From Vitellaria paradoxa (taxonomy: Eukaryota; Streptophyta; Magnoliopsida; Ericales; Sapotaceae), in contig CM034244.1 in the NCBI GenBank assembly GCA_019916065.1, positions 30,411,933-30,475,932 on the forward strand: a DNA stretch of 64,000 bases. Reading direction: 5' to 3'. This document shows, piece after piece, positions 1-64,000 of this stretch (position 1 is its first letter; each line of letters opens with the position of its first letter). The translations under genes and the position numbers were made by a program. The notes under the pieces are model-generated. The model saw only the letters and a program-made list of their open reading frames with translations. It was not told where the DNA came from and searched no databases.

Positions 1-659
1 TTGTATCTGCAATATTTCAAGAGCAAAAATGTGAACAGTGAGATCACGGAGAACAATGACACCACTGCCTTTGTATCTCTCTATTTTTACTTTTTTTTTT
101 TTTTTTTGGAGGGGGAAGAGAAGAACAGGTAAAGCCAGAAAGAAACAAGTATTGATGTTGAGAGGACTACAACAAGTAAAATATATATATATATATATCA
201 ACATACTACTATTTATTATAATTTATATGCCAAAACAATAAATTTATTTGATTGCACATCAATTTAAAATCTTCAAAATGGTGGTTTTCTGTTGAGAAAA
301 AAAAAACAGTATGATAGCATTTCAAAAGGAAAAAACTCCAACAGTGGTGTACTTTCACATAAACCCTCAGGAAATCTCATAAAGAGGAAAGTCAAAGTTG
401 ACAAAACACCTTTATCGCAAAGAAACTTCTGCTGTTTGGTTCTTTAGAAAGAATAAAAGAAAAGGATGTGCATAAATAGAGAAACAACCTCCCCCTCAAG
501 GACCAAGGAAACATGCCACAAACAGTCAAATGGTAGAAAATGAAAAGATCAGGAGCCAGAATTTGCCAAATGATTTAAACAAGAATGGGCTCCATTATGT
601 TTAGGGCTGTCTTCTCATTTAAAAGGGCTTAATCACCCCAGAGAATTTAGGGCCAAAAG

Positions 660-1090
660 AATCCCAACCAATGAGTCACCACTTGTCTCAAAAGCTAAAT
701 TGTTAGGAAATAGCCACAACAATGTATATTAAGTGTGTGTTTGGAGTGATAAAAAGTGAGAAAAAATGAGATAAAGTGAGAAAAGTTGTGGGTTCGTAAT
801 GCGTGCAGTGAAATAAAAAAGTTGATGTGATAGAAGTTTTTAGAGTTTTTTTTTGTTTTTTGTAGATACCAAACGGTGCCTAAACTATTTCAATACTCCT
901 CACGTGCGACCATGACTAGCACGTGAAAAAATAAACAAACTAAACCAAATAAGGTGCACCAACACAGATTGACTAGAGTACACAAGAACAAATAGGGAAT
1001 AGGCATCAATAACGGAACTTGAATCTAGGACCTCCTAGAACTAGAGCTCTAATACCAAGTTAAACCATCCAACTCAAACCAATTGGCAAG
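660..1090 (-). repeat. Dispersed tRNA-like repeat, copy 1, interrupted by a MITE
   Basis: Read on the minus strand, this stretch has a tRNA-like block (TTGGTATTAGAGC near 1045-1060, then a box-B-like GATTCAAGTTCC near 1016-1027). CACGTG-containing sequence and a segment shared with the copy at 1375-1515 follow. The shared part includes the words around 'taagcttttgggac' and 'gtatat..aaactatttca'. A Tourist-like MITE sits inside it at 733-880. It may be a SINE or a degenerate retroelement end; the family is not certain. Confidence 0.35.
733..880. mobile_element. Tourist-like MITE (148 bp) with TAA target duplication
   Basis: The ends are inverted (left GTGTGTGTTTGG, right CCAAACGGTGCC) and are flanked by a 3-bp direct repeat, TAA at 730-732 and 881-883. 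The paralogous repeat at 1375-1515 lacks this insertion and reads straight across the site, so it serves as an empty site. TAA/TTA duplications are typical of PIF/Harbinger-type Tourist MITEs. Confidence 0.75.
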
Positions 1091-1139
1091 GAGTGGAGAG
1101 GCCTATTAGGTTTTCTACCAGTTTGAGAGGTACCATTTG

Positions 1140-1295
1140 GGGGCTGTTTGGTTGGCCAACTTTGGCCAAAAAGTACAACAAAAATGGAAAGATGTGACAT
1201 AAAGGTGATAGGTGTTAAAATTTAATTGGAAGAACGTATAAAAAGTAGTTAAGGTTTGGTGACTTTTGGTTTTTTTTCGTTGGCCAAACAGCCTC
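1140..1295. mobile_element. MITE (~156 bp)
   Basis: The terminal inverted repeats are GGGGCTGTTTGGTTGGCCAA at the left and its near complement TTGGCCAAACAGCCTC at the right. A 3-bp direct repeat TTG flanks it (1137-1139 and 1296-1298). The internal sequence resembles the ~150 bp elements at 47038, 48758, 52649 and 54274, so it belongs to a family with several copies in the window. Confidence 0.65.
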
Positions 1296-1374
1296 TTGAT
1301 TGATATCAAATAAATCTCAGAACAACTCACATACAACCCCTAATCATATGGGGAGAGAGGTAGACCGGTGCATC

Positions 1375-1515
1375 GAGTATGAGGAATGATAAATAAGAGA
1401 TTGCAAATCGAAAAGGGGTAGATCCTCCCATACCTAGTTCTAATATCATGTTAAATCACTAACAGTCCCAAAAGCTTAAGTTGTTAGAAATGAGCCCAAT
1501 AACGTATATCAAACT
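1375..1515 (-). repeat. Dispersed tRNA-like repeat, copy 2
   Basis: This is a diverged relative of the repeat at 660-1090. On the minus strand it shows a GTATAT..TTGGGCTCATTTCTAAC-type block, then AAGCTTTTGGGAC and a TTTAACATGATATTAGAAC block. It carries no MITE and marks the pre-insertion state of the element at 733-880. Confidence 0.35.
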
Positions 1516-1710
1516 ATTTCAACACAACTAGAAGAATAAACTATAAAGAGCATAAAAGAAATCACTTCTTTTCTCTACAAAATATTAAAATTGAAAAACT
1601 AGGACGATGTCCCCTTCACCTTGTTTTTCATGCCACAAACAAATCGCTCTTCCAATAAAAGTTAGTTTGCCCCCCACTTTTAATGGAAAATCACATAAAT
1701 TACATATATA

Positions 1711-2927
1711 TAATATGGAAGTTTAAGAATTTAAATTTGGAATTTTTTAACCATTGAATTTGTTCAATAGCCAAAATTACTTCTTTTTTTCTTCACTTTG
1801 GTTGTCTTTTTTATCACTTTAGGTCGAAACACTATCTCACTCTTCCCATATTTTTTTGAATACTTTTTTATAAAAGTTTCAAATTAATATTTTTAAAAAT
1901 GTGATAATATTTGAAATAAATAATAAAATTTTACACATTTATTAAATACTGAATGAATACCTATTAGACAAAGCGAACTAAGATTGTTTTTTATTTGTGG
2001 GGGGGGGGGGAGGGAGTGATATTTAGACTTTAATTTTTTTTAAATTTCCTAAAAAACATTTCAATTATTAATATACATAAAACTTAAAATTTTAAATACA
2101 TCCACTTTTATACTTTTGGTGTCATCTATATACTAAGGAAGTTCAAGAACTTGAATTTGGGATATTTTCAACTGTTGGACTTGTTCAATGGCCAGGATTA
2201 CTTCTTTTTCTCTCTACTTTAATTGTCTTTTCAATCATTTCACGTAAAAATACACTCTTCCACTATTCCCATATTTTTTTGAATACTTTTCTACAAAAGT
2301 TTGTAAATTAATATTTTTGAAAATGTGACAATAATTGTAATAAATAATAAAATTTTACATATTATATAGATACCTATTAGACACAGTCAACTAAAATTTT
2401 TTATTTAAAAAAATGTGATATTTAGAATTTAATTTTCTTTAAAATTTTCTTAAAAATTTAAAATTTAAATTAAAAATTCAATTTTAATGTATATAAAGCT
2501 TAAAATTTTACATACACACCCTTTTACACTCTTTTGGTAATCTATATAATGAGCTCAAGAATTTGATTGGTGATTTTTTTTTTTTTTTAAACATATTTAG
2601 AGTGCGGCTATTTAATTGATTGTTGCTTTATTTATTTATTTATTTATTTTTTTTTTAACAAGGGAGGGTCAAGGTGTTTTTAACTCATAGTAATGTGCAT
2701 AACCTGTAATCTTTTTTAATTAGTAGTTTCTATTATTATAGGTTAGTTTTACAGCTTTTCATATAAACTTAGTTTTGGCCAAATTGTGTCTGGGTCATAA
2801 TTATATTACCCATAGTCTCTTTTGATTAGCGATTTTTATTTTTATAGGTTATTTTTATAGTTTTTCATGTAGGTTTGTTTTACATATTTACATTTGAGCT
2901 CTTGGCAGGCTAAATTATGTTTCCTAG
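1711..2927. mobile_element. Helitron-like repeat with ~420 bp tandem units
   Basis: Two long diverged direct units begin at 1711 and 2131 (period about 420 bp; each starts with a variant of 'ggaagttcaagaa..tgaatttgg'), and a third partial unit begins near 2541. The right part (2690-2927) matches the sequence at 30060-30204 to the right of the viral insertion, and both end in a CTAGTATATA word. At 30204 that end has a Helitron-type hairpin; here the hairpin is not preserved. Calling it Helitron rests on that other copy. Confidence 0.45.
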
Positions 2928-3300
2928 TATATAGATATTTACTCTCGGAAAAAATTGGTGTTTCTCCCACTTTCAACAGAACAAAGCCAATAGAAGGTCA
3001 AAGGAATTGAAAGAAAATAAAATAGGCTTCTCAATTATTTGTTTAATTACAGCCATTATGAGATATTTTGAGGAAATCTCCCACTTTAGGAATTAATGTG
3101 GTTTGATCAAAAACCAGTCCTAGGGATATTTTCAACCATAATTGATGAAAATGCTCACTATCAATTGGACATAACCTGATATTTGAAAGGATATCCAAAT
3201 TGCAGAAATCAAAATAATTATAACATGTTACATGCCCCAACAGGTGAAACATACAGAAAATCTTAGCCTTAGATAATGCCAACTGTTTTGATTTACTAAC

Positions 3301-3404
3301 CCTCCAGTTGTTGCAGTTGCAGGCTGACCAGCAGCGTCATTCTTCTTCACATCAGCTAAAACAGAATTGATATTGTCATCCTCGAAAGCAAAATACACTG
3401 GATA
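3301..3404 (-). CDS. Nicalin homologue, exon 3
   Basis: On the minus strand, an acceptor (TACAG, ending at 3405) is followed by an open stretch reading YPVYFAFEDDNI and, further on, VLADVKKNDAAGQPATATTGG (shown only in part here). It ends at a GTTAGT donor at 3300-3295. The reading frame continues exactly from exon 2 (phase 0 in, phase 2 out). I recognise the stretch as the conserved segment of plant Nicalin that follows the 'LLVH.NIP' region. The exon is 104 nt. Confidence 0.85.
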
Positions 3405-4589
3405 CTGTACCCAAATATAGCATCATCAAGATAGTTTCAAATAAAATCACACTGAAAAGTAGTAAGTGAAGGAAAAAAAAAAAAGAAAAGAAAAGGATGC
3501 AAAACAACTCGAATTCAAGTCAAACAATTAAATAGCACGACTAGCATGGCATGGCAAAAAGGCTTAAAATTAGAAATTTAGAAATTTAGAACAATGGCAT
3601 TGTTGGCCTAGGAATGGTTTTAAGAATTTAGTGATAGATGTTTCCTAAAGGCCATTGGGAGCCCATCCGTAATAAACACGCTAATTTGCAAGTGCATATA
3701 GACTTATAAATCAAAATTACAAACGAACCACATACATGATATTCATAGAAAAGTATTCAAAGCCAAGAATGACAACATTATTCTGGTCAGTGGCAAAAAC
3801 TTTAATTAGGGCCTGTTTGACAACCATTTTGTTTTCCATTTTTATTTTTAAATTTTTTGAAAACTGAAAATGAAAACTTATATGGCAAATCAGTGCTTGC
3901 TGTCAGCTTTTCAAATTAAATGAAAATCAGTTTTCATTGTTTTGGAAATTGAAGAAACACCAAAAAATGTGTTTTTATGGACAGAAGCCAAAAACGAAAA
4001 ATCGGTGTTCATTTTCTAAGACCAGATTCAAAACAAAATAAGTATTTACTTCACCATAGTTCATATTTACATAATCTAGTTCACATTATTTAAATATTCA
4101 AAATAATTGTCCACCATAGTTCATATTCAAAATAATTGTTCAAAATAGTTCATATTTACATAATTAGAAGTACTTAATGTGGAATGGTTTTAGTTAAATA
4201 GGAAATATGGTTCAAGTATACAGCAATTACTCACAAGCAGGTAAAAAGGAAAGAAAGGAACGGTGAAGCAGCTTGCTTTAAAGAATAAAAGCTTTAGAAC
4301 CATGAGGCATAATAAATCAATAAAATAAAAGACATTGTAAATTAGTACAAGCACAGTGGTACAAGCATGGGAAATGAAATGGTTAGGTCATGGGTGGCAG
4401 GGATTTGTTTAGGGATGTCAATGGGATGGGTACAAGAGGGTACCCGATCTAATCAAACTCGTTAAAAATCTCTCGGGAAATACCCTAATACGATTGAGAT
4501 GGGTTTGGAATTAAAATTTAATACCCGAACGGGTTTGGGACGAGTTTGGGATTTGCCTGTAGGATATTTCATAGCCGTTTGCACTTATA

Positions 4590-4962
4590 GGCTGTGTTTG
4601 TTTGCGGGATTATTTGGGGGATTGGACTATTTTTTACCAAGTTGATTTTAATCTTGTGTTTGATTTGCAATATTGGAGCTCCGAACTATACTTCTTATCC
4701 CATAAAATGCGGGATAAGTAATACCATGGGGGTGGTAGTATTACACGTCCAGATTTGCTTCCCACCAATATCTAAAAGTTTAAAATTATTTCCTGTCACA
4801 TCTCATGTCAAGTCACATCTTTTATCCCACTTTATATCCCATTAACCAAACACCCAAAAAATAATCCCACATACAAATTAATCCCATATTATATCTAATC
4901 TCACATATTATCCCATGGTATTACTTATACCATATCATCCAATCCCCTAAATCAAACATAGC
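4590..4962. mobile_element. MITE nested in the hAT element (373 bp)
   Basis: The ends GGCTGTGTTTG and CAAACATAGC are inverted repeats, flanked by TATA on both sides (4586-4589 and 4963-4966). The inside is rich in GGGAT/ATCCC words that fold on themselves. It is non-coding and probably a Tourist- or Stowaway-type derivative. Confidence 0.65.
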
Positions 4963-5007
4963 TATAGGGTACCCACTAAGTAACCGTTTAATATAATATA
5001 TTAAAGT

Positions 5008-5047
5008 GTAATATAATATAATATAATATAATATAATATAATATATA
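5008..5047. repeat. ATAAT pentanucleotide microsatellite
   Basis: About seven uninterrupted ATAAT units inside the hAT element. Confidence 0.8.
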
Positions 5048-5731
5048 TTTATATTTATATAAAATGTAATGTTGATTTGAAAGCCTAATGAGTTTCAAAA
5101 CGTGTTCAACTTATTTAAATTTCAAGTAAATTTGAAATCTAATACAAATAATTTGTTTATTATACATATATGTGTTCAACTTGTTTAAGATAATTTCCCT
5201 AACGTATGAGATAATTATATTAACTTACCTTATTAGTTTACAAAAACTTAAAGCTCCAAAAATTATACTTGTTATGAATTTCTGAATATAGCATTGTTTG
5301 TAAGTTGTTATATATGAAGATTTTTTGAATATTTACATAAATTTTGCAGTATAGTATTATTAATGTTTTTTTTTTTTTAATTTCAAATTAGGTAACAAGT
5401 TTGTCAAAGCAGATTTCCATGTAATTTGACCAATTGTGTTTAATCCGGTTTCACAGGTTTGGAACAGGCTTTGTGGGTTTGGGAGTCCAACTGAAAAAAT
5501 AAACCGATTTGGAACGGTAATGGTAAGCAAAAAATAAACGGGTTTGGTAATGATAATTGTTAATTGGGCGGGTACCCTACCCATTTAAATCCCTATATTT
5601 GTTTCTTGCCATTAAACCCAAAAACTACCCAAGAAACAAAGAAAAGTAAGGAAAGGAGAAACTGTTGAACTGTAATGTGAAGATTTAATATTAATAACCA
5701 AAAGATTATACAAGACTATTCTTTTACTCAC

Positions 5732-5898
5732 AGGTATGTTGGTGTGTACAAGTAATTGTTCCAATTCCACCAATATGTTCTTCATTGACTCTTGACCAGA
5801 ATCATCACCTCCATCCATGCTGCCTTTTTTTTCAGGACTGAACATCCGAGGGAGTAAAAATATCAAACCCCCTAATGGTTGTCTCAGTATAATGTATT
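5732..5898 (-). CDS. Nicalin homologue, exon 2
   Basis: On the minus strand, an acceptor (GGCAG ending at 5899) is followed by 167 nt whose translation includes YIILRQPLGGLIFLLPRMF and ELEQLLVHTNIP. It ends at a GTGAGT donor (5731). Exon 1 ends in phase 1 and the first two bases here complete a Glu codon, so the frame joins cleanly. The PLGGL.FLLP block and the LLVH.NIP block are hallmarks of plant Nicalin. A longer open frame runs through the intron on the left but shows no similarity. Confidence 0.87.
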
Positions 5899-6162
5899 CT
5901 GCCACAAGATAAAAGTCCTGATTATGTGCTAAAGAAAGAAAAATCAAATACCCCTCCACCCATCCCCCAAAAAAAAAAATATAAATAAATAAAATAAAAT
6001 AAAAATAACAAAGAAACAAAAACAAGAATTAAAATTGAAACAAGAAGAAGAAGAGTGGTATTACATGATCTATATCTTTCAAAAGTAATCACCAGCACCA
6101 TGACATTTACAGAAATCTATCCCTAAATATCATCTACAAAACCCAAAAAACTAGCAAAACTT

Positions 6163-6930
6163 TCAATCTACTTTTGTTACAAGCCAATACATTCTAGTAG
6201 AAAAAAAGAAAGAGTACTCCTTAGTTGATGATTGATCTCTCAATGCCCTAAAAATGTAATTTATTCTCTCACAAAAAAACAGACAGCCAAACGGAAGGGT
6301 ATAAGCTTCCACTCTTTCTATCATCTTTTCTCCACACAACACCCCCACTAACTTTCGAAAGCACTAGACCCATGTTGGGAAACAACGAAGATATCTGAAG
6401 ATAGTTATCAAAGCCCTAAACCCTCCAACAAAAGCACAATGAGAAATTGACCCGACTAATCCATCTTGTTTACAAAGACAACATAACTAACCAGCTGCCT
6501 TCTTTTAAGCAAATTGTCCACTCTTAAGGATTCTATAATTGTAGAGTGCACCAACCCCCCCCCCAAAAAAAAAACATTTGTAGGAGCTCTGCTAACCAAA
6601 CTATTTTCCACAAAAACATTACGTCTTCAATCCTCAAAAGAGCAAAATAAAAGGACTTGACATCTTGACCCTCCCTCAACCCTCTAGCTGAATACAAAAG
6701 CTTTAGCAACTCCAAAAATCCCCTACTTCCCAATCCAGTAGATTCCTCCTCAAAAGAATATCCCAAATCATCTGGCCATTAATAATAGATACAGAATATG
6801 AAAAAGACACTTCCACATCAGTCACCAAGGAAAATAAATAGGAACATCTCTTCCAACCTAGTCTTCCCAATGCCATAAATTTAAAGGTGTCCCAGGGTGA
6901 GATTAATTGCACAAGAAATTTAAACACAAA
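6163..6930 (-). pseudogene. LINE ORF2 C-terminal relic in Nicalin intron 1
   Basis: Overlapping minus-strand frames give pieces resembling the C-terminal part of plant L1-like ORF2 proteins: a 'LLRRNLLDWEVGDFWS' piece, a following 'LLYSARGLREGQDVKSFYFA' piece (each typical of the DWELE...L...D...W region), and a 'LCGEKMIERVEAYTLP' piece matching the usual W.ERN.R.FE segment. Stops and frameshifts separate them. Assignment is by pattern memory only. Confidence 0.5.
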
Positions 6931-7118
6931 TTATTGCAATTCCATAAATTGAACCAATGATCTTATTGTTCTACTGTTATAGAACTTATAATAGAACTGC
7001 CATAGAGAACAAGTAGGATTAGCTAGATAAAGCCTGAAAGTTGTTATAAAGACTTGTTAGAGCCACAACAAACATGAATCCTCGAAATTGATACTGGATT
7101 GATGTAGATAATCTCGTA

Positions 7119-7300
7119 TAGTTGGCAAAAGACTTTTCTGATTTGTATAGGTGGCTATCCGGTGTAATTGACCCAGATATGCAAAGCATTTTGGATTTTG
7201 TCGATGGAGGATATGAATTCCTAGGCCATGCTTGGTTTTTTTTTTTTTTGGTACATGGGGTGGCATCCTTCAATGTTATTTTAGTAAATATTATTTATCA
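7119..7300 (+). mobile_element. LINE-like 3' end with short A tail
   Basis: The sequence ends GGTACATGGGGTGGCATCC, then AT-rich sequence, TTATTTATC and seven A. This is the usual look of a plant LINE 3' untranslated end in plus orientation. A 14-base T run precedes it. No target duplication was identified. It lies in Nicalin intron 1. Confidence 0.4.
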
Positions 7301-8115
7301 AAAAAACACTGAAAAACAGTTATGTAGGATATGAACTGGGACAATGAATAGGAATCCAATGCTTGTGGCTGATTGCACAGGAAGGTGTAAGGTGAAGGGT
7401 TTATTAGTGTATTTTAAAAGACCCAAACAACACAGGAATCAAACCAACACAGTCTTCATAGGTTTTGGATCACATAAACGACCAAATTGGTTCAATTCTA
7501 AGGGTGGTGATTTTATATCCCAAACCAACCCCAGAACTCCAAAACCAATCCCTTTTATGCTTTTATAAATTCTATAGTTAAATTAACACATACGGTCGCT
7601 ATTCATCAAGACTGTCTTATGCAGACATTTTTAGCATAATTATTGTATATAATAGACCATAGTCAATTTGCATAAAACTTTTCAAATTTTTATACAATAC
7701 AATTAGACTCCAACCCGAGTCAGATTGGTTGGTCAATTTAATTATAGATCTAAAAAAAAGGGTAAAAACTATCAAGGCCGTTTCCCACATTGATTAGGCT
7801 ATTGTTATGTCAAATTTAGCGAAGTACTGACTCAAGATTTGAATTCATGTACCATCTTACTTAAATGTTTACTACTACTAACTCAAGCACTATTACAGTT
7901 CAGACCCATTTCATACTGTTCTTCAATTGTCACGAAACCAACAAGCAAATTAAAATAATCTTAACTAACATCCCTTGAAAATGTCATTGCATTTCAAACA
8001 ATCACTACCAAAGTGAAATTGTTACTTCATTTCATTTCAAACAGGAATTGAATAAAATCAGTTAACATAATCTTGCAATCATCAAGTCCTCAAACTGAAG
8101 AGAACCTAAGTATAC
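7301..8115 (-). other. Rest of Nicalin intron 1
   Basis: This is intron sequence up to the GT donor at 8115-8114 of exon 1. I see no recognisable element or gene here; a short open frame on the plus strand (7344-7568) has no similarity I know. Confidence 0.6.
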
Positions 8116-8398
8116 CTCGAAGGAAAGTGATATTCAATTCACGAACCGGAATCATGACAACAGTGCGGGAGAGATCGGTGCCGGAAGCGAAGAGCGAAGA
8201 GCCAGCATGGTGGTTGAGGGAGGCAAGCCGAGATCCGAAGGGGACGCCAGCGAGATCGTACTGGATGAGGCGGTAGACGTCGACGACAGCAACGGCGTCG
8301 CAGAGGTCGACGCAAGCTACGAGTATGAACACCAGGGCGATCACCGAGTACACTGACTCGAACACTTGGCTCTCACGAGCTTTCCTCGGAGTCGCCAT
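8116..8398 (-). CDS. Nicalin homologue, exon 1 (start of the gene)
   Basis: ATG at 8398-8396 opens 94 codons plus one base before a GTATAC donor. The translation begins MATPRKARESQVFES, then a hydrophobic stretch at residues ~17-38 (a signal anchor in the ER membrane), then conserved blocks such as VYRLIQYDLAGVPFGSR and VVMIPVRELNITF. Nicalin is a nicastrin-like, M28-fold protein. In animals it forms an ER complex with TMEM147 and NOMO behind the Sec61 translocon and helps insert multi-spanning membrane proteins. With exons 2 and 3, about 184 of the usual ~560 residues lie in this window. The remaining lumenal domain and the C-terminal membrane segment lie off the left edge. Confidence 0.88.
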
Positions 8399-8530
8399 CG
8401 ATAATCTTTGCTGATATGCAGGGGATTTTTTTTTTTTTTTTTTCTCACTGGATCGATTGCTCTGTGATGGAGCACGCTTGTTTTATCTGATATGGATGGC
8501 ATAAGAAACCCCCCGGGGGCTTACATTACA
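8399..8530 (-). promoter_or_regulatory. Nicalin 5' flank / probable 5' UTR and promoter
   Basis: Directly upstream of the start codon are a 17-T run (A on the coding strand) at about 8427-8443 and, at about 8508-8520, the GC palindrome CCCCCCGGGGGC. No clear TATA box is seen. The assignment rests on position only. Confidence 0.35.
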
Positions 8531-9539
8531 TCACTCAACGATGACTCCGTTTCAGAGTCACGAAAAAAACTCTCAAAACAGTTAAAAATGTTAAAAATTT
8601 TTAAAATTATTTATTTTTTATCTCAATATATGAATTATAAATTTATAACTTATCTAATTTTATCTTATTTTATTACTCTAAACACACTTGATGTTAGTCC
8701 GTGCAATTTAATTGCCTTTTTTTTCCTTTTTTTTTTTTTTTTTTTTGGTTTTGTGCTATTTGAATGTGTTCCAGCGAACTTTTGGGTGAGCTTGGGAAGA
8801 AAAAGAAAAGCTTTTTTTTTTTTTGGTAGATGACTACTAACTAGTTATTATTCTTACAAAAAGAAAATACTAACTAACTACTAAAAAATTATTATTATTA
8901 TTATTATTTTGGTGTTTAAGAAAGGAAAAAACTAATTTTTAGTAATTCGCTTTTTAACTTTTTGTTAGTTTAACATTTTTGCCCTTCAATATTTAAAAGA
9001 CATTTAAAATGTGAGAAGATAAATTTTGTCATTTTAAAAAAAGCAATAAGTTAGTAGCTGTAGTCGATGAAGAGATTAGAGAAATTAACGAATTAATTTC
9101 ATCGACTCGCACGATCTCAGAACTATTCTCTAGTTTGTTCTTCTCAAGAAGCTTGATCCCCATTTGTTTCTTGGTATTATGTTGAGAAGAATCTTTTTCA
9201 AATTTTTTATTCTTAATCGCCATTGATTTCATTAGTTAGCCAATTCTTTCATTGATTTATTGTTAATTCTGTAGAAACTTTTCCCAGTCATCTTGGATCC
9301 CCATTGATTTCATGGCTTTCGGACACAAGTTCGGTAGAGCTACCCTTTGGACGCTTGTTTGGACGGTAGTTATCCTTTGGATGCGGGTCCACATTTGAAG
9401 GCAGCTACCCTTGGGACAATGGTGCCAACAATAGAATAGATAAATTTTTGAAAAATGTAATTTTTGAGATTTTAAAGCATCTTTGTTACTGAGAAGCATT
9501 AGTTGTTGATTTTTAAAAATTAAATGAACCCCAAATTAT
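8531..9539. other. Intergenic, unassigned; ATT microsatellite
   Basis: A T-rich tract at 8718-8745 and an (ATT)n microsatellite at about 8887-8908 are visible. Minus-strand open frames at 9029-9232 and 9263-9499 each contain a MKSM(A/G)I motif, which suggests a small internal duplication. I recognise no family, and they are probably remnants. Confidence 0.5.
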
Positions 9540-10612
9540 TCTCAAGTCTAATAAGAATATATTTTTATATTGAGATAATATTTTTATTTACATAATTGAG
9601 TATATCATGTACATTGGGCTGAGGTTACATCATCTGATTTGATATTGTAATTATTGATTAGTCAGAAGTGTCATGTTTATATTATTGACATGCCAAGACA
9701 CGGGTCATGTATATAAACGAGATCTTTGATTTTGGGAAAAAACGATGAAATGAGATTTTAAAAAATATCTAATAATCTCCAGTCAATATATATAACTAGA
9801 GCTTAGTCATTGGTGTTGGGACGTTAATATTGGATGAAAGATTATGAGACTTTATCTAGACTACAACCAAACCCTACTTTAACTAAGTAGATGCCTGACT
9901 AGGAGTGTAACTCGGTTTCATAACAAAAGTGTCAGGGGATGTAACATGGTTTCGTTGAGTCTCACATCTGTAAGGGTGTAACTTGATTCTCCACTCGTGA
10001 TATATATTGAGATATACGCTCGTCATATGTGAAAACGGTGTTGTTGGTGGCTCCGTATGCTTTGCTAATTGTCACCTGTCCTAGAATAAGGTTGGGGATA
10101 GATGGAGGTTAAAGCATGTAATGGCTATTGCATTGCATTACACGTGTATTGTTATATTATAATTTTGGTGTGGATACTGTTGAGAGTTATATTATATGTT
10201 TGATTATTGTTTACTCGTGTACACTTGCACGGTCTTATCTGCTGGCACTGTATTGTTATATTATAATTTTTGTGTGGATATTATTGTGAGTTATATTATA
10301 TATTTGATTATTGTTTACTCGTGTACACTTGCACAGTCTTATTGCTGGGCATTAGTGTTCACTCCATCCTTTCCACAAGTGATCCCACGAGGCCAGGGAG
10401 CAGCCACTTAAAGCTTAGCTGAGACTAATGGATTGACTTAGTATTTAATTTTGTTTCATCTTAGTATTTTATTTTGTTTCATCCTTAGATTAATATACTT
10501 TTATTTGCGCAACTCAGGGTGTGGGTCTCAGACTTATTTACATTTTGAGATTGTTTATGATTATATTTATTATGACTATGTAAATATTAGATTGTGTTAG
10601 TGGAGTGTGACA
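9540..10612 (+). mobile_element. LTR relic, copy A (family shared with 44260-45121)
   Basis: The stretch shares ordered blocks with 44260-45121, for example 'ttgctaattgtcacctg' against 'ttgctaattatcacatg' and 'gggatagat' after 'ctagaataa'. It ends in TGGAGTGTGACA (to 10612), a typical Ty3/gypsy-type LTR end in plus orientation. No internal region or second LTR flanks it, so it may be a solo LTR. The left end is not defined. Confidence 0.45.
10145..10352. repeat. 104-bp tandem duplication
   Basis: Two adjacent 104-bp units (10145-10248 and 10249-10352) are about 90% identical. Both contain TTTACTCGTGTACACTTGCA. They lie inside the LTR relic. Confidence 0.85.
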
Positions 10613-11254
10613 TTGGCTTTTATTATTATAATGCCATTTTCATTTTTATCGAAATGGAAATAAGGGATAATGTAAGATACTTTGATTGTTACTATTTATT
10701 ATGACTTGATCTTGGTATGTGTTTTTATTCATTTTATTTAGTTTCCATATTTCCATGCCATCCATCCTAAACTACGAGATTATATAAAATTTGAGTTCCC
10801 AAATGCTCCTATCGTAACTAAAATAGATTTATATGGATTTATTATATTTAAGTGATATGTGTACAAATAAGGTAGCTCATTTAAGTTATTTTTTTGAGAA
10901 TATTTTTTTTTTATTGTGTGGTATTACAAGGAAAGAAAAAGTAAATCAACATGTAAGCAAAATGAAATGAAAATGTTAAGTTCATGTCATTTTTCTTAGT
11001 TGAGTTAAAAAAAATTAAAAAAAAACTAATAAATAATTGTCAAAAAATTAACTTATACTTAGTTAAGTGCTAAAAATTTAGGTTAAGTTTATTTGCACTC
11101 CATAAAATAAATTCTTACACTCTATTTTATTGTTTTACTAAATAAAATTACATAATTACCTTATTCTTCTAATAAGATATTTTGTATAATTTTAATACCA
11201 TAAATACCATTCTACAAGAATTCAATTCATATCAACTTGAAAAAGTAAATTGAA
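10613..11254. other. AT-rich intergenic, nothing recognised
   Basis: No open frame, terminal repeat or structured signal that I could support. Confidence 0.5.
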
Positions 11255-11616
11255 GGGTCAGTTTGGTAACAAAATAAAACTCTAAAAATCACTATAAATC
11301 TCTAACAACCTCTATACTTATAATTTTCCCGCCATTGCTAATTTCAAAAAATTTCAATATTTCACTAAAAAACAAAAAAATTTAGAAGTAGGTTAACCAA
11401 ATATATAAATTTTTTTTACAATCATATTATTCGTGTCGAAAGATTTCAAACGAGTACCATTATTACTATTTTTTGTGAATTTTTTTAAATCTGTGGGAAC
11501 GGATTTAGAAAATCATTTCTACAGTTTACTACTTTTCAGAAAAAATGGTGCCAAAATTAACTCCAAACCACATTTTATCTCAATTTATCTTATTTTTTCT
11601 TACACCAAACGAAGCC
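11255..11616. mobile_element. MITE family B, copy 1 (~362 bp)
   Basis: The left end GGGTCAGTTTGG and right end CCAAACGAAGCC are inverted. The whole length aligns with the copy at 52855-53218, including shared words such as 'cgaaag.tttcaaacg' and 'tactacttttcagaaaaaatg'. Non-coding. Confidence 0.65.
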
Positions 11617-13038
11617 GAAATAAAAGAATGTATTTGTGAATTGCAAACGGGCCTACCCAAATATGACTTATAAATTAAAATTAAAAGTTAAAAACTAGAG
11701 ATAAATAAGATAAATTCTACTAATAACATATAAACCTCACATACAATTATATCAATTTTGATACACACAAATTCTAGACAACTACTTGAATCAAAAAAGT
11801 TATTTGATAGCTCAGATTTTTATTTTTGGGAAGATAGATGCTCAATTTTTAATAGAGAATGTTTTATTTTTATCCTCTAGTTTGACATATATTCAACTTT
11901 ATTATCTCTAATTTACAAATACTCTAAAATTATCTTTTTATTTTATTTTTGTCACATTTTTATAAATATTATAAATAGTTTTCAAACTTATCATTTTTGT
12001 TTCATTTTATATATTTTAAAGTTCACTCTGCTCTTATTCTATTTTTTCTTTACAAAAAAAAATAAAAAAAATATATAATTACTCATTTAGTATGTTCAAA
12101 AAGTATTTACATATTCAAAGTTTCTTTTTTTGTTTGGGCTGCAATAGAAAATAAATGGAGAAAAGCAAAAAATTAATTAAATAAAAAATTAGTACATTAA
12201 TAAGTATCTTTTATTTTATTAAAATTAATTGAATAAAAATTTAAATTTTACTAAATGCCTCTTATTTTATTAAAATTTTTCATCTATTCAAATAAAGATA
12301 TATAGTTAAAATTTTATGTTTTTGTTTCTCTATTTAATTCTTTTTCTTATCCCTTTCTTCCTTTTTTTTTTTTTTTTCTACCTTTGTCAAAATTTTATAC
12401 ATTATAAATTTTCATTGTCTCCTCTAAAAAGTAATCCGTCCACTCTTAATAGTATTCAAACATGTTGCGACTTAAACATACACAACTTAGAAGTGTTTAC
12501 ATTTAATTATTTGATTATATTGTAAATCCTTTCATCTATCTTTTTTTACCAAACCCGATTTTTATTGTGTTCTTTTTCACCGGATCCACAATAACTGTTT
12601 GACGCGATTTTTTACTGTGTTCTTTTCATATTATTATTCTAATATTAGAAATTATTCGTGTTTAAAGGTGCGAAACATAATTTTGTCCCGTAAAGAGTTT
12701 AAATTTAAATTTGTAAAATAAATCAATATAAAAAATTATAAAAATAAAAATTACTAATTAAAAGAGAATAAGATATCTATACAATATTTAATAAATATAT
12801 AAAATTTTATTATTTATTATAAATATTATTACATTTTTTAAAATATTAATTTAAAAATTTTTATAAGAAAATATTAAAAAATTAAAAAGAGTGAGAGGGT
12901 ATATTTTCACATGAAGTAATCGAAAAAACAAATAAAATGAAGAGAAAAAAAATAATTCTTACAATTAAACAAAATAATTAAAAATATTTCAAATTTAAAT
13001 TTTGGAACTTCTTTTTTATATAAATATCTTTAATTTTT
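11617..13038. other. AT-rich intergenic, nothing recognised
   Basis: Very AT-rich sequence with T and A runs. The short plus-strand open frame at 12316-12525 is Leu/Phe-rich low complexity and is not credible as a gene. Fragments like 12760-12960 resemble the repeat seen at 1711-2550 on the opposite strand. Confidence 0.45.
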
Positions 13039-13052
13039 TAATTTTGAGGAAC

Positions 13053-13276
13053 GGAGGAAATCGCTCGTGGTTTTACCCACTGAGTTACAAATTCTCGGGA
13101 GAACTAGTGCAGTAACCCATCGCCTATAAACCCTCGGGAGAACTACCGTAGTAATCCACTGCTACGGCCCCCCACTTAAATCTTGGTCGCTCCAGGTGAG
13201 AATCGAACTTGCGATTTGTATATATCACCCAAACTTCAAGCTTGACTCCCGCTGCACTGAGCTAACCAGCAGTTGG
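13053..13276 (-). mobile_element. tRNA-derived SINE, copy 1
   Basis: On the minus strand the element starts CTGGTTAGCTCAGTG (pol III box A region) and has AGTTCGATTCTCACC (box B) about 45 bases later, then a body shared with 32099-32299. The flanks carry a 14-bp target duplication with one mismatch, TAATTTTGAGGAAC at 13039-13052 and TAATTTTGGGGAAC at 13277-13290. The 3' tail has been lost or shortened. Confidence 0.8.
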
Positions 13277-13290
13277 TAATTTTGGGGAAC

Positions 13291-15119
13291 TTATTTGTTT
13301 ATTAGGCCTCCTAACTTTTTGACTGGTTAATTAAATTGTGCTTAATTTGTCGTCCTCAATCATTATCAAGTGATCAATACCTTGGCACGAAACGGTCAAT
13401 CAAGTCAGGCTACCGTTACTAATTAATAGGCTAGTCAGCTTTAAGAAATTTCCAATGCTTTGGTCAATTATGGTGATCAACATTTCAATTAATTCACCGC
13501 CCAATAAAAAAGTGGCGACGACTAGGGGTGTCTTTAGAGTAATTTTTTTTAAGTAAAAAAATGAAAGAAATGAACATTATTTATATATATTTATTTTTAT
13601 TAAGAATTAAAAATTAAATTTAAAGAAATGTCTATTCATTTTCTCCCATCTTTTAACTTTACCAAAAAATAAAATAAAATAAAATAACATTTTATTTTTA
13701 TTTCATTTTAGTTTTTTTTATTTTTCTTTTTCCTTCATAAATTTTTATTCCAAATACAGGATAAGAGTGTGCAATTTTTATTAGGTGTTTAGTGTGTTTT
13801 TTTAAAAAGTGTAAAGAAGTTAATAAAAATTAGAATAAGTTAGTAAAAATTAAAAAAAAGTTGAAAAACATTGATAAAAATTAGAGAAAGTTGATAGATG
13901 TTAAAAAATTAAAAAAAAAAAGGTTAGAAATCAGGGACGGAACTAAGATTTCATTGTAGGGGAAACCAAAAAATTTTTTCTCAATAAGAGAAACAACTAA
14001 AAATGAATAGGCGAAAAGCACAAAAAAAAAAAAAAAAAAACCTAACCTTTTATTCGAGATTGTTTTTACCAAAATCGAAAAATTTCTGTAAGTGCTGTGG
14101 TTACCCAAGAGAAATAGAACTAGAAATTTTTTTTTTTTTTTTTGGCTTAAGAGATACATATTTTATAATTTGTATTAAAAAGACAAAAATTAATTTTTTG
14201 TACTTTAGTAATGACTAATGGCATAGAAAGGTGGAGAGAGATATATATTTTTAAATTTGTATTAAAATGACAAAAATTATTTTTTTATACTTAAGTAATT
14301 TTTAACGAGATTAGATTTTTCATTTACTAGGGTGCTATATTATAGGAAGGTGAGACTTTTCTTTTCCTTTTTTTTTTTTTGGTTATTAAGGTGAGACTTT
14401 TCTTTTCTTTTTTTTTTTAATTATTAAGATGAGATTTTTTATTTATGAAGGGGGCCAATATTAATGTAGTACTTATTGTTTATTAAATATGGCACATATT
14501 TATAAGCAAAATATCATAATTAGGGGGCCATGGCCACTTTTAAAACTCCCTTATTTTGTCCTTACTAGAGATTTTTAATGTAAATAAAAACTAAAAAATT
14601 AAAAAAGAATTAGAGAAAATTAAAAATTTTTAATCAAATTTAACACTCCAAACGTACACTTAAGCTTTCCTAACCATAGATCTGAGGCATCAAGAAAATC
14701 TTAATAAAGATTAACATGCGATATGAATGTCAAATACGGATTGTACTTTACATGATGCATGCCCAGTTCGTAACTTATTATTTTTTGACTAAATATTTTA
14801 AAATAAGACGACTAGCTAACTAACCAACCTAATTAGCAAAAAAAAAAAAAAAAAAGAGGACTAACCAACTAAATAATTAAATGGTCATCTGATTTGACTG
14901 TCTGTTCAACGAGCAGTGACCGAACAATTTTTCTTTTGTGTAATAAATATGATTAGTTTAGATTCTTTGATATTCAAGGCGTGGGTGCAACCACCTTGTC
15001 CATTGGTGATTAAAATAATTTCATCCCTATTTTCAGTCAGTATCGGGGGCTTTACCTTCTTTCATGGAGTGTTTTGGCCTATTGGGACTGGTTCGGCACA
15101 TGATGCTTTTCAAACTCCG

Positions 15120-15151
<32 letters not shown>

Positions 15152-15659
15152 ATAGTAACTCATGCATATCAGATTTTGATTAAAATTAGTATTAACTTTC
15201 TTATATAATTAAAATTTAAGACTCCAACAGTTACTAAATGTATTTTATTCTCTCTTTTTTTTTTAAATTAATTTTTGATAAGTACTGTAAAAGAAAATAC
15301 AAATTATAATTATTTAATTTGAAATGTTCAACTTCATAGAAATCATAATTGGGTAGAATTTAAGTTAACAGTTTTGATTTGCGTATGATCTCTGCCCTTG
15401 AAATATAGTGAAATTTAAAATGTTCAAACCATTTTGTGAGATAGATGATAGTGAAGTCTACTAAAATAAGAATTGAGTGAAAAGTTAAAAATTAAAAAAT
15501 AATCTCAATCATTGAATGAAATAAAAAATAATTTTTAACCTTTAAATCTTAATTTATGAGATAGATATTTTCAAAAATCGTCCTGCTTTATTATATAAAT
15601 ATAGTATCGAAGTCCCTCCCAAGTTCTTCAACCAATTTTTTTTTTTTTTTGGTAGCTAG
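13291..15659. other. Intergenic with decayed elements and microsatellites
   Basis: A decayed MITE-like stretch at ~13530-13920 shows ordered A/T words similar to 38570-38850. Short tandem similarity occurs at ~14155-14330 ('tttgtattaaaa.gacaaaaatta' twice) and at 14345-14440 ('aaggtgagacttttcttttc' twice). A (TA)n(CA)n microsatellite lies at ~15120-15149. No gene is recognised; the open frame at 14916-15152 ends in the microsatellite and has no known similarity. Confidence 0.5.
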
Positions 15660-18262
15660 TGTTAGGACCTAGAATTATGGTATAATGTTTATATATTTAT
15701 TTTTATTTATTTAAATACTCATATTTTTATTTAATTTAAGTTAAATTTTTGTTTTTATTTAATTTACTGTGACAAGTTTAATTTAATTGCAAGCATGTGT
15801 AATGATAGATTATATTTATATATTGTGACATGTGTTTATGTATATAAAATATAGTGAGTGTGTTTTATTGGCTAAGGGGAAAGGCTTGTTCCTATTTTTG
15901 GACAGGGGTGGCTCGTGTGTGGCAAGGGATTAAGTGCTAACATGGCGAGGTGGCCAAAGGGTAAGAGAGGTATACTGATGGCGTATGGAAGTCTAGGGGT
16001 GTATTGATGGGGAAGGCTTATATGGGAAGCCTCTAGTGAGTTTTTATATAAGCCCCTTCACACTTAATCTTTACATTTTCCCCCTAACATCTGATTTAGA
16101 AAGAGAAAGAAAGAGAGAGAAGAACGATCATGCCATTCTTGCAAGATCATGTAAAGAAGAAGAAGAGAAGTTTCCCCTTATGCCTTTTCCGAAGCACATC
16201 CGTTCGATTTTGCGCGTAGCCTAGGGATTTTTCGTGGAGAGAAATAACCAACTTGAATTGGTAGATACACAATACACACCAATCATTTACTTGTGTAGCG
16301 CGGTAGGTGGGGTTAGCATAACTTTTCTTATTATGGAGGCGTTTAGAGTAACAAAAAGTAAGATAAAGCGAGATAATTTAAGATAATTTGTGGATTCATA
16401 ATTCGTGTAGTGAGATAAAAAGTAAATAATTTTTAGTGATTTTCAGAGTTTTTCAACGTTCGAACCCTCTATTTGTAGAAGCATGCTTGTTTGAATATGT
16501 TCATGAGTTTGTATTTGAGCCATGTTTATTTTAAATGAGATATGGAAGTTCTAAAATTTAATATTAAATGTTGTAAGGAAATGCTTGAGGGTTTTAAATC
16601 TATATTTTGGACTTATAGGGTGAGGCATGCTATTATAGTTTGTATTTATAAGTAGATGGGTAATTTAACCTATGTTCTGGACTTATTTGAGTATAAATAT
16701 GTGAAGCATGTTAATGGATTTTGTATTTATAAATGAAGAAGTAAAATAAATAAACCCATGCTTGATTTTGATAAAAGGGAATTTTCTACATATTTTGGTG
16801 TGAAAAATCTTTAGTTTTAATGTTTTAGAAATTTTTGTTGTGGTTTAAAACTCTATAAAAATTTCTAGAAAAATGAAGGTCGAAGTCTCGCGCTGCCATC
16901 ATTTAAGTTGCGGGGTATTTTGGATTTTTCAAAAAGTTGAAATCTAAGTAGCTCAAAACTTTGGATTGCTTGTGCCTAAACTGCGAGCTATTCTATTAGT
17001 GGGTTGAAACTTTGGGTTGCCTGTGCTTAGGTTGTGAGGTGTTCTATTAATGACCTAAAGCCTCTGGATGCTTGCGCTAAAGCTACGACGTCCACTGTTT
17101 TTCTTAGATCTTTAAATTTTTGAAATATTTTTTATTTTAAAACAACATGGATTGTTTAATACTATTATTATAAGGTATGAAGGTTGTTTGGGTTCTTGTT
17201 TTTGGTTAACCTTATGCCTTTTAAACATGTGATATTGCGAGTTTATGTTCGTTTATTTACTTGTTTAAACATAAGCATCTATGGGCAATATGGAACTTAG
17301 GTCCCGGATACAGTATACTTCGTAAAACTTATAAAGTAAAGGATGAACATAAGGAACCTAATCTAAGGAGAATTTTATGTTTGCTGTGTTATTGATTAAA
17401 GGACATTGATTGAAATTGATTTTTGATATTGGGGTCATGAAGGGTACAAAAAAGAGTGGGTTTGAAGGCCCAAAGGTTAAAAGTCCCGAAACTTACACAG
17501 GATAGCATACTATAACTAATAATTGAGAACCCTACAAAGTATATATACGGCTTCCAATAGGGTATATTAATACAGGGACTGCGAGACCAGTTTGCTTACT
17601 AAGGCAAGATAAGATGGATTGGAACTGCAGAACCAGACTCATGAGTACATTTGGGACTGTAAGACAATTGTACCCTACAACTTAGGTTAAGGGACTGATG
17701 AGTACATCCGGGACTGCAAGGCCAATTGTACCCTATAGTTTCGGCCTAGAGATTTGATAAGTAAATGCAAGACTGCGAAACTAATTGTACCCCACGGCTT
17801 AGCCTTGGAAATTATTTTGGGTTTAGTTCTGTGGTCACAGACTAACCTTGCAGAGTACTTGACCAATAGTATGGTATTGATTTATAAATATATACTGAGA
17901 TGTCATTGAGATGATGTATGTTGTTTTAGCATGATGATTACGGGATCATAGCTAAGTAACTATTTAATTTAGAACAGTATGATGAATGTAGACATTGTGA
18001 TATTATTGTGATATTATTAAGAGAGTTTTACTTAATTTAAAGTTGATTAAGTACTGTTTGCCTTGCATGATTAAGAAACTTATTCCTATATGCTTATTTT
18101 TGAGCACATATGGTTTAGTGCTCGCTCCCTATAGCTGATCTTACAGGAGCTGATGTTCGTGGTGGACTTGTGAGATAGAGTGACTTGTCATGATTTGTTT
18201 TACTTTTATTCATGTAATTTTGCTTTGAATATTGACTTTGGGCCGATTTGAGGCATATAGTT

Positions 18263-19046
18263 TGTAACGACCCGCATTCACATAGTACAATATTATCCAC
18301 TCTGGGATTGGTAAGCTACTTCCTAGGAGGTCACCCATCCTGGTATTACCCCCACTAGAGCACATTTAATCCTGGAGTTCCCACTGAATCTAGTGCCCTC
18401 ACGGCTTTAAAACTCGTTGTACTATATTGATATCGAATATTACATATATGTTACTTCCTTTCACTACCCAGGCAATGTGGGATAGAAGGCATTACTTTTC
18501 TGCTTCACCTCCGGTTTTACTCTCCCACAGGTAGAGTCCATCGCGGGCAAGTCCCTCACAGTCTTCCCCCCTTACAAGGCACATGTCCCCGCGTGGCCTC
18601 CTACTTCACTCTCCCACAGGCAGGGTCCTCACACGCGGGGCCCCCACACACGTGATTGTACACTTCTGGCTGGGCATTGGCTTTGATACCATTTGTAACG
18701 ATCTGCATCCCCCACAGTCTTCCCCCTTTACAAGGCACGTGTCCCCGTGTGGCCTCCTACTTCACTCTCTCACAAGCAGAATCCCTCACAGGAAGGGCCC
18801 CCATACGCGGGGCCCCCACACACGTAATTGTACACTTCCAGCTGGGCATTGGCTCTGATACCATTTGTAACGACCCGCATCCACATAGTACAATATTGTT
18901 CGCTTTGGGCTTGGTAAGCTGCTTCCTAGGAAGTCACCCATCCTGGTATTGCCCCACTGGAGCACGCTTAACCCTAGAGTTCCTACTGAATCCAGTACCC
19001 TCATGGCTTTAAAACGCGTTGTACTATATGGACGCGGGTCGTTACA
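18263..19046 (-). mobile_element. Cassandra TRIM retrotransposon (784 bp)
   Basis: Two ~182-bp LTRs (18263-18444 and 18866-19046) start TGTAACGACCCGCAT and end in TTACA. A perfect 5-bp target duplication TAGTT flanks the element (18258-18262 and 19047-19051). On the minus strand the 5' LTR (18866-19046) is followed by the tRNA-Met primer site TGGTATCAGAGCC (18863-18851). Both LTRs carry 5S rRNA-like sequence, the defining feature of Cassandra. The internal region is non-coding and partly duplicated: a second primer-site copy and a stub of LTR sequence lie at ~18672-18708. Confidence 0.9.
18916..19005 (-). pseudogene. 5S rRNA-like sequence in the Cassandra 5' LTR
   Basis: On the minus strand the sequence shows GGTTAAGCGTGCT (like the 5S box A) followed by CCAGGATGGGTGACTTCCT (like the 5S box C). 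These are the internal pol III promoter parts. The 5' third of a true 5S gene is replaced by unrelated sequence, so this is not a functional 5S gene. The left LTR carries a more decayed copy at ~18313-18403. Confidence 0.85.
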
Positions 19047-19203
19047 TAGTTTTGTACCCCTTTTGTGGCAAATATTAGACTATTGGGTATTCTAATGGTA
19101 AATAACATTGTTATTTATCGCTTCTGCTCTAATTAGTATTGATATATGGTTATTTGTGGGTTTAGTTCCTATGTCCCTGGGTTGTGAATTTTGGAGTGTG
19201 ACA

Positions 19204-20440
19204 ACTAACATTGATTTGCAGTCAGTATTAGCAAATATCAATATCAATGTCCATTATTGGTACAAAAAAATATCTTGGATACGTGACAGTCACCTCGAGT
19301 ATAAACACCCTAAGCTCAAGTACAAACTTGAGTGATTGGTTCCAATAATAATTTGTTTTAGAATAAAGAAATTAGACTTTGGTTCAATTCTAACTATAAA
19401 GTAATATTATAATTCGATTAGTTCATTTTTATAATTCAATTAGTTCATTATTTTGTCAGTAGATGATATAATGTGATAGTTATTTTTTTTAAACATGTCA
19501 CATCTCACCCACCACTCTGAAAATAACCACACGCATTAAATGCAAAGTAAATCATCAATGTAATTACTGAGGAAATGAGTAAGTTAGTAAGATTAATATA
19601 ATTTTATTGTCAAATTTGTGCCCCAATAATTTATACTTTTCACAATTGTTAATAGTTTAACAAGTTAGTAAGGTACGATCCACGGTATTAAAAAATGTCG
19701 TTACGTAACGGAAGCGGCCGTTACATAATAGAATCAGCAACCTCTAAGACGATTATGGCCACGTTACGAGGTGTATATCTGCAATCACATCGTAACGCCC
19801 ATTACAGCAGTGTTATGGCGGATCTTGACAAAGAAACAAACCAAAAAAAGGTAGAAAAACATAAATAGTATCTGAAAAAATAGTTCGATTTGAAACTCTG
19901 ATCTTTCAACTGAGATTCCCAAAAAAAAAAAAAAAGAAAAAATCTAATTTTTTTGAGCCAAAGTTTGAAAATAAGAAAGGATTCAAAAAATACCAGATGC
20001 AGGGCTCGTAAAAAATAAAAAATTCTGAAAGAAAAAAAAAAGTGATAATTGAATTATTTAATCCTTTTTATTCCCAATCGAAATTAAGCAAACGGCGAAG
20101 AATTGGATCATTGAAACTTTCCAATTCCAGATTGAGATTAAGTAAATAGTTTCTTCAGTTTGTGTTCTAGAATAATACACTTAAGCAAGAGACTAAAGAG
20201 TTTGAAGAAGAAGAAGAAGAAGAAGATTAAAGGAGCTGCCCGTAAGTGGGAGGGTTTATTTGGTATTGGGATGTGTTTGGGCGATGGATAGTAGGTGGGT
20301 TGATTTCTTAAAATTTGAACTTTATCAATTAGTCCATCAGTTTGTCCATTAGCATTTATTGTTGGTCTTTGCCCTTTAGCTATAAATAATTAAATATATA
20401 AATATAATTACGATATATAAATATCAATATATAAATATAT
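19204..20440. other. Intergenic with a CGTTACG-rich palindromic block
   Basis: At 19670-19830 the sequence is rich in CGTTAC/GTAACG words, including the 12-bp palindrome CGTTACGTAACG near 19690. A similar block in opposite orientation lies at ~30325-30440. A (GAA)n tract lies at ~20204-20226. No gene is recognised. Confidence 0.45.
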
Positions 20441-20443
20441 TAT

Positions 20444-20583
20444 GGCAACGTTTGGAGTTAAAAAATTAATACAAAACTCTAAAAATCTTTACATACACGA
20501 ATTATGAAACTGTAAAATTTAAATTCTCTACTCAAAACATGAGACATTAACTTTTATAATTTTATACAACTCCAAACGCACCC
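20444..20583. mobile_element. MITE family A, copy 1 (140 bp)
   Basis: The ends GGCAACGTTTGGAGTT and AACTCCAAACGCACCC are inverted repeats. TAT flanks both sides (20441-20443, 20584-20586). The inside shares 'tttaaattctctactc' and 'gaaac..taac' words with copies at 37579, 38402, 50232 and 59527. Confidence 0.7.
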
Positions 20584-20840
20584 TATTTATATCTTAATAT
20601 AATTATATTAAATTATTTTTAATTATAACAAAATTTTATATTAAGATATTACGTATACTATATTAATTATGTTAAAAGTTATTAATTAAGTTTTACTATT
20701 ATACTATAACATATTAATTTAATATAATTAATAATATTATTATACTAACATATTATACAATTATATTAGTTATTTAAATATAGTTAAGTATTTTATATTA
20801 AAAATTATTAATTAAATGTAATTGTTATATTATAACATTA

Positions 20841-21124
20841 CTTATTTTATTTTTGTAATTGTACATTTATTTTTATGTTTAATATTGTATAAATATTAAC
20901 AATTTAATACATATATACTTATTTTTATTTAAGAGGTGTCTAAAAAAAATAATATTTATGTATATGTATAAACTTAACATCACTTATTTTATTTTAATAA
21001 TTGCACATTTATTTTTATGTTTATTATTGTATAAATATTAATAGTTTTATATATATACACATATATGCTTATTTTTATGTAATAGGTGCCTAAAAAAAAA
21101 GTAATATGTATGTATATCTATGTA
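20841..21124. repeat. 142-bp tandem duplication beside the viral insertion
   Basis: Two diverged 142-bp units (20841-20982 and 20983-21124) share 'cttattttat', 'catttatttttatgttta.tattgtataaatatta' (in parts) and a 'gtgcctaaaaaaaa'-type word. The end of the second unit resembles the AT-rich bases directly right of the virus (29528-29556). Confidence 0.65.
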
Positions 21125-21262
21125 ATAAAACACAACCATTGATTAGACATTTATATATGTGGCACGCGGATGGCTTCTAGGGGTACTTGAGTGAACTTGG
21201 GTAGGGGGTGTCGGTGCTGTGTCTTGGGTTGGAAGGAAAAAGTTTTTGTGTATTATATTTAA
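21124..21262. repeat. Flanking host repeat, left copy
   Basis: This 139-bp sequence abuts the left end of the viral insertion and is repeated in the same orientation at 29557-29696 on the other side. I count about 15 differences, mostly transitions. It is locally GC-richer than its surroundings ('gtggcacgcggatggc', 'agggggtgtcggtg'). Confidence 0.85.
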
Positions 21263-23076
21263 GGAGCAACCATAAAAGTCAATGTGTTTTGTAGTTTTTT
21301 AATCTTATTATCAATATCTTGTATTGGATCTTTATCTTTTAATTGAGTATTGATTTTCTTAGGAATTTCATGAGGAATAAATAAAGGTTTTTGATGTGAA
21401 TTTTGACTTATTGCAGGTTCTGATTCTTGTAAATTATTTTCAATTCTATTTAATTGATCACTAATTGTTTTAAGATTTTGATTTGTAAAGTTATTCTGTT
21501 CTAAGATTTTTTGTATATCTCTAGATGTTATATCAGATTCTGATGGTGATTTCATTTTATAAGGTGAAGCCTTAATAATTGAATTTCTATATTGAATAGA
21601 TATTTCTTCATGAGGTGGATGTGTAGATTGTTTAGTACCTTCTGATGTATTCCATTGTTGGGGTTTTTGAGTAACATTTATTTCTTTGGTAAAAGGATAA
21701 TTTATAGAATTATTGGCAGCATAATTTTCAAACCAATCAAAAAATCTAAAATGAGTTTTATAATTTTGAACATATTTGTAAAATTTTTCTCTTATTGGTA
21801 TTCTGGCAACTTCATCAAAGTTTGATAAGAACCATTCTCTTTTTTGATCATTTTCAGATGATTCGAAATCTTTCTTTAATATACTTTTATTCATAATAAA
21901 TTCTCTATCTATGACAAATATTTGAGGGTCGTCTTGCATTTGAGATTGAGTTGGGGACATATGTTCAGAAGATTTATCTTCATCATCTTTTTCTTGTTGA
22001 TTTATTTGATCCGTGTAGATAGGTTGGGGTATAGTTGATCTATTTCTAACTCTATTAAGCTTAAGAGGTTCATAATTGCTTGATGTTGGAATAGAGGAAC
22101 AAGAAGATCTCGGAGGTTGATATGATGATCTTGGAGGTTGATAAGGTTCTCTAGAATAAGAGGATCTAGGAGGTTGATGAGTTTCATTAAAATTTTTTGT
22201 TTGAAAAGGTATTTCTCCTTCTTCTTTAATTTGTAAATCAGAGAGTTTTGTAGATAAAAATTTGAGTTTGACAGATCCATTTGGGAGTTCTTCAATTTGT
22301 TGGAGTTTTTTGTTTTCTATTTTTGGAGCGGGTACTTGGTCTTCTAATTCCCATTCTATTGGGAGGTTGATATCACTCCAAAGTATGGTTTGTGGAACTA
22401 TTAAATTAGAGTTTTCCTTTTGAGTTTGGAAAAAGATTGTTTCTCCTTTAGGGCTAATGGTTTTAACTAAAGGATCCATGATAGTGGTCATAGTTTTATA
22501 ATGGATTTTATAGATTACAGCAAAAGGAATATTTTCAGGTTCCATGTCATATCCTGATGTTTGTATTTTTAATACAAGAGAGTTTAATATTCCAGTATCA
22601 TGTAAAGAAACCGGATAATTTGGAAAACAGTTAAAATATATGGGACCATTATATAAGCTAGTTTCAATAACTCCTAGTAAAGAGTCTTGAAATTTACGAT
22701 GTCTTTGATCTCTAAGACATAGTAGGATTGATGTATTTAATCCACTTCTGGTTAATGGTTGAATAGCTATTTGAACTAATCCAAAGTGAATGTATGAATA
22801 TTTTTCTTGATGTTTTCTAATAATACTAGAGTCAAGAAGTTTGATAGATTGACATTCAGAGGTGAATGGGACAGTTTGTTCGACTGTCTTGATAGAATAA
22901 TTAGAAGAAAAAGACCATTTTTTAATATGATAAACTTCTTTAATAGGAACATTCGGGATTTTCCAGTTTGATATAGGTTGTTGTAGATTTTGAATATTTT
23001 GTTCTTCTTGATTTATTATATTACTATCTTGGGATGAACTTGATGCCCTGGACATAGATCTAGACAAGAAAGACAT
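21259..23076 (-). pseudogene. Viral ORF1, N-terminal part: movement protein region
   Basis: ATG at 23076 opens 605 codons without a stop. Residues ~99-160 hold the 30K-superfamily movement-protein core (GLVQIAIQPLTRSG, then NCFPNYPVSL). This family forms tubules or widens plasmodesmata for cell-to-cell movement. Residues ~295-325 contain three QPPRSS(Y/C) repeats, and the rest is polar and disordered. The stop TAA at 21259-21261 is not viral: it arises at the junction with host DNA. In the circular genome the frame continues into the coat-protein part now found at 29527 leftwards. The start lies ~225 nt downstream of the primer site, as expected for the first ORF. Confidence 0.85.
21262..21429 (-). 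repeat. Viral terminal repeat, left copy
   Basis: These 168 bp are identical by eye to 29360-29527. They encode the same part of ORF1 (between the movement and coat domains). They result from integration of a slightly over-length copy of a circular genome and are not LTRs: they lack TG...CA ends and lie in coding sequence. Confidence 0.93.
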
Positions 23077-23300
23077 GATAGAAAAATTAAATTGTTATTT
23101 TATTTTACAAAACTTATGTAAAACTTTCACCCTAGGCCTGTCAACGATTTACGCCTAAAAACGGGACTTACAACACATTGCCCTAAACTGGCTACGCGAC
23201 TATCGGGTTTCCCCACCGAGTCAGGTTCAAGGTTTACTAAATCTTGTAAACTAAAATAAAAATTCAAAGTTTCTAAAATATCTTAATTCTCTCTACCTAT

Positions 23301-23313
23301 GGCTCTGATACCA
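23301..23313 (-). promoter_or_regulatory. Viral primer-binding site (initiator tRNA-Met)
   Basis: The minus strand reads TGGTATCAGAGCC, matching the 3' end of plant initiator tRNA-Met, the primer for first-strand DNA synthesis in Caulimoviridae. It lies between the pregenomic RNA start region and the ORF1 start. Confidence 0.9.
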
Positions 23314-23416
23314 AAAACAGCCCAGAATAACAGCCTAGAATATATCTTGTAAACATGTAGCAAGATAGTAAAGCAAGCATGACAAAATATTCAGAATAGC
23401 AAAATAAAAGCTATAT

Positions 23417-23617
23417 CTAATAACAAAATTCTTTAATTCTGTCTAAATAATATTTTTCTCTTTTTCTTAAGAAAAAATAACTTATAAATAATGATTCTAA
23501 AATTCTTGTTTGATGAATGTCAGTTTCAGACATTCTTTGTCTTGTAATAGATAAACGAGTTCTATACCAAGATAATTTTTGTTTATAATAATTCAATAAA
23601 ATCATAAGATGGAGCAA
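23417..23617 (-). CDS. Small open frame in the viral leader (66 codons)
   Basis: A 66-codon frame, beginning MLHLMILLNYYKQK, lies between the poly(A) signal and the primer site in what should be the RNA leader. Caulimovirid leaders often carry short upstream ORFs that affect ribosome movement. This one is longer than most and basic (many K/R/Y). I know no homologue, and it may be chance. Confidence 0.3.
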   Translation of the reverse strand: MLHLMILLNYYKQKLSWYRTRLSITRQRMSETDIHQTRILESLFISYFFLRKREKYYLDRIKEFCY

Positions 23618-23654
23618 AGTATAACTGATAAAAATACAGATGATGCAAATAAAA

Positions 23655-23660
23655 CTTTAT
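23655..23660 (-). terminator. Viral poly(A) signal
   Basis: AATAAA on the minus strand, about 195 nt downstream of the TATA box. As in other Caulimoviridae, a signal just after the transcription start would be bypassed once and used after a full circle, giving a terminally redundant RNA. Confidence 0.6.
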
Positions 23661-23854
23661 TAATAAACAATGTAAATACAACTTTGATACAAGAACTTAC
23701 TTGATACAAATGACTAGACTTGATACATCAGAGATAGCAGGATAAAGGATAGGAAGTTTTGAGGGAGGTGAAACAGAGAAATTTTGGTTTTCAGAAGGGT
23801 TCTGAAATTTTCTCCTAATTTCTCCGAATGCCCTCAATGTTTGCTCCCGTCTCC

Positions 23855-23862
23855 TTTTATAG
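23855..23862 (-). promoter_or_regulatory. Viral pregenomic RNA TATA box
   Basis: The minus strand reads CTCTATAAAAGGAGAC, a strong plant TATA context like that of caulimovirid full-length promoters. The start site would be ~30 nt downstream, near 23825. Confidence 0.75.
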
Positions 23863-23929
23863 AGAAGAAAATGAATCAGGCTACAGTTTTTCCCGTGATG
23901 GGTACTGATAAAGAGCCTGACTTCTTTTT

Positions 23930-24120
23930 ACAAAGATGACATAAAGTTTGGATAAATACATGAAGTTGACATAAAGCTGATGGCAATAATCTCCTTGGCA
24001 TGTGACTTGATGAATGATTGCAGGCGTGTCCGAAAAGTGACATAAAGTTTGATAGCAATAGTCTCTTTGGCAGGTGAGACTTGATGTTCTTTTGTCATAG
24101 CTTGATGAATGATTCCGGGC
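23930..24120 (-). repeat. Repeated blocks upstream of the viral TATA box
   Basis: Blocks recur two to three times: GACATAAAG (three copies), a 'GGCAATAATCTCCTTGGCA'/'agcaatagtctctttggca' block (two) and 'CTTGATGAATGATT' (two). They sit 70-260 bp upstream of the TATA box, where caulimovirid promoters carry enhancers. A regulatory role is inferred from position. Confidence 0.5.
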
Positions 24121-24145
24121 ATGTGATTCTGCAGTGGCTTGATAA

Positions 24146-24379
24146 TCAATTTTTTGCTTTTGCTTTTGTTTTCTTCTTTTCCTTGATTGGTGCTGATGGA
24201 GTAGGATTATGGATGGGAGGAAGGATACCATAGCAGTCGTCTTCATTATCATTGCCAAGATTGACTGAAGTGAAACTTTCTGCTGAATTGGAATCCTCAC
24301 TTGATTCTTGTTCTGATAAAGATTCTAATGCAGCTAGTAATTGTTGTTTTAATTCATTTTTTTGATGCTGTAGCTGCAA
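24146..24379 (-). pseudogene. Viral ORF2, C-terminal part (shifted frame)
   Basis: The open frame is Gln/Leu-rich at first (LQHQKNELKQQLLAALES, coiled-coil-like), then acidic with serines, and ends in a lysine-rich tail (KEKKKTKAKAK). It overlaps the preceding ORF2 segment by 26 bp in another frame, so a small indel probably separates them. An acidic stretch with a basic tail may be meant for nucleic-acid or coat binding, but this is inference only. Confidence 0.55.
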
Positions 24380-24743
24380 GTTTTGACATATTCTGGCTTT
24401 TTTGGAGAAGGAACTGAGGGTTTGTTGATGTTGTTAATACTGAATGTTGATGGAAATACTTGTCAATAGCCGCGGGAGTAACCCTGTCAATTTTAAATTG
24501 CTCCCACCATTTGACTTTAATTCTGCGGATGAGTGATGAAATAGTTGGTCCTTGATGAAAATATTCCCATTGGATGATCCAGGCAAGGGAAAATTGTTGG
24601 AAGAAATAGAATAGATGAGGGAATTGGTTCATAGGAAAATGAGATGGGATTTTAAATCTGTCTTGATAAATCTGGAGGCCTTGATGAGCTTGTTGGGGTA
24701 ATATCTCTGGTACTGGCCCAAACATGTTCCACCATTCGATGAA
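24354..24743 (-). pseudogene. Viral ORF2, middle part
   Basis: The same frame as the segment at 24744-25586 continues after an in-frame TAG (24746-24744). It is rich in aromatic residues (AWIIQWEYFHQ, KWWEQFK). It ends at a stop near 24354 beside the frame change. Confidence 0.6.
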
Positions 24744-25586
24744 CTATGCTGGAAGGTCTTGATGGAATTTGTTGTGGAAGTAAAACATCCAAGAATGTCT
24801 GAATGTTTTATTTTGATGATAAAAGGTGTGATACCAGGCTTTTTGATAATCCCAGTAATTATAGGTGGATGGAACAAAATGTTGAGAAAACTGGCGGAAT
24901 TGGTTTGGATGTCCTCCCCAGTCTTCAAAAGATAGGATTTTGATAATCTGACATGTTGAATAAGCAATTTGGGTTTGGTCAAATTTATCTGGATAATGTT
25001 TAAAAGATACTGATTCAGTGTCAATCAGTATAAATTCATAAAATTTTTGGGTTTTCATGGAATTTGAAGTTACAAAATGGTTGTTTGGAAGAAATACAGT
25101 TTGGAGAAGATCATGAATAGCTTGATAATTGGGTGGATTTGTAAATGGGTTTTCATATTCTTGAGGTAATCTGGTAATAATATAGGTTTGTGGTTTGGGA
25201 AAATATTGTGATTTTGATGATAGGGAAACTTGAGAAATTGGTGTGGGGTTTGCCGACACCACCACATTTTTTGATGAAGAGGCTATGGGCCCAAGAGCCA
25301 CCATAGATGATGAAGAGGGACGTGTAGCCACCTCTTTTGATGATCCAGTTGTGACTGTTTGAGCAAAGCTCTTATTAGCCACTTGGCTTAATACCTGTTG
25401 TTGTTGTCTTTCTTCTTCCATTAACTGGGTATACCAGTCAGTTGGAGATAATGGAAGGACCCTGGGAATGGTAGTTGGTAAGGGTGTGGTTTGACTAGAG
25501 GATGGTTTGATAGGTACCATGGCATATGATTCTTTTGATATTGGTTGTTGGGTTGATGAAGAGGGTCTAATAGGTTTAGGAGGCAT
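24744..25586 (-). pseudogene. Viral ORF2, N-terminal part, function unknown
   Basis: The likely start is ATG at 25586 (MPPKPIRPSS), which overlaps the original end of ORF1 (TAA at 25578-25576) by a few bases. The frame is also open upstream to an ATG at 25691, but that stretch lies over the RNase H end. The first ~110 residues are Ser/Thr/Pro/Gln-rich and probably disordered. The following ~170 are a globular, aromatic-rich domain (HPNQFRQFSQHF, YHTFYHQNKTFRHSW). An in-frame TAG at 24746-24744 ends it. Florendoviruses have an ORF2 of unknown function at this place; I recognise no domain. Confidence 0.65.
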
Positions 25587-25657
25587 GGTTTCCCTGCAAG
25601 AATTCACGGGTAAGGAAATCAGGGATGGAATTTGTTTCTCATTTGATGTATTCAATT
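25576..25657 (-). pseudogene. Viral ORF1, remnant of the extreme C-terminus in a shifted frame
   Basis: Beyond the early stop at 25658 the family-typical RNase H ending is still readable in another frame (for example IPDFLTRE). An indel in the 7-T run at about 25662-25668 is therefore the likely cause, and one further TGA is present. The original ORF1 stop would be TAA at 25578-25576. Confidence 0.6.
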
Positions 25658-26500
25658 TTATAATAAAAAAACTGATAAAATAGCTTGCCATCTTGCAAAA
25701 ATCTGTTTTGATGCAATGTTTTGAACATCTTTTTGTAAAACATGCTTGGCAGCCTTACAATCAATTCTGATTAAAAATTCTTGATTTAATAAATCACTTT
25801 GAAATTTTTGAATGCATAATACTATAGATAAAATTTCTTTTTTAATAGTGCTATAATTCTTCTGGGCATTAGTCCATGTTCCTGATGTAAACCGGACTAA
25901 TTGTTCTTGATGGTGACCAGGAAGACGTTGTTTTAGAATACCACCGTATCCTAAATCCGATGCATCAGTTTCTACAATTTTATAGGCTAGAGGGTTTGCT
26001 ATATGCAGACATGGCAAAGACTTAAGATGTTGCTTAAGTTGTTTGATAATTTGGGTATGCTGAGGGGACCATGGAGGAGGATTTTTCTTAAGCCTCTCTC
26101 TTAATGGAGCAGCAATGATACTAAGTTTTTGATAGTATTCTGAGATATCATTGAGGCTCCCTAAAAACCTCTGAAGTTGTTTTTTATCCTTAATTTCATT
26201 AGGAAATTTACTTGCAAATTCTAAGGCTCTTTCAATTGGAGTAATTGTTCCTTGATCAATGTAATGTCCAAGAAATCTTATCCTTGTTTGAAAGAGATTG
26301 ATTTTTGTTGGAGAAAGCACTAAACCATTCTTCTTTATAATATAAAGGAAAGTATTTAAATGCTTCCAATGGGATTGAATACTATTTGAGAAGATTAATA
26401 TGTCATCAATGTATACTATTGAGAAATCAGCGTATGGGTTAAAGATGTCATTCATGATTTTTTGAAATTCACTTGGAGCATTTTTTAATCCAAAAGGCAT
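25658..26500 (-). pseudogene. Viral ORF1: reverse transcriptase C-terminal half and RNase H
   Basis: From ATG 26500 (internal to the domain) the frame begins MPFGLKNAPSEFQ, has the polymerase motif YIDD at residues 30-33, and the connection region (FLGHYIDQG). RNase H follows, with acidic residues at about D179 (ETDAS), E222 and D247. It is in the same frame as the upstream ORF1 segment, from which it is separated only by a TGA at 26509-26507. The C-terminus is cut short by a frameshift. Confidence 0.9.
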
Positions 26501-26506
26501 TACATT

Positions 26507-29071
26507 TCATTCATATTGTCCAAAAGGGACAGTGAATGCTGTTTTATATTTATCTGATTCTGAGATCTGAATTTGCCAAAATCCAGATTTTAAATCAAAT
26601 TTTGAATATATTTTAGCATGTACAAGTCTTTGGAGGATGTCTTGCTTGTTAGGGATTGGATATCTTATCCACTGCAAAACATCATTCAAAGGCTTGTAAT
26701 TTATTACTAGCCGTGGAGTTCCTCTTTCTATTTCAGCATTTTTATTCACATAAAAAGCAGCACAACTCCAGGGAGATTTGGATGGTCTTATAAGTTTTTT
26801 ATCTAATAAATCTTGGATTTCTTTTTTACAATAATCCAAAAGTTCTTGATTCATTTGGACAGGTCTGGCTTTTGTCTTAATTTTTGATTCTTGAAAATCT
26901 TTGATATAAGGAAGAGTAACTATATGGCTTTTCCTATTCCAAAATGCATTTGGGATGGTGGAAGAAGCTTCTTTGATTATTTTATTTTTAAAATTTTCAA
27001 TTGCCAATTTCAGCTGGCTATCTTGAAGTTGAATTTTAATTTGTTGACATACCTTTTCTTGTTTTAGGAGCATTAAATGTTTTTCTTTTGATATGATTTT
27101 TGAGATATTATTTATTTGGGTTTTTTCTATAGCTATATCTTTTAGAATATTCAAATCTTTAATATTTGGAGGGTTAAGAAATTCAAATATAATTTCTTGG
27201 TCAAATATATTGGTAGAAATTCCTTTAGGAGATACAGTCATGGGTTGGATAAGACTTAAGAAAGGTGTTCCTAATATTACTTCTCTATTTAAATCTTTTA
27301 CTAAAATAAATGGAGTCTTTATACATATATTTTGATTACATACATGAGCTTTTGTTAATTTATATTTGACTTTTAATGGCATACCATTAGTAGATGATAG
27401 TCTTTCTTTTGTTGGTTCAAAATATTTTATGGGTACTAATCCTTCCTGTATACAGTTAAGGTCAGCACCAGAGTCAAAGAGTGCAGTAGTATTAATAGTA
27501 TATTCTTTATTAATTACAATTTTTAATTTTACATTCCATTTTTGATAAGATATCTGGGTTAATAGGAAAATATCATCTTTTTTATGTTCTTTACTATGGG
27601 TTAACATGGTTTCTTGGTCTGAGGTTGAGGCTATAGTATCCTGATGTTGATTTTTGAGAATTAATACCTGTCTTGTTAATTCTTGAATCTCTGATTTTGA
27701 TAGTCCTAATTCTTGTTTTAAAATTCTAATTTCTTTTTTGATCTCTTTTATTTCCAGTTTATTGTCTTCTATTGGAATTTTTTGTGATTTCTGAGATTGT
27801 TTAGCCTTTTTTAATATTGAATCTAGGTCATAACAGTTTTCTACAATCTTTTCTTTATTCTTCTTAGTTTGTTGAAGGTTTTCTTTTAGTTTTAATAAAT
27901 AATTTCTTTTTAATTGAGGGTCTTCTATATCTTCAATCATTTCCATAATTAATTCTTGTTCTTTGGTAATAACATTACAATGACAGTTTTGTTTGATAGT
28001 TTTACTACTAGATGAATCTTCAGATATTTCTGTATTAGATTCAGTTGATGATGTGATATTATCTATTTCAAAGTCATCTTGAGAGTTTGATTTTTCATAT
28101 TCTGATTCAGAATTATTTAACATTAATATTTCTAATTGTTTTTTGAGGTGTTCATCAATATCTAAAGAATTTATTTTACCTTTTAATGGGCAATTATTTT
28201 TATAATGTCCTATTTTTCCACATTTATAACATGTTGGGGGTATTTTCTGATTGTTAATAGGCTTTTTCGGTTTTTTCTTATGTTGGAATTGATTTGGTTT
28301 ATTTTTGTAGGGTTTTTTGTAAAAATTATCTTGACTAGGTTGTCTTTTCTTTTTATAATAGGGTATTGGTATTAATTTTTTGTGTTTTTTATGTTTTCTT
28401 GATGGAGGTAAGTTTTGTTTAGCTAATCCAAATTGTTCACAAAATGTACCTAACTCTTTATGTGATTGTGTTAATTCTCTTTGTAATCTTTGGTTTAATT
28501 GGAAATTAGTACAAATTTCAAATGCTATGTCTTTTATAGTATCTGATATATCTGGGAATGTTAAATGTTCATAAGGTATTATGCCTTCATTTTGTTCTCT
28601 TAACCTAGTTTTTACTTTTTCAGCGAATAATCTTGGTAATCCATCGATGAATTTTTCTTTCCAGAACGGGAGACGCTGGTCATCTCTCATTCCAAGTTTT
28701 GTTAAAAATGTTTCTTCATACCAGTGATAGTCTTGAAGTTTTGGACATTTTAAGTTTGTTAAGATTATGGACGATCTTTCTTCAATTTTTGATGTGTTTC
28801 TTATAAAATATTTAACAATAGAAAATATTAGGGTATTAACAGCATCTTCTATTATTGTTGAGTTATCATCTTCATCTTCAACTTTTATAGGTTCATTGAA
28901 TTCATCAGTTTTGATAGCATTTAATATATTATCTTTTTCTGATTCAGTAAGATATTTATCCCACCAAGTTTTGAGTCTTCCAGAAAATCCTGATATAAGA
29001 ATTTCTGCTACGGCTTTATCAGAACATTGTTTTTTCATTTTATAAGCACTTGCAACCATTGTCATTTCTTA
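26507..29071 (-). pseudogene. Viral ORF1: coat protein, CCHC knuckle, protease, reverse transcriptase N-terminal half
   Basis: The frame is open for 852 codons from 29065, downstream of an in-frame TAA at 29071-29069. Residues ~1-215 are coat-protein-like (SGFSGRLKTWWDKYL). A lysine-rich stretch leads to the CCHC knuckle CYKCGKIGHYKNNC (279-292). An acidic/Ser linker and a coiled coil (~430-475) follow. Next is the aspartic protease (FDSGAD near 530, ILGTPFL near 600), then reverse transcriptase (LVINYKPLND, FDLKSGFWQI). The segment ends at TGA 26509-26507 inside the polymerase domain. These proteins package and copy the viral genome. Confidence 0.92.
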
Positions 29072-29113
29072 TAATTTATTAATCTTTTGATATTCTGTTA
29101 ATCCATCTAAATT

Positions 29114-29527
29114 TCATTTATAGATTCCAGTACCTTTGAAAAATTGAGTTGGTTCAACTAATTCTTCATATTGTTGATCTGGGAAAGATGGTCTTGGATA
29201 ATAATTTTTTATTTGTTTTATATTATGTTTGTTATGGTTCCATCTGGCCATATTGATTGTTTGATCTTGAGGAGTAAAAGTTTCTAATATTTCTTCAACT
29301 TCTGTCTCAGATAATTGTGATAATGTGTGGATAGCTTTTATTGATGGAGATGGTGTTTCAGGAGCAACCATAAAAGTCAATGTGTTTTGTAGTTTTTTAA
29401 TCTTATTATCAATATCTTGTATTGGATCTTTATCTTTTAATTGAGTATTGATTTTCTTAGGAATTTCATGAGGAATAAATAAAGGTTTTTGATGTGAATT
29501 TTGACTTATTGCAGGTTCTGATTCTTG
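29114..29527 (-). pseudogene. Viral ORF1: junction of movement and coat regions
   Basis: The frame is open from the right viral end through the 168-bp repeat to a TGA at 29116-29114. It is in the same frame as the coat-protein segment to its left. The part after the repeat includes ETPSPSIKAIHTLSQLSE and an aromatic/basic stretch (YYPRPSFPDQQYEEL). The frame is also open at the segment's right end because the insertion starts within ORF1. Confidence 0.8.
29360..29527 (-). repeat. Viral terminal repeat, right copy
   Basis: Identical to 21262-21429. The right boundary is followed directly by AT-rich host sequence. Confidence 0.93.
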
Positions 29528-29556
29528 AATATATTAAAAAAATATAATATCCATAA

Positions 29557-29696
29557 AATAAAACACAACCATTGATTAGACATTTATACACGTGGCACAC
29601 GGATGGCCTCCGGGGGTGCTTGGGTGGACTTGGGTTAGGGGGTGTCGGTGTTGTGTTTTGGATTGTAAGGAAAAAGTTTTTGTATATTATATTTAA
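29557..29696. repeat. Flanking host repeat, right copy
   Basis: This is the direct-orientation partner of 21124-21262, about 89% identical. Unlike the left copy it continues into a longer repeat that ends at 30204. Confidence 0.85.
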
Positions 29697-30204
29697 ACAA
29701 ATATGTTTAAATTTGTTAAAAAATATATTTAAAAAATATAATATTTGTAATAAATAATAATAAAATTGTATACATTTATTAAACAAAATTAACTAAATTT
29801 TTTATTTTAAAAAATATATCTAAACTTTATTAAAAACTTAAATTTTAAATATACACTTTTATACTATTTGTGTCATTTATATAAAAAAAAATTTTAAATT
29901 TTGAATTTGAAATATTTTTAACTGTTGGATTTGCTTAATAAACATGATTATTTTTTTCTCTCGTTCTTCTTATATTTTTTTGAATAAATATTTTAAAAAT
30001 ATTTTAAAAAATGTGATAATATTTGTAATAAATAAAAATGTGATAAACACTATACGGATACATTAATCTCTTTTGATTTGTGATTTTTATTTTTATAATT
30101 TATTTTTACACTTTTCATGTAAATTTACTTCATAAATTTAAATTTGAACTATTTAGACTTTAAATTATATTTTTTTTGTGCCTTTAGGCACAAGCAATTA
30201 CTAG
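29697..30204 (+). mobile_element. Helitron-like 3' region with terminal hairpin and CTAG
   Basis: The sequence ends with a 7-bp stem hairpin (TTGTGCC-TTTA-GGCACAA, 30176-30193), 7 bases, and CTAG (30201-30204) followed by T. This is the structure of a Helitron 3' end. The body aligns with 2100-2927, which also ends in CTAGTATATA. No helicase gene is present, so it is non-autonomous. The 5' end was not identified; it may lie left of the viral insertion. Confidence 0.65.
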
Positions 30205-32080
30205 TATATAAATATAACATTATTGATTGCTATAAAATTGTTAAACAACACTAATAATCTATATTTATATATTTTAATTGTTGAACTATAAAAACTTTCT
30301 TATTTAGGTTAGGCGTGAATTCGAAAATTCACACTTTTGATTTCCGTTTTCGTTACATAATATCCATTTCATCCTGTTTCTGCGTCGCTATGACCGTTAC
30401 CGTTATGGTACCCATTACCATTTTTAAAAACCATGATATGATCACTATTATCTATAAAATCTTTCTCACTAAAATACTCTCTAAAATTCTAATTGACTAG
30501 AGTTTCAAAGAACCTTTGGTCGAGAATCCTCCCAACCTGTTTCTTCATTATCTTCTTTGATTTCAGAATTGTTGGAAAAGAAAACTGTAAACATGGTAAT
30601 TATGCATGGAGAATTTATTTTGTCCGTACATATCCATAATAGCAAAAATTAATATCAATACTAACTCCTCAACATTGAATAAATGTTTACTAGTCATTTA
30701 TATCAACCGAATCATCCAATAGTTTTACTATTTACATTACGTTATGTTAGATATTTATGAAATGAGGGTGGTTTGTGATGAAAAAGTTACAAAAAAAGGG
30801 GGCCAAAATTGACAGAATCGTAAGTAAATCACTGGTAAACTATCGAAAATTTGTTGACTATAGCACAGTTGTGGTTGTCCGACTGAAAGCACAAAAAGGA
30901 GTTGTTTTCAAAATTTTGAATTGAAACCAATAAATAACATACAAACATGATAGGATTCTCCAAACATGATAATCTAAAATTATTTTATAATTTTTACCAA
31001 GTTCATTACATACACAAGAATTATGAATATATTTAACAAAATTACTTAATTAAAGTATGAAATCTACCCTATATCGTGCAAAAAGAATAAATTAACACAT
31101 AAAAGTTCTACTTACTTCAAGTCCAAAGAAAATACGAAGAAAGTAATTTCACCGTTTAGAGTTCTAAACTTTGAACACACATCTTTTTTTCACGACTACG
31201 GTTACTCTGTATATGTGGTACTACAATGATCAGACGAACAAAATTTATATATTGTTTCTTTTCCTCTTCTTCTCCCTCTCTTCATTTTTTCTTTTTTTTT
31301 TCTTTTCTCTCTCCTCCCTGCCCCCTCGGGGGAACACTCCATTAGCCAAAAATGAATCAATAGGGTTAGAAGGACGAAGAAAAGGTAAGGAAAACGAACA
31401 AAAAATAAAAGCTAAAAAAGAAAAACAAAAGGGAAAATGAAATAAGGAAAAAAAAATCATGTATTATAGTCAAACCATCAAATCAAACCAAGCTAGCAAT
31501 TTTGATTTAGTTCAATTTTTTAAATTGATGGTTGGATTATAATTTGAGAATTTGAAAAATGAAATAGTTTGATTCGACTTGTATTTTGACAGGTTGGTTA
31601 ATCAAACTAAATCCATATTGTTAGATATAATATATATTACATAGTATTTTAAATATAAAGTTTTTTTTTTTAAATGGAAAAAATAAAAGAGAATTTCATT
31701 ATTTACTCCTATAAATTATTGTGGAAATGTCTTATTAACTATGGTTACTAGACTCAGTTATAGACACATGCCTTTTGCTTCACTAAAATGAAATTTAAGT
31801 TTAGCAATTTTGGTGTAGCTCTCTGTGCAGTAATTATCATTATTAAGTTTATAAAAAAATTAATTATTTATTATATATAAAACCGTTAAACTGAGAGCTA
31901 AATCAAAATTAATGATTGCGAACGATTTGATTAAAATTTCAAAATTTTTTAAACTAATAATTTACGATTTAATTAATTTATGCAGTGATACCAAATCCAA
32001 CTAAACCAAATTTTGTGCACCCGTAGCTATTACTGCATACAATTTTGCATGGCCTCTAAAGCACAAAGTTTATGCGACCA
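30205..32080. other. Intergenic, mostly unassigned
   Basis: A block at ~30325-30440 contains CGTTAC/GTTACC words and is a diverged inverted counterpart of 19670-19830. A C/T-rich tract lies at ~31250-31325 and an A-rich tract at 31370-31460. No gene is recognised. Confidence 0.45.
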
Positions 32081-32098
32081 AGTTATATTTGTGAAGTT

Positions 32099-32299
32099 TT
32101 TTTTTTTTTTGGTAAAGGGGGAAGTCACCCAGCGGTTTTACCCACTGAACTACAAACTCTCGGGAGAATTAGCGCAGTAACCTACCACCACGGCCCCCAC
32201 TTAAATTCTAGCTGCTCCAGCTGAGAATTGAACTTACGACCTGAGTACATCACCCAAGTCTTAACCTTGACTCCCGTTCCACTGGACTAATCAGGGATG
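32099..32299 (-). mobile_element. tRNA-derived SINE, copy 2
   Basis: On the minus strand there is a tRNA-like head (TGATTAGTCCAGTGG... with box B AGTTCAATTCTCAGC), a body shared with 13053-13276, and a terminal A run (the T run 32097-32110). An 18-bp target duplication with one mismatch flanks it: AGTTATATTTGTGAAGTT at 32081-32098 and AGTTATACTTGTGAAGTT at 32300-32317. This is strong evidence of LINE-driven retroposition. Confidence 0.88.
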
Positions 32300-32317
32300 A
32301 GTTATACTTGTGAAGTT

Positions 32318-33097
32318 AATGCATCTTCTTGATCTTAAATGTGAGAGTATATTTATTACCCCTAATAATGTCTGTTTGATGTTGAATTACGAATAGAACG
32401 TAAATGACATAGTCTTATAGAAATTATATTATATATCATTTTTGTTGTTGTTAAGTACAATAAGAATATCTTATTTGTTTAAGTACAAAAAAAATATCTT
32501 AATTGAGTAAATAAATATATATGCATATATATATATATATATAAGTATTTATTCATTTTCTTAATGCAAAAAAAAAATTAGAGCTTAAGACTTTTTCCTT
32601 TTCCTTAGAATTTTGTTTCTTTTCTCAAATGAGTGTTCATGTGTAACTAAATATTCCCTTTTGGAGTAAAAAGTTTTCTCCACGAGACTTTAGAAACTTT
32701 GATCACGGTGTCTGATTTACTGTGTGCTCGTATACCTTTTCATTTTTTTTTTTTAATGACTTAAAGACACTCGGATCCGTAAGTGCACATCTCGAAAAAT
32801 TTTTGAGGTCCTAAAGTTTATATAGTTAAAAGACTGGGTAAACTTTGAGAAAACGTGAAGGTTATGTTTGGTACATGAGAATGAAATAAAATTCTTTTTT
32901 TATTTTACCCTATTCTTATGTCTGCTATCAAAAAATTAAGTTGGAACCATATTAAGTGAGAAAATACATTCTACAATCTAAGCAATCAAATTAAATTTGA
33001 TTCAAAAATTGAAAAAAATAAAAATAAAAAATAAGTAACTATTTTGTAATAAAAAAAATTTCTTAATTACTCCCCTGAGTTGTAAAATAATCATTTT
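32318..33097. other. Intergenic, AT-rich
   Basis: An (AT)n tract at ~32521-32542 and A-rich runs. Nothing else is recognised. Confidence 0.5.
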
Positions 33098-34276
33098 ACT
33101 CCAGATCTTATTTTCGAACTAGATCCGAACTCAGACTGTAAAATAACTATATTACCCCTAAGTCTTTTTTTTTTTAAATTCATATTTCGGTTTTTCGAAA
33201 GGCTAATAAAAATTTTCTTTCATATTATTTAATAACTAAGTAAATTTGGATCCAATCTAAACTCGGATTATGAAATAACCGTTTTACCCTTGGGTTTGTT
33301 TTTGTCCAAATTTGCATTTTGAGCTTTCCAAAAAGTTGAAAAATACTTATTGATATATGTCTTAATAACTAATAAAATTTCATCTCAATTCGAACTTAAA
33401 TTATAAAATGACAAATTTACCCTAAACTATTTTTTATCCAAATTTACATTTTAAGTTACTCAAAAGGTTAAAAAAAATATCCTTGACATATATCTTAGAG
33501 TGCGTTTGGCGCACTAAATTTTTGGTGAAAACCTCTGAAAATTTCTCAAAATCTCTGAAAATCTCTATACATTTTAACACATTCTTGACTTTTCAAAATT
33601 CAAAAAAAGTTCAATATCTTTCAAAAAAAAGTCGATAACTAGAATTTGATTAATCAAATAGCAAAATTTTTTTCACCATTCTCACCATGGATTCTCAAGC
33701 TACCAAATGATATTCACTTTGACTATTTTTTGTAGGGCCGTAGAAACCATTCTAATAGATTGTAGAAACCGTTCCAATGGATTGTAGAAACCGTTTCGAC
33801 GGATTCGCGTGGTCAACTTCTGTCCAAACGGTTTCTATAATCCGTTTAGACGGATTGTAGTGCAAAGAAGTCATGACTGCCCAAAATTTTGAATCCGTCC
33901 AAACAGAAATACAATCCGTCAGAATGGGAATCTTACTATTTATCTCCAAAAAACACAGTTTAAAATATGCACCAAACCCAAAAAATTTTTTCAAATCACA
34001 TTTTATCATATTTTATCTTACTTTTTATCACTCCAAACTCACCCTTAATAATCAAACAAATTTCAGTCCGATATGAATTCAGACTATAAAATGAATATCT
34101 TGCCCCTAGGAACGTTTTTATGCCAAATTTATATTTTAAGCATCCCAAAAGACTAAAAATTAGTTATTAACATATTTCTTAATAATTAAGAAAATTTTAG
34201 CCAAATTCAAACTTAAATTATAAAACGACCATTTTACCTCAGAACCTTTTTTTTAGCTCAAATTTGCGCTCCAAGA
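33098..34276. repeat. 133-bp tandem array (five units) split by a MITE
   Basis: Units begin at about 33098, 33231, 33364, 34048 and 34181; the last is partial. Each has 'aataa.taa..aaattt', an 'aaactcggattataaaa'-like word, 'cattttaccc' and 'aaatttgcattttaag'. The spacing is 133-134 bp. The MITE at 33498-34044 sits exactly between the third and fourth units. Confidence 0.8.
33498..34044. mobile_element. Tourist-like MITE (547 bp) in the tandem array
   Basis: The ends are GAGTGCGTTTGG and CCAAACTCACCC. TTA duplications lie at 33495-33497 and 34045-34047. The middle holds repeated GTAGAAACCGTT and inverted AACGGTTTCTATAATC/AATCCGTC words that would form a hairpin. Confidence 0.8.
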
Positions 34277-36132
34277 ATAAAATTTATTTTTATAGTTTTA
34301 AAAAATTAATATTAGTAGTTTCTTTATATTTTGTTTTATCTCATTATATTTAAAACATGTAATTAATTTGTGAAAATTTGAATATTTATTCCATTTCCTT
34401 TATTTTCATATTGGCAACCAAACAGAGGAATGGAATGAGCACCGCATTCCATTCCCTTCCTTATTTCATTTCCACCTCTTATTTCATTCTATTTTATTTT
34501 ATTTTTACGTATCAAACATATATAACTTAATTAATAATTATTGAAGAATAAATTCAAGATGTTACAGTTAAAATTATATACCTTTTTTCTTTTTTAGATA
34601 ATTAGAGTATTCAAATTTATATGTGCACACATCAATTAATTTCTTGAAGTCTTAAAGTTTTTAGAATTAAAGAGTTAGGTAAGTCTCCAATAACATTGAC
34701 AAAATTTGAATTAATTATCATTGAATAATAAATCCAAGATATGTTGCAGCGTAATTATCCCTCAAGGTTGATGTTCATACAAAATGATTTGCTGAATGAC
34801 CTGTCCTACGTCAGCGGGATCTGCTTATGGGCTCGTTTGGAGTAAGAAAAAATAAAATAAATTGAGATAAAATGTGATTTGGAATTAATTTTGGTGCCCT
34901 TTTTTTTTAAATTGGTCTGGAAAAGATTTATGGCCCAGCTTGTCGCCTCCATTTGGCGTGGGGATATTAAAAAAATAAAGTAATTTTATTATTTTTATGA
35001 TATATAAAATTTAAAAAATATAAAACAAAGTTAGGTACATGACATACTAACATTAAATAACAAATTTATGATGGGATGACCCGACCAGAAGTAGAATAAT
35101 TAACAAAGAAATTATTGGATTCCTCTAGACCTGCTCCGGTGAGTGACAGAATTGAGAGCATTTGATGGGATGTACTCAACCAAACAAGTTTATTCGATCG
35201 ACCAAGTTGGGAACTCGATCTGACTAAGCGTTGCTAACTTCAGTCAGGCCAAGTGACTGTTGCTGAAAAGACAAAACTGATTACGTCACAATTACATATG
35301 TAACCGTATTCTGACATATTTCGTAATTCTCACCTATGAAAGTACTGCTTGCTACTTAATAGTTTTGATAAATAATTTAGAGAATCAATTTTGTGATGTA
35401 AAATACACGTGACATAATCTAATTGGAAAAAAAGTATAATTGTGTAAAATTCATATGTATCATACCCATGTAGGTCTCACACTTCTATAAATACACCATC
35501 CCCTTAAGTACATGATATGCACACTCTAATTTTACTGAAATTTTATCAAAATATTTTTTTAAATTTTTTACTAATTTAAGTAATGGAAATTCTTTATCAA
35601 GCACTATACTATACTAGTATAGTGGATAATTTTTCAAGATTGGAATGATCGTTAGGAAAATACTAATTTATTGAGTCATCATAATCCACATCGGTAGAAA
35701 GCACGTAAGGGATCGGGTATTGTGCCATTGAAATGTTATGGCTCGTACCAAATGACTTTGGAGTGTGAAAGTCCTATCCCCTTGGGTGTATATGTATCTA
35801 TATATATATTTTAAAATTCCGTACAGAAATCCATTCAACGTTTAGTAAGTGGATTACATTGACCACCATATTCATCATTACCTTAGTCATAGTAATACCA
35901 CCATTTTTGAGAGTCAAATTTAATTAGCTCGTTTTCTTGAGAGTTCGTTTGGCAAGTTCCAGCTTTTGACTATTTAATCTTTTGATTTTTATTTTTAAAA
36001 TGATAGAAGTTTACTTTCTTATGTCTTAAATTCCTTTTAAATTATGAAGGAAGAAAAATATTAAATTAATAAAAAACAAAAAAATTAAATATTAAAAGAT
36101 TAATTTTTTCTTTTTTTTTTAACACAACAAAA
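34277..36132. other. Intergenic with a MITE fragment
   Basis: A truncated MITE end (GGGCTCGTTTGGAGTAAG) lies at ~34828-34910. A perfect 16-bp palindrome, ACTATACTAGTATAGT, lies at 35608-35623. A possible LTR-like word (CCACATCGGTAG) lies near 35687. No gene is recognised. Confidence 0.45.
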
Positions 36133-36135
36133 TTA

Positions 36136-36436
36136 GATGTCATTCGGTTTATTTTTTTATTTTTTATTTTGAGTTCATTTCCCATCTTATAATTTTAAAA
36201 ATAAATAAAACAGTTCAAAACGTAATTAATCACTTATATTTTTAAAATTTATTTTAAAAAACAGAAAATAAGTTTACACATAAAATAAAAAATAATAAAA
36301 AGTCGTGTTAAGTGTTTTTAATCCAAAATAAAAAAAATTTCAAATAAGAATAACAGAATATTTTTTATTTTTTTGTTTTGAGATTTTTAAAATATATAAA
36401 ACACATAAAATAAAAAAAAAAAAACTAAATACCACT
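36136..36436. mobile_element. Foldback MITE family C, copy 1 (301 bp)
   Basis: TTA duplications lie at 36133-36135 and 36437-36439. The arms are inverted around AAAACAG...GTTTACACATAAAATAAAAAAT. The body is shared with 48105-48427 and with the inner parts of 49287-49897. Confidence 0.65.
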
Positions 36437-37575
36437 TTAATTATTTCCACTATCAAAACTAAGCCCGAAATAGATATAACATTAATGCAAAGGATCAGTT
36501 TTTTATATAATTTATCTTGGGCGGCTAATGTTCTCTTAGCTGTCGTGTTCACCACGGCTGGTGCGGATCCGGACAAAAACAACAATATTTTAAAAGAAAA
36601 TAAAAATATTTCGTATTTATTTCATTTATTAGTTTTGTATACTTAAATTCCACATATTTTATAAATGTGTATTTAGATTCCTTGACATTTGTATTATATT
36701 TACTAAAACTCATTTTATTAAATTTTTCATTTAAAAAATAAATTTAACAATGATTATTATGAAATTATCTTTATACCCTTATTGTTAATATTAACAAGAC
36801 GCATGAAATAGAAAATTGAGAGTATCATTCTTTCGTTATTATTTGATATTAATAGAAAGATAAGCGGAAGAAAAGAAAAAAAGTTAAAAATTTCTCTTTT
36901 TAAAGTTTGGTTTGTTAGATTAATAATAAAAAAATAATGATAATATATATATATATATATATGTATAACTACTAATTTATATATAATATAGATTTGAAAT
37001 ACCAATGTGCAGCATAATAATTTAAAGTACTAATATAGAAAATGTTCACAAGGAATTAATAAATTAATTATAATGCAATTTTATAAAAGAAAAGATACAT
37101 CTTATCATAATATATATATTTTTATATTAATATAAAGGGTATATAGGTAATTTCATGGTATTGAATTGGTTAAAGGTTACTATTTGGATAAAAAATTTAA
37201 CAGAACGAGTTTGAATAAATGTAATACAAACATTAGAGTTCATATATATATTTATGAAACTCGTAAGGTATAGATGTGCAAAACTAAAATTATAGGAAGT
37301 GTAGGTAAAATAAATTTAAATATTTTTATTATAAAATTATTAAGATGATAATACAATAAATTTGTGAGAATAATTTTTTAAAAAATTAATTATTTTAATA
37401 CAATTAATAATTTTAATAACGAATTGATGTTTTAAATGTGTGCTGCGTTCGAGAAAGGAGAGTATGAATTAGCAAAATCATGTGAGACGGGTTAATAAAA
37501 TTATATAAAATGGCATAAAAATATATATATCAAATCAGATCATATATATATTTATATATATCTATCCATATGCAT
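36437..37575. other. Intergenic, AT-rich
   Basis: A GC-richer patch at ~36520-36575 (TTGGGCGGCTAATG...GGTGCGGATCCGG) stands out but matches nothing I know. An (AT)n tract lies at ~36943-36962. Confidence 0.45.
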
Positions 37576-37578
37576 ATA

Positions 37579-37746
37579 GGATGTATTTGGAGTTGTATAA
37601 AAGTGTATAAAATAAAATAAAATTGTAAAAGTAAATGTCTCGTAATTCGTGTAGTGAGTGAAAAATTTAAATTTTGTTATCTCGTAATTCGTATTTGTAA
37701 AATTTTATAAAATTTTATTTTATTTGGGTAAGCTCCAAACGGAGCC
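37579..37746. mobile_element. MITE family A, copy 2 (168 bp)
   Basis: The ends GGATGTATTTGGAG and CTCCAAACGGAGCC are inverted; ATA lies on both sides (37576-37578, 37747-37749). It contains TCTCGTAATTCGTGTAGTGA, the family's signature word in this orientation. Confidence 0.7.
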
Positions 37747-38401
37747 ATATTATGTTGAGCAAAGCACAGTGCGGCTTTGGGTGCTTTAGGGATATAATTT
37801 TTAATATTTTTTGTTAAAAATTATTAGTTGTAATTTTTGATGTATATGATGAAATAAATAATAATTTTTTGTAATTTTTGATGAAAATTTTAATAACTTT
37901 TAATATTTTTTACAACTTTTAATAACTTTTGATAATTTTTAATCATTTTTAATAATTTTAGATACATTTTCAGTTGAAAAATTAGTGCAGCATGATAAAA
38001 AAGAATTGATAAAAATTGGTAGTTCAGTAAACACTTAAATATTAAAAATTAATAATTTTTTATTTAAAATTTTGCTATCGAACGACACCTTTGTCTCTCA
38101 TTCAAGCAGCTTTTCCTTAATCCTAAGGCACAGTGTTCACTGAATATCGACAGATTGAATACACAATGATTAAGGCGCGACAAATCTGACAAGTTTTTTT
38201 TTTTTGACAATTAAAAAAAAAATCTGACAAGTTGGTAGATAGTTATGTGTTTATATATTAGTAGCCACACAAATGAGATAAGAACAAGTTGCTTTTTGTT
38301 AAAGTCGATCCTGAATTACGTCATTACGCACGCCAACTAATTAATTCTTAAAAGAAAAAAACAGGGGAAAAAAAGTCACATTTGATTTGACGTTCTATTA
38401 T

Positions 38402-38560
38402 TGGTCGGTTAGAAGTTAAAATAAAATAATATAAAATTTTACAAAATTTTATAAACACGAATTACGAAAAAATAAAATTTAAATTCTCTACTCATTACAC
38501 AAAATATGAAACATTAATTTTTACAATTTTATATAATTTTATACAACTCCAAACACACCC
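38402..38560. mobile_element. MITE family A, copy 3 (~159 bp)
   Basis: The right end AACTCCAAACACACCC is clear; the left end is decayed. Internal words (AAATTCTCTACTCATTACAC) match the other copies. A good target duplication is not visible. Confidence 0.55.
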
Positions 38561-38569
38561 TATGTGTGT

Positions 38570-39825
38570 GTTTGAGGAGTTGAATTTATAAAAAATTTTT
38601 AAATTTTTTAATTATTTTGATTTTTTGTCAAACCAAAAATCACTAACTTTTTTTTTTAATTTTATCAACTTTCTCTAATTTTTATTAATTTTTTTCAATT
38701 TTTTTAAATTTTTTTTAACTTTTACCAATTATTTTCAAATTTTATCAAATTTTTACACTTTTTAAGAAATATATCAAATATCTAATAATTTAAAATTTAC
38801 ATTGTTTTTTTCTAAAATTTGACATTTTAAACAAGTATTAAAAGAATAATTACGAAGAGGGAGAACCTTGTATCACAGGGAACAGCTTTTTATGATAATT
38901 TTTTTTTTGAATAAATACAGTTATTTTGAAGTATTTCTAGACAGGTTGTTCTATTTTTATTTTTTTATGGATATAAATAACATGGTTAAAGAATTATCAA
39001 AAATAAATATAAAATAAAATTTTAATAAAAAGTAAAAAAAAAAGAAAAATTAATATTTCTCTACAGAGACTAAATGGGTTGGATTCCTAAGTCAAGTAAA
39101 ATGTGCATAAGGGAAAGTGTATATTTTTTCAATTTACATATCAGTTACAGTTAATTAAAAGTTGTAATAAATTAGTGAAAATATCGAGTTAGTAAAAAAA
39201 AAAAAAAATAGTTTCACGTGCGCCAAGAGCATAGCCACTTACATGGGTTGTTTTGTCCTTATAGAGCTGTTTGGTTTATTAAAAAAAAATTAATTTTTAT
39301 TAAAATTTTAAACTTTTTATTAACTTTTTTCATTAAATAGTTTATCAATTGTTTCTATTTTTTTTTAAATTTTTTTATCAACTTTCTTTAATAATTTTTA
39401 ACTTTTTTTATTATTTATAAATTTTTATTAAATATCTAATTAATCACTAAAATATTACGCATCAGATACAAAATTATTATTATTTTTTCTTTGTGTTGCC
39501 AAACGGCCTCGTAGCCAATGTTTCTTAATGTTTCATATCAAAGAGAGAATAACAAACAAAAATTATTAATTCAAGAAAGATAAGAGGCAGATATTTGATG
39601 GAGCCAGAGGATAGAACTGCCACCAAAGATCGATCCTTTAATCTGAGGAGGATGTGCATGCATGATGTAATGCGACAGTTGACAGCATATTAATTTACTT
39701 CTGCCCAGGAATTTTACACTTGGGGCTTGCGTGTGCAATTGGTACTAATAACTAAATTAATAATATGCAATAAAAAACAACTTAACCTATTTGTATTGTT
39801 AGAACATATCTTAAACATCCTACTT
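38570..39825. other. Intergenic with decayed MITE-like stretches
   Basis: Two AT-rich stretches with gtgTTTG...CCAAAC-type ends (about 38570-38850 and 39264-39510, the latter GAGCTGTTTGG to CCAAACGGCCTC) look like one further MITE family. The same pattern is faint at 37770-38090 and 53880-54190. Nothing else is recognised. Confidence 0.4.
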
Positions 39826-40003
39826 CGACCGTATTTGGAGTATTAAAAATTCCCCAACAAAGTATAATTTTTTTTAATTCTTTTAACTAAAAACTTTTAT
39901 TTTTTTAACTTTTACTAACTTATTGAAAAATATACCAAATGCCAAACAATGAAAAGTTGACAAAAATTTCTTTTTTTTTTTTGGGTGTTCCAAACAGCCC
40001 TTT
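39826..40003. mobile_element. MITE-like element (~178 bp)
   Basis: The left end ACCGTATTTGGAGTA is roughly inverted by the right end TGTTCCAAACAGCCC. The target duplication is unclear. Confidence 0.45.
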
Positions 40004-40408
40004 TATATCATTGGTTTATCATCCTCTATTTATCTCTCTATGGCCAAAATAAAATCAAACTTACCCATGAAATTAAGCTATATAAGTATTTCAGTGCAGT
40101 GTTTATCCGTGGTAGGTTTTGGTGCAATGTTTCGCTCTCTTTATTTTTATTAGGTTAAGAAAATGTGAAGCAAGTAAATAATTATTTTATCGAATTAATT
40201 TATTCATCTAAAATATTTTACGCATAAAAGCAAGTATCTAAAAGTAATTTATTTTTTCTATTGATTATTTCCATAATAACGTTAAAATTCAAATATAGCA
40301 TAGAGACTTTGAAAATAAAGGATTACTATTTATACATATACATATATTTATATGAAGAAATATGTTGCACAAAATTTGGATTATCTTAGTGACACACGTG
40401 ATTATAGC

Positions 40409-41363
40409 TGTTAGAATAAAAGAAGAAGAAAAGAATTATGTATTACTATTGATGATAATATTGTATTAATAGGATTATGACTAATTTAGGATATCTAATT
40501 TAGAATACGTATCAATTTAGGATATGTATTAATTTAGGATATATATATATATATATAGGAATATTTTAGAAATAATCTAACACCCCCCGACAAACTCAAG
40601 GAGGTATAGGAGAGACCAACTTGAGTTTGGAAACCAACTAGCGGAGTTCATATGGAAGTGAGTTGAAGGAGGCACAAAGAAGCGTGTTGAAAGGTTGAAG
40701 GCGCATGGAAACGCATTGAAGGAGGTGCGGAGATGCGCGTTGTGAAAGGTTAAAGGCGCACGGAAGCGCGTTGAAGGAGGCGCGGAGAAGCGCGTTGAGA
40801 GGTTGAAGGCGCTCTGAGGCGCGTTGAAGGAGGCTCGGAGAGATGCATTGAAGGCCCATGGAAGCGCATTGAGGGGGTGCAGAGGAGGGCGTTGAATGCG
40901 TACGGAAGCGCGTTGAGGGGGGCGTAGAGGAAGGCGTTGAAGGCGCATGGAAGCGTGTTGAATGGGGCGCGAAGCAGCACTTTGAAAGTTGAAGGCGCAT
41001 AAAAGCGCGTTGAAGGAGGCACGGAGAAGCACGTTGAAAGGTTGAGGGCGCATAAAAGCGCATTGAAGGAGGCACGGAGGCAGAGGTGACACTAGAAAGA
41101 GCAACACTGATGGCCAAAGATGTGGTTGTTGGATGCTTAATCTATCCAGGATCAAAAACCTTGATCTTTGATACCATGTTAAAATAAAAGAAGGAGAAAA
41201 GAATATGTATTAATATTGATGATCAATATTGTACAACGAAACCCTATATTTATAGGGTGAATAAGAAACCTAAACTTAATAGGATTATGACTAATTTAGG
41301 ATACGTATTAATTTAGGATATACATATGTATATATGTAGAAATATTCTAGAAATAATTTAACA
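40409..41363 (-). mobile_element. TRIM-type retrotransposon (955 bp) with internal minisatellite
   Basis: LTRs at 40409-40582 (174 bp) and 41177-41363 (187 bp) start TGTTA(G/A)AATAAAAG and end AATCTAACA/AATTTAACA. A perfect 5-bp target duplication ATAGC flanks the element (40404-40408, 41364-41368). On the minus strand the 5' LTR is followed at once by TGGTATCAAAG, a tRNA-Met primer site, and a GGGGGG polypurine run precedes the 3' LTR. The internal 594 bp carry no retroviral protein but a GC-rich tandem repeat. The LTRs have diverged by small indels. Confidence 0.88.
40660..41095. repeat. GC-rich minisatellite inside the TRIM
   Basis: About eight diverged units of ~45-57 bp are built from GCGCGTTGAAGGAGGCGCGG-like and GGTTGAAGGCGCATGGAA-like words. 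Unit lengths are mostly multiples of three, so several frames stay open (up to ~190 codons on the minus strand). The composition contrasts with the AT-rich surroundings. Confidence 0.8.
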
Positions 41364-41524
41364 ATAGCAAACAAATGAACAAAAAAAAAAAAAATACAAA
41401 ATTTACGCAGTTCAATAAGATGCCTATATTTAAGAATATGGTATAATCGGAGTTTCACTATGAACTTCTAATAGTAGAGTAAAAATTATAATAGGAGAAA
41501 AAAGAACATTAAAGAGACTTTCAA

Positions 41525-41727
41525 TAATATGTGAGACCTATTTTGTTAACATATCCACTTGGGTTGTAAATGGAATTACTAAAAGGATAGGTTAGAGGGG
41601 TTTTTAGTATTTTAGATTCCCTTAAATGGGATGTGTACCCACTGGGGTTAGTGTCGAGCTCATTGTAAATCTAAAATTTTTTGGTAATAAAATTAACACT
41701 TAACTACCCAAAAAAAAAAAAAAAAAA
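41525..41727 (+). mobile_element. Short retroposon with poly(A) and target duplication
   Basis: A 203-bp insert ends in ~18 A (41710-41729). It is flanked by a 13-bp duplication with one mismatch, AAGAGACTTTCAA (41512-41524) and AAGAGACGTTCAA (41728-41740). There is no tRNA-like head, so it is more likely a 5'-truncated LINE or other retrocopy than a SINE. Confidence 0.7.
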
Positions 41728-41740
41728 AAGAGACGTTCAA

Positions 41741-42049
41741 AGAAGCCCTCTCATATTACTCTTAGTTTTTCTCCAAACTCAATACTTAGAAACCTAATCT
41801 AAACTTAGTATGATTGTATAACACATTGCATATATATATATATATATATATGAATAAGAAATTGATAAAAAATAGACTCTAAAATAGCTCTGAAAAATCT
41901 AGAATGCATAGCTCGCTAGGGTGAGCTTTCTATAAGCTTTGCGTCCACTTTATTTTTCCCAGCAAAGCCAGCAAGCTATCTAATGAGTTGCGTTGCCACA
42001 TAACACTATCTCTGAAATTCTCGATGAAATCTAATGAGCTCATCTGCAC
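41741..42049. other. Intergenic, unassigned
   Basis: An (AT)n tract lies at ~41831-41851. The rest may be 3' material of the copia relic on the right; nothing definite. Confidence 0.4.
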
Positions 42050-42752
42050 CTATACATCTCTCATTTTGCTCAGGCATCTATCCTTTACCAGTACTTTTTC
42101 AATTTCAAAAATAATTTCCTTCTTTTTTTCTTCTCCAAATCCTTGGCTTCTTTTGACAATAGAACCCCTTTGTGTATCCAAAATCTCATGAAGGTATTTA
42201 CATGGAACTCTTAATTTTTCGTTGACTTTCTTCAATGTTTTTTACACCTCTAAACACTCTTTATCCTTGACCACAAGCTTCTCTCTCAAGACATCCATGA
42301 CTCTATCTTGGATCTTCTTCCCATCTTCAATCTTGTGAACTTAGACTTCAAAGTTATGATTCTTTGCTTTAAGATCTTCATTAATTTTATTGAAAAAATC
42401 TCTCTCCTTCTTCATCAATTTATTCCTCGCAGTAAGTTTCTCATTCTTCTTGTTTAACTTGTAGCAATCTTCAAAAAGTTGTAGGCTTGTTCAACATCCA
42501 ACTTGTCATCAATCGCATCATTTTCGTTCTTTGAAGTGCCTTCTAATTCATCTTCACTTTTTGTTGATGTTTCTGATGTAGAATTAGATTGTGCATCAAG
42601 CAAGGAATGTGCCATAAATGCCACTTAATTCTCAAGGTAGTCTTCAAACAATGGAGGTGTTATGCTCAAACTACCTTCTCTTAGAGGATCCATCTTGCAA
42701 ACCTTAAATCTTGTTTTTTCAACACAAATCGAACATGCTTTGATACCGATTG
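42050..42752 (-). pseudogene. Ty1/copia gag relic with primer site
   Basis: On the minus strand a CGGTATCAAAGC primer site (42749-42737) is followed by a gag start (MDPLREGSLSITPPLFEDY, from 42693), the usual copia opening. The frame then jumps to the C-terminal gag part with coiled-coil pieces (LNKKNEKLTARNKLMKKE) and a KYLHEILDTQRG block resembling the conserved LDEIL segment. Most of the gag middle and all of pol are deleted, and stops interrupt it. Confidence 0.65.
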
Positions 42753-43880
42753 AAAAATATATTTTCAAGTATGCTAGATAATCAACCAGGCAAATATTTA
42801 ACCAATAATACAAAAGTAAAAAAAAAAAAAAAGAAAATGAAGAGACATAAGGTTTAATGAGTAAAACCCAAACTGGGAAAAAATCTCGAATCCATGACTC
42901 TATGTTGTTAATAGCTTTTAGTCGAATTCACGACGTACTAAAAATTTAGTGATAGGAACAATTTTTAAATTCCTGAAGACTTGTCATATCCACAGTTACC
43001 ATTAAATTCATAATAGTTTACGCTGAATCCACAGTCAATTGAATCCATGATATGCAAGTCAAAGTCATTTAGATTATCAATACACAAATAATTATTGAAG
43101 CATTATTAGGTAAGAGTGAGAGAAAACTTAGATCTCTTGAATAAATTGTTCTCTGAATATATTTTTCTTTTCTAAAAATCCTGAATACGTTCTAAAATTT
43201 ATAGGGTATGACATTCTAAGCGAATAGGGCTTTTGAAATGTAGTTAAGGAAACTATCAGGCCGTTACTCACGGTTACAGACTTCTAGCAAGTTTCCACCA
43301 CTTTCCTGCACTTTTTTGGCATGACCAAACCTCTAGAAATAGCCTTTCTATATTCTCTAACCAGTCAGAGCTGTTTTTCCGTGCCTTTCCCATAAAGTAA
43401 TGAATTTCAAAACCTTCTGAAGGCTGAAAATCTATTCTAAACCCAAACTTCAATGTCTTAGCCTACGTCTAAATTTACATGGTTTAGAACTCTTTTGAAT
43501 ATGAATTGCCAATTTAATTGAATACATGAGAAATTATGACTCTCACCTCGAGCCAAATCCAATGCAAATGGACACTAACATGAAAATCATTGTGTTGAAC
43601 AGCTCCAGATGCCTTTGGTTTCCTTTTTTAGTTCTTTGTTTCTCTCTCCTCTTTCTTCTCTTTTTCCCCCTTGTATCGACTCTAGCAAGAAGAAAAAAGA
43701 AGGAAAGAATAAGAAAAAAATAAAAGAAAAGAGAAAGGAAAAGAAAGAAAATAGGCTTAACCCTAAGCCCAAATAAAACTCTAAGTCCAACTCAGTCAGG
43801 AAAATAAAATGAAAACTCAACTTAGACCAAACCTCAAGTCCAAATATTTAAATAGCTCAAAATCTTACTAATTAGCCAAA
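42753..43880 (-). mobile_element. Probable copia 5' LTR followed by gypsy-LTR-like sequence
   Basis: Sequence right of the primer site should be the 5' LTR of the copia relic; its outer end was not located. The part at ~43600-43880 (purine-rich tract, then 'ctcaagtccaaatatttaaa..gctcaaaatc') resembles 56810-57005 and is probably a fragment of another LTR family. Confidence 0.4.
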
Positions 43881-45121
43881 AAAAAAAAATCAAATATTAT
43901 TGTTATAAGTTCTTTATGCATAATCTAGAGATGATTTCATATTTTGAATGTGAGTTTTGATTGATTTTATATGTATATGTATATGTATACATACAGAAAA
44001 ATATTTTAATTACTTGGTAAATATTATGGATTGAGGTTTAAATTAGCAAATTTTAGAACTTTTTATATATTTATATATTTCATTGGTATATTTTTTATGT
44101 AAGGCTTGGGAAGGTGATTGGGTTAGTTGATTTCAGACAATTTGATTTTTTTTTTTTATTATGCAAACTTTTAGACTATAAAGCTCTCAACCTCGGGCAT
44201 TATTTATGATGTCAATTAACCCAAATCATTACACATCATAAATATTGTTAGTTCTTTTGGTTTTGTTCTTGAGATAAATGAATATATTATTGAGATTATA
44301 TTTTTATACATGATTAAGAATATTATGTGCATTCGGATTAGGGTTTGTTAATCTGATTGATATTATTTGAGCCAAGAAGGCCTTGTTAGCAATTTTGAGA
44401 TTGATCTGCCGAGACATTACTATATTATGGAGGATATATTTTTTTATGAAATTTAATATATTCATTGGTGATGGTATCCATTTGAATTTATGATTTGTTA
44501 GTTAATAAACCTATACTTAGTTGCGGGTGGATGTCTAATATGAGATACAGTAAAAGAGTTATTAAGAGGTTTTGATATTTATATCTCTTAAGGTTATAAA
44601 AGTATTCATGTGACGCATGTTTGCTGTTATCTGGAAACAATATCTGGTCAATGGCTCTGTGTATTTTGCTAATTATCACATGATTTGTTGTAAGTCGTGA
44701 AACAGTGTGATTATTGATATTGTGTGCTTGGCTAACTGTTATTTATTCTAGAATAAAATTAGGGATAGATAGAGAGTTGAGATTGCATGGCAATGACATT
44801 TGCATCTACATCTATATTTCAATTTATATCAATATATATTATTTCATAATATTGAAATTGTACACTTGTAAGCATACACATTAAGCTTTTGTATTGTTTC
44901 CTTCTATATTTTAGGTGACTTTTTATGAGTTAAAAATAATATCTCATAATTGAGTTAGCTGATAATTAAATTAGCCATGGTCATTGTTTGCCTTTTTATC
45001 TTCTATTTGGTTTCTGTTTTACTTGAACTGTTATTTTGAGACTTGGTTATTTGTATTATTATTTTTGGGATGACTGTATTTTTAACTTGTCACTAGAGAT
45101 TTATTTGTTTACATTATGCAT
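43881..45121 (+). mobile_element. LTR relic, copy B (family of 9540-10612)
   Basis: 44260-45121 shares ordered blocks with 9540-10612. It is cut at 45129 by a hAT element; similar-looking sequence resumes at 45729. 43881-44259 holds nothing else recognised. Confidence 0.4.
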
Positions 45122-45129
45122 GATGTGTT

Positions 45130-45720
45130 TAGAGCTGTTTATGGGACGAATTTGGTCTAGATCCAAAATCGCCACGGATTAGATTCAATAATGTTAGATG
45201 AGATCCACCTAATTAAATCTGTAACCCAACGGATCTAGATTTGTTGAGTTCAAGAAGTAGTGGATCTGGATTGAATAATTTACCAAACGTATTATTTTTA
45301 AAAATAAAAAATAAAATTTTAAAAAATATTTAAAAAATAAAAAATCCGCAACTTCGCCTGTTTCCTAAGCTCTTTCATCATTTTGTTCTCATCTCAAGAT
45401 CAGACCTCGTCTTCATCTTCTCCTCTCAGTCCCATCATCTTCTCTCAAAACTCTAATCTTAGAAGAAAATGAGTCCTTGCTGTATATATATATATATATA
45501 TATAATTTTTTTGAATAATATGTATTTTTATTTTTATAAAATAATAATTTAAAAATTATTTTTTAAAACAGGTCAGATCTACCAAGTATATGGATTTGGA
45601 CTGGATCTTATAAATTTGATCCGATTACTTTTGAATTTTCCATTATAATTGGATTTGAATCAGGTTTGGATTTGATGATCTAGACGGATTTGATTCAAAT
45701 CCGTTTCATTGAGAGGCCTA
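45130..45720. mobile_element. Non-autonomous hAT element (591 bp)
   Basis: A perfect 8-bp target duplication GATGTGTT lies at 45122-45129 and 45721-45728. The imperfect inverted ends are TAGAGCTGTTTATGGGACG and CGTTTCATTGAGAGGCCTA. The subterminal regions are full of GGATCTAGAT/AATCCG words. An (AT)n tract lies at ~45483-45504. No transposase. Confidence 0.85.
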
Positions 45721-45728
45721 GATGTGTT

Positions 45729-46721
45729 GTATGGCCAAATAGACTTTAATTTGCTATTGTTTAAATGACAACTATTTTATTTCTATTACTATTGGATGAG
45801 AAGCATGCGTGTATTAGTGCTCTTACGGCTTTTATTTAAGTAACTTGGATTATGATGTCATCACAATTAGTTGATCATGAGTCAATTTCAAAATACATTG
45901 AATTTATTTTAATTAGGCCCCTATATTCCCTCACTGTTTATCTAGGACACTAGAAAAAACGCACACATTGTGTGTGTATTTTTAATTAATTTTTATTTTA
46001 TTAAAAGAATTAAAAAATTGTTTCAAATAATAAATAATAAATAATTATTAGTCAAAGTTTTTCAAGTAAGTAGTAAGTAGTTAAGCGACATTTAAATAAA
46101 ATAAAAGAACATTATAAGAATAGTAGAAGGTTAAAGGTCTTTTAAAGAAAAAAAAAAGTAAAATTACTTAAATAACTTATAAAAATTAAAAAAACTACTT
46201 ATACAATACTTTTAAATAGTCACTAGTCAGTGGTTGTTGGTGATTAATTAAGAGTTATTAACAAAAAAAAATGAAAATTACAACAAAATTAGTTTTATAA
46301 ATTTTTGACTTTACTACTAATTCTCTTATTTATTATTTTATTATTATTTTTTATAATAGCATATTAGATGTATATTTGAGGTGCGATAAAGCGACCTATA
46401 ATGCTCTTCCAACCATTGGACCCTAGTTTCTACCAAGTTGGGAGAATTCCAACAATATTTTTTCTAATCTAGATTCACATGAGCAAAGGGATAACCTAGG
46501 GCATTTGAAATCCCAGTTCATTAACGGAGGAACCGATTCCCTGCAGGAGCCCCGAATCCTCTACCCCAATGGGATTGTTTGGCCATTGTTTCGTTTTTTT
46601 TTTTTTTTTTTTAAATAAAAGGAAAAACAAATCTCGACTCACATATTGCTAGAGATTGTAAGTTGTCCATTTCCATTATGTGTGCAAAAATTAGGTTCAG
46701 ATGGAAACATATCGGCCATAA
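45729..46721. other. Intergenic, unassigned
   Basis: A GC-richer patch at ~46390-46580 ('ggaggaaccgattccctgca', 'ggagccccgaatcctctacc') is followed by a 22-T run (46591-46612). No gene is recognised. Confidence 0.45.
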
Positions 46722-46965
46722 GGGTGCGTTTGGTGACCTAAATTTTAAAAATTTTTTGATTTTAGAATTTTTTTTATATAATACCAAATTTTTCCCAAAA
46801 ATTAATATTTTAGTAAATTCATGTAAAATTATTGTATACACTAAATTTACAAAATTTAAAAGACCTTAATAACTTTTTGTGAATATCACACCTAAAAAGT
46901 TACAAAATGAAACTCATATTAATTTAAATAAAAAAACCACTAAAAATTATGTTGTCAAATGAACC
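46722..46965. mobile_element. MITE-like element (~244 bp)
   Basis: The left end GGGTGCGTTTGGTGACC is inverted by the right end TTGTCAAATGAACC. The interior is AT-rich. The target duplication is unclear. Confidence 0.5.
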
Positions 46966-47037
46966 TAGAAAGCACTTATATGGGGATGACATGGGTTCAA
47001 ACTTTTACAATGTAATTAAAATTAGTAGATTATATAC

Positions 47038-47193
47038 GGAGTGTCTGGTTGATCAAAATCATCTAAAATCTATTAATTTTTATTAATTTTTTATACTTTC
47101 TTTCAGTTAAATTTTATGACATATTATTTTTACATCAAATTTTTTTTATTTTTACTATATTTTTTGACAAAATTTTTGACAACCAAACACCTC
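47038..47193. mobile_element. MITE family D copy (156 bp)
   Basis: The ends GGAGTGTCTGGTTGATCAAAA and TTTTTGACAACCAAACACCTC are inverted. The body shares 'aattttatgacatat..tttacatcaaat' with 48758-48911 and others. An (AAT)n microsatellite lies nearby at ~47322-47350. Confidence 0.65.
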
Positions 47194-47317
47194 TATAGTC
47201 TAATCTTCATATGACTGATGACAGTGACAATCCTCAATAAGTCTGAAATTAATTTATTGATAGAATATATTGAGGGATTAGCCCAAATGACCTTATTTGG
47301 AGTAGTGATTATCTCAC

Positions 47318-47351
<34 letters not shown>

Positions 47352-48104
47352 GTAAAGAATGAAAAAAGAAAGAATATTAGTGATTACACTTTTTCACATG
47401 GAGATTTAACTTGAAAATACATGATTAATTTCTAATTTTAAAATTAACAAATAGTCTCTCTTTAATTTGAATTAAAGTTTAAAAAAAAAATGACAACTTT
47501 GTTCAAAATTGAACTTGATTTGTGTCACCTAAATCAAAATTGACTGAGATAGAAAATATTTTTCCATAAAAATAGATATATAAAAGTACATTTTTACTCA
47601 TTTTTTATTAAAAATAAAATATTATTTTAATTTTTAAAGGGGTCTATATATTTAACTCTATTTTTTAAATAATATTTTCTAAACAATTATATATGAATTT
47701 ATATGATCGATACTTGTGATTCGAATATACTTAAATTTGATATTTTATTTTTCATTTTAATTTAAATAGTGAATGAATTATAAATTAATTTTTAAACTAA
47801 TGGGATACAATTACCTTTAAAAAGAAAAATAGTGACTCAATTGGGGGATAACTACTCTCTGAAGAAAAATAGTGACTCCTGGGGAGACAATCAGGCTTTG
47901 TTTGGGATGTTAAGGAGTTTCTCAACTTTTATCTACTCACTTTTTTTTTTATTGTTTTTAAATGATTAAATTTAACCACTTATATTTTAATTTTTTTTAA
48001 ATTATAAAGAGAAAAAGTATTAAATTTATATAAAACTAAAAAATTAGTTACTAAAAAAAATTAATTAACTTTTTTCTCTTTTCAAATACAATTAAAAAAA
48101 ATAA
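47194..48104. other. Intergenic, AT-rich
   Basis: (AAT)n at ~47322-47350 and a short duplicated word 'gaagaaaaatagtgactc' at ~47822-47880. Nothing else. Confidence 0.5.
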
Positions 48105-48427
48105 GGGGTTATTTGACTTATTTTTCTCTTTTTGTTTTCTATTTTCTATTTTGAGCTTATTTTTTATTTTGTACTTTTGAAAATAAAGAAAACAGTTTAA
48201 AATTCATTTGGTTACTTGTGTTTTCAAAATTTATTTTCGAAAACTGAAAATGAGTTTATACATGAAATGAAAAATGATAAAAAGTCATTTTGAGAGTTTT
48301 TAACAAAAAAATAAAAAAAAATCTCAAAATAAGGAAAACAGAGTAATTTTGTTTCCTTGTTTTGAGTTTTTAACATATAAAACGAAAACAAAAAAATAGA
48401 AAATAAAAAAATAAACCAAATGCTACC
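48105..48427. mobile_element. Foldback MITE family C, copy 2 (323 bp)
   Basis: TAA duplications lie at 48102-48104 and 48428-48430. The ends are GGGGTTATTTGACTTATTTT and AAATAAACCAAATGCTACC. The body aligns with 36136-36436. Confidence 0.7.
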
Positions 48428-48757
48428 TAAGTTTTTTGCTATAAAAAGCTAGATTTTGTTTTTTCAAACTCTTAATAAAAAAGAAAAAGTGACTCAGGAC
48501 CTATTTCGAAACGATAGTTTTAGAAAATTTTGATAATTTTTTGACAAAAATTATTAGGTGTAATTTTTTATATGTTTGGTAAAAATTTAAAATTTTCAGT
48601 AATTTTTAAGAATTTTTAAAAACTTTTAATTGTTTAGTAAAAAGTTAATAAAAATAAAATTTTTAAAATTTTAGTTACTTGAGAAAAAGAAGTTATAAAA
48701 GTCACTAAAAATTTTTTATTGCATTTGGAATTTTAAAAAAGTTAAAAACAAATCAAA

Positions 48758-48911
48758 GGGGTTGTTTGGCCACCAACCAAATACCAAAACTTACCAAAAG
48801 TTACAAAAAATTTATACTTTTTTTAATTAAATTTTGTCACATATCACCTTTACATTAAATTTTTGTACTTTTTCTATACTTTTTTGTCAACTTTTTTTCA
48901 ATCAAACACCC
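48758..48911. mobile_element. MITE family D copy (154 bp)
   Basis: The ends GGGGTTGTTTGGCC and CAATCAAACACCC are inverted. The interior is shared with 47038-47193 and 52649-52792. Confidence 0.6.
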
Positions 48912-49124
48912 AAAAAATTAATATTAAAGTTTTATAAAAAATAATATACGGTAAAATTTAATTAAAAAAATTAAAAATTTTAAAAATTTTTAAAAAAAAT
49001 TTTGAGCTCTAAACGCCATTTCGAGCCTCTCAGTTGGGATTGGTGCCATTTAAAAAAAAAAATTGGGGATTGGTGCTACTTTTCGGTGCAATTTCCGTAC
49101 GAGTTTTTCCTTGGCTTGGTTGGA

Positions 49125-50072
49125 GGTTGGCACCCGGACGCGTGGGGCAGCAGTAGACCAAAACGGGCGCGTTTTGGTAAAAACGGTGATGTTTTGACAA
49201 ATCAGAAAAATAAAAAAAAGTCAACAAAACGTAAAAAAGAAAAAAAAAAAATCTAAGACCGCAGAGCACAAAAATAAATAAATAAAGAATGTGTTCGGTA
49301 ATTAAAAATACAAATCTCTTTTTGTGTTTTATGTTTTAAAAATCTCAAAACATGAAAAACATAAAATAAATTTAGTTTAATATTTTTTTTCGTATTTTGA
49401 AATTTTTTCTATTTTACATTAAAAACGCTCAAAATGAATTTTTGTCTTTTTTCATTTTATGTGTAAATTTATTTTTTATTTTTTAAAATAGATTTTGAAA
49501 ATACAAGTAATCAAATGCGTTTTGAACTATTTTTCTTATTTAAAAAAATACAAAATGTATTTTAAGCTGTTTTTTTATTTTTTTGTACTCTACCGTCCTA
49601 GATTTTTTTTTTTTTTTTTGCGCTTTACACACTCTCTGTTTGGTTACTTGTATTTTCAAAATCTGTTTTAGAAAATAAAAAATGAATTTACACATAAAAT
49701 AAAAAATGACAAAAAGTTATTTTGAACGTTTTTAATGTAAAATAAAAAAAATTTTAAAATACGAAAAATAGAAAATATTAAATTAAATATATTTTCTATT
49801 TTTTATGTTATGAGAAAACACAAAATAAAAATTTAACTTTTATTGAATTTGTGGCTTTTTATAAAAAAATAATATTTTTAATTATCAAACACATTTTATT
49901 TATTTATTTATTTTTTACGCCCTACAGTCTTTAATTTTTTTTTTTTTTTTACGTTTCACTGATTTTTTTTTATTATTTTTTGATTTGTCAAAACGCCACT
50001 ATTTTTATCAAAACGCGCCCGTTCTGGGGACGCAGTAACCCACGTACTGCTCCCCCGGCGTCTTTGGCACCC
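49125..50072. mobile_element. Element with long inverted arms (~140 bp) and a nested foldback
   Basis: The arms 49125-49262 and 49915-50072 are inverted copies sharing AACGGGCGCGTTTTG, GTTTTGACAAATCA and a long A-rich tract. They are GC-rich at their outer ends. Inside, 49287-49897 is itself an inverted structure (GTGTTCGGTAATTAAAAATA / TATTTTTAATTATCAAACAC) made of family C sequence. The long arms suggest a MULE-type or foldback element. It has no coding capacity. Confidence 0.6.
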
Positions 50073-50231
50073 CAATGTTGACTTGTTTGTTTCAAGTGGG
50101 CAAGTGACTTTCCTTGGCATCCCAAAATTAGAAGTCAGAGGTAAAGTTTCAAAAGCCAAATTTGAAATCCAAGCTTCCAACTTGATAGGCTCTTTCTAAA
50201 TTATCTACAAGCCGATAAACGAGTGGCTATA

Positions 50232-50393
50232 GCTCCGTGCCAAATAAAATAAAATAAAATTTTATAAATTTTAATAAATATAAATTACGAGATAATAAAA
50301 TTTAAATTCTTTACTCATTACACGAATTACGAAATATTTACTTTTATAATTTTATTTTATTTTATACACTTTTATACAATTTCAAACACACCC
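50232..50393. mobile_element. MITE family A, copy 4, upstream of the F-box gene
   Basis: TATA flanks both sides (50228-50231, 50394-50397). The right end is CAAACACACCC, and internal AAATTCTTTACTCATTACAC matches the family. It lies ~330 bp upstream of the F-box start codon. Confidence 0.6.
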
Positions 50394-50569
50394 TATATGT
50401 ATATATACACACTGTTGTATAATAAAAAAATTAAAAAATTTTAAAATTTTTTAAGAATTATTTATTTTTATTTTAGTAGATAAATTATAATTTCACAAAT
50501 TATTTTAAATAATTTTTTTTAACTTTAAACATTCATAATATACACGCAGAAATAACAAAACTGATATTG

Positions 50570-50725
50570 TAATATATATATATCTATACATGTAATTGCC
50601 ACTCTTGAACCCATCTCACATTCCCACTAAATTCTTCTCTCTTGGTCATCATTCACAAAGACAGGCCTTAGCCTTAGCAAGAGAAACAAGAAGAGAGCGA
50701 CACAGCGATAGAGATATATAGAGAA
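50570..50725 (+). promoter_or_regulatory. F-box gene promoter and 5' UTR
   Basis: A TATATATATATCTATAC stretch at ~50572-50588 could serve as TATA box. It is followed by CT-rich sequence and a GA-rich leader (gagaaacaagaagagagcga) that ends at the ATG 50726. The assignment is by position. Confidence 0.45.
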
Positions 50726-51754
50726 ATGAATTTTGATTCTCCGTCCACCGTCGACGAAGCTGGAAGCGAAGCCACCTCTATCTCCGCCGTCCATCCTGAC
50801 ATAGTACAAACCCACATCTTGACCAGGCTCGACGGCCCCACTCTCGCCGCCTTCGGCTGCGCGTCGACCCAGCTACACGCCCTCTCCACCGACGACGAAC
50901 CCTGGCGCCAAATCTGCAACGACACGTGGCCATCAACGGCGGACCCCCTCGTCCAGAGTCTCATCTCCGCCTTTCGGGGCGGTCACCGGTCGTTCTACTC
51001 CGACTCTTCCCCCACACTCCACCACCACCGGAGGCCGCCGCAGCCGAATCGCCACCGTCCGCCCCCGAGAACCTCGGAGCTCATCTCCGCTGTCGACATA
51101 CACTACCAAAACAAGCTCATATTTTCCAAGGTAAACGAGATGGAGACCGTGACCGGCTGGTTCCTCTGCTCGCCGTTCCGGGTCGACCTCCTCGACCACA
51201 AACAGACGGTGCCGGCGCTGGTGAAGTTCAAGGCCGGGGAAGAAACTTCCCAATTGAACTTACAAGACAACCTGACTCTCAGCTGGATCCTAATCGACCC
51301 GACCCAGAATCGGGCGGCGAACTTCTCGAGCCTCAGGCCGGTTTCGGTGGACCGGCACTGGCTGACTGGCGACATACACGTCCGGTACGTGACGATTCTC
51401 GCCGGAGAGAAGAGAGGCGAGTTGGTGCAGTGCGGGGCAGTGGTGACCTGCGGTGGGAAGGAAGGAGAGGAGTTACAGGTGAAGGAGGTGAGCTTGCAGC
51501 TGGAGGACATGGAGGGGAAGAATCTGAGCGGGAGGGAGAGTTTGGTAATTTTTCAGGAGGCCATGGTAGGTGGGGAGAGAAGGAAAGGGAAGAGAGGGGA
51601 GGAGAGAGAGAGGTACGAGGATTACCTGAAGATGAAGAGAGAGAGAAGAGAGAGAAAGGAGAGAAGAGAGAGGAGATTAGACATGGCCTGCATGGCCACC
51701 GGGGTCACCATTTTCGTAGCATGGGTGTTTCTTCTGTTAAGAAGATTCAGTTGA
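50726..51754 (+). CDS. F-box protein (At2g27310/At2g36090-like), membrane-anchored
   Basis: This is an intact single-exon gene of 342 codons. Residues ~22-68 form an F-box (HPDIVQTHILTRLDGPTLAA, then LHALSTDDEPWRQIC), the Skp1-binding part of an SCF ubiquitin ligase, which passes substrates to ubiquitination. A long middle region (WFLCSPFRVDLL, LTLSWILIDPTQNRA, RYVTILAGEKRGELVQCGAV) matches my memory of this plant F-box subfamily. It is followed by a highly charged K/R/E stretch (~285-318) and a hydrophobic C-terminal helix (~320-337) ending in LLRRFS, a probable tail anchor. The substrate is unknown. The gene is GC-rich compared with its flanks, and its charged stretch comes from a purine-only GA tract. 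Confidence 0.88.
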   Translation: MNFDSPSTVDEAGSEATSISAVHPDIVQTHILTRLDGPTLAAFGCASTQLHALSTDDEPWRQICNDTWPSTADPLVQSLISAFRGGHRSFYSDSSPTLHHHRRPPQPNRHRPPPRTSELISAVDIHYQNKLIFSKVNEMETVTGWFLCSPFRVDLLDHKQTVPALVKFKAGEETSQLNLQDNLTLSWILIDPTQNRAANFSSLRPVSVDRHWLTGDIHVRYVTILAGEKRGELVQCGAVVTCGGKEGEELQVKEVSLQLEDMEGKNLSGRESLVIFQEAMVGGERRKGKRGEERERYEDYLKMKRERRERKERRERRLDMACMATGVTIFVAWVFLLLRRFS

Positions 51755-52100
51755 TTTTTTTTTTTTTCCCACTGTAATTACTTGGTAATAGTTAAGCATA
51801 CCATGCACAGAGTTGGCATTATAATTTTTTATTTATTTAAATAGGGGTTAATTTATTTTATTTTTGTATTATCGATGGGAGAAAAAAGATTAATTAGTAA
51901 GCCCATGTGCATGTAGAGACAATTTCATGGTAAATGTATATTGAAATTATATTTATATGTATCTTTATAGATCAGCATATCTTTATCTTCATTTTTTTTC
52001 ATATGGGTTTAGCGTTGATGGGTCACGAACGTAACGGTTTATATATTTATTTAATTTGAAAATTGTTCACCTTGAAGTTAGAACCGATTACATAACTCAA
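51755..52100. other. F-box 3' flank
   Basis: Probable 3' UTR and downstream sequence. No clear AATAAA was found; AATAGT/TTATTT-rich sequence is present. Nothing else. Confidence 0.45.
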
Positions 52101-52371
52101 GGTTTAAGGGAACTGCAGTGAATATATCCACTGCAGGGGCTGTAGTGAAAAAATAAATAGTGGAGATTTATTCACATTTTAATGACACGTGACTTTTGAC
52201 ATTCCACATTAATTATACTCCAATCAGATTTTTAAAATTTTTATTTTTATTTTGAAAATAATTTTAATTAAAATAAATAGGAACCATTGGATTAAATGAA
52301 AGTAAATCTCCACCTTTTATTTTTCACTGCAGTCCCTACAGTGGATATCTTCACTACAGCCCCCTTGAACC
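52101..52371. mobile_element. MITE with ~70-bp inverted arms (271 bp)
   Basis: The left arm starts GGTTTAAGGGAACTGCAGTG and the right arm ends CACTACAGCCCCCTTGAACC. The arms pair over ~70 bp (shared CACTGCAG, TATCCACTG, GTGGAGATTTA words), so the single strand would fold into a near-complete hairpin. The target site duplication is not clear. Confidence 0.7.
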
Positions 52372-52474
52372 CCATAATTGAACGGTAGTCTTCCCTGACT
52401 TCATTAATTTCCTGACTTCATTAATTTCGTTCCCGACCTAATCATCACTTTCTCAATCCCACGGATATGTATAA

Positions 52475-52602
52475 GAGTGAGTTTGGTTTGCAAATAAACT
52501 CTAAAAGATTTTATAAATCTCTATTAATTTTATATTACATCAATTTTTTTCTTTCACTGCACGCATTACGAATTCTCAATTTATCTCACTCCAAACTCAC
52601 CC
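52475..52602. mobile_element. Tourist-like MITE (128 bp)
   Basis: TAA duplications lie at 52472-52474 and 52603-52605. The ends are GAGTGAGTTTGG and CCAAACTCACCC. Confidence 0.8.
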
Positions 52603-52648
52603 TAAGTAGTATGAGTCTAATTCAAATATATGGCAATAGTACGACTAA

Positions 52649-52792
52649 GCTCATATTCGGTGGCACTAAAATTTACTAAAATTCATTAATTTTAATTAAT
52701 TTTTGTATTTTTCTCCAATTAAAATTATTCACGTATCACTTTCATATCACATCTTTTATTTTTATTGTACTTTTTACCAACCAAATACACCC
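52649..52792. mobile_element. MITE family D copy (144 bp)
   Basis: TAA duplications lie at 52646-52648 and 52793-52795. The ends are GCTCATATTCGGTGG and CCAACCAAATACACCC. Confidence 0.7.
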
Positions 52793-52854
52793 TAAGTTAA
52801 TTCATTATTATAACGAGTAACCGTTATTCTTTATAAATCTATCATATTTTACTT

Positions 52855-53218
52855 GTGGTGGGTTTGGCATAAAAAAAAAAACTCCAAAAAACTCTTTAAA
52901 CCTCTAACAATTCTTCTACCTCTAGTTTTTCTGACATCACTAATTTCAAAAAAATTTCAATATTTCGCTAAAAAAATAAAAAAATCTAAAAGTAAATTAA
53001 CCGATTGTGTAAATTTTTTATACAATTATATTTTTTGTGTCGAAAGTTTTCAAACGCGTATCATTATCGCTATTTATTTTTGAATTTTTTTGAATCCGTG
53101 ATAATGGATTTGACAAACCATTCTTACGATTTACTACTTTTCAGAAAAAATGCTTCAAAATTAACCTCAAACTACATTTTATCTTAATTTATCTTATTTT
53201 TTTTACTCTAAATGGAAT
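52855..53218. mobile_element. MITE family B, copy 2 (~364 bp)
   Basis: It aligns along its full length with 11255-11616. The left end TGGTGGGTTTGG is kept; the right end is decayed (ACTCTAAATGGAA). Confidence 0.65.
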
Positions 53219-54270
53219 CTTGTTAATACGCGGTTAATCGCCACTAATTACTGAAAAATGAATAAATTAGTGTAATTGACATAACATTACAATAAAAGAT
53301 GAAGAGATTAGTAGAATTAATAAGATACTACGATCAGATTTATATTTTACTAACTCACACTTTAAAAAAAAAAAAAGGTACACTCTTTACTGACTGTCTA
53401 AACTCCCCATCTGCAAACACTCTCTAGTTTGCAATGATTATAACTGACTGGATTGTTGGGGAACTCTTAGACGGTATCCCTTGCCAGTCTCTTTCTTTGA
53501 CGTTTTCTATATTCTCAGATAATCTGCCCGAGAAAGAAAGTTGGGTGGTGTATTGAACACGCGCGAGCTAAATTTTTACCATATGTGTAAACAAATCATG
53601 AAGTGTATTTTTCTCATTTTTATTAACTTGCTCACTCGAACGTGTCATAACGAGTAAGCAAAAATCAAAACGGGGCGGCTGATCATTGTGATAAGTATAA
53701 GTATATACACGTAAGTATATATATTGTACAAGCCGACAACTTTCTTTGGTCAAAGGTTCAAAGCCGACCTTCTCATGCATATTTTGCCCGCGTAATGTAT
53801 GACCAATTTCGCATTGGCTATTGTTGTCATTTCAATAAGAGATTCGATGGAGTAAAAAAAATGGAAGTAGAGATTTTATGGTCCTTTGGCGATTCAAATT
53901 TTATCAAATTCTGTCGATTTTTATTACTTTTATCAAGTTTTAGTTATTTTCATTTCCTATACATTTGATTTGAAACTTTAAATTTTATAAATGTTTATTA
54001 ATTTTTACTATTTTTTGTCGATCAAATGCTCAAATTTCGAGTTTTTTAACAATTTTTCATCAGCAACTGTTTGATCGGATACTTGAAATCACGTTCGAAC
54101 AATCTTGTCAAAATTTCTAAGTTTTGCGATTAAATATTAAAAAGTATCACTTTTGATTATTTTTTTAACTTTTAGAGTGCCAAATGCTAATTTATTTTTG
54201 TACGGTTAAAGTTTAATGAGAAGGTTAATTCATCCTATCTTAAATTATTTTAGATGTTTACAATCCTTAT
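53219..54270. other. Intergenic, unassigned
   Basis: A lower-AT patch at ~53400-53790 has no recognised gene. A decayed MITE-like stretch lies at ~53880-54190. Confidence 0.45.
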
Positions 54271-54273
54271 TTA

Positions 54274-54412
54274 GACGGTCTTTGGATAACCAGTATTTAC
54301 AAAAAAAATTAGTGTAAAAGTGACATGTGACAAAATTTGATTAAAGAATATTAAAAAAATTTGACAAAAGTTTAAGCCTTTTTTTAATTTTTTTGGTAAA
54401 ATAAACACCCCC
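54274..54412. mobile_element. MITE family D copy, opposite orientation (139 bp)
   Basis: TTA duplications lie at 54271-54273 and 54413-54415. The ends are GACGGTCTTTGGATAACC and GGTAAAATAAACACCCCC. Confidence 0.7.
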
Positions 54413-57400
54413 TTATAATATGAAGTTGTTTGGAGTGATAATTGAACTATCGTCACTCTTACCTCCAAAGTCATTCATGAAATGACTTCGTTGGCAAGAG
54501 TAGAAGATCTTTTATTTTTTCCCCTAAAAAACGTTTACAAAAATTTACTTTTAAATATAGTAATTGACGTAAAAAAATATTTATTTTCTTACTTGTATAT
54601 GAGTTATTTTATTTTGAAGTAGTTGTTTTGTAATCTTTTTCTATAAATTAAATTGAATGTTTGAATGCTATTAAAATAAAAAAATTAAAATAAATTGAGG
54701 TGAAAAAATATTACTAAAAGAAAAATAAATTAACTTTGTTATGCTCCAAAACTAGCATGTTTGGGACGGACAATATGTGGAAATGGGAATTAAATTGAAT
54801 GGAATTGAACCCTAATCTAAGGTCTAAGTAATTGCATCAATAAACAGTGACCGCATGTCACCATTCGAGTATGCATGTACAATATACATCATAATATGGT
54901 ACAGAGCTCTATTGTATATTGTTCTTCATTCCATATTAAAATAATATAATATAGTTCAAATATTGCCAAGCTAACAACCACGAAAATAAGAGTTATCTAG
55001 CCATAACATATCATACACAATGAAACATAAAACATTTTGTGGTGAACAATAAATTCAATGTCTCCAATTAAATAATAATAGAGTCTAAGTCTCAGGACCT
55101 CACACTCTAGGAGAGAAAAAATCCCTTAGTCAAACCAACTGTTTCAACTAAACTTGGGATGATTGCTCGATCCTAACTGTAGAAGAGTCACCTGAATAAA
55201 CACAACAACGAGTATGTATATAGTCTAAGACTGAACTCGAGCTAATCATGTCCAAGCTACCTATGTGTCCTTTCTTGAGAATTAGGTTTCCGTAGTCCTT
55301 ACAATTACAATTCAAAACAAGAGTTTATTAACGAATAAGCAATATGAAACTTAATGATAATTAACAATCTTAGTGTATTAACTTATAGCAATAAATCATT
55401 CAATATATATAATAAAAGATGTAATCTCATGTAATGGTAGTATTATATGATGTAATACAAGTGCGATCTATGATATGTCATTTGCTTTTAACCTTCTTTT
55501 AGGAAGGGTAACATTTAGCCAAGGATGTAGGCTCACTACCGACCGTTTTAAATTAGAGTATGAAAAATTGGGCGGCAATTAGCCAAGTACACAAGGTGAC
55601 CACCCATACAATTTTATCCTACTAACAATAAACGTGTATCTCACGAATGCTTTCTATCCTCAAGGGATAATAAACAACATAGTCTCTTAATGGTTCTCCT
55701 AACGTATCTTACAGTAGGCATTTGTCGGTAGGCAAGCTTCGGTCTATAGTTAGTCAAATCAATAATTTAAATATATCTCATCAACAATGGCTAATCTTTT
55801 GTCATATATATTGACTGTGGATCATACGAAATTTTGAAAAACTTTTTTTTTTTATAATTTTCAAGAAATAGATCTCGTCCATAGATATGATTGTGCCCAC
55901 AACATATCAATATATCAACAAAGCATTCTCACTCAATCACAATAGTCGAATAATGCAACCCTAACCCCATTCAAATGACATATTTAATCACGCATATCAT
56001 CAATTATTTATATTCTTATATATCAATGAAATATATATAACAACAAATCCTCTAGCATATAAACATGCTATACTTAAAACATAAATTAACTAAACATCAT
56101 CATTTATCTTATGAAATACATCAAATTATATATGCTAAATATGCATTAAACAAGTTAGGCCAAATCAGGGTTAAAAATGCAGATATAAAGACAAAACTGC
56201 CAAATCATTTGAACTATGGACCTACTATCCAAACAGTTTGAATCTTATTCAAATCACCTGATGAACCTAACACAAATCTGAATATTTTCAACTCAACATT
56301 GACCTTGTCAGTCTAAACGTGAGCAATTAAGCTTATAATCTGACCCACAACAAGCAAGAGACTCACATATGTGAGCAACAACCAACGAAATTTGCAAATT
56401 ATGCAAGACCTAACACTAAAGCAAACTTATATATGCACATATATACGCATCCATATGTCTCATCAATCTCAACCAAATGCATTCATATATATCATTAATC
56501 TCAACTAAAAATCATAAATCCAAGCACAATTCTACTCTAGATCATACAATATAATATATAAAATACATAATTTTGCCCCACCTATCTCAAATGTGGATAT
56601 AAGAGCAAGAAATTGGGAAATCCAAAAAAAAAAATCTTCAAACTTCACGAGCCTATATCTCTCATATCGGTTACGATATTTGCAAATTGACACCACTACA
56701 AGGATTAGCATATAAAGAGACCAAAATATCATATACTCTTTTTCTAAAACTCTTTATCTTTTTCTACCTTCTCTCTCTCTCTCTTTTTCTTCCATCTTCT
56801 ATCTCAGCTAGCCAAAAAAATAAAAAAGAAAGAAAAGGAAGACAGAAAAAAAGAGAAACAAAATAAAAAAAATGTAGGCTATTTTCCCTTTCCCAAGGCC
56901 TAAATATAACTTTAGGTCTAATACAGCTCAAGAAAATAAAACTAATACTACCACTCGACCCAAATCTCAAATCCAAAATTTAAATTGACTCAAAATCGTA
57001 AATGGTTGCCCAAAATAAATATCAATATTATATTCTCTCCACCTTATAAAAATTTCATCACTAAAATTTCAAACATGCCAAAAATCTGCAGAAGGGACAC
57101 ATAACATTCAAATTTAAAAATTTGGCACTCAATACAACATTGTCACTATCATATTTAGATTTATGGTGATATGTTCCATAAAACCTAGAAGATCCCAGTG
57201 GACCATTCCAGACAAGCAGCCCACACTAATTTGCCTTAACGTATTATAATTTCTCTTGCAATGTTCAAGGTGAAACCTAAAATAACTTTTTACTTTGACT
57301 CTAAATGAGAATAACTCCAAGTACTACCCAAAAACACGACAACTGATATTTTCAAATAGAAAGCACATAATCAAAATGGCCTAAGAAACCATAAAATCAA

Positions 57401-59150
57401 AATGGCCACATCAGCACAAAAAGTCAAATTCAAGAAATATTCCTTTTAAAATTAGATCCCAAAAGAATGCGATAAATCAAATAATAAGTCGATCTCTCAT
57501 CAGCCTAAGACAATCATCACCTAAGGTGTGGCCTAATTAAGCCTCACTTAGATGTGCACCACCACCAAGTGTTACCATTTCACAGAAGGGTGGCGATGAA
57601 TTCGCTTCAAAATAATATACAAATTACTAATACATTAATTCTCAAAGTGGACTTCTAAGTTCCTATATTAAATCGAAGGTAGGCAGTGAAGTATGGTCAA
57701 CATAGGAGAGAATCTAAATGAAAATTCGAAATCCGAACTAATCCATCTTTTGAGAAGAAAACTCGGGTAACTCTAGAAAATATATCAGAAAACTTACAAA
57801 TAACCCTGTAAGAGAATTCTTAGGAACCAATTTTTTTTTAGCACAATCTAACTAAAAATCCAACCAACTTCCTAAGACATCTTGATTCAAGGAATGAGAA
57901 AAACAATGTTGCTTTAGTCTCACATCAAATTATCAGTTGAAAACCATTCGATAAACCCACTATTACTAAATTCATCAAAAATACATCATCACTTTATATG
58001 TGATCAGCTACTCATTTCCATATTGATGTCAAATTTAACCATTTATCAATGCAAAAAAGTCAATGGTCCACCAAATTACATCCAAAAGTAACTCAGGTCT
58101 CTGCAACTCTATTCATTACAATACAATTAGTCATAAGAGTATTAACAATCAAAAGCTCATTCTGATCCATTGAAAAAGACCCTACAAACCTTACACAGGT
58201 CTATGAGAAAAAGAATCACATTGAAGATTTTGTAATATTAAAGAAATTTCTATATTTCTTCTAAAAACTCTTATCGAGATTCTAAGCTACAAGAGGATAA
58301 GTCAAATAAGTCTTTCCACTCTCAAAACATACACAACACCTAATGCTACCCTGAGTTTCTATCTCCAATCATCATATAAAGCCTCAAAGTGGTTTGTGTT
58401 ACCCCGGTTCACGAAACATTTGTATCACTTAGGCATAATCTTACTGCCTAGGATATAGATCAATTAGGTGCTAAAATAACTATATAAGTCTACACCTTTA
58501 TGGTTATCCCCACTATCATAGATATCTATATGATGCAAGTTTATCAAGCCAATTGAAAACAAAATCACTCATCAAGAGTTCACCCACCCACGAAATGACT
58601 AAAATGGATAATGTAAATCACAAAATCTTAGTCTTAACTACCTAAGGCCTAAAGCATTCATAACATAGCTATCAAACTATCACGCCTTAAAATTGAGATG
58701 TTCGAGACGAGTGGTGTGAGAAAACAAGAACTAAATTAAATTGAATTGAATCTTAATCCAAGGTTTAATTGCATCAATGAAGAGTGACTATACATCACCA
58801 TTTGAGTCAACTGTACAACATATATTATAATATGATATAGAGCTCTATGTACATTATTGTTTATTCCCATATTGAACTAACATATTTCAAAAGTAACATC
58901 CCAATAACCACCTGATAAGACCTATCTAACTATAGTATCTTATACATAATAAAACATAAAAATCTTTAATGGTGCGTCATAAATACAACACATCAAATGA
59001 AATAATAATGCAATCTAAGTCACGAGACCTACGCTCTGATTTGCGTAAATAGAAGTGCAAATAAAGATAAAGAGAAAATAAATATCTCGATCAAACCAAT
59101 AATTTCAACTAAACTATAGGAGGATACTAATTGTAGAAGTATTTTTTACA

Positions 59151-59284
59151 CTTAAGGGGCATATGCTTAAATCAACAATCTTGATTTAATCAAAATAAGT
59201 TTGACTAAAATAATAAATTTTATTTGATTGAACTAATAAGTTTTGAATAAATCAAGACCATTAATTTAACATCAGCTCCTAAAG
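59151..59284. mobile_element. MITE in the right LTR copy (~134 bp)
   Basis: The sequence is absent from the left LTR copy. Its ends, CTTAAGGGGCATATGCTTAA and TTAACATCAGCTCCTAAAGG, are rough inverted repeats, with AATCTTGATTTA / AAATCAAGACC inside. Confidence 0.55.
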
Positions 59285-59526
59285 GCAAAAGGCACTTCAG
59301 CAATTAGCATCCTAACTTTGGATGACTGTTCCCAACTCTTACGGTGTCACTCAAATAAACACAATACTAAATAGGTATAGTCTAAGATTGAAATCAATTC
59401 ACTTAGACCCAAATTGTTAGCGTATCGTTTATTGATAATTAGGTGGCCAAAGTTTTTATGATTATAACTTAAAACAATAGTTCATTAATATAACCACCAA
59501 CATGAAACTTTATTATAATTAACAAC

Positions 59527-59670
59527 AACATTGTTTAGAGTTGAAAAAATATAAAACTTTACAAATCTCTACAAACACAAATTATGAGACTGTAAAATTT
59601 AAGTTTTCTATTTACTGCACAAGGCACGAGATACTAATTTTTACAAATTTATATAACTCCAAACATACCC
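59527..59670. mobile_element. MITE family A, copy 5 (144 bp)
   Basis: AAC flanks both sides (59524-59526, 59671-59673). The right end is AACTCCAAACATACCC. It is absent from the corresponding place in the left LTR copy (~55370). Confidence 0.7.
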
Positions 59671-60235
59671 AACATTGGTATGTCAACTCCTAGCAATAAA
59701 TCACTCAATATAAATAATAAAATGTGAAATCTCATGTTTAACCATGAATATCATCAATAATATAGATTTTCATTACAATATGTTCATATCTCAATGAAAC
59801 ATGCATAAGAATAAGTCTTTTAATATATAAAGATATTATATTCAAAACATAAACTAAACGTCATTATTTATCTTATAAAATATATCAAATCATATTAGAT
59901 ATGCATTAAATAAAGTCTAATATTAAATCTGTGTTAAAAAATACAAAAACAAAAAGTAAAATTGCTAAATGATTTGAACATAATTCAAGTAGTGAATCTA
60001 CTATCTAGGTAGCTCAAAGAAGATTGAACCATGTTTAAGTTACCTGACAAACCTAACACAAATTTGAGATCATGACTTGACCCATAAGAAGTAATGGACT
60101 CACATATGTGAGTAACAACCATGAAATACACAAAATATGTGAGATCTAACATTTATATAAACTTATATATGCGTATATATATTCATATATATATATATAT
60201 ATATATCATCAATCTCCATCAAAAATAAAAAATTT

Positions 60236-62552
60236 CTTAAGAAATATTTCTGAAGATGAAATATATTACTAAACTTTAAAGTTGTTCCTATAACTTGTAA
60301 ACTAGACCAAAATCTAGGTATAAACTTTGGATCCCTATCAACCACAATAGACGCAGGTGCATCGTGCAATCTAATGATCTCCTAGATATACAATGCAGCA
60401 CACTTATCAGTCGTGTAATCAGATTTCGTAGGTAGAAAATGTGATGACTTGCTTAACTTATCAACTATCACCAAAATAAAACGAAAACTCTTTCTTTCTC
60501 TTTTTTTTTTTCAGTACGTGATAATCCCATAATCAAATCCATAATAAGATGTTCCCATTTCCACTTTGAAATAGGGAATGATTCTAGTAATTGTGCAAAA
60601 CTTTGATGCTTAGCTTCTACCTATTGACTAGTCAAACATCTAATCATCCATTTTTTTTTTGTAATTTTTCACTTCATGTCAGTCCACAATATTGTTCTCG
60701 CAGATCTCGACATATCTTTGTACTTCCAAGGTGCATAATATAAGGAGAATATTGTGCCTTATCTAAAATTTTCCTCTTCGGTTCTGAATTTTCTAATATC
60801 ACAAACTCTATCACCATAACAAAATAATCTATCATTTCTCACTATAAAGTCTGTCTGCCTATTACCATTGCTTGAAGGAAGTGCTAACATTAGAGTTATA
60901 GTAAATTATTCAATTCTCGAAAACTTCTTTCACACTTATTATTCCATTTAAAGTTAACACCCTTGTGAGTTAATCATGTCATATGCGATATAATGGAAGA
61001 AAGTTTCTAGATAAAATGATGAAAACATCTTGCCAATCCAAGAAAACTATGCACTTTCGCTATATTAGTTGGACGTTCTTAATTCAATACTGTCTCAATT
61101 TTTTAGGATCAACACTGATACCATTTTGTGAAATGACATGCCCCAAGAATACTACTCGATCCAACCAAAATTTGCACTTATTGAGCCTTGCAAACAATTG
61201 TTTCTGTCGCAAAGTTTGTAAAACTATTCTAAGATGTTGCACATGTTCTTTTTTACTTTTTGAGTAAATCAATAAAAATAATTACGAAAACATCAAGATA
61301 GGGTTTAAATACTCTGTTCACCAAGCCCATGAAGACAGCTAGTGTATTGGTCAATCCATATAGTATAACAAGAAACTCATAGTGCTTATATCTAGCTCTG
61401 AAGGCGGTTTTAGGCACATCACTATCCTCTCCTTTAATCTAATATCACCCAAACTTCAAGTCATTTTTTTTTTAAAACACAGTAACACCTTGCAACTGAT
61501 CAAATAAATTGTCAATTATTAGTTATATATAGCTGTTCTTTACTGTTATCCGATTCAGTTGACGATAACCAATACAATATCTCATATACCACCTTTCTTC
61601 TTTACAGATAATACTAGTGCTCCCCATAATGATACAATAGGTTGGATAAAACCTTTGTCTGATAGATCTTGTAACTGAACTTTTAATTTCTTCAACTCAG
61701 TAGGTGCCATTCGAGAAGATGTAATTAAAATTGTTGTAATTTCTAGTAGCAACTTAAAAGTAATTCTATATCCCTATTTAGGATCATCCCCCACGACTTA
61801 TTTGGAAACACATTCGGATATTTACAAGCAATAAATATGTCATTAAGCTTAATTTTCTGGCTTTTAAGCATTAATCACACAAGCAATATATTCCTAACAT
61901 CTCTTACTCAACAATCAAGCAACTAACTTTTAATACAAATATCAAGCAATTAAGTACAACCCTACGATCACTATTGAATACCAATTCCGATTCTCCTAGG
62001 GCTTTAAACGTTACTTCCTTATCCGATCCTCTTAGGACTTAAAACGTTACTTCCTCAAACAATCAATAAAGGTATGATAAACTGACAACTAGTCGATATC
62101 TAAACAATGTTAAAATCATGTATATCCGAAGGTTTCAAATCAACAAGTAAGCCTCTGACAGTTATTTACAACACATCATTTCTGTTTATATATATCACCA
62201 GTAAGAGTAGTCACAACGAACATAAAATCTAACTTAGGTATGAAAGGATGGGTAGACCCAAAATCTACTAATATACGAGCAAGTCTACCAGTACGGAAAA
62301 CATGATTGAACATTCTGACAAGTCATACATATGTTCAATTTCTATACCTATATTTTTATCTGACAACAATCTCAAAGTGAGATATAAAAATGGAATTTTA
62401 TAACATTTGACCATTTCAAGGTCCGTAATCTCCATACCAACAAATGGCATACCATAATCACCTAACCCTTCAACACTTTTCTTCTAATTGGCTCCATGCA
62501 CTAGACACAGATAAGTCTATAGAACCTTCTAACTTAGGTTCTGATACTAAAC
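60236..62552 (-). pseudogene. Ty3/gypsy pol relic (protease, reverse transcriptase, integrase pieces)
   Basis: From right to left on the minus strand: a primer site TAGTATCAGAACC (62549-62537) directly inside an LTR end; a protease piece (ARILVDFGSTHPFIPKLDF, ~62290-62230); reverse transcriptase pieces ([20 protein letters not shown], ~61715-61650; FWLDRVVFLGHVISQNGISV, ~61165-61105); and an integrase piece (SIVVDRDPKFIPRFWSSLQV, ~60345-60285). Many stops and frameshifts. Gag is missing. The order and wording fit chromovirus-type gypsy elements. Confidence 0.75.
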
Positions 62553-64000
62553 TGTCAGACCCCTACTAGAGGTTACATATTTAGTCCTTTCAATAAGGGT
62601 GGATGTTTGTAAATCATTCAACATAATACTCACATTAAATATAACATCTAGCAATTGTAACTTTAAATTAATTTTTTTTCAAAGATTAAAAATTATCACT
62701 AGACTAGGAATTATAAAGGAACAATAGACAACTCGGGTTCTTTTCTCGCACATGCAACCACGCCTACCTCAACCTAAAAAAAAAAAATTAGAATTTTGGT
62801 GTGAGTGTCACACACTCAATGGAAGTGCTATACTTAAAGTAAAAGATAATAAATTATTTACACTTTTGTTTTTTATTTTTTTTTTAATCTAATACTACTT
62901 CCATTCTCATCACATACCAATCAAAACTCATCTCCTAACTAATCAGCTTATGACATGCATCCATAGTCAATTACACACATCCACAGTCAATTGCACAACT
63001 AGAAGTCTCATAAATAATCAAGAGTTAAATTTAACAAGGATAGCAACATCACACCATATCACTAATAGTACAGTTCTTTTATCAACTCGTAGCATCTCAT
63101 TATGCCTCATCTGACAATGTGTCACCACATCATTAATCAAGAATTAAATTTAAGAATGATAGTAACATCATACCACATCATTAATAGCACAACACGGTCC
63201 CTTTATCAACTCATGGCATCACATTATACCCCATTTGGCAATATGTCACCATGTCAAAAATACTATGTTCTAATCTTCAACCTTATCTTATCATTTTACC
63301 AAGTCTTACAATGGTAAAAGAATTATCTTAATGCATTATGACAACCACATGCCCTATCTGGCAGTGTCGTAATATGTATGTATGATGAATAATTTAAATG
63401 TTAATGTAACACACAGTTGGCCCCGTCTGACGTATGAGTTGCGCGCTCAACTTAGATAGTGGCTTTATTTAGCATGTCCCATTGGCCCGATCTAGCCTCA
63501 TATTTGGTCCCATTTGACCTGTCCCCATCTGGCCTCATCTTTGGTCCCATCTGACCTAGGCCCATCTGGCTTCAATGCACGTGTAATGCACACAGTTCAT
63601 GCTATGCAATGGTGTTTGTTATTTTTGTTATTGTTGGGTTTCTCAATAGAAATATCACTTCACCTTCAGTAAACCTTGAATAGTCACCGTTTAGCATTAC
63701 TACAATAGTACATAATTTTTTAAATAGAAATATCAAGCCACGCACTAACATTCTACCGATAGTCATAAATTACCATCAACACAAATAATTCATAATTCTT
63801 TGCATTAAAAAAATATCAATTTTACGAATTATCATTCCATGAATACTCATAATTAAACATTAACACAATTAATTTATAAAGAGACACTATTTCTTATCCA
63901 TATAATTAATTTCCGTAATTAAAATAACAACACTCACAGCCATTGTTTCCAAAAATAATCATAATTCACCATCACATCAGTCAATTCATAGTCAATCAGC
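62553..64000 (-). mobile_element. 5' LTR of the gypsy relic (runs off the right edge)
   Basis: The LTR end reads TGTCAGACCCC on the plus strand (…GGGGTCTGACA on the minus) next to the primer site. It contains a ~120-bp tandem duplication (63016-63260) and a run of short GGTCCCATCTGACC-like repeats at ~63418-63575. The outer end is not in the window. Confidence 0.6.
63016..63260. repeat. ~120-bp tandem duplication and nearby short repeats
   Basis: Units 63016-63134 and 63135-63260 share 'aatcaaga.ttaaattta', 'cac.atca.taatag.aca' and 'tttatcaactc.t.gcatc' words. Further right, CCCATCTGGCCTCATCTTTG-like words recur several times. Confidence 0.75.

What the first reader, a model, noticed from the sequence alone, without database searches (positions are those of the whole stretch)
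21262..29527. Nearly complete endogenous pararetrovirus with a permuted, slightly over-length genome
The insertion contains every expected caulimovirid module on one strand, and its two ends repeat the same 168 bp, so the full 8098-bp circle can be read from it. Most endogenous copies in plants are fragments or rearranged clusters; a single co-linear unit is unusual. The lineage looks florendovirus- or petuvirus-like by gene order, but protein-level placement is open and it may be an undescribed species.
Basis: partly seen in the sequence, partly recalled or inferred. Interest (0 to 1): 0.88.

Follow-up and report, generated by a model that had tools for sequence, protein, structure and literature searches.

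The report
Degraded plant pararetrovirus, permuted on integration
A plant chromosome carries a decayed, rotated copy of a florendovirus-like DNA virus, one of 139 polymerase matches found in that genome, and the ends of its relatives suggest that such virus DNA is likely captured by chromosome repair, often at the spot where the virus starts copying itself.

Summary
Window 21262-29527 is one co-linear caulimovirid insertion on the minus strand; 21262-21429 and 29360-29527 are the same 168 bases, 8,098 apart. Gene order is MP, coat/zinc knuckle, protease, RT, RNase H in one long frame, then a second frame, as in florendoviruses. This copy is decayed: four in-frame stops, rare or absent in other copies, and a further break in ORF2. 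It is not alone: the RT-RNase H piece has 139 matches in the host genome, some in arrays. It sits between two units of a host tandem repeat, lacking about 27 bp of AT-rich spacer, without target duplication. The useful extra result comes from its relatives: of 39 copies sampled just upstream of the tRNA-Met primer site, 20 stop within -15 to +5 of it, nine of them directly at (TA)n; 3 more break in the next ~155 bp. The window copy instead runs through the primer site, so it was likely captured from a circular or head-to-tail form. Placement against named petuviruses and florendoviruses could not be tested. Verdict: a probable new florendovirus-type species, a known kind; its relatives sharpen an older integration proposal.

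The parts
21262..29527 (-). Whole insertion: 8,266 bp, one co-linear, circularly permuted viral unit with 168-bp terminal repeat
21262..21429 (-). Terminal repeat, copy at the virus 3' end of the insertion (inside the movement-protein part of ORF1)
   Evidence: 168 of 168 identical to 29360-29527
29360..29527 (-). Terminal repeat, copy at the virus 5' end of the insertion
21259..23076 (-). ORF1, first part: viral movement protein (PF01107) and DUF7588 (PF24496); cut by the insertion end and continued in the frame 29533-29114
29069..29533 (-). ORF1, continuation after the permutation point; in-frame stops at 29114-29116 and 29069-29071
   Evidence: stop in 0 of 15 other copies at each site
26507..29065 (-). 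ORF1, middle part: DUF7746, caulimovirus coat domain (PF22909), CCHC knuckle, retroviral protease, N half of reverse transcriptase; ends at an in-frame stop 26507-26509
   Evidence: stop in 1 of 28 other copies
25658..26500 (-). ORF1, last part: C half of reverse transcriptase and RNase H
24149..25691 (-). ORF2 (no Pfam relative; lower limit taken from the frame of copy L009 mapped to the window), broken by a stop at 24744-24746 (0 of 27 other copies) and a second break near 24354; 16 of 39 matched ORF2-type frames from other stretches are open for 534-540 codons
23301..23900 (-). Intergenic region: TATA-like box at 23861, AATAAA at 23661, tRNA-Met primer-binding site 23313-23301
   Evidence: primer-site word as printed in PMC13308828 and PMC1899175; functions inferred
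21110..21261 (+). Host repeat X, left unit (pre-existing tandem repeat)
   Evidence: 36 matches genome-wide
29528..29696 (+). Host spacer remnant and repeat X, right unit

Best explanation
The insertion at 21262-29527 is a decayed endogenous pararetrovirus of florendovirus-type gene order whose 8,098-base genome lies permuted with a 168-base repeat at its ends, and it was likely joined by end joining into a break in AT-rich host DNA from a circular or head-to-tail viral molecule. Shown: the gene content and order; the exact 168-bp repeat; intact continuity across the tRNA-Met primer site; position between two units of a host tandem repeat with about 27 bp of AT-rich, partly palindromic spacer missing compared with two other dimers of that repeat, and no target-site duplication; stops that are private or nearly so. 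Shown for its relatives: a strong excess of 3' ends at the primer site, often running into (TA)n, and scattered 5' ends in some copies. Inferred: the usual substrate is a reverse-transcription product whose free end is the minus-strand start at the primer site, captured by repair of breaks at AT-rich sites, with TAT microhomology; the window copy belongs to those in which that end had already been closed (circle, concatemer or array) before a random cut, so start and end overlap by 168 bp inside the movement-protein gene. After capture it decayed as host DNA.
For: Domains and order. Exact repeat. Primer site continuous at 23313-23301. Host dimer and missing spacer. Copy number and arrays. Primer-site ends: of 39 loci (the 42 rows minus the window's own and two short duplicate rows) 19 run through and 20 break at -15 to +5; 3 of the 19 break at +50 to +80 (in the walk L050 and L060 look broken through one-base indels but run through). 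Nine of the 20 enter (TA)n directly, six enter other viral sequence, five other DNA. Under an even spread over 176 bp, 20 of 23 in 21 bp has p about 4e-16; a (TA) run of 10 bp or more lies within 22 bases of 0.5% of random host sites in the window; L057/L058 and L062/L064 share flanks, so p is indicative. Of the 20 large stretches (isolated, high-identity matches chosen from the 139), six hold a copy whose 5' side stops early, at window positions 28651, 28333 (there joined to another viral piece), 27941, 27604, 21948 and 21691, and five of the six end at the primer site on the 3' side. Variants shared between copies are mostly at third codon positions, e.g. RT 51 of 60 and MP 69 of 94, so the sequence diversified as a selected virus.
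Against: On the 5' side only 7 of 39 sampled loci break near the primer site (about -15 to 0) and 32 run through, judged by eye; three of the seven are one array, and the sample is ranked by similarity, so arrays dominate it. At least four kinds of these 5' breaks (L086-type, L093, L108, L120) adjoin other viral pieces, not host (TA)n. L017 ends about 100 bp short of the primer site, in (TA)n. About half of the 39 3' loci do not stop at the primer site. The window copy itself does not end at the primer site nor in (TA)n. A private stretch of about 30 bp lies just upstream of its primer site, which could mean that two molecules were joined there. No long reads, no second individual and no truly orthologous empty site were available.
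Confidence: 0.72

Rival explanations
1. Two viral fragments were joined at the primer site during one repair event: one ending at the primer site, one starting there. The 168-bp overlap would then be a chance overlap of two pieces, not over-length capture from a circle.
For: About 30 extra bases just upstream of the primer site, in none of the fetched loci, with an 11-base word that also occurs in the leader; virus-virus joints at the primer site are seen in six of the 39 loci (L041, L059, L062, L064, L065, L067).
Against: The two halves meet in register with the primer site intact, and 19 of 39 other copies also run through it, without this filler.
Confidence: 0.2
2. The copy was cut out of an existing head-to-tail array in the genome and re-inserted by host recombination, so no virus particle or new reverse transcription was involved.
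For: Arrays with about 8.0-8.1 kb spacing exist on several contigs.
Against: Of 36 X matches only the two beside this element lie on its contig, so the junctions look unique (the other X sites were not checked for viral neighbours, except L029 and L030); the copy has its own private substitutions, 22 in 4,980 compared columns. Neither point excludes it.
Confidence: 0.15
3. A Ty3/gypsy-type LTR retrotransposon read as a virus.
For: RT and RNase H families are shared with Ty3/gypsy elements (family knowledge).
Against: Movement protein and caulimovirus coat domains, no integrase family, no LTR pair, no target duplication; PDB match better to 8r0s than to Ty3.
Confidence: 0.02
4. Assembly artefact: a viral read wrongly joined into the contig.
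For: Junctions cannot be checked with reads here.
Against: The contig is chromosome-sized, the copy carries private stops, and the junctions interrupt a host tandem repeat in a way that other dimers explain.
Confidence: 0.03

Closest known systems
Endogenous florendoviruses (Geering et al. 2014, PMC4241990)
   Same: 8.1 kb genome in the 7.2-8.5 kb range; one long polyprotein frame MP-CP-zinc finger-AP-RT-RH; second ORF without known relatives; tRNA-Met site; greater-than-unit-length and arrayed loci; (TA)n flanks in part of the relatives
   Different: No named florendovirus sequence could be compared; the window copy is permuted with a 168-bp repeat inside the MP part and lies in AT-rich, not (TA)n, DNA
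Petuvirus (Petunia vein clearing virus)
   Same: One large MP-CP-AP-RT-RH polyprotein (PMC4241990, passages) and head-to-tail endogenous arrays (PMC10377300, passages)
   Different: Told apart from florendoviruses by lacking the second ORF (PMC4241990, passages); here a second ORF is present and its shared variants are mostly at third codon positions
Endogenous rice tungro bacilliform-like sequences (Kunii et al. 2004, PMC526188)
   Same: Ends preferentially in the intergenic region and at discontinuities of the open circle; AT-repeat flanks; open circular DNA proposed as substrate (passages read)
   Different: Different virus group; here the preferred 3' end is placed to within about 20 bp, at the tRNA primer site

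Membership tests
Florendovirus | Genome 7.2-8.5 kb | tested here: met
   8,098-bp period
Florendovirus | ORF1 polyprotein MP, CP with zinc finger, AP, RT, RH1 in this order, 205-216 kDa | tested here: met
   Domains in order in the window pieces; frame of 1,870-1,872 codons in 11 of 139 matches; mass about 215 kDa is an estimate from length
Florendovirus | ORF2 of 45-58 kDa, other frame, no outside homologue | tested here: met
   534-540 codons stop to stop in 16 of 39 matched frames, at or slightly over the range by estimate; two weak unnamed public relatives only; no Pfam family; one weak PDB profile match set aside
Florendovirus | AP-RT-RH groups with florendoviruses and apart from Petunia vein clearing virus | tested here: inconclusive
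   RT-RNase H tree puts it beside a Vitis vinifera sequence, support 99/95, but no named reference of either genus is in the tree; viral contigs gave none
Florendovirus | tRNA-Met primer-binding site | tested here: met
   23313-23301
Petuvirus | Single ORF | tested here: not met
   Second ORF present
Petuvirus | Polymerase groups with Petunia vein clearing virus | not testable with these tools
   No reference sequence obtained
Metaviridae (Ty3/gypsy) | Long terminal repeats | tested here: not met
   Only the 168-bp repeat, inside the MP frame
Metaviridae (Ty3/gypsy) | Integrase domain | tested here: not met
   No integrase family in any of the eight ORF pieces
Caulimoviridae | RT-RNase H of caulimovirid type with movement protein and coat domains | tested here: met

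The most novel reading that the evidence does not exclude
Florendovirus-type DNA enters plant chromosomes through a nearly site-specific route without an integrase: the minus-strand start at the tRNA-Met primer site acts as the reactive end, its TGG|TAT edge pairs with (TA)n at broken host DNA, and unfinished minus strands give 5'-truncated copies. The window copy is the exception that shows a second route, capture of closed circles or concatemers cut at random.
Probability: 0.45. Interest if true: 0.62.

Novelty: new member of a known kind. Interest (0 to 1): 0.42.

Why it matters
Pararetroviruses have no integrase yet fill plant genomes; a recent review calls the mechanism of capture speculative (PMC10377300, section 3.1, read). 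A genome with 139 polymerase matches, many near-identical, whose ends can be read to the base, makes the capture-of-replication-intermediates idea directly testable: it predicts fixed 3' ends at the primer site, scattered 5' ends and microhomology with (TA)n. The window copy is a clean example of the other class, permuted and over-length, in a target whose empty form can be read from host repeats.

Tried and rejected
LTR retrotransposon: rejected (no integrase family, no LTRs). The 168-bp repeat as the terminal redundancy of the viral RNA: rejected, because the predicted TATA box and polyadenylation signal lie at 23861 and 23661, far from it. The repeat as a plus-strand priming site: no purine run of 13 or more at either end; the four that exist are elsewhere. 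The flanking 150-bp repeat as a target duplication or LTR: rejected, it is a host repeat with 36 matches and tandem dimers elsewhere. Viral contigs for reference caulimovirids: none. PHROGs gave nothing of use. A 5S-RNA-like look of 18261-19032 (recall only) was not confirmed by Rfam. Host identity: the neighbouring F-box gene is nearest to Camellia, Sarracenia, Actinidia and Diospyros, 66-68%, apart from one Handroanthus protein that ranks third at 49%, so an Ericales plant is inferred; species unknown. A literature search for 12-chromosome Ericales was malformed and not answered.

Searches behind statements on print. Neither their listings nor the passages read showed primer-site-precise ends for florendoviruses; PMC526188 reports the general idea for rice; PMC4241990 describes a peach 1.2-mer that runs to a tRNA-Met consensus and on into another copy. 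Papers seen: PMC4241990 abstract, passages, section 4 part 1 of 2, section 10; PMC9794742 abstract and section 9; PMC13308828 abstract and passages; PMC10377300 passages and section 12 (headed 3.1); PMC5766536, PMC5491270, PMC8256270, PMC526188, PMC1899175 passages only. Jakowitsch et al. 1999 seen only as cited in PMC526188.
Full report
What was claimed. A single, nearly complete endogenous pararetrovirus at 21262-29527 whose two ends repeat 168 bp, so that an 8,098-bp circle is implied.

Check. The repeat is exact: 21262-21429 equals 29360-29527, 168 of 168 bases, offset 8,098 (independently). The ORFs that carry viral domains all lie on the minus strand. Pfam finds, in virus order, movement protein and DUF7588; DUF7746, caulimovirus coat domain, CCHC knuckle, retroviral protease and the first half of RT; the second half of RT with two RNase H models; then a second ORF without any family. 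The movement-protein frame is cut by the insertion end at 21262 and goes on at the other end of the insertion in the frame 29533-29114, as expected for a permuted circle. The tRNA-Met-like primer site is at 23313-23301, with a TATA-like box at 23861 and AATAAA at 23661 upstream of it.

State of the copy. ORF1 has in-frame stops at 29114-29116, 29069-29071 and 26507-26509; ORF2 has one at 24744-24746 and a second break near 24354, probably a frame change. Among other fetched copies with letters at the four stop sites, a stop is present in 0 of 15, 0 of 15, 1 of 28 and 0 of 27. So this copy is decayed. Age is only bounded: 0 of 168 differences between the end repeats gives at most 1.8% divergence at 95%, and 22 private substitutions in 4,980 compared columns give 0.44%; with assumed rates of 2e-9 to 1.5e-8 per site and year these bounds mean at most about 0.3 to 4.4 million years (the rates are assumptions, and private substitutions may partly be viral).

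Family. The host genome (667 Mb, 71 contigs) holds 139 matches to the RT-RNase H piece, a lower bound; 11 of the 139 lie in an uninterrupted frame of 1,870-1,872 codons, and several contigs carry arrays with successive matches about 8.0-8.1 kb apart. ORF2-type frames are open for 534-540 codons in 16 of 39 matched frames; the six of 534 run to the end of their stretch. Variants shared between copies are concentrated at third codon positions: RT 51 of 60 (28 copies) and MP 69 of 94 (10 copies); for the coat (16 copies) and ORF2 (26 copies) pieces, whose printed labels are shifted by one, 101 of 155 and 60 of 86. This says that the differences arose in a replicating virus under selection, and that ORF2 is a real gene. 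A tree of 127 RT-RNase H rows (119 of the 120 listed homologues, seven other own sequences and the window) puts the window copy, with two decayed own copies, beside a Vitis vinifera group (support 99/95); five other own sequences form a separate, distant group.

Insertion site. On both sides lies a host repeat, X, 21114-21262 and 29547-29696, 85-91% alike. X has 36 matches in the genome, including five further tandem pairs with starts 171-200 bp apart. In the two such dimers that were read, the spacer contains an AT-rich, partly palindromic stretch of about 27 bp that is missing here, exactly where the virus sits. There is no target duplication and at most one base of microhomology at the left junction. 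This is the picture of break repair, not of an integrase.

How relatives end. Of the 42 rows that match the stretch just upstream of the primer site, all but the window's own and two short duplicates, 39 loci, were read downstream. 19 of 39 run through the primer site; 20 of 39 break between -15 and +5; 3 of the 19 break at +50 to +80. Nine of the 20 enter (TA)n directly, six enter other viral sequence (L041, L059, L062, L064, L065, L067) and five other DNA. Two pairs share their flank and are not independent (L057/L058, L062/L064). On the other side, 39 of the 40 places matching the leader (all but the window) were read upstream: by eye 32 run through and 7 break at about -15 to 0, three of these being one array; most of these 5' breaks adjoin other viral pieces. 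In the 20 larger stretches, six copies stop early on the 5' side at scattered points, one of them joined there to another viral piece, and five of the six end at the primer site on the 3' side; the sixth, L017, ends about 100 bp short of it in (TA)n.

Reading. The primer site is where minus-strand DNA synthesis starts in this virus family (established knowledge); the open circle has a free end there. A fixed 3' end and scattered 5' ends are what unfinished minus strands would give. I infer that many copies were captured as replication intermediates at AT-rich breaks. The window copy runs through the primer site and was cut elsewhere, so it likely came from a closed circle, a concatemer or an array; a private stretch of about 30 bp just upstream of its primer site leaves open that two ends were joined there.

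Known or new. The idea that endogenous pararetroviruses enter from the open circle, with ends in the intergenic region and AT-repeat flanks, was put forward for rice and tobacco (PMC526188, passages read), and (TA)n flanks for florendoviruses (PMC4241990). The gene plan fits florendoviruses. What is added is a probable new species, a well-read insertion site, and primer-site-precise ends. The element itself is a new member of a known kind.

Noticed in passing
L078, L079, L080, L081, L082: At least two further florendovirus-like groups in the same genome, about 59-62% identical to the window copy in RT-RNase H, some in frames of about 1,440 codons.
   Followed up: partly
L039-L077 and L085-L123, just upstream of the primer site: The few bases immediately before TGGTATCAGAGCC differ between copies more than their surroundings, by eye; cause unknown.
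   Followed up: no
window 23314-23360: A stretch of about 30 bp just upstream of the primer site is found in no fetched locus and shares an 11-base word with the leader.
   Followed up: partly
contig C50 of the host genome: A 527-kb contig carries a long array of copies, RT spacing often about 8.0-8.1 kb.
   Followed up: no
L009:3068-4687: ORF2 has a conserved core shared at about 35% identity with two unnamed public proteins (P0121, P0122), with no known family.
   Followed up: partly
window 18261-19032: Direct repeats about 600 bp apart, 86-90% alike, possibly a short terminal-repeat element; no Rfam match.
   Followed up: partly
window 40654-41079: G+C-rich minisatellite, 53-bp unit, in an A+T-rich neighbourhood.
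   Followed up: no
window 50723-51751: F-box gene with an open frame on the plus strand, nearest to Ericales proteins.
   Followed up: yes
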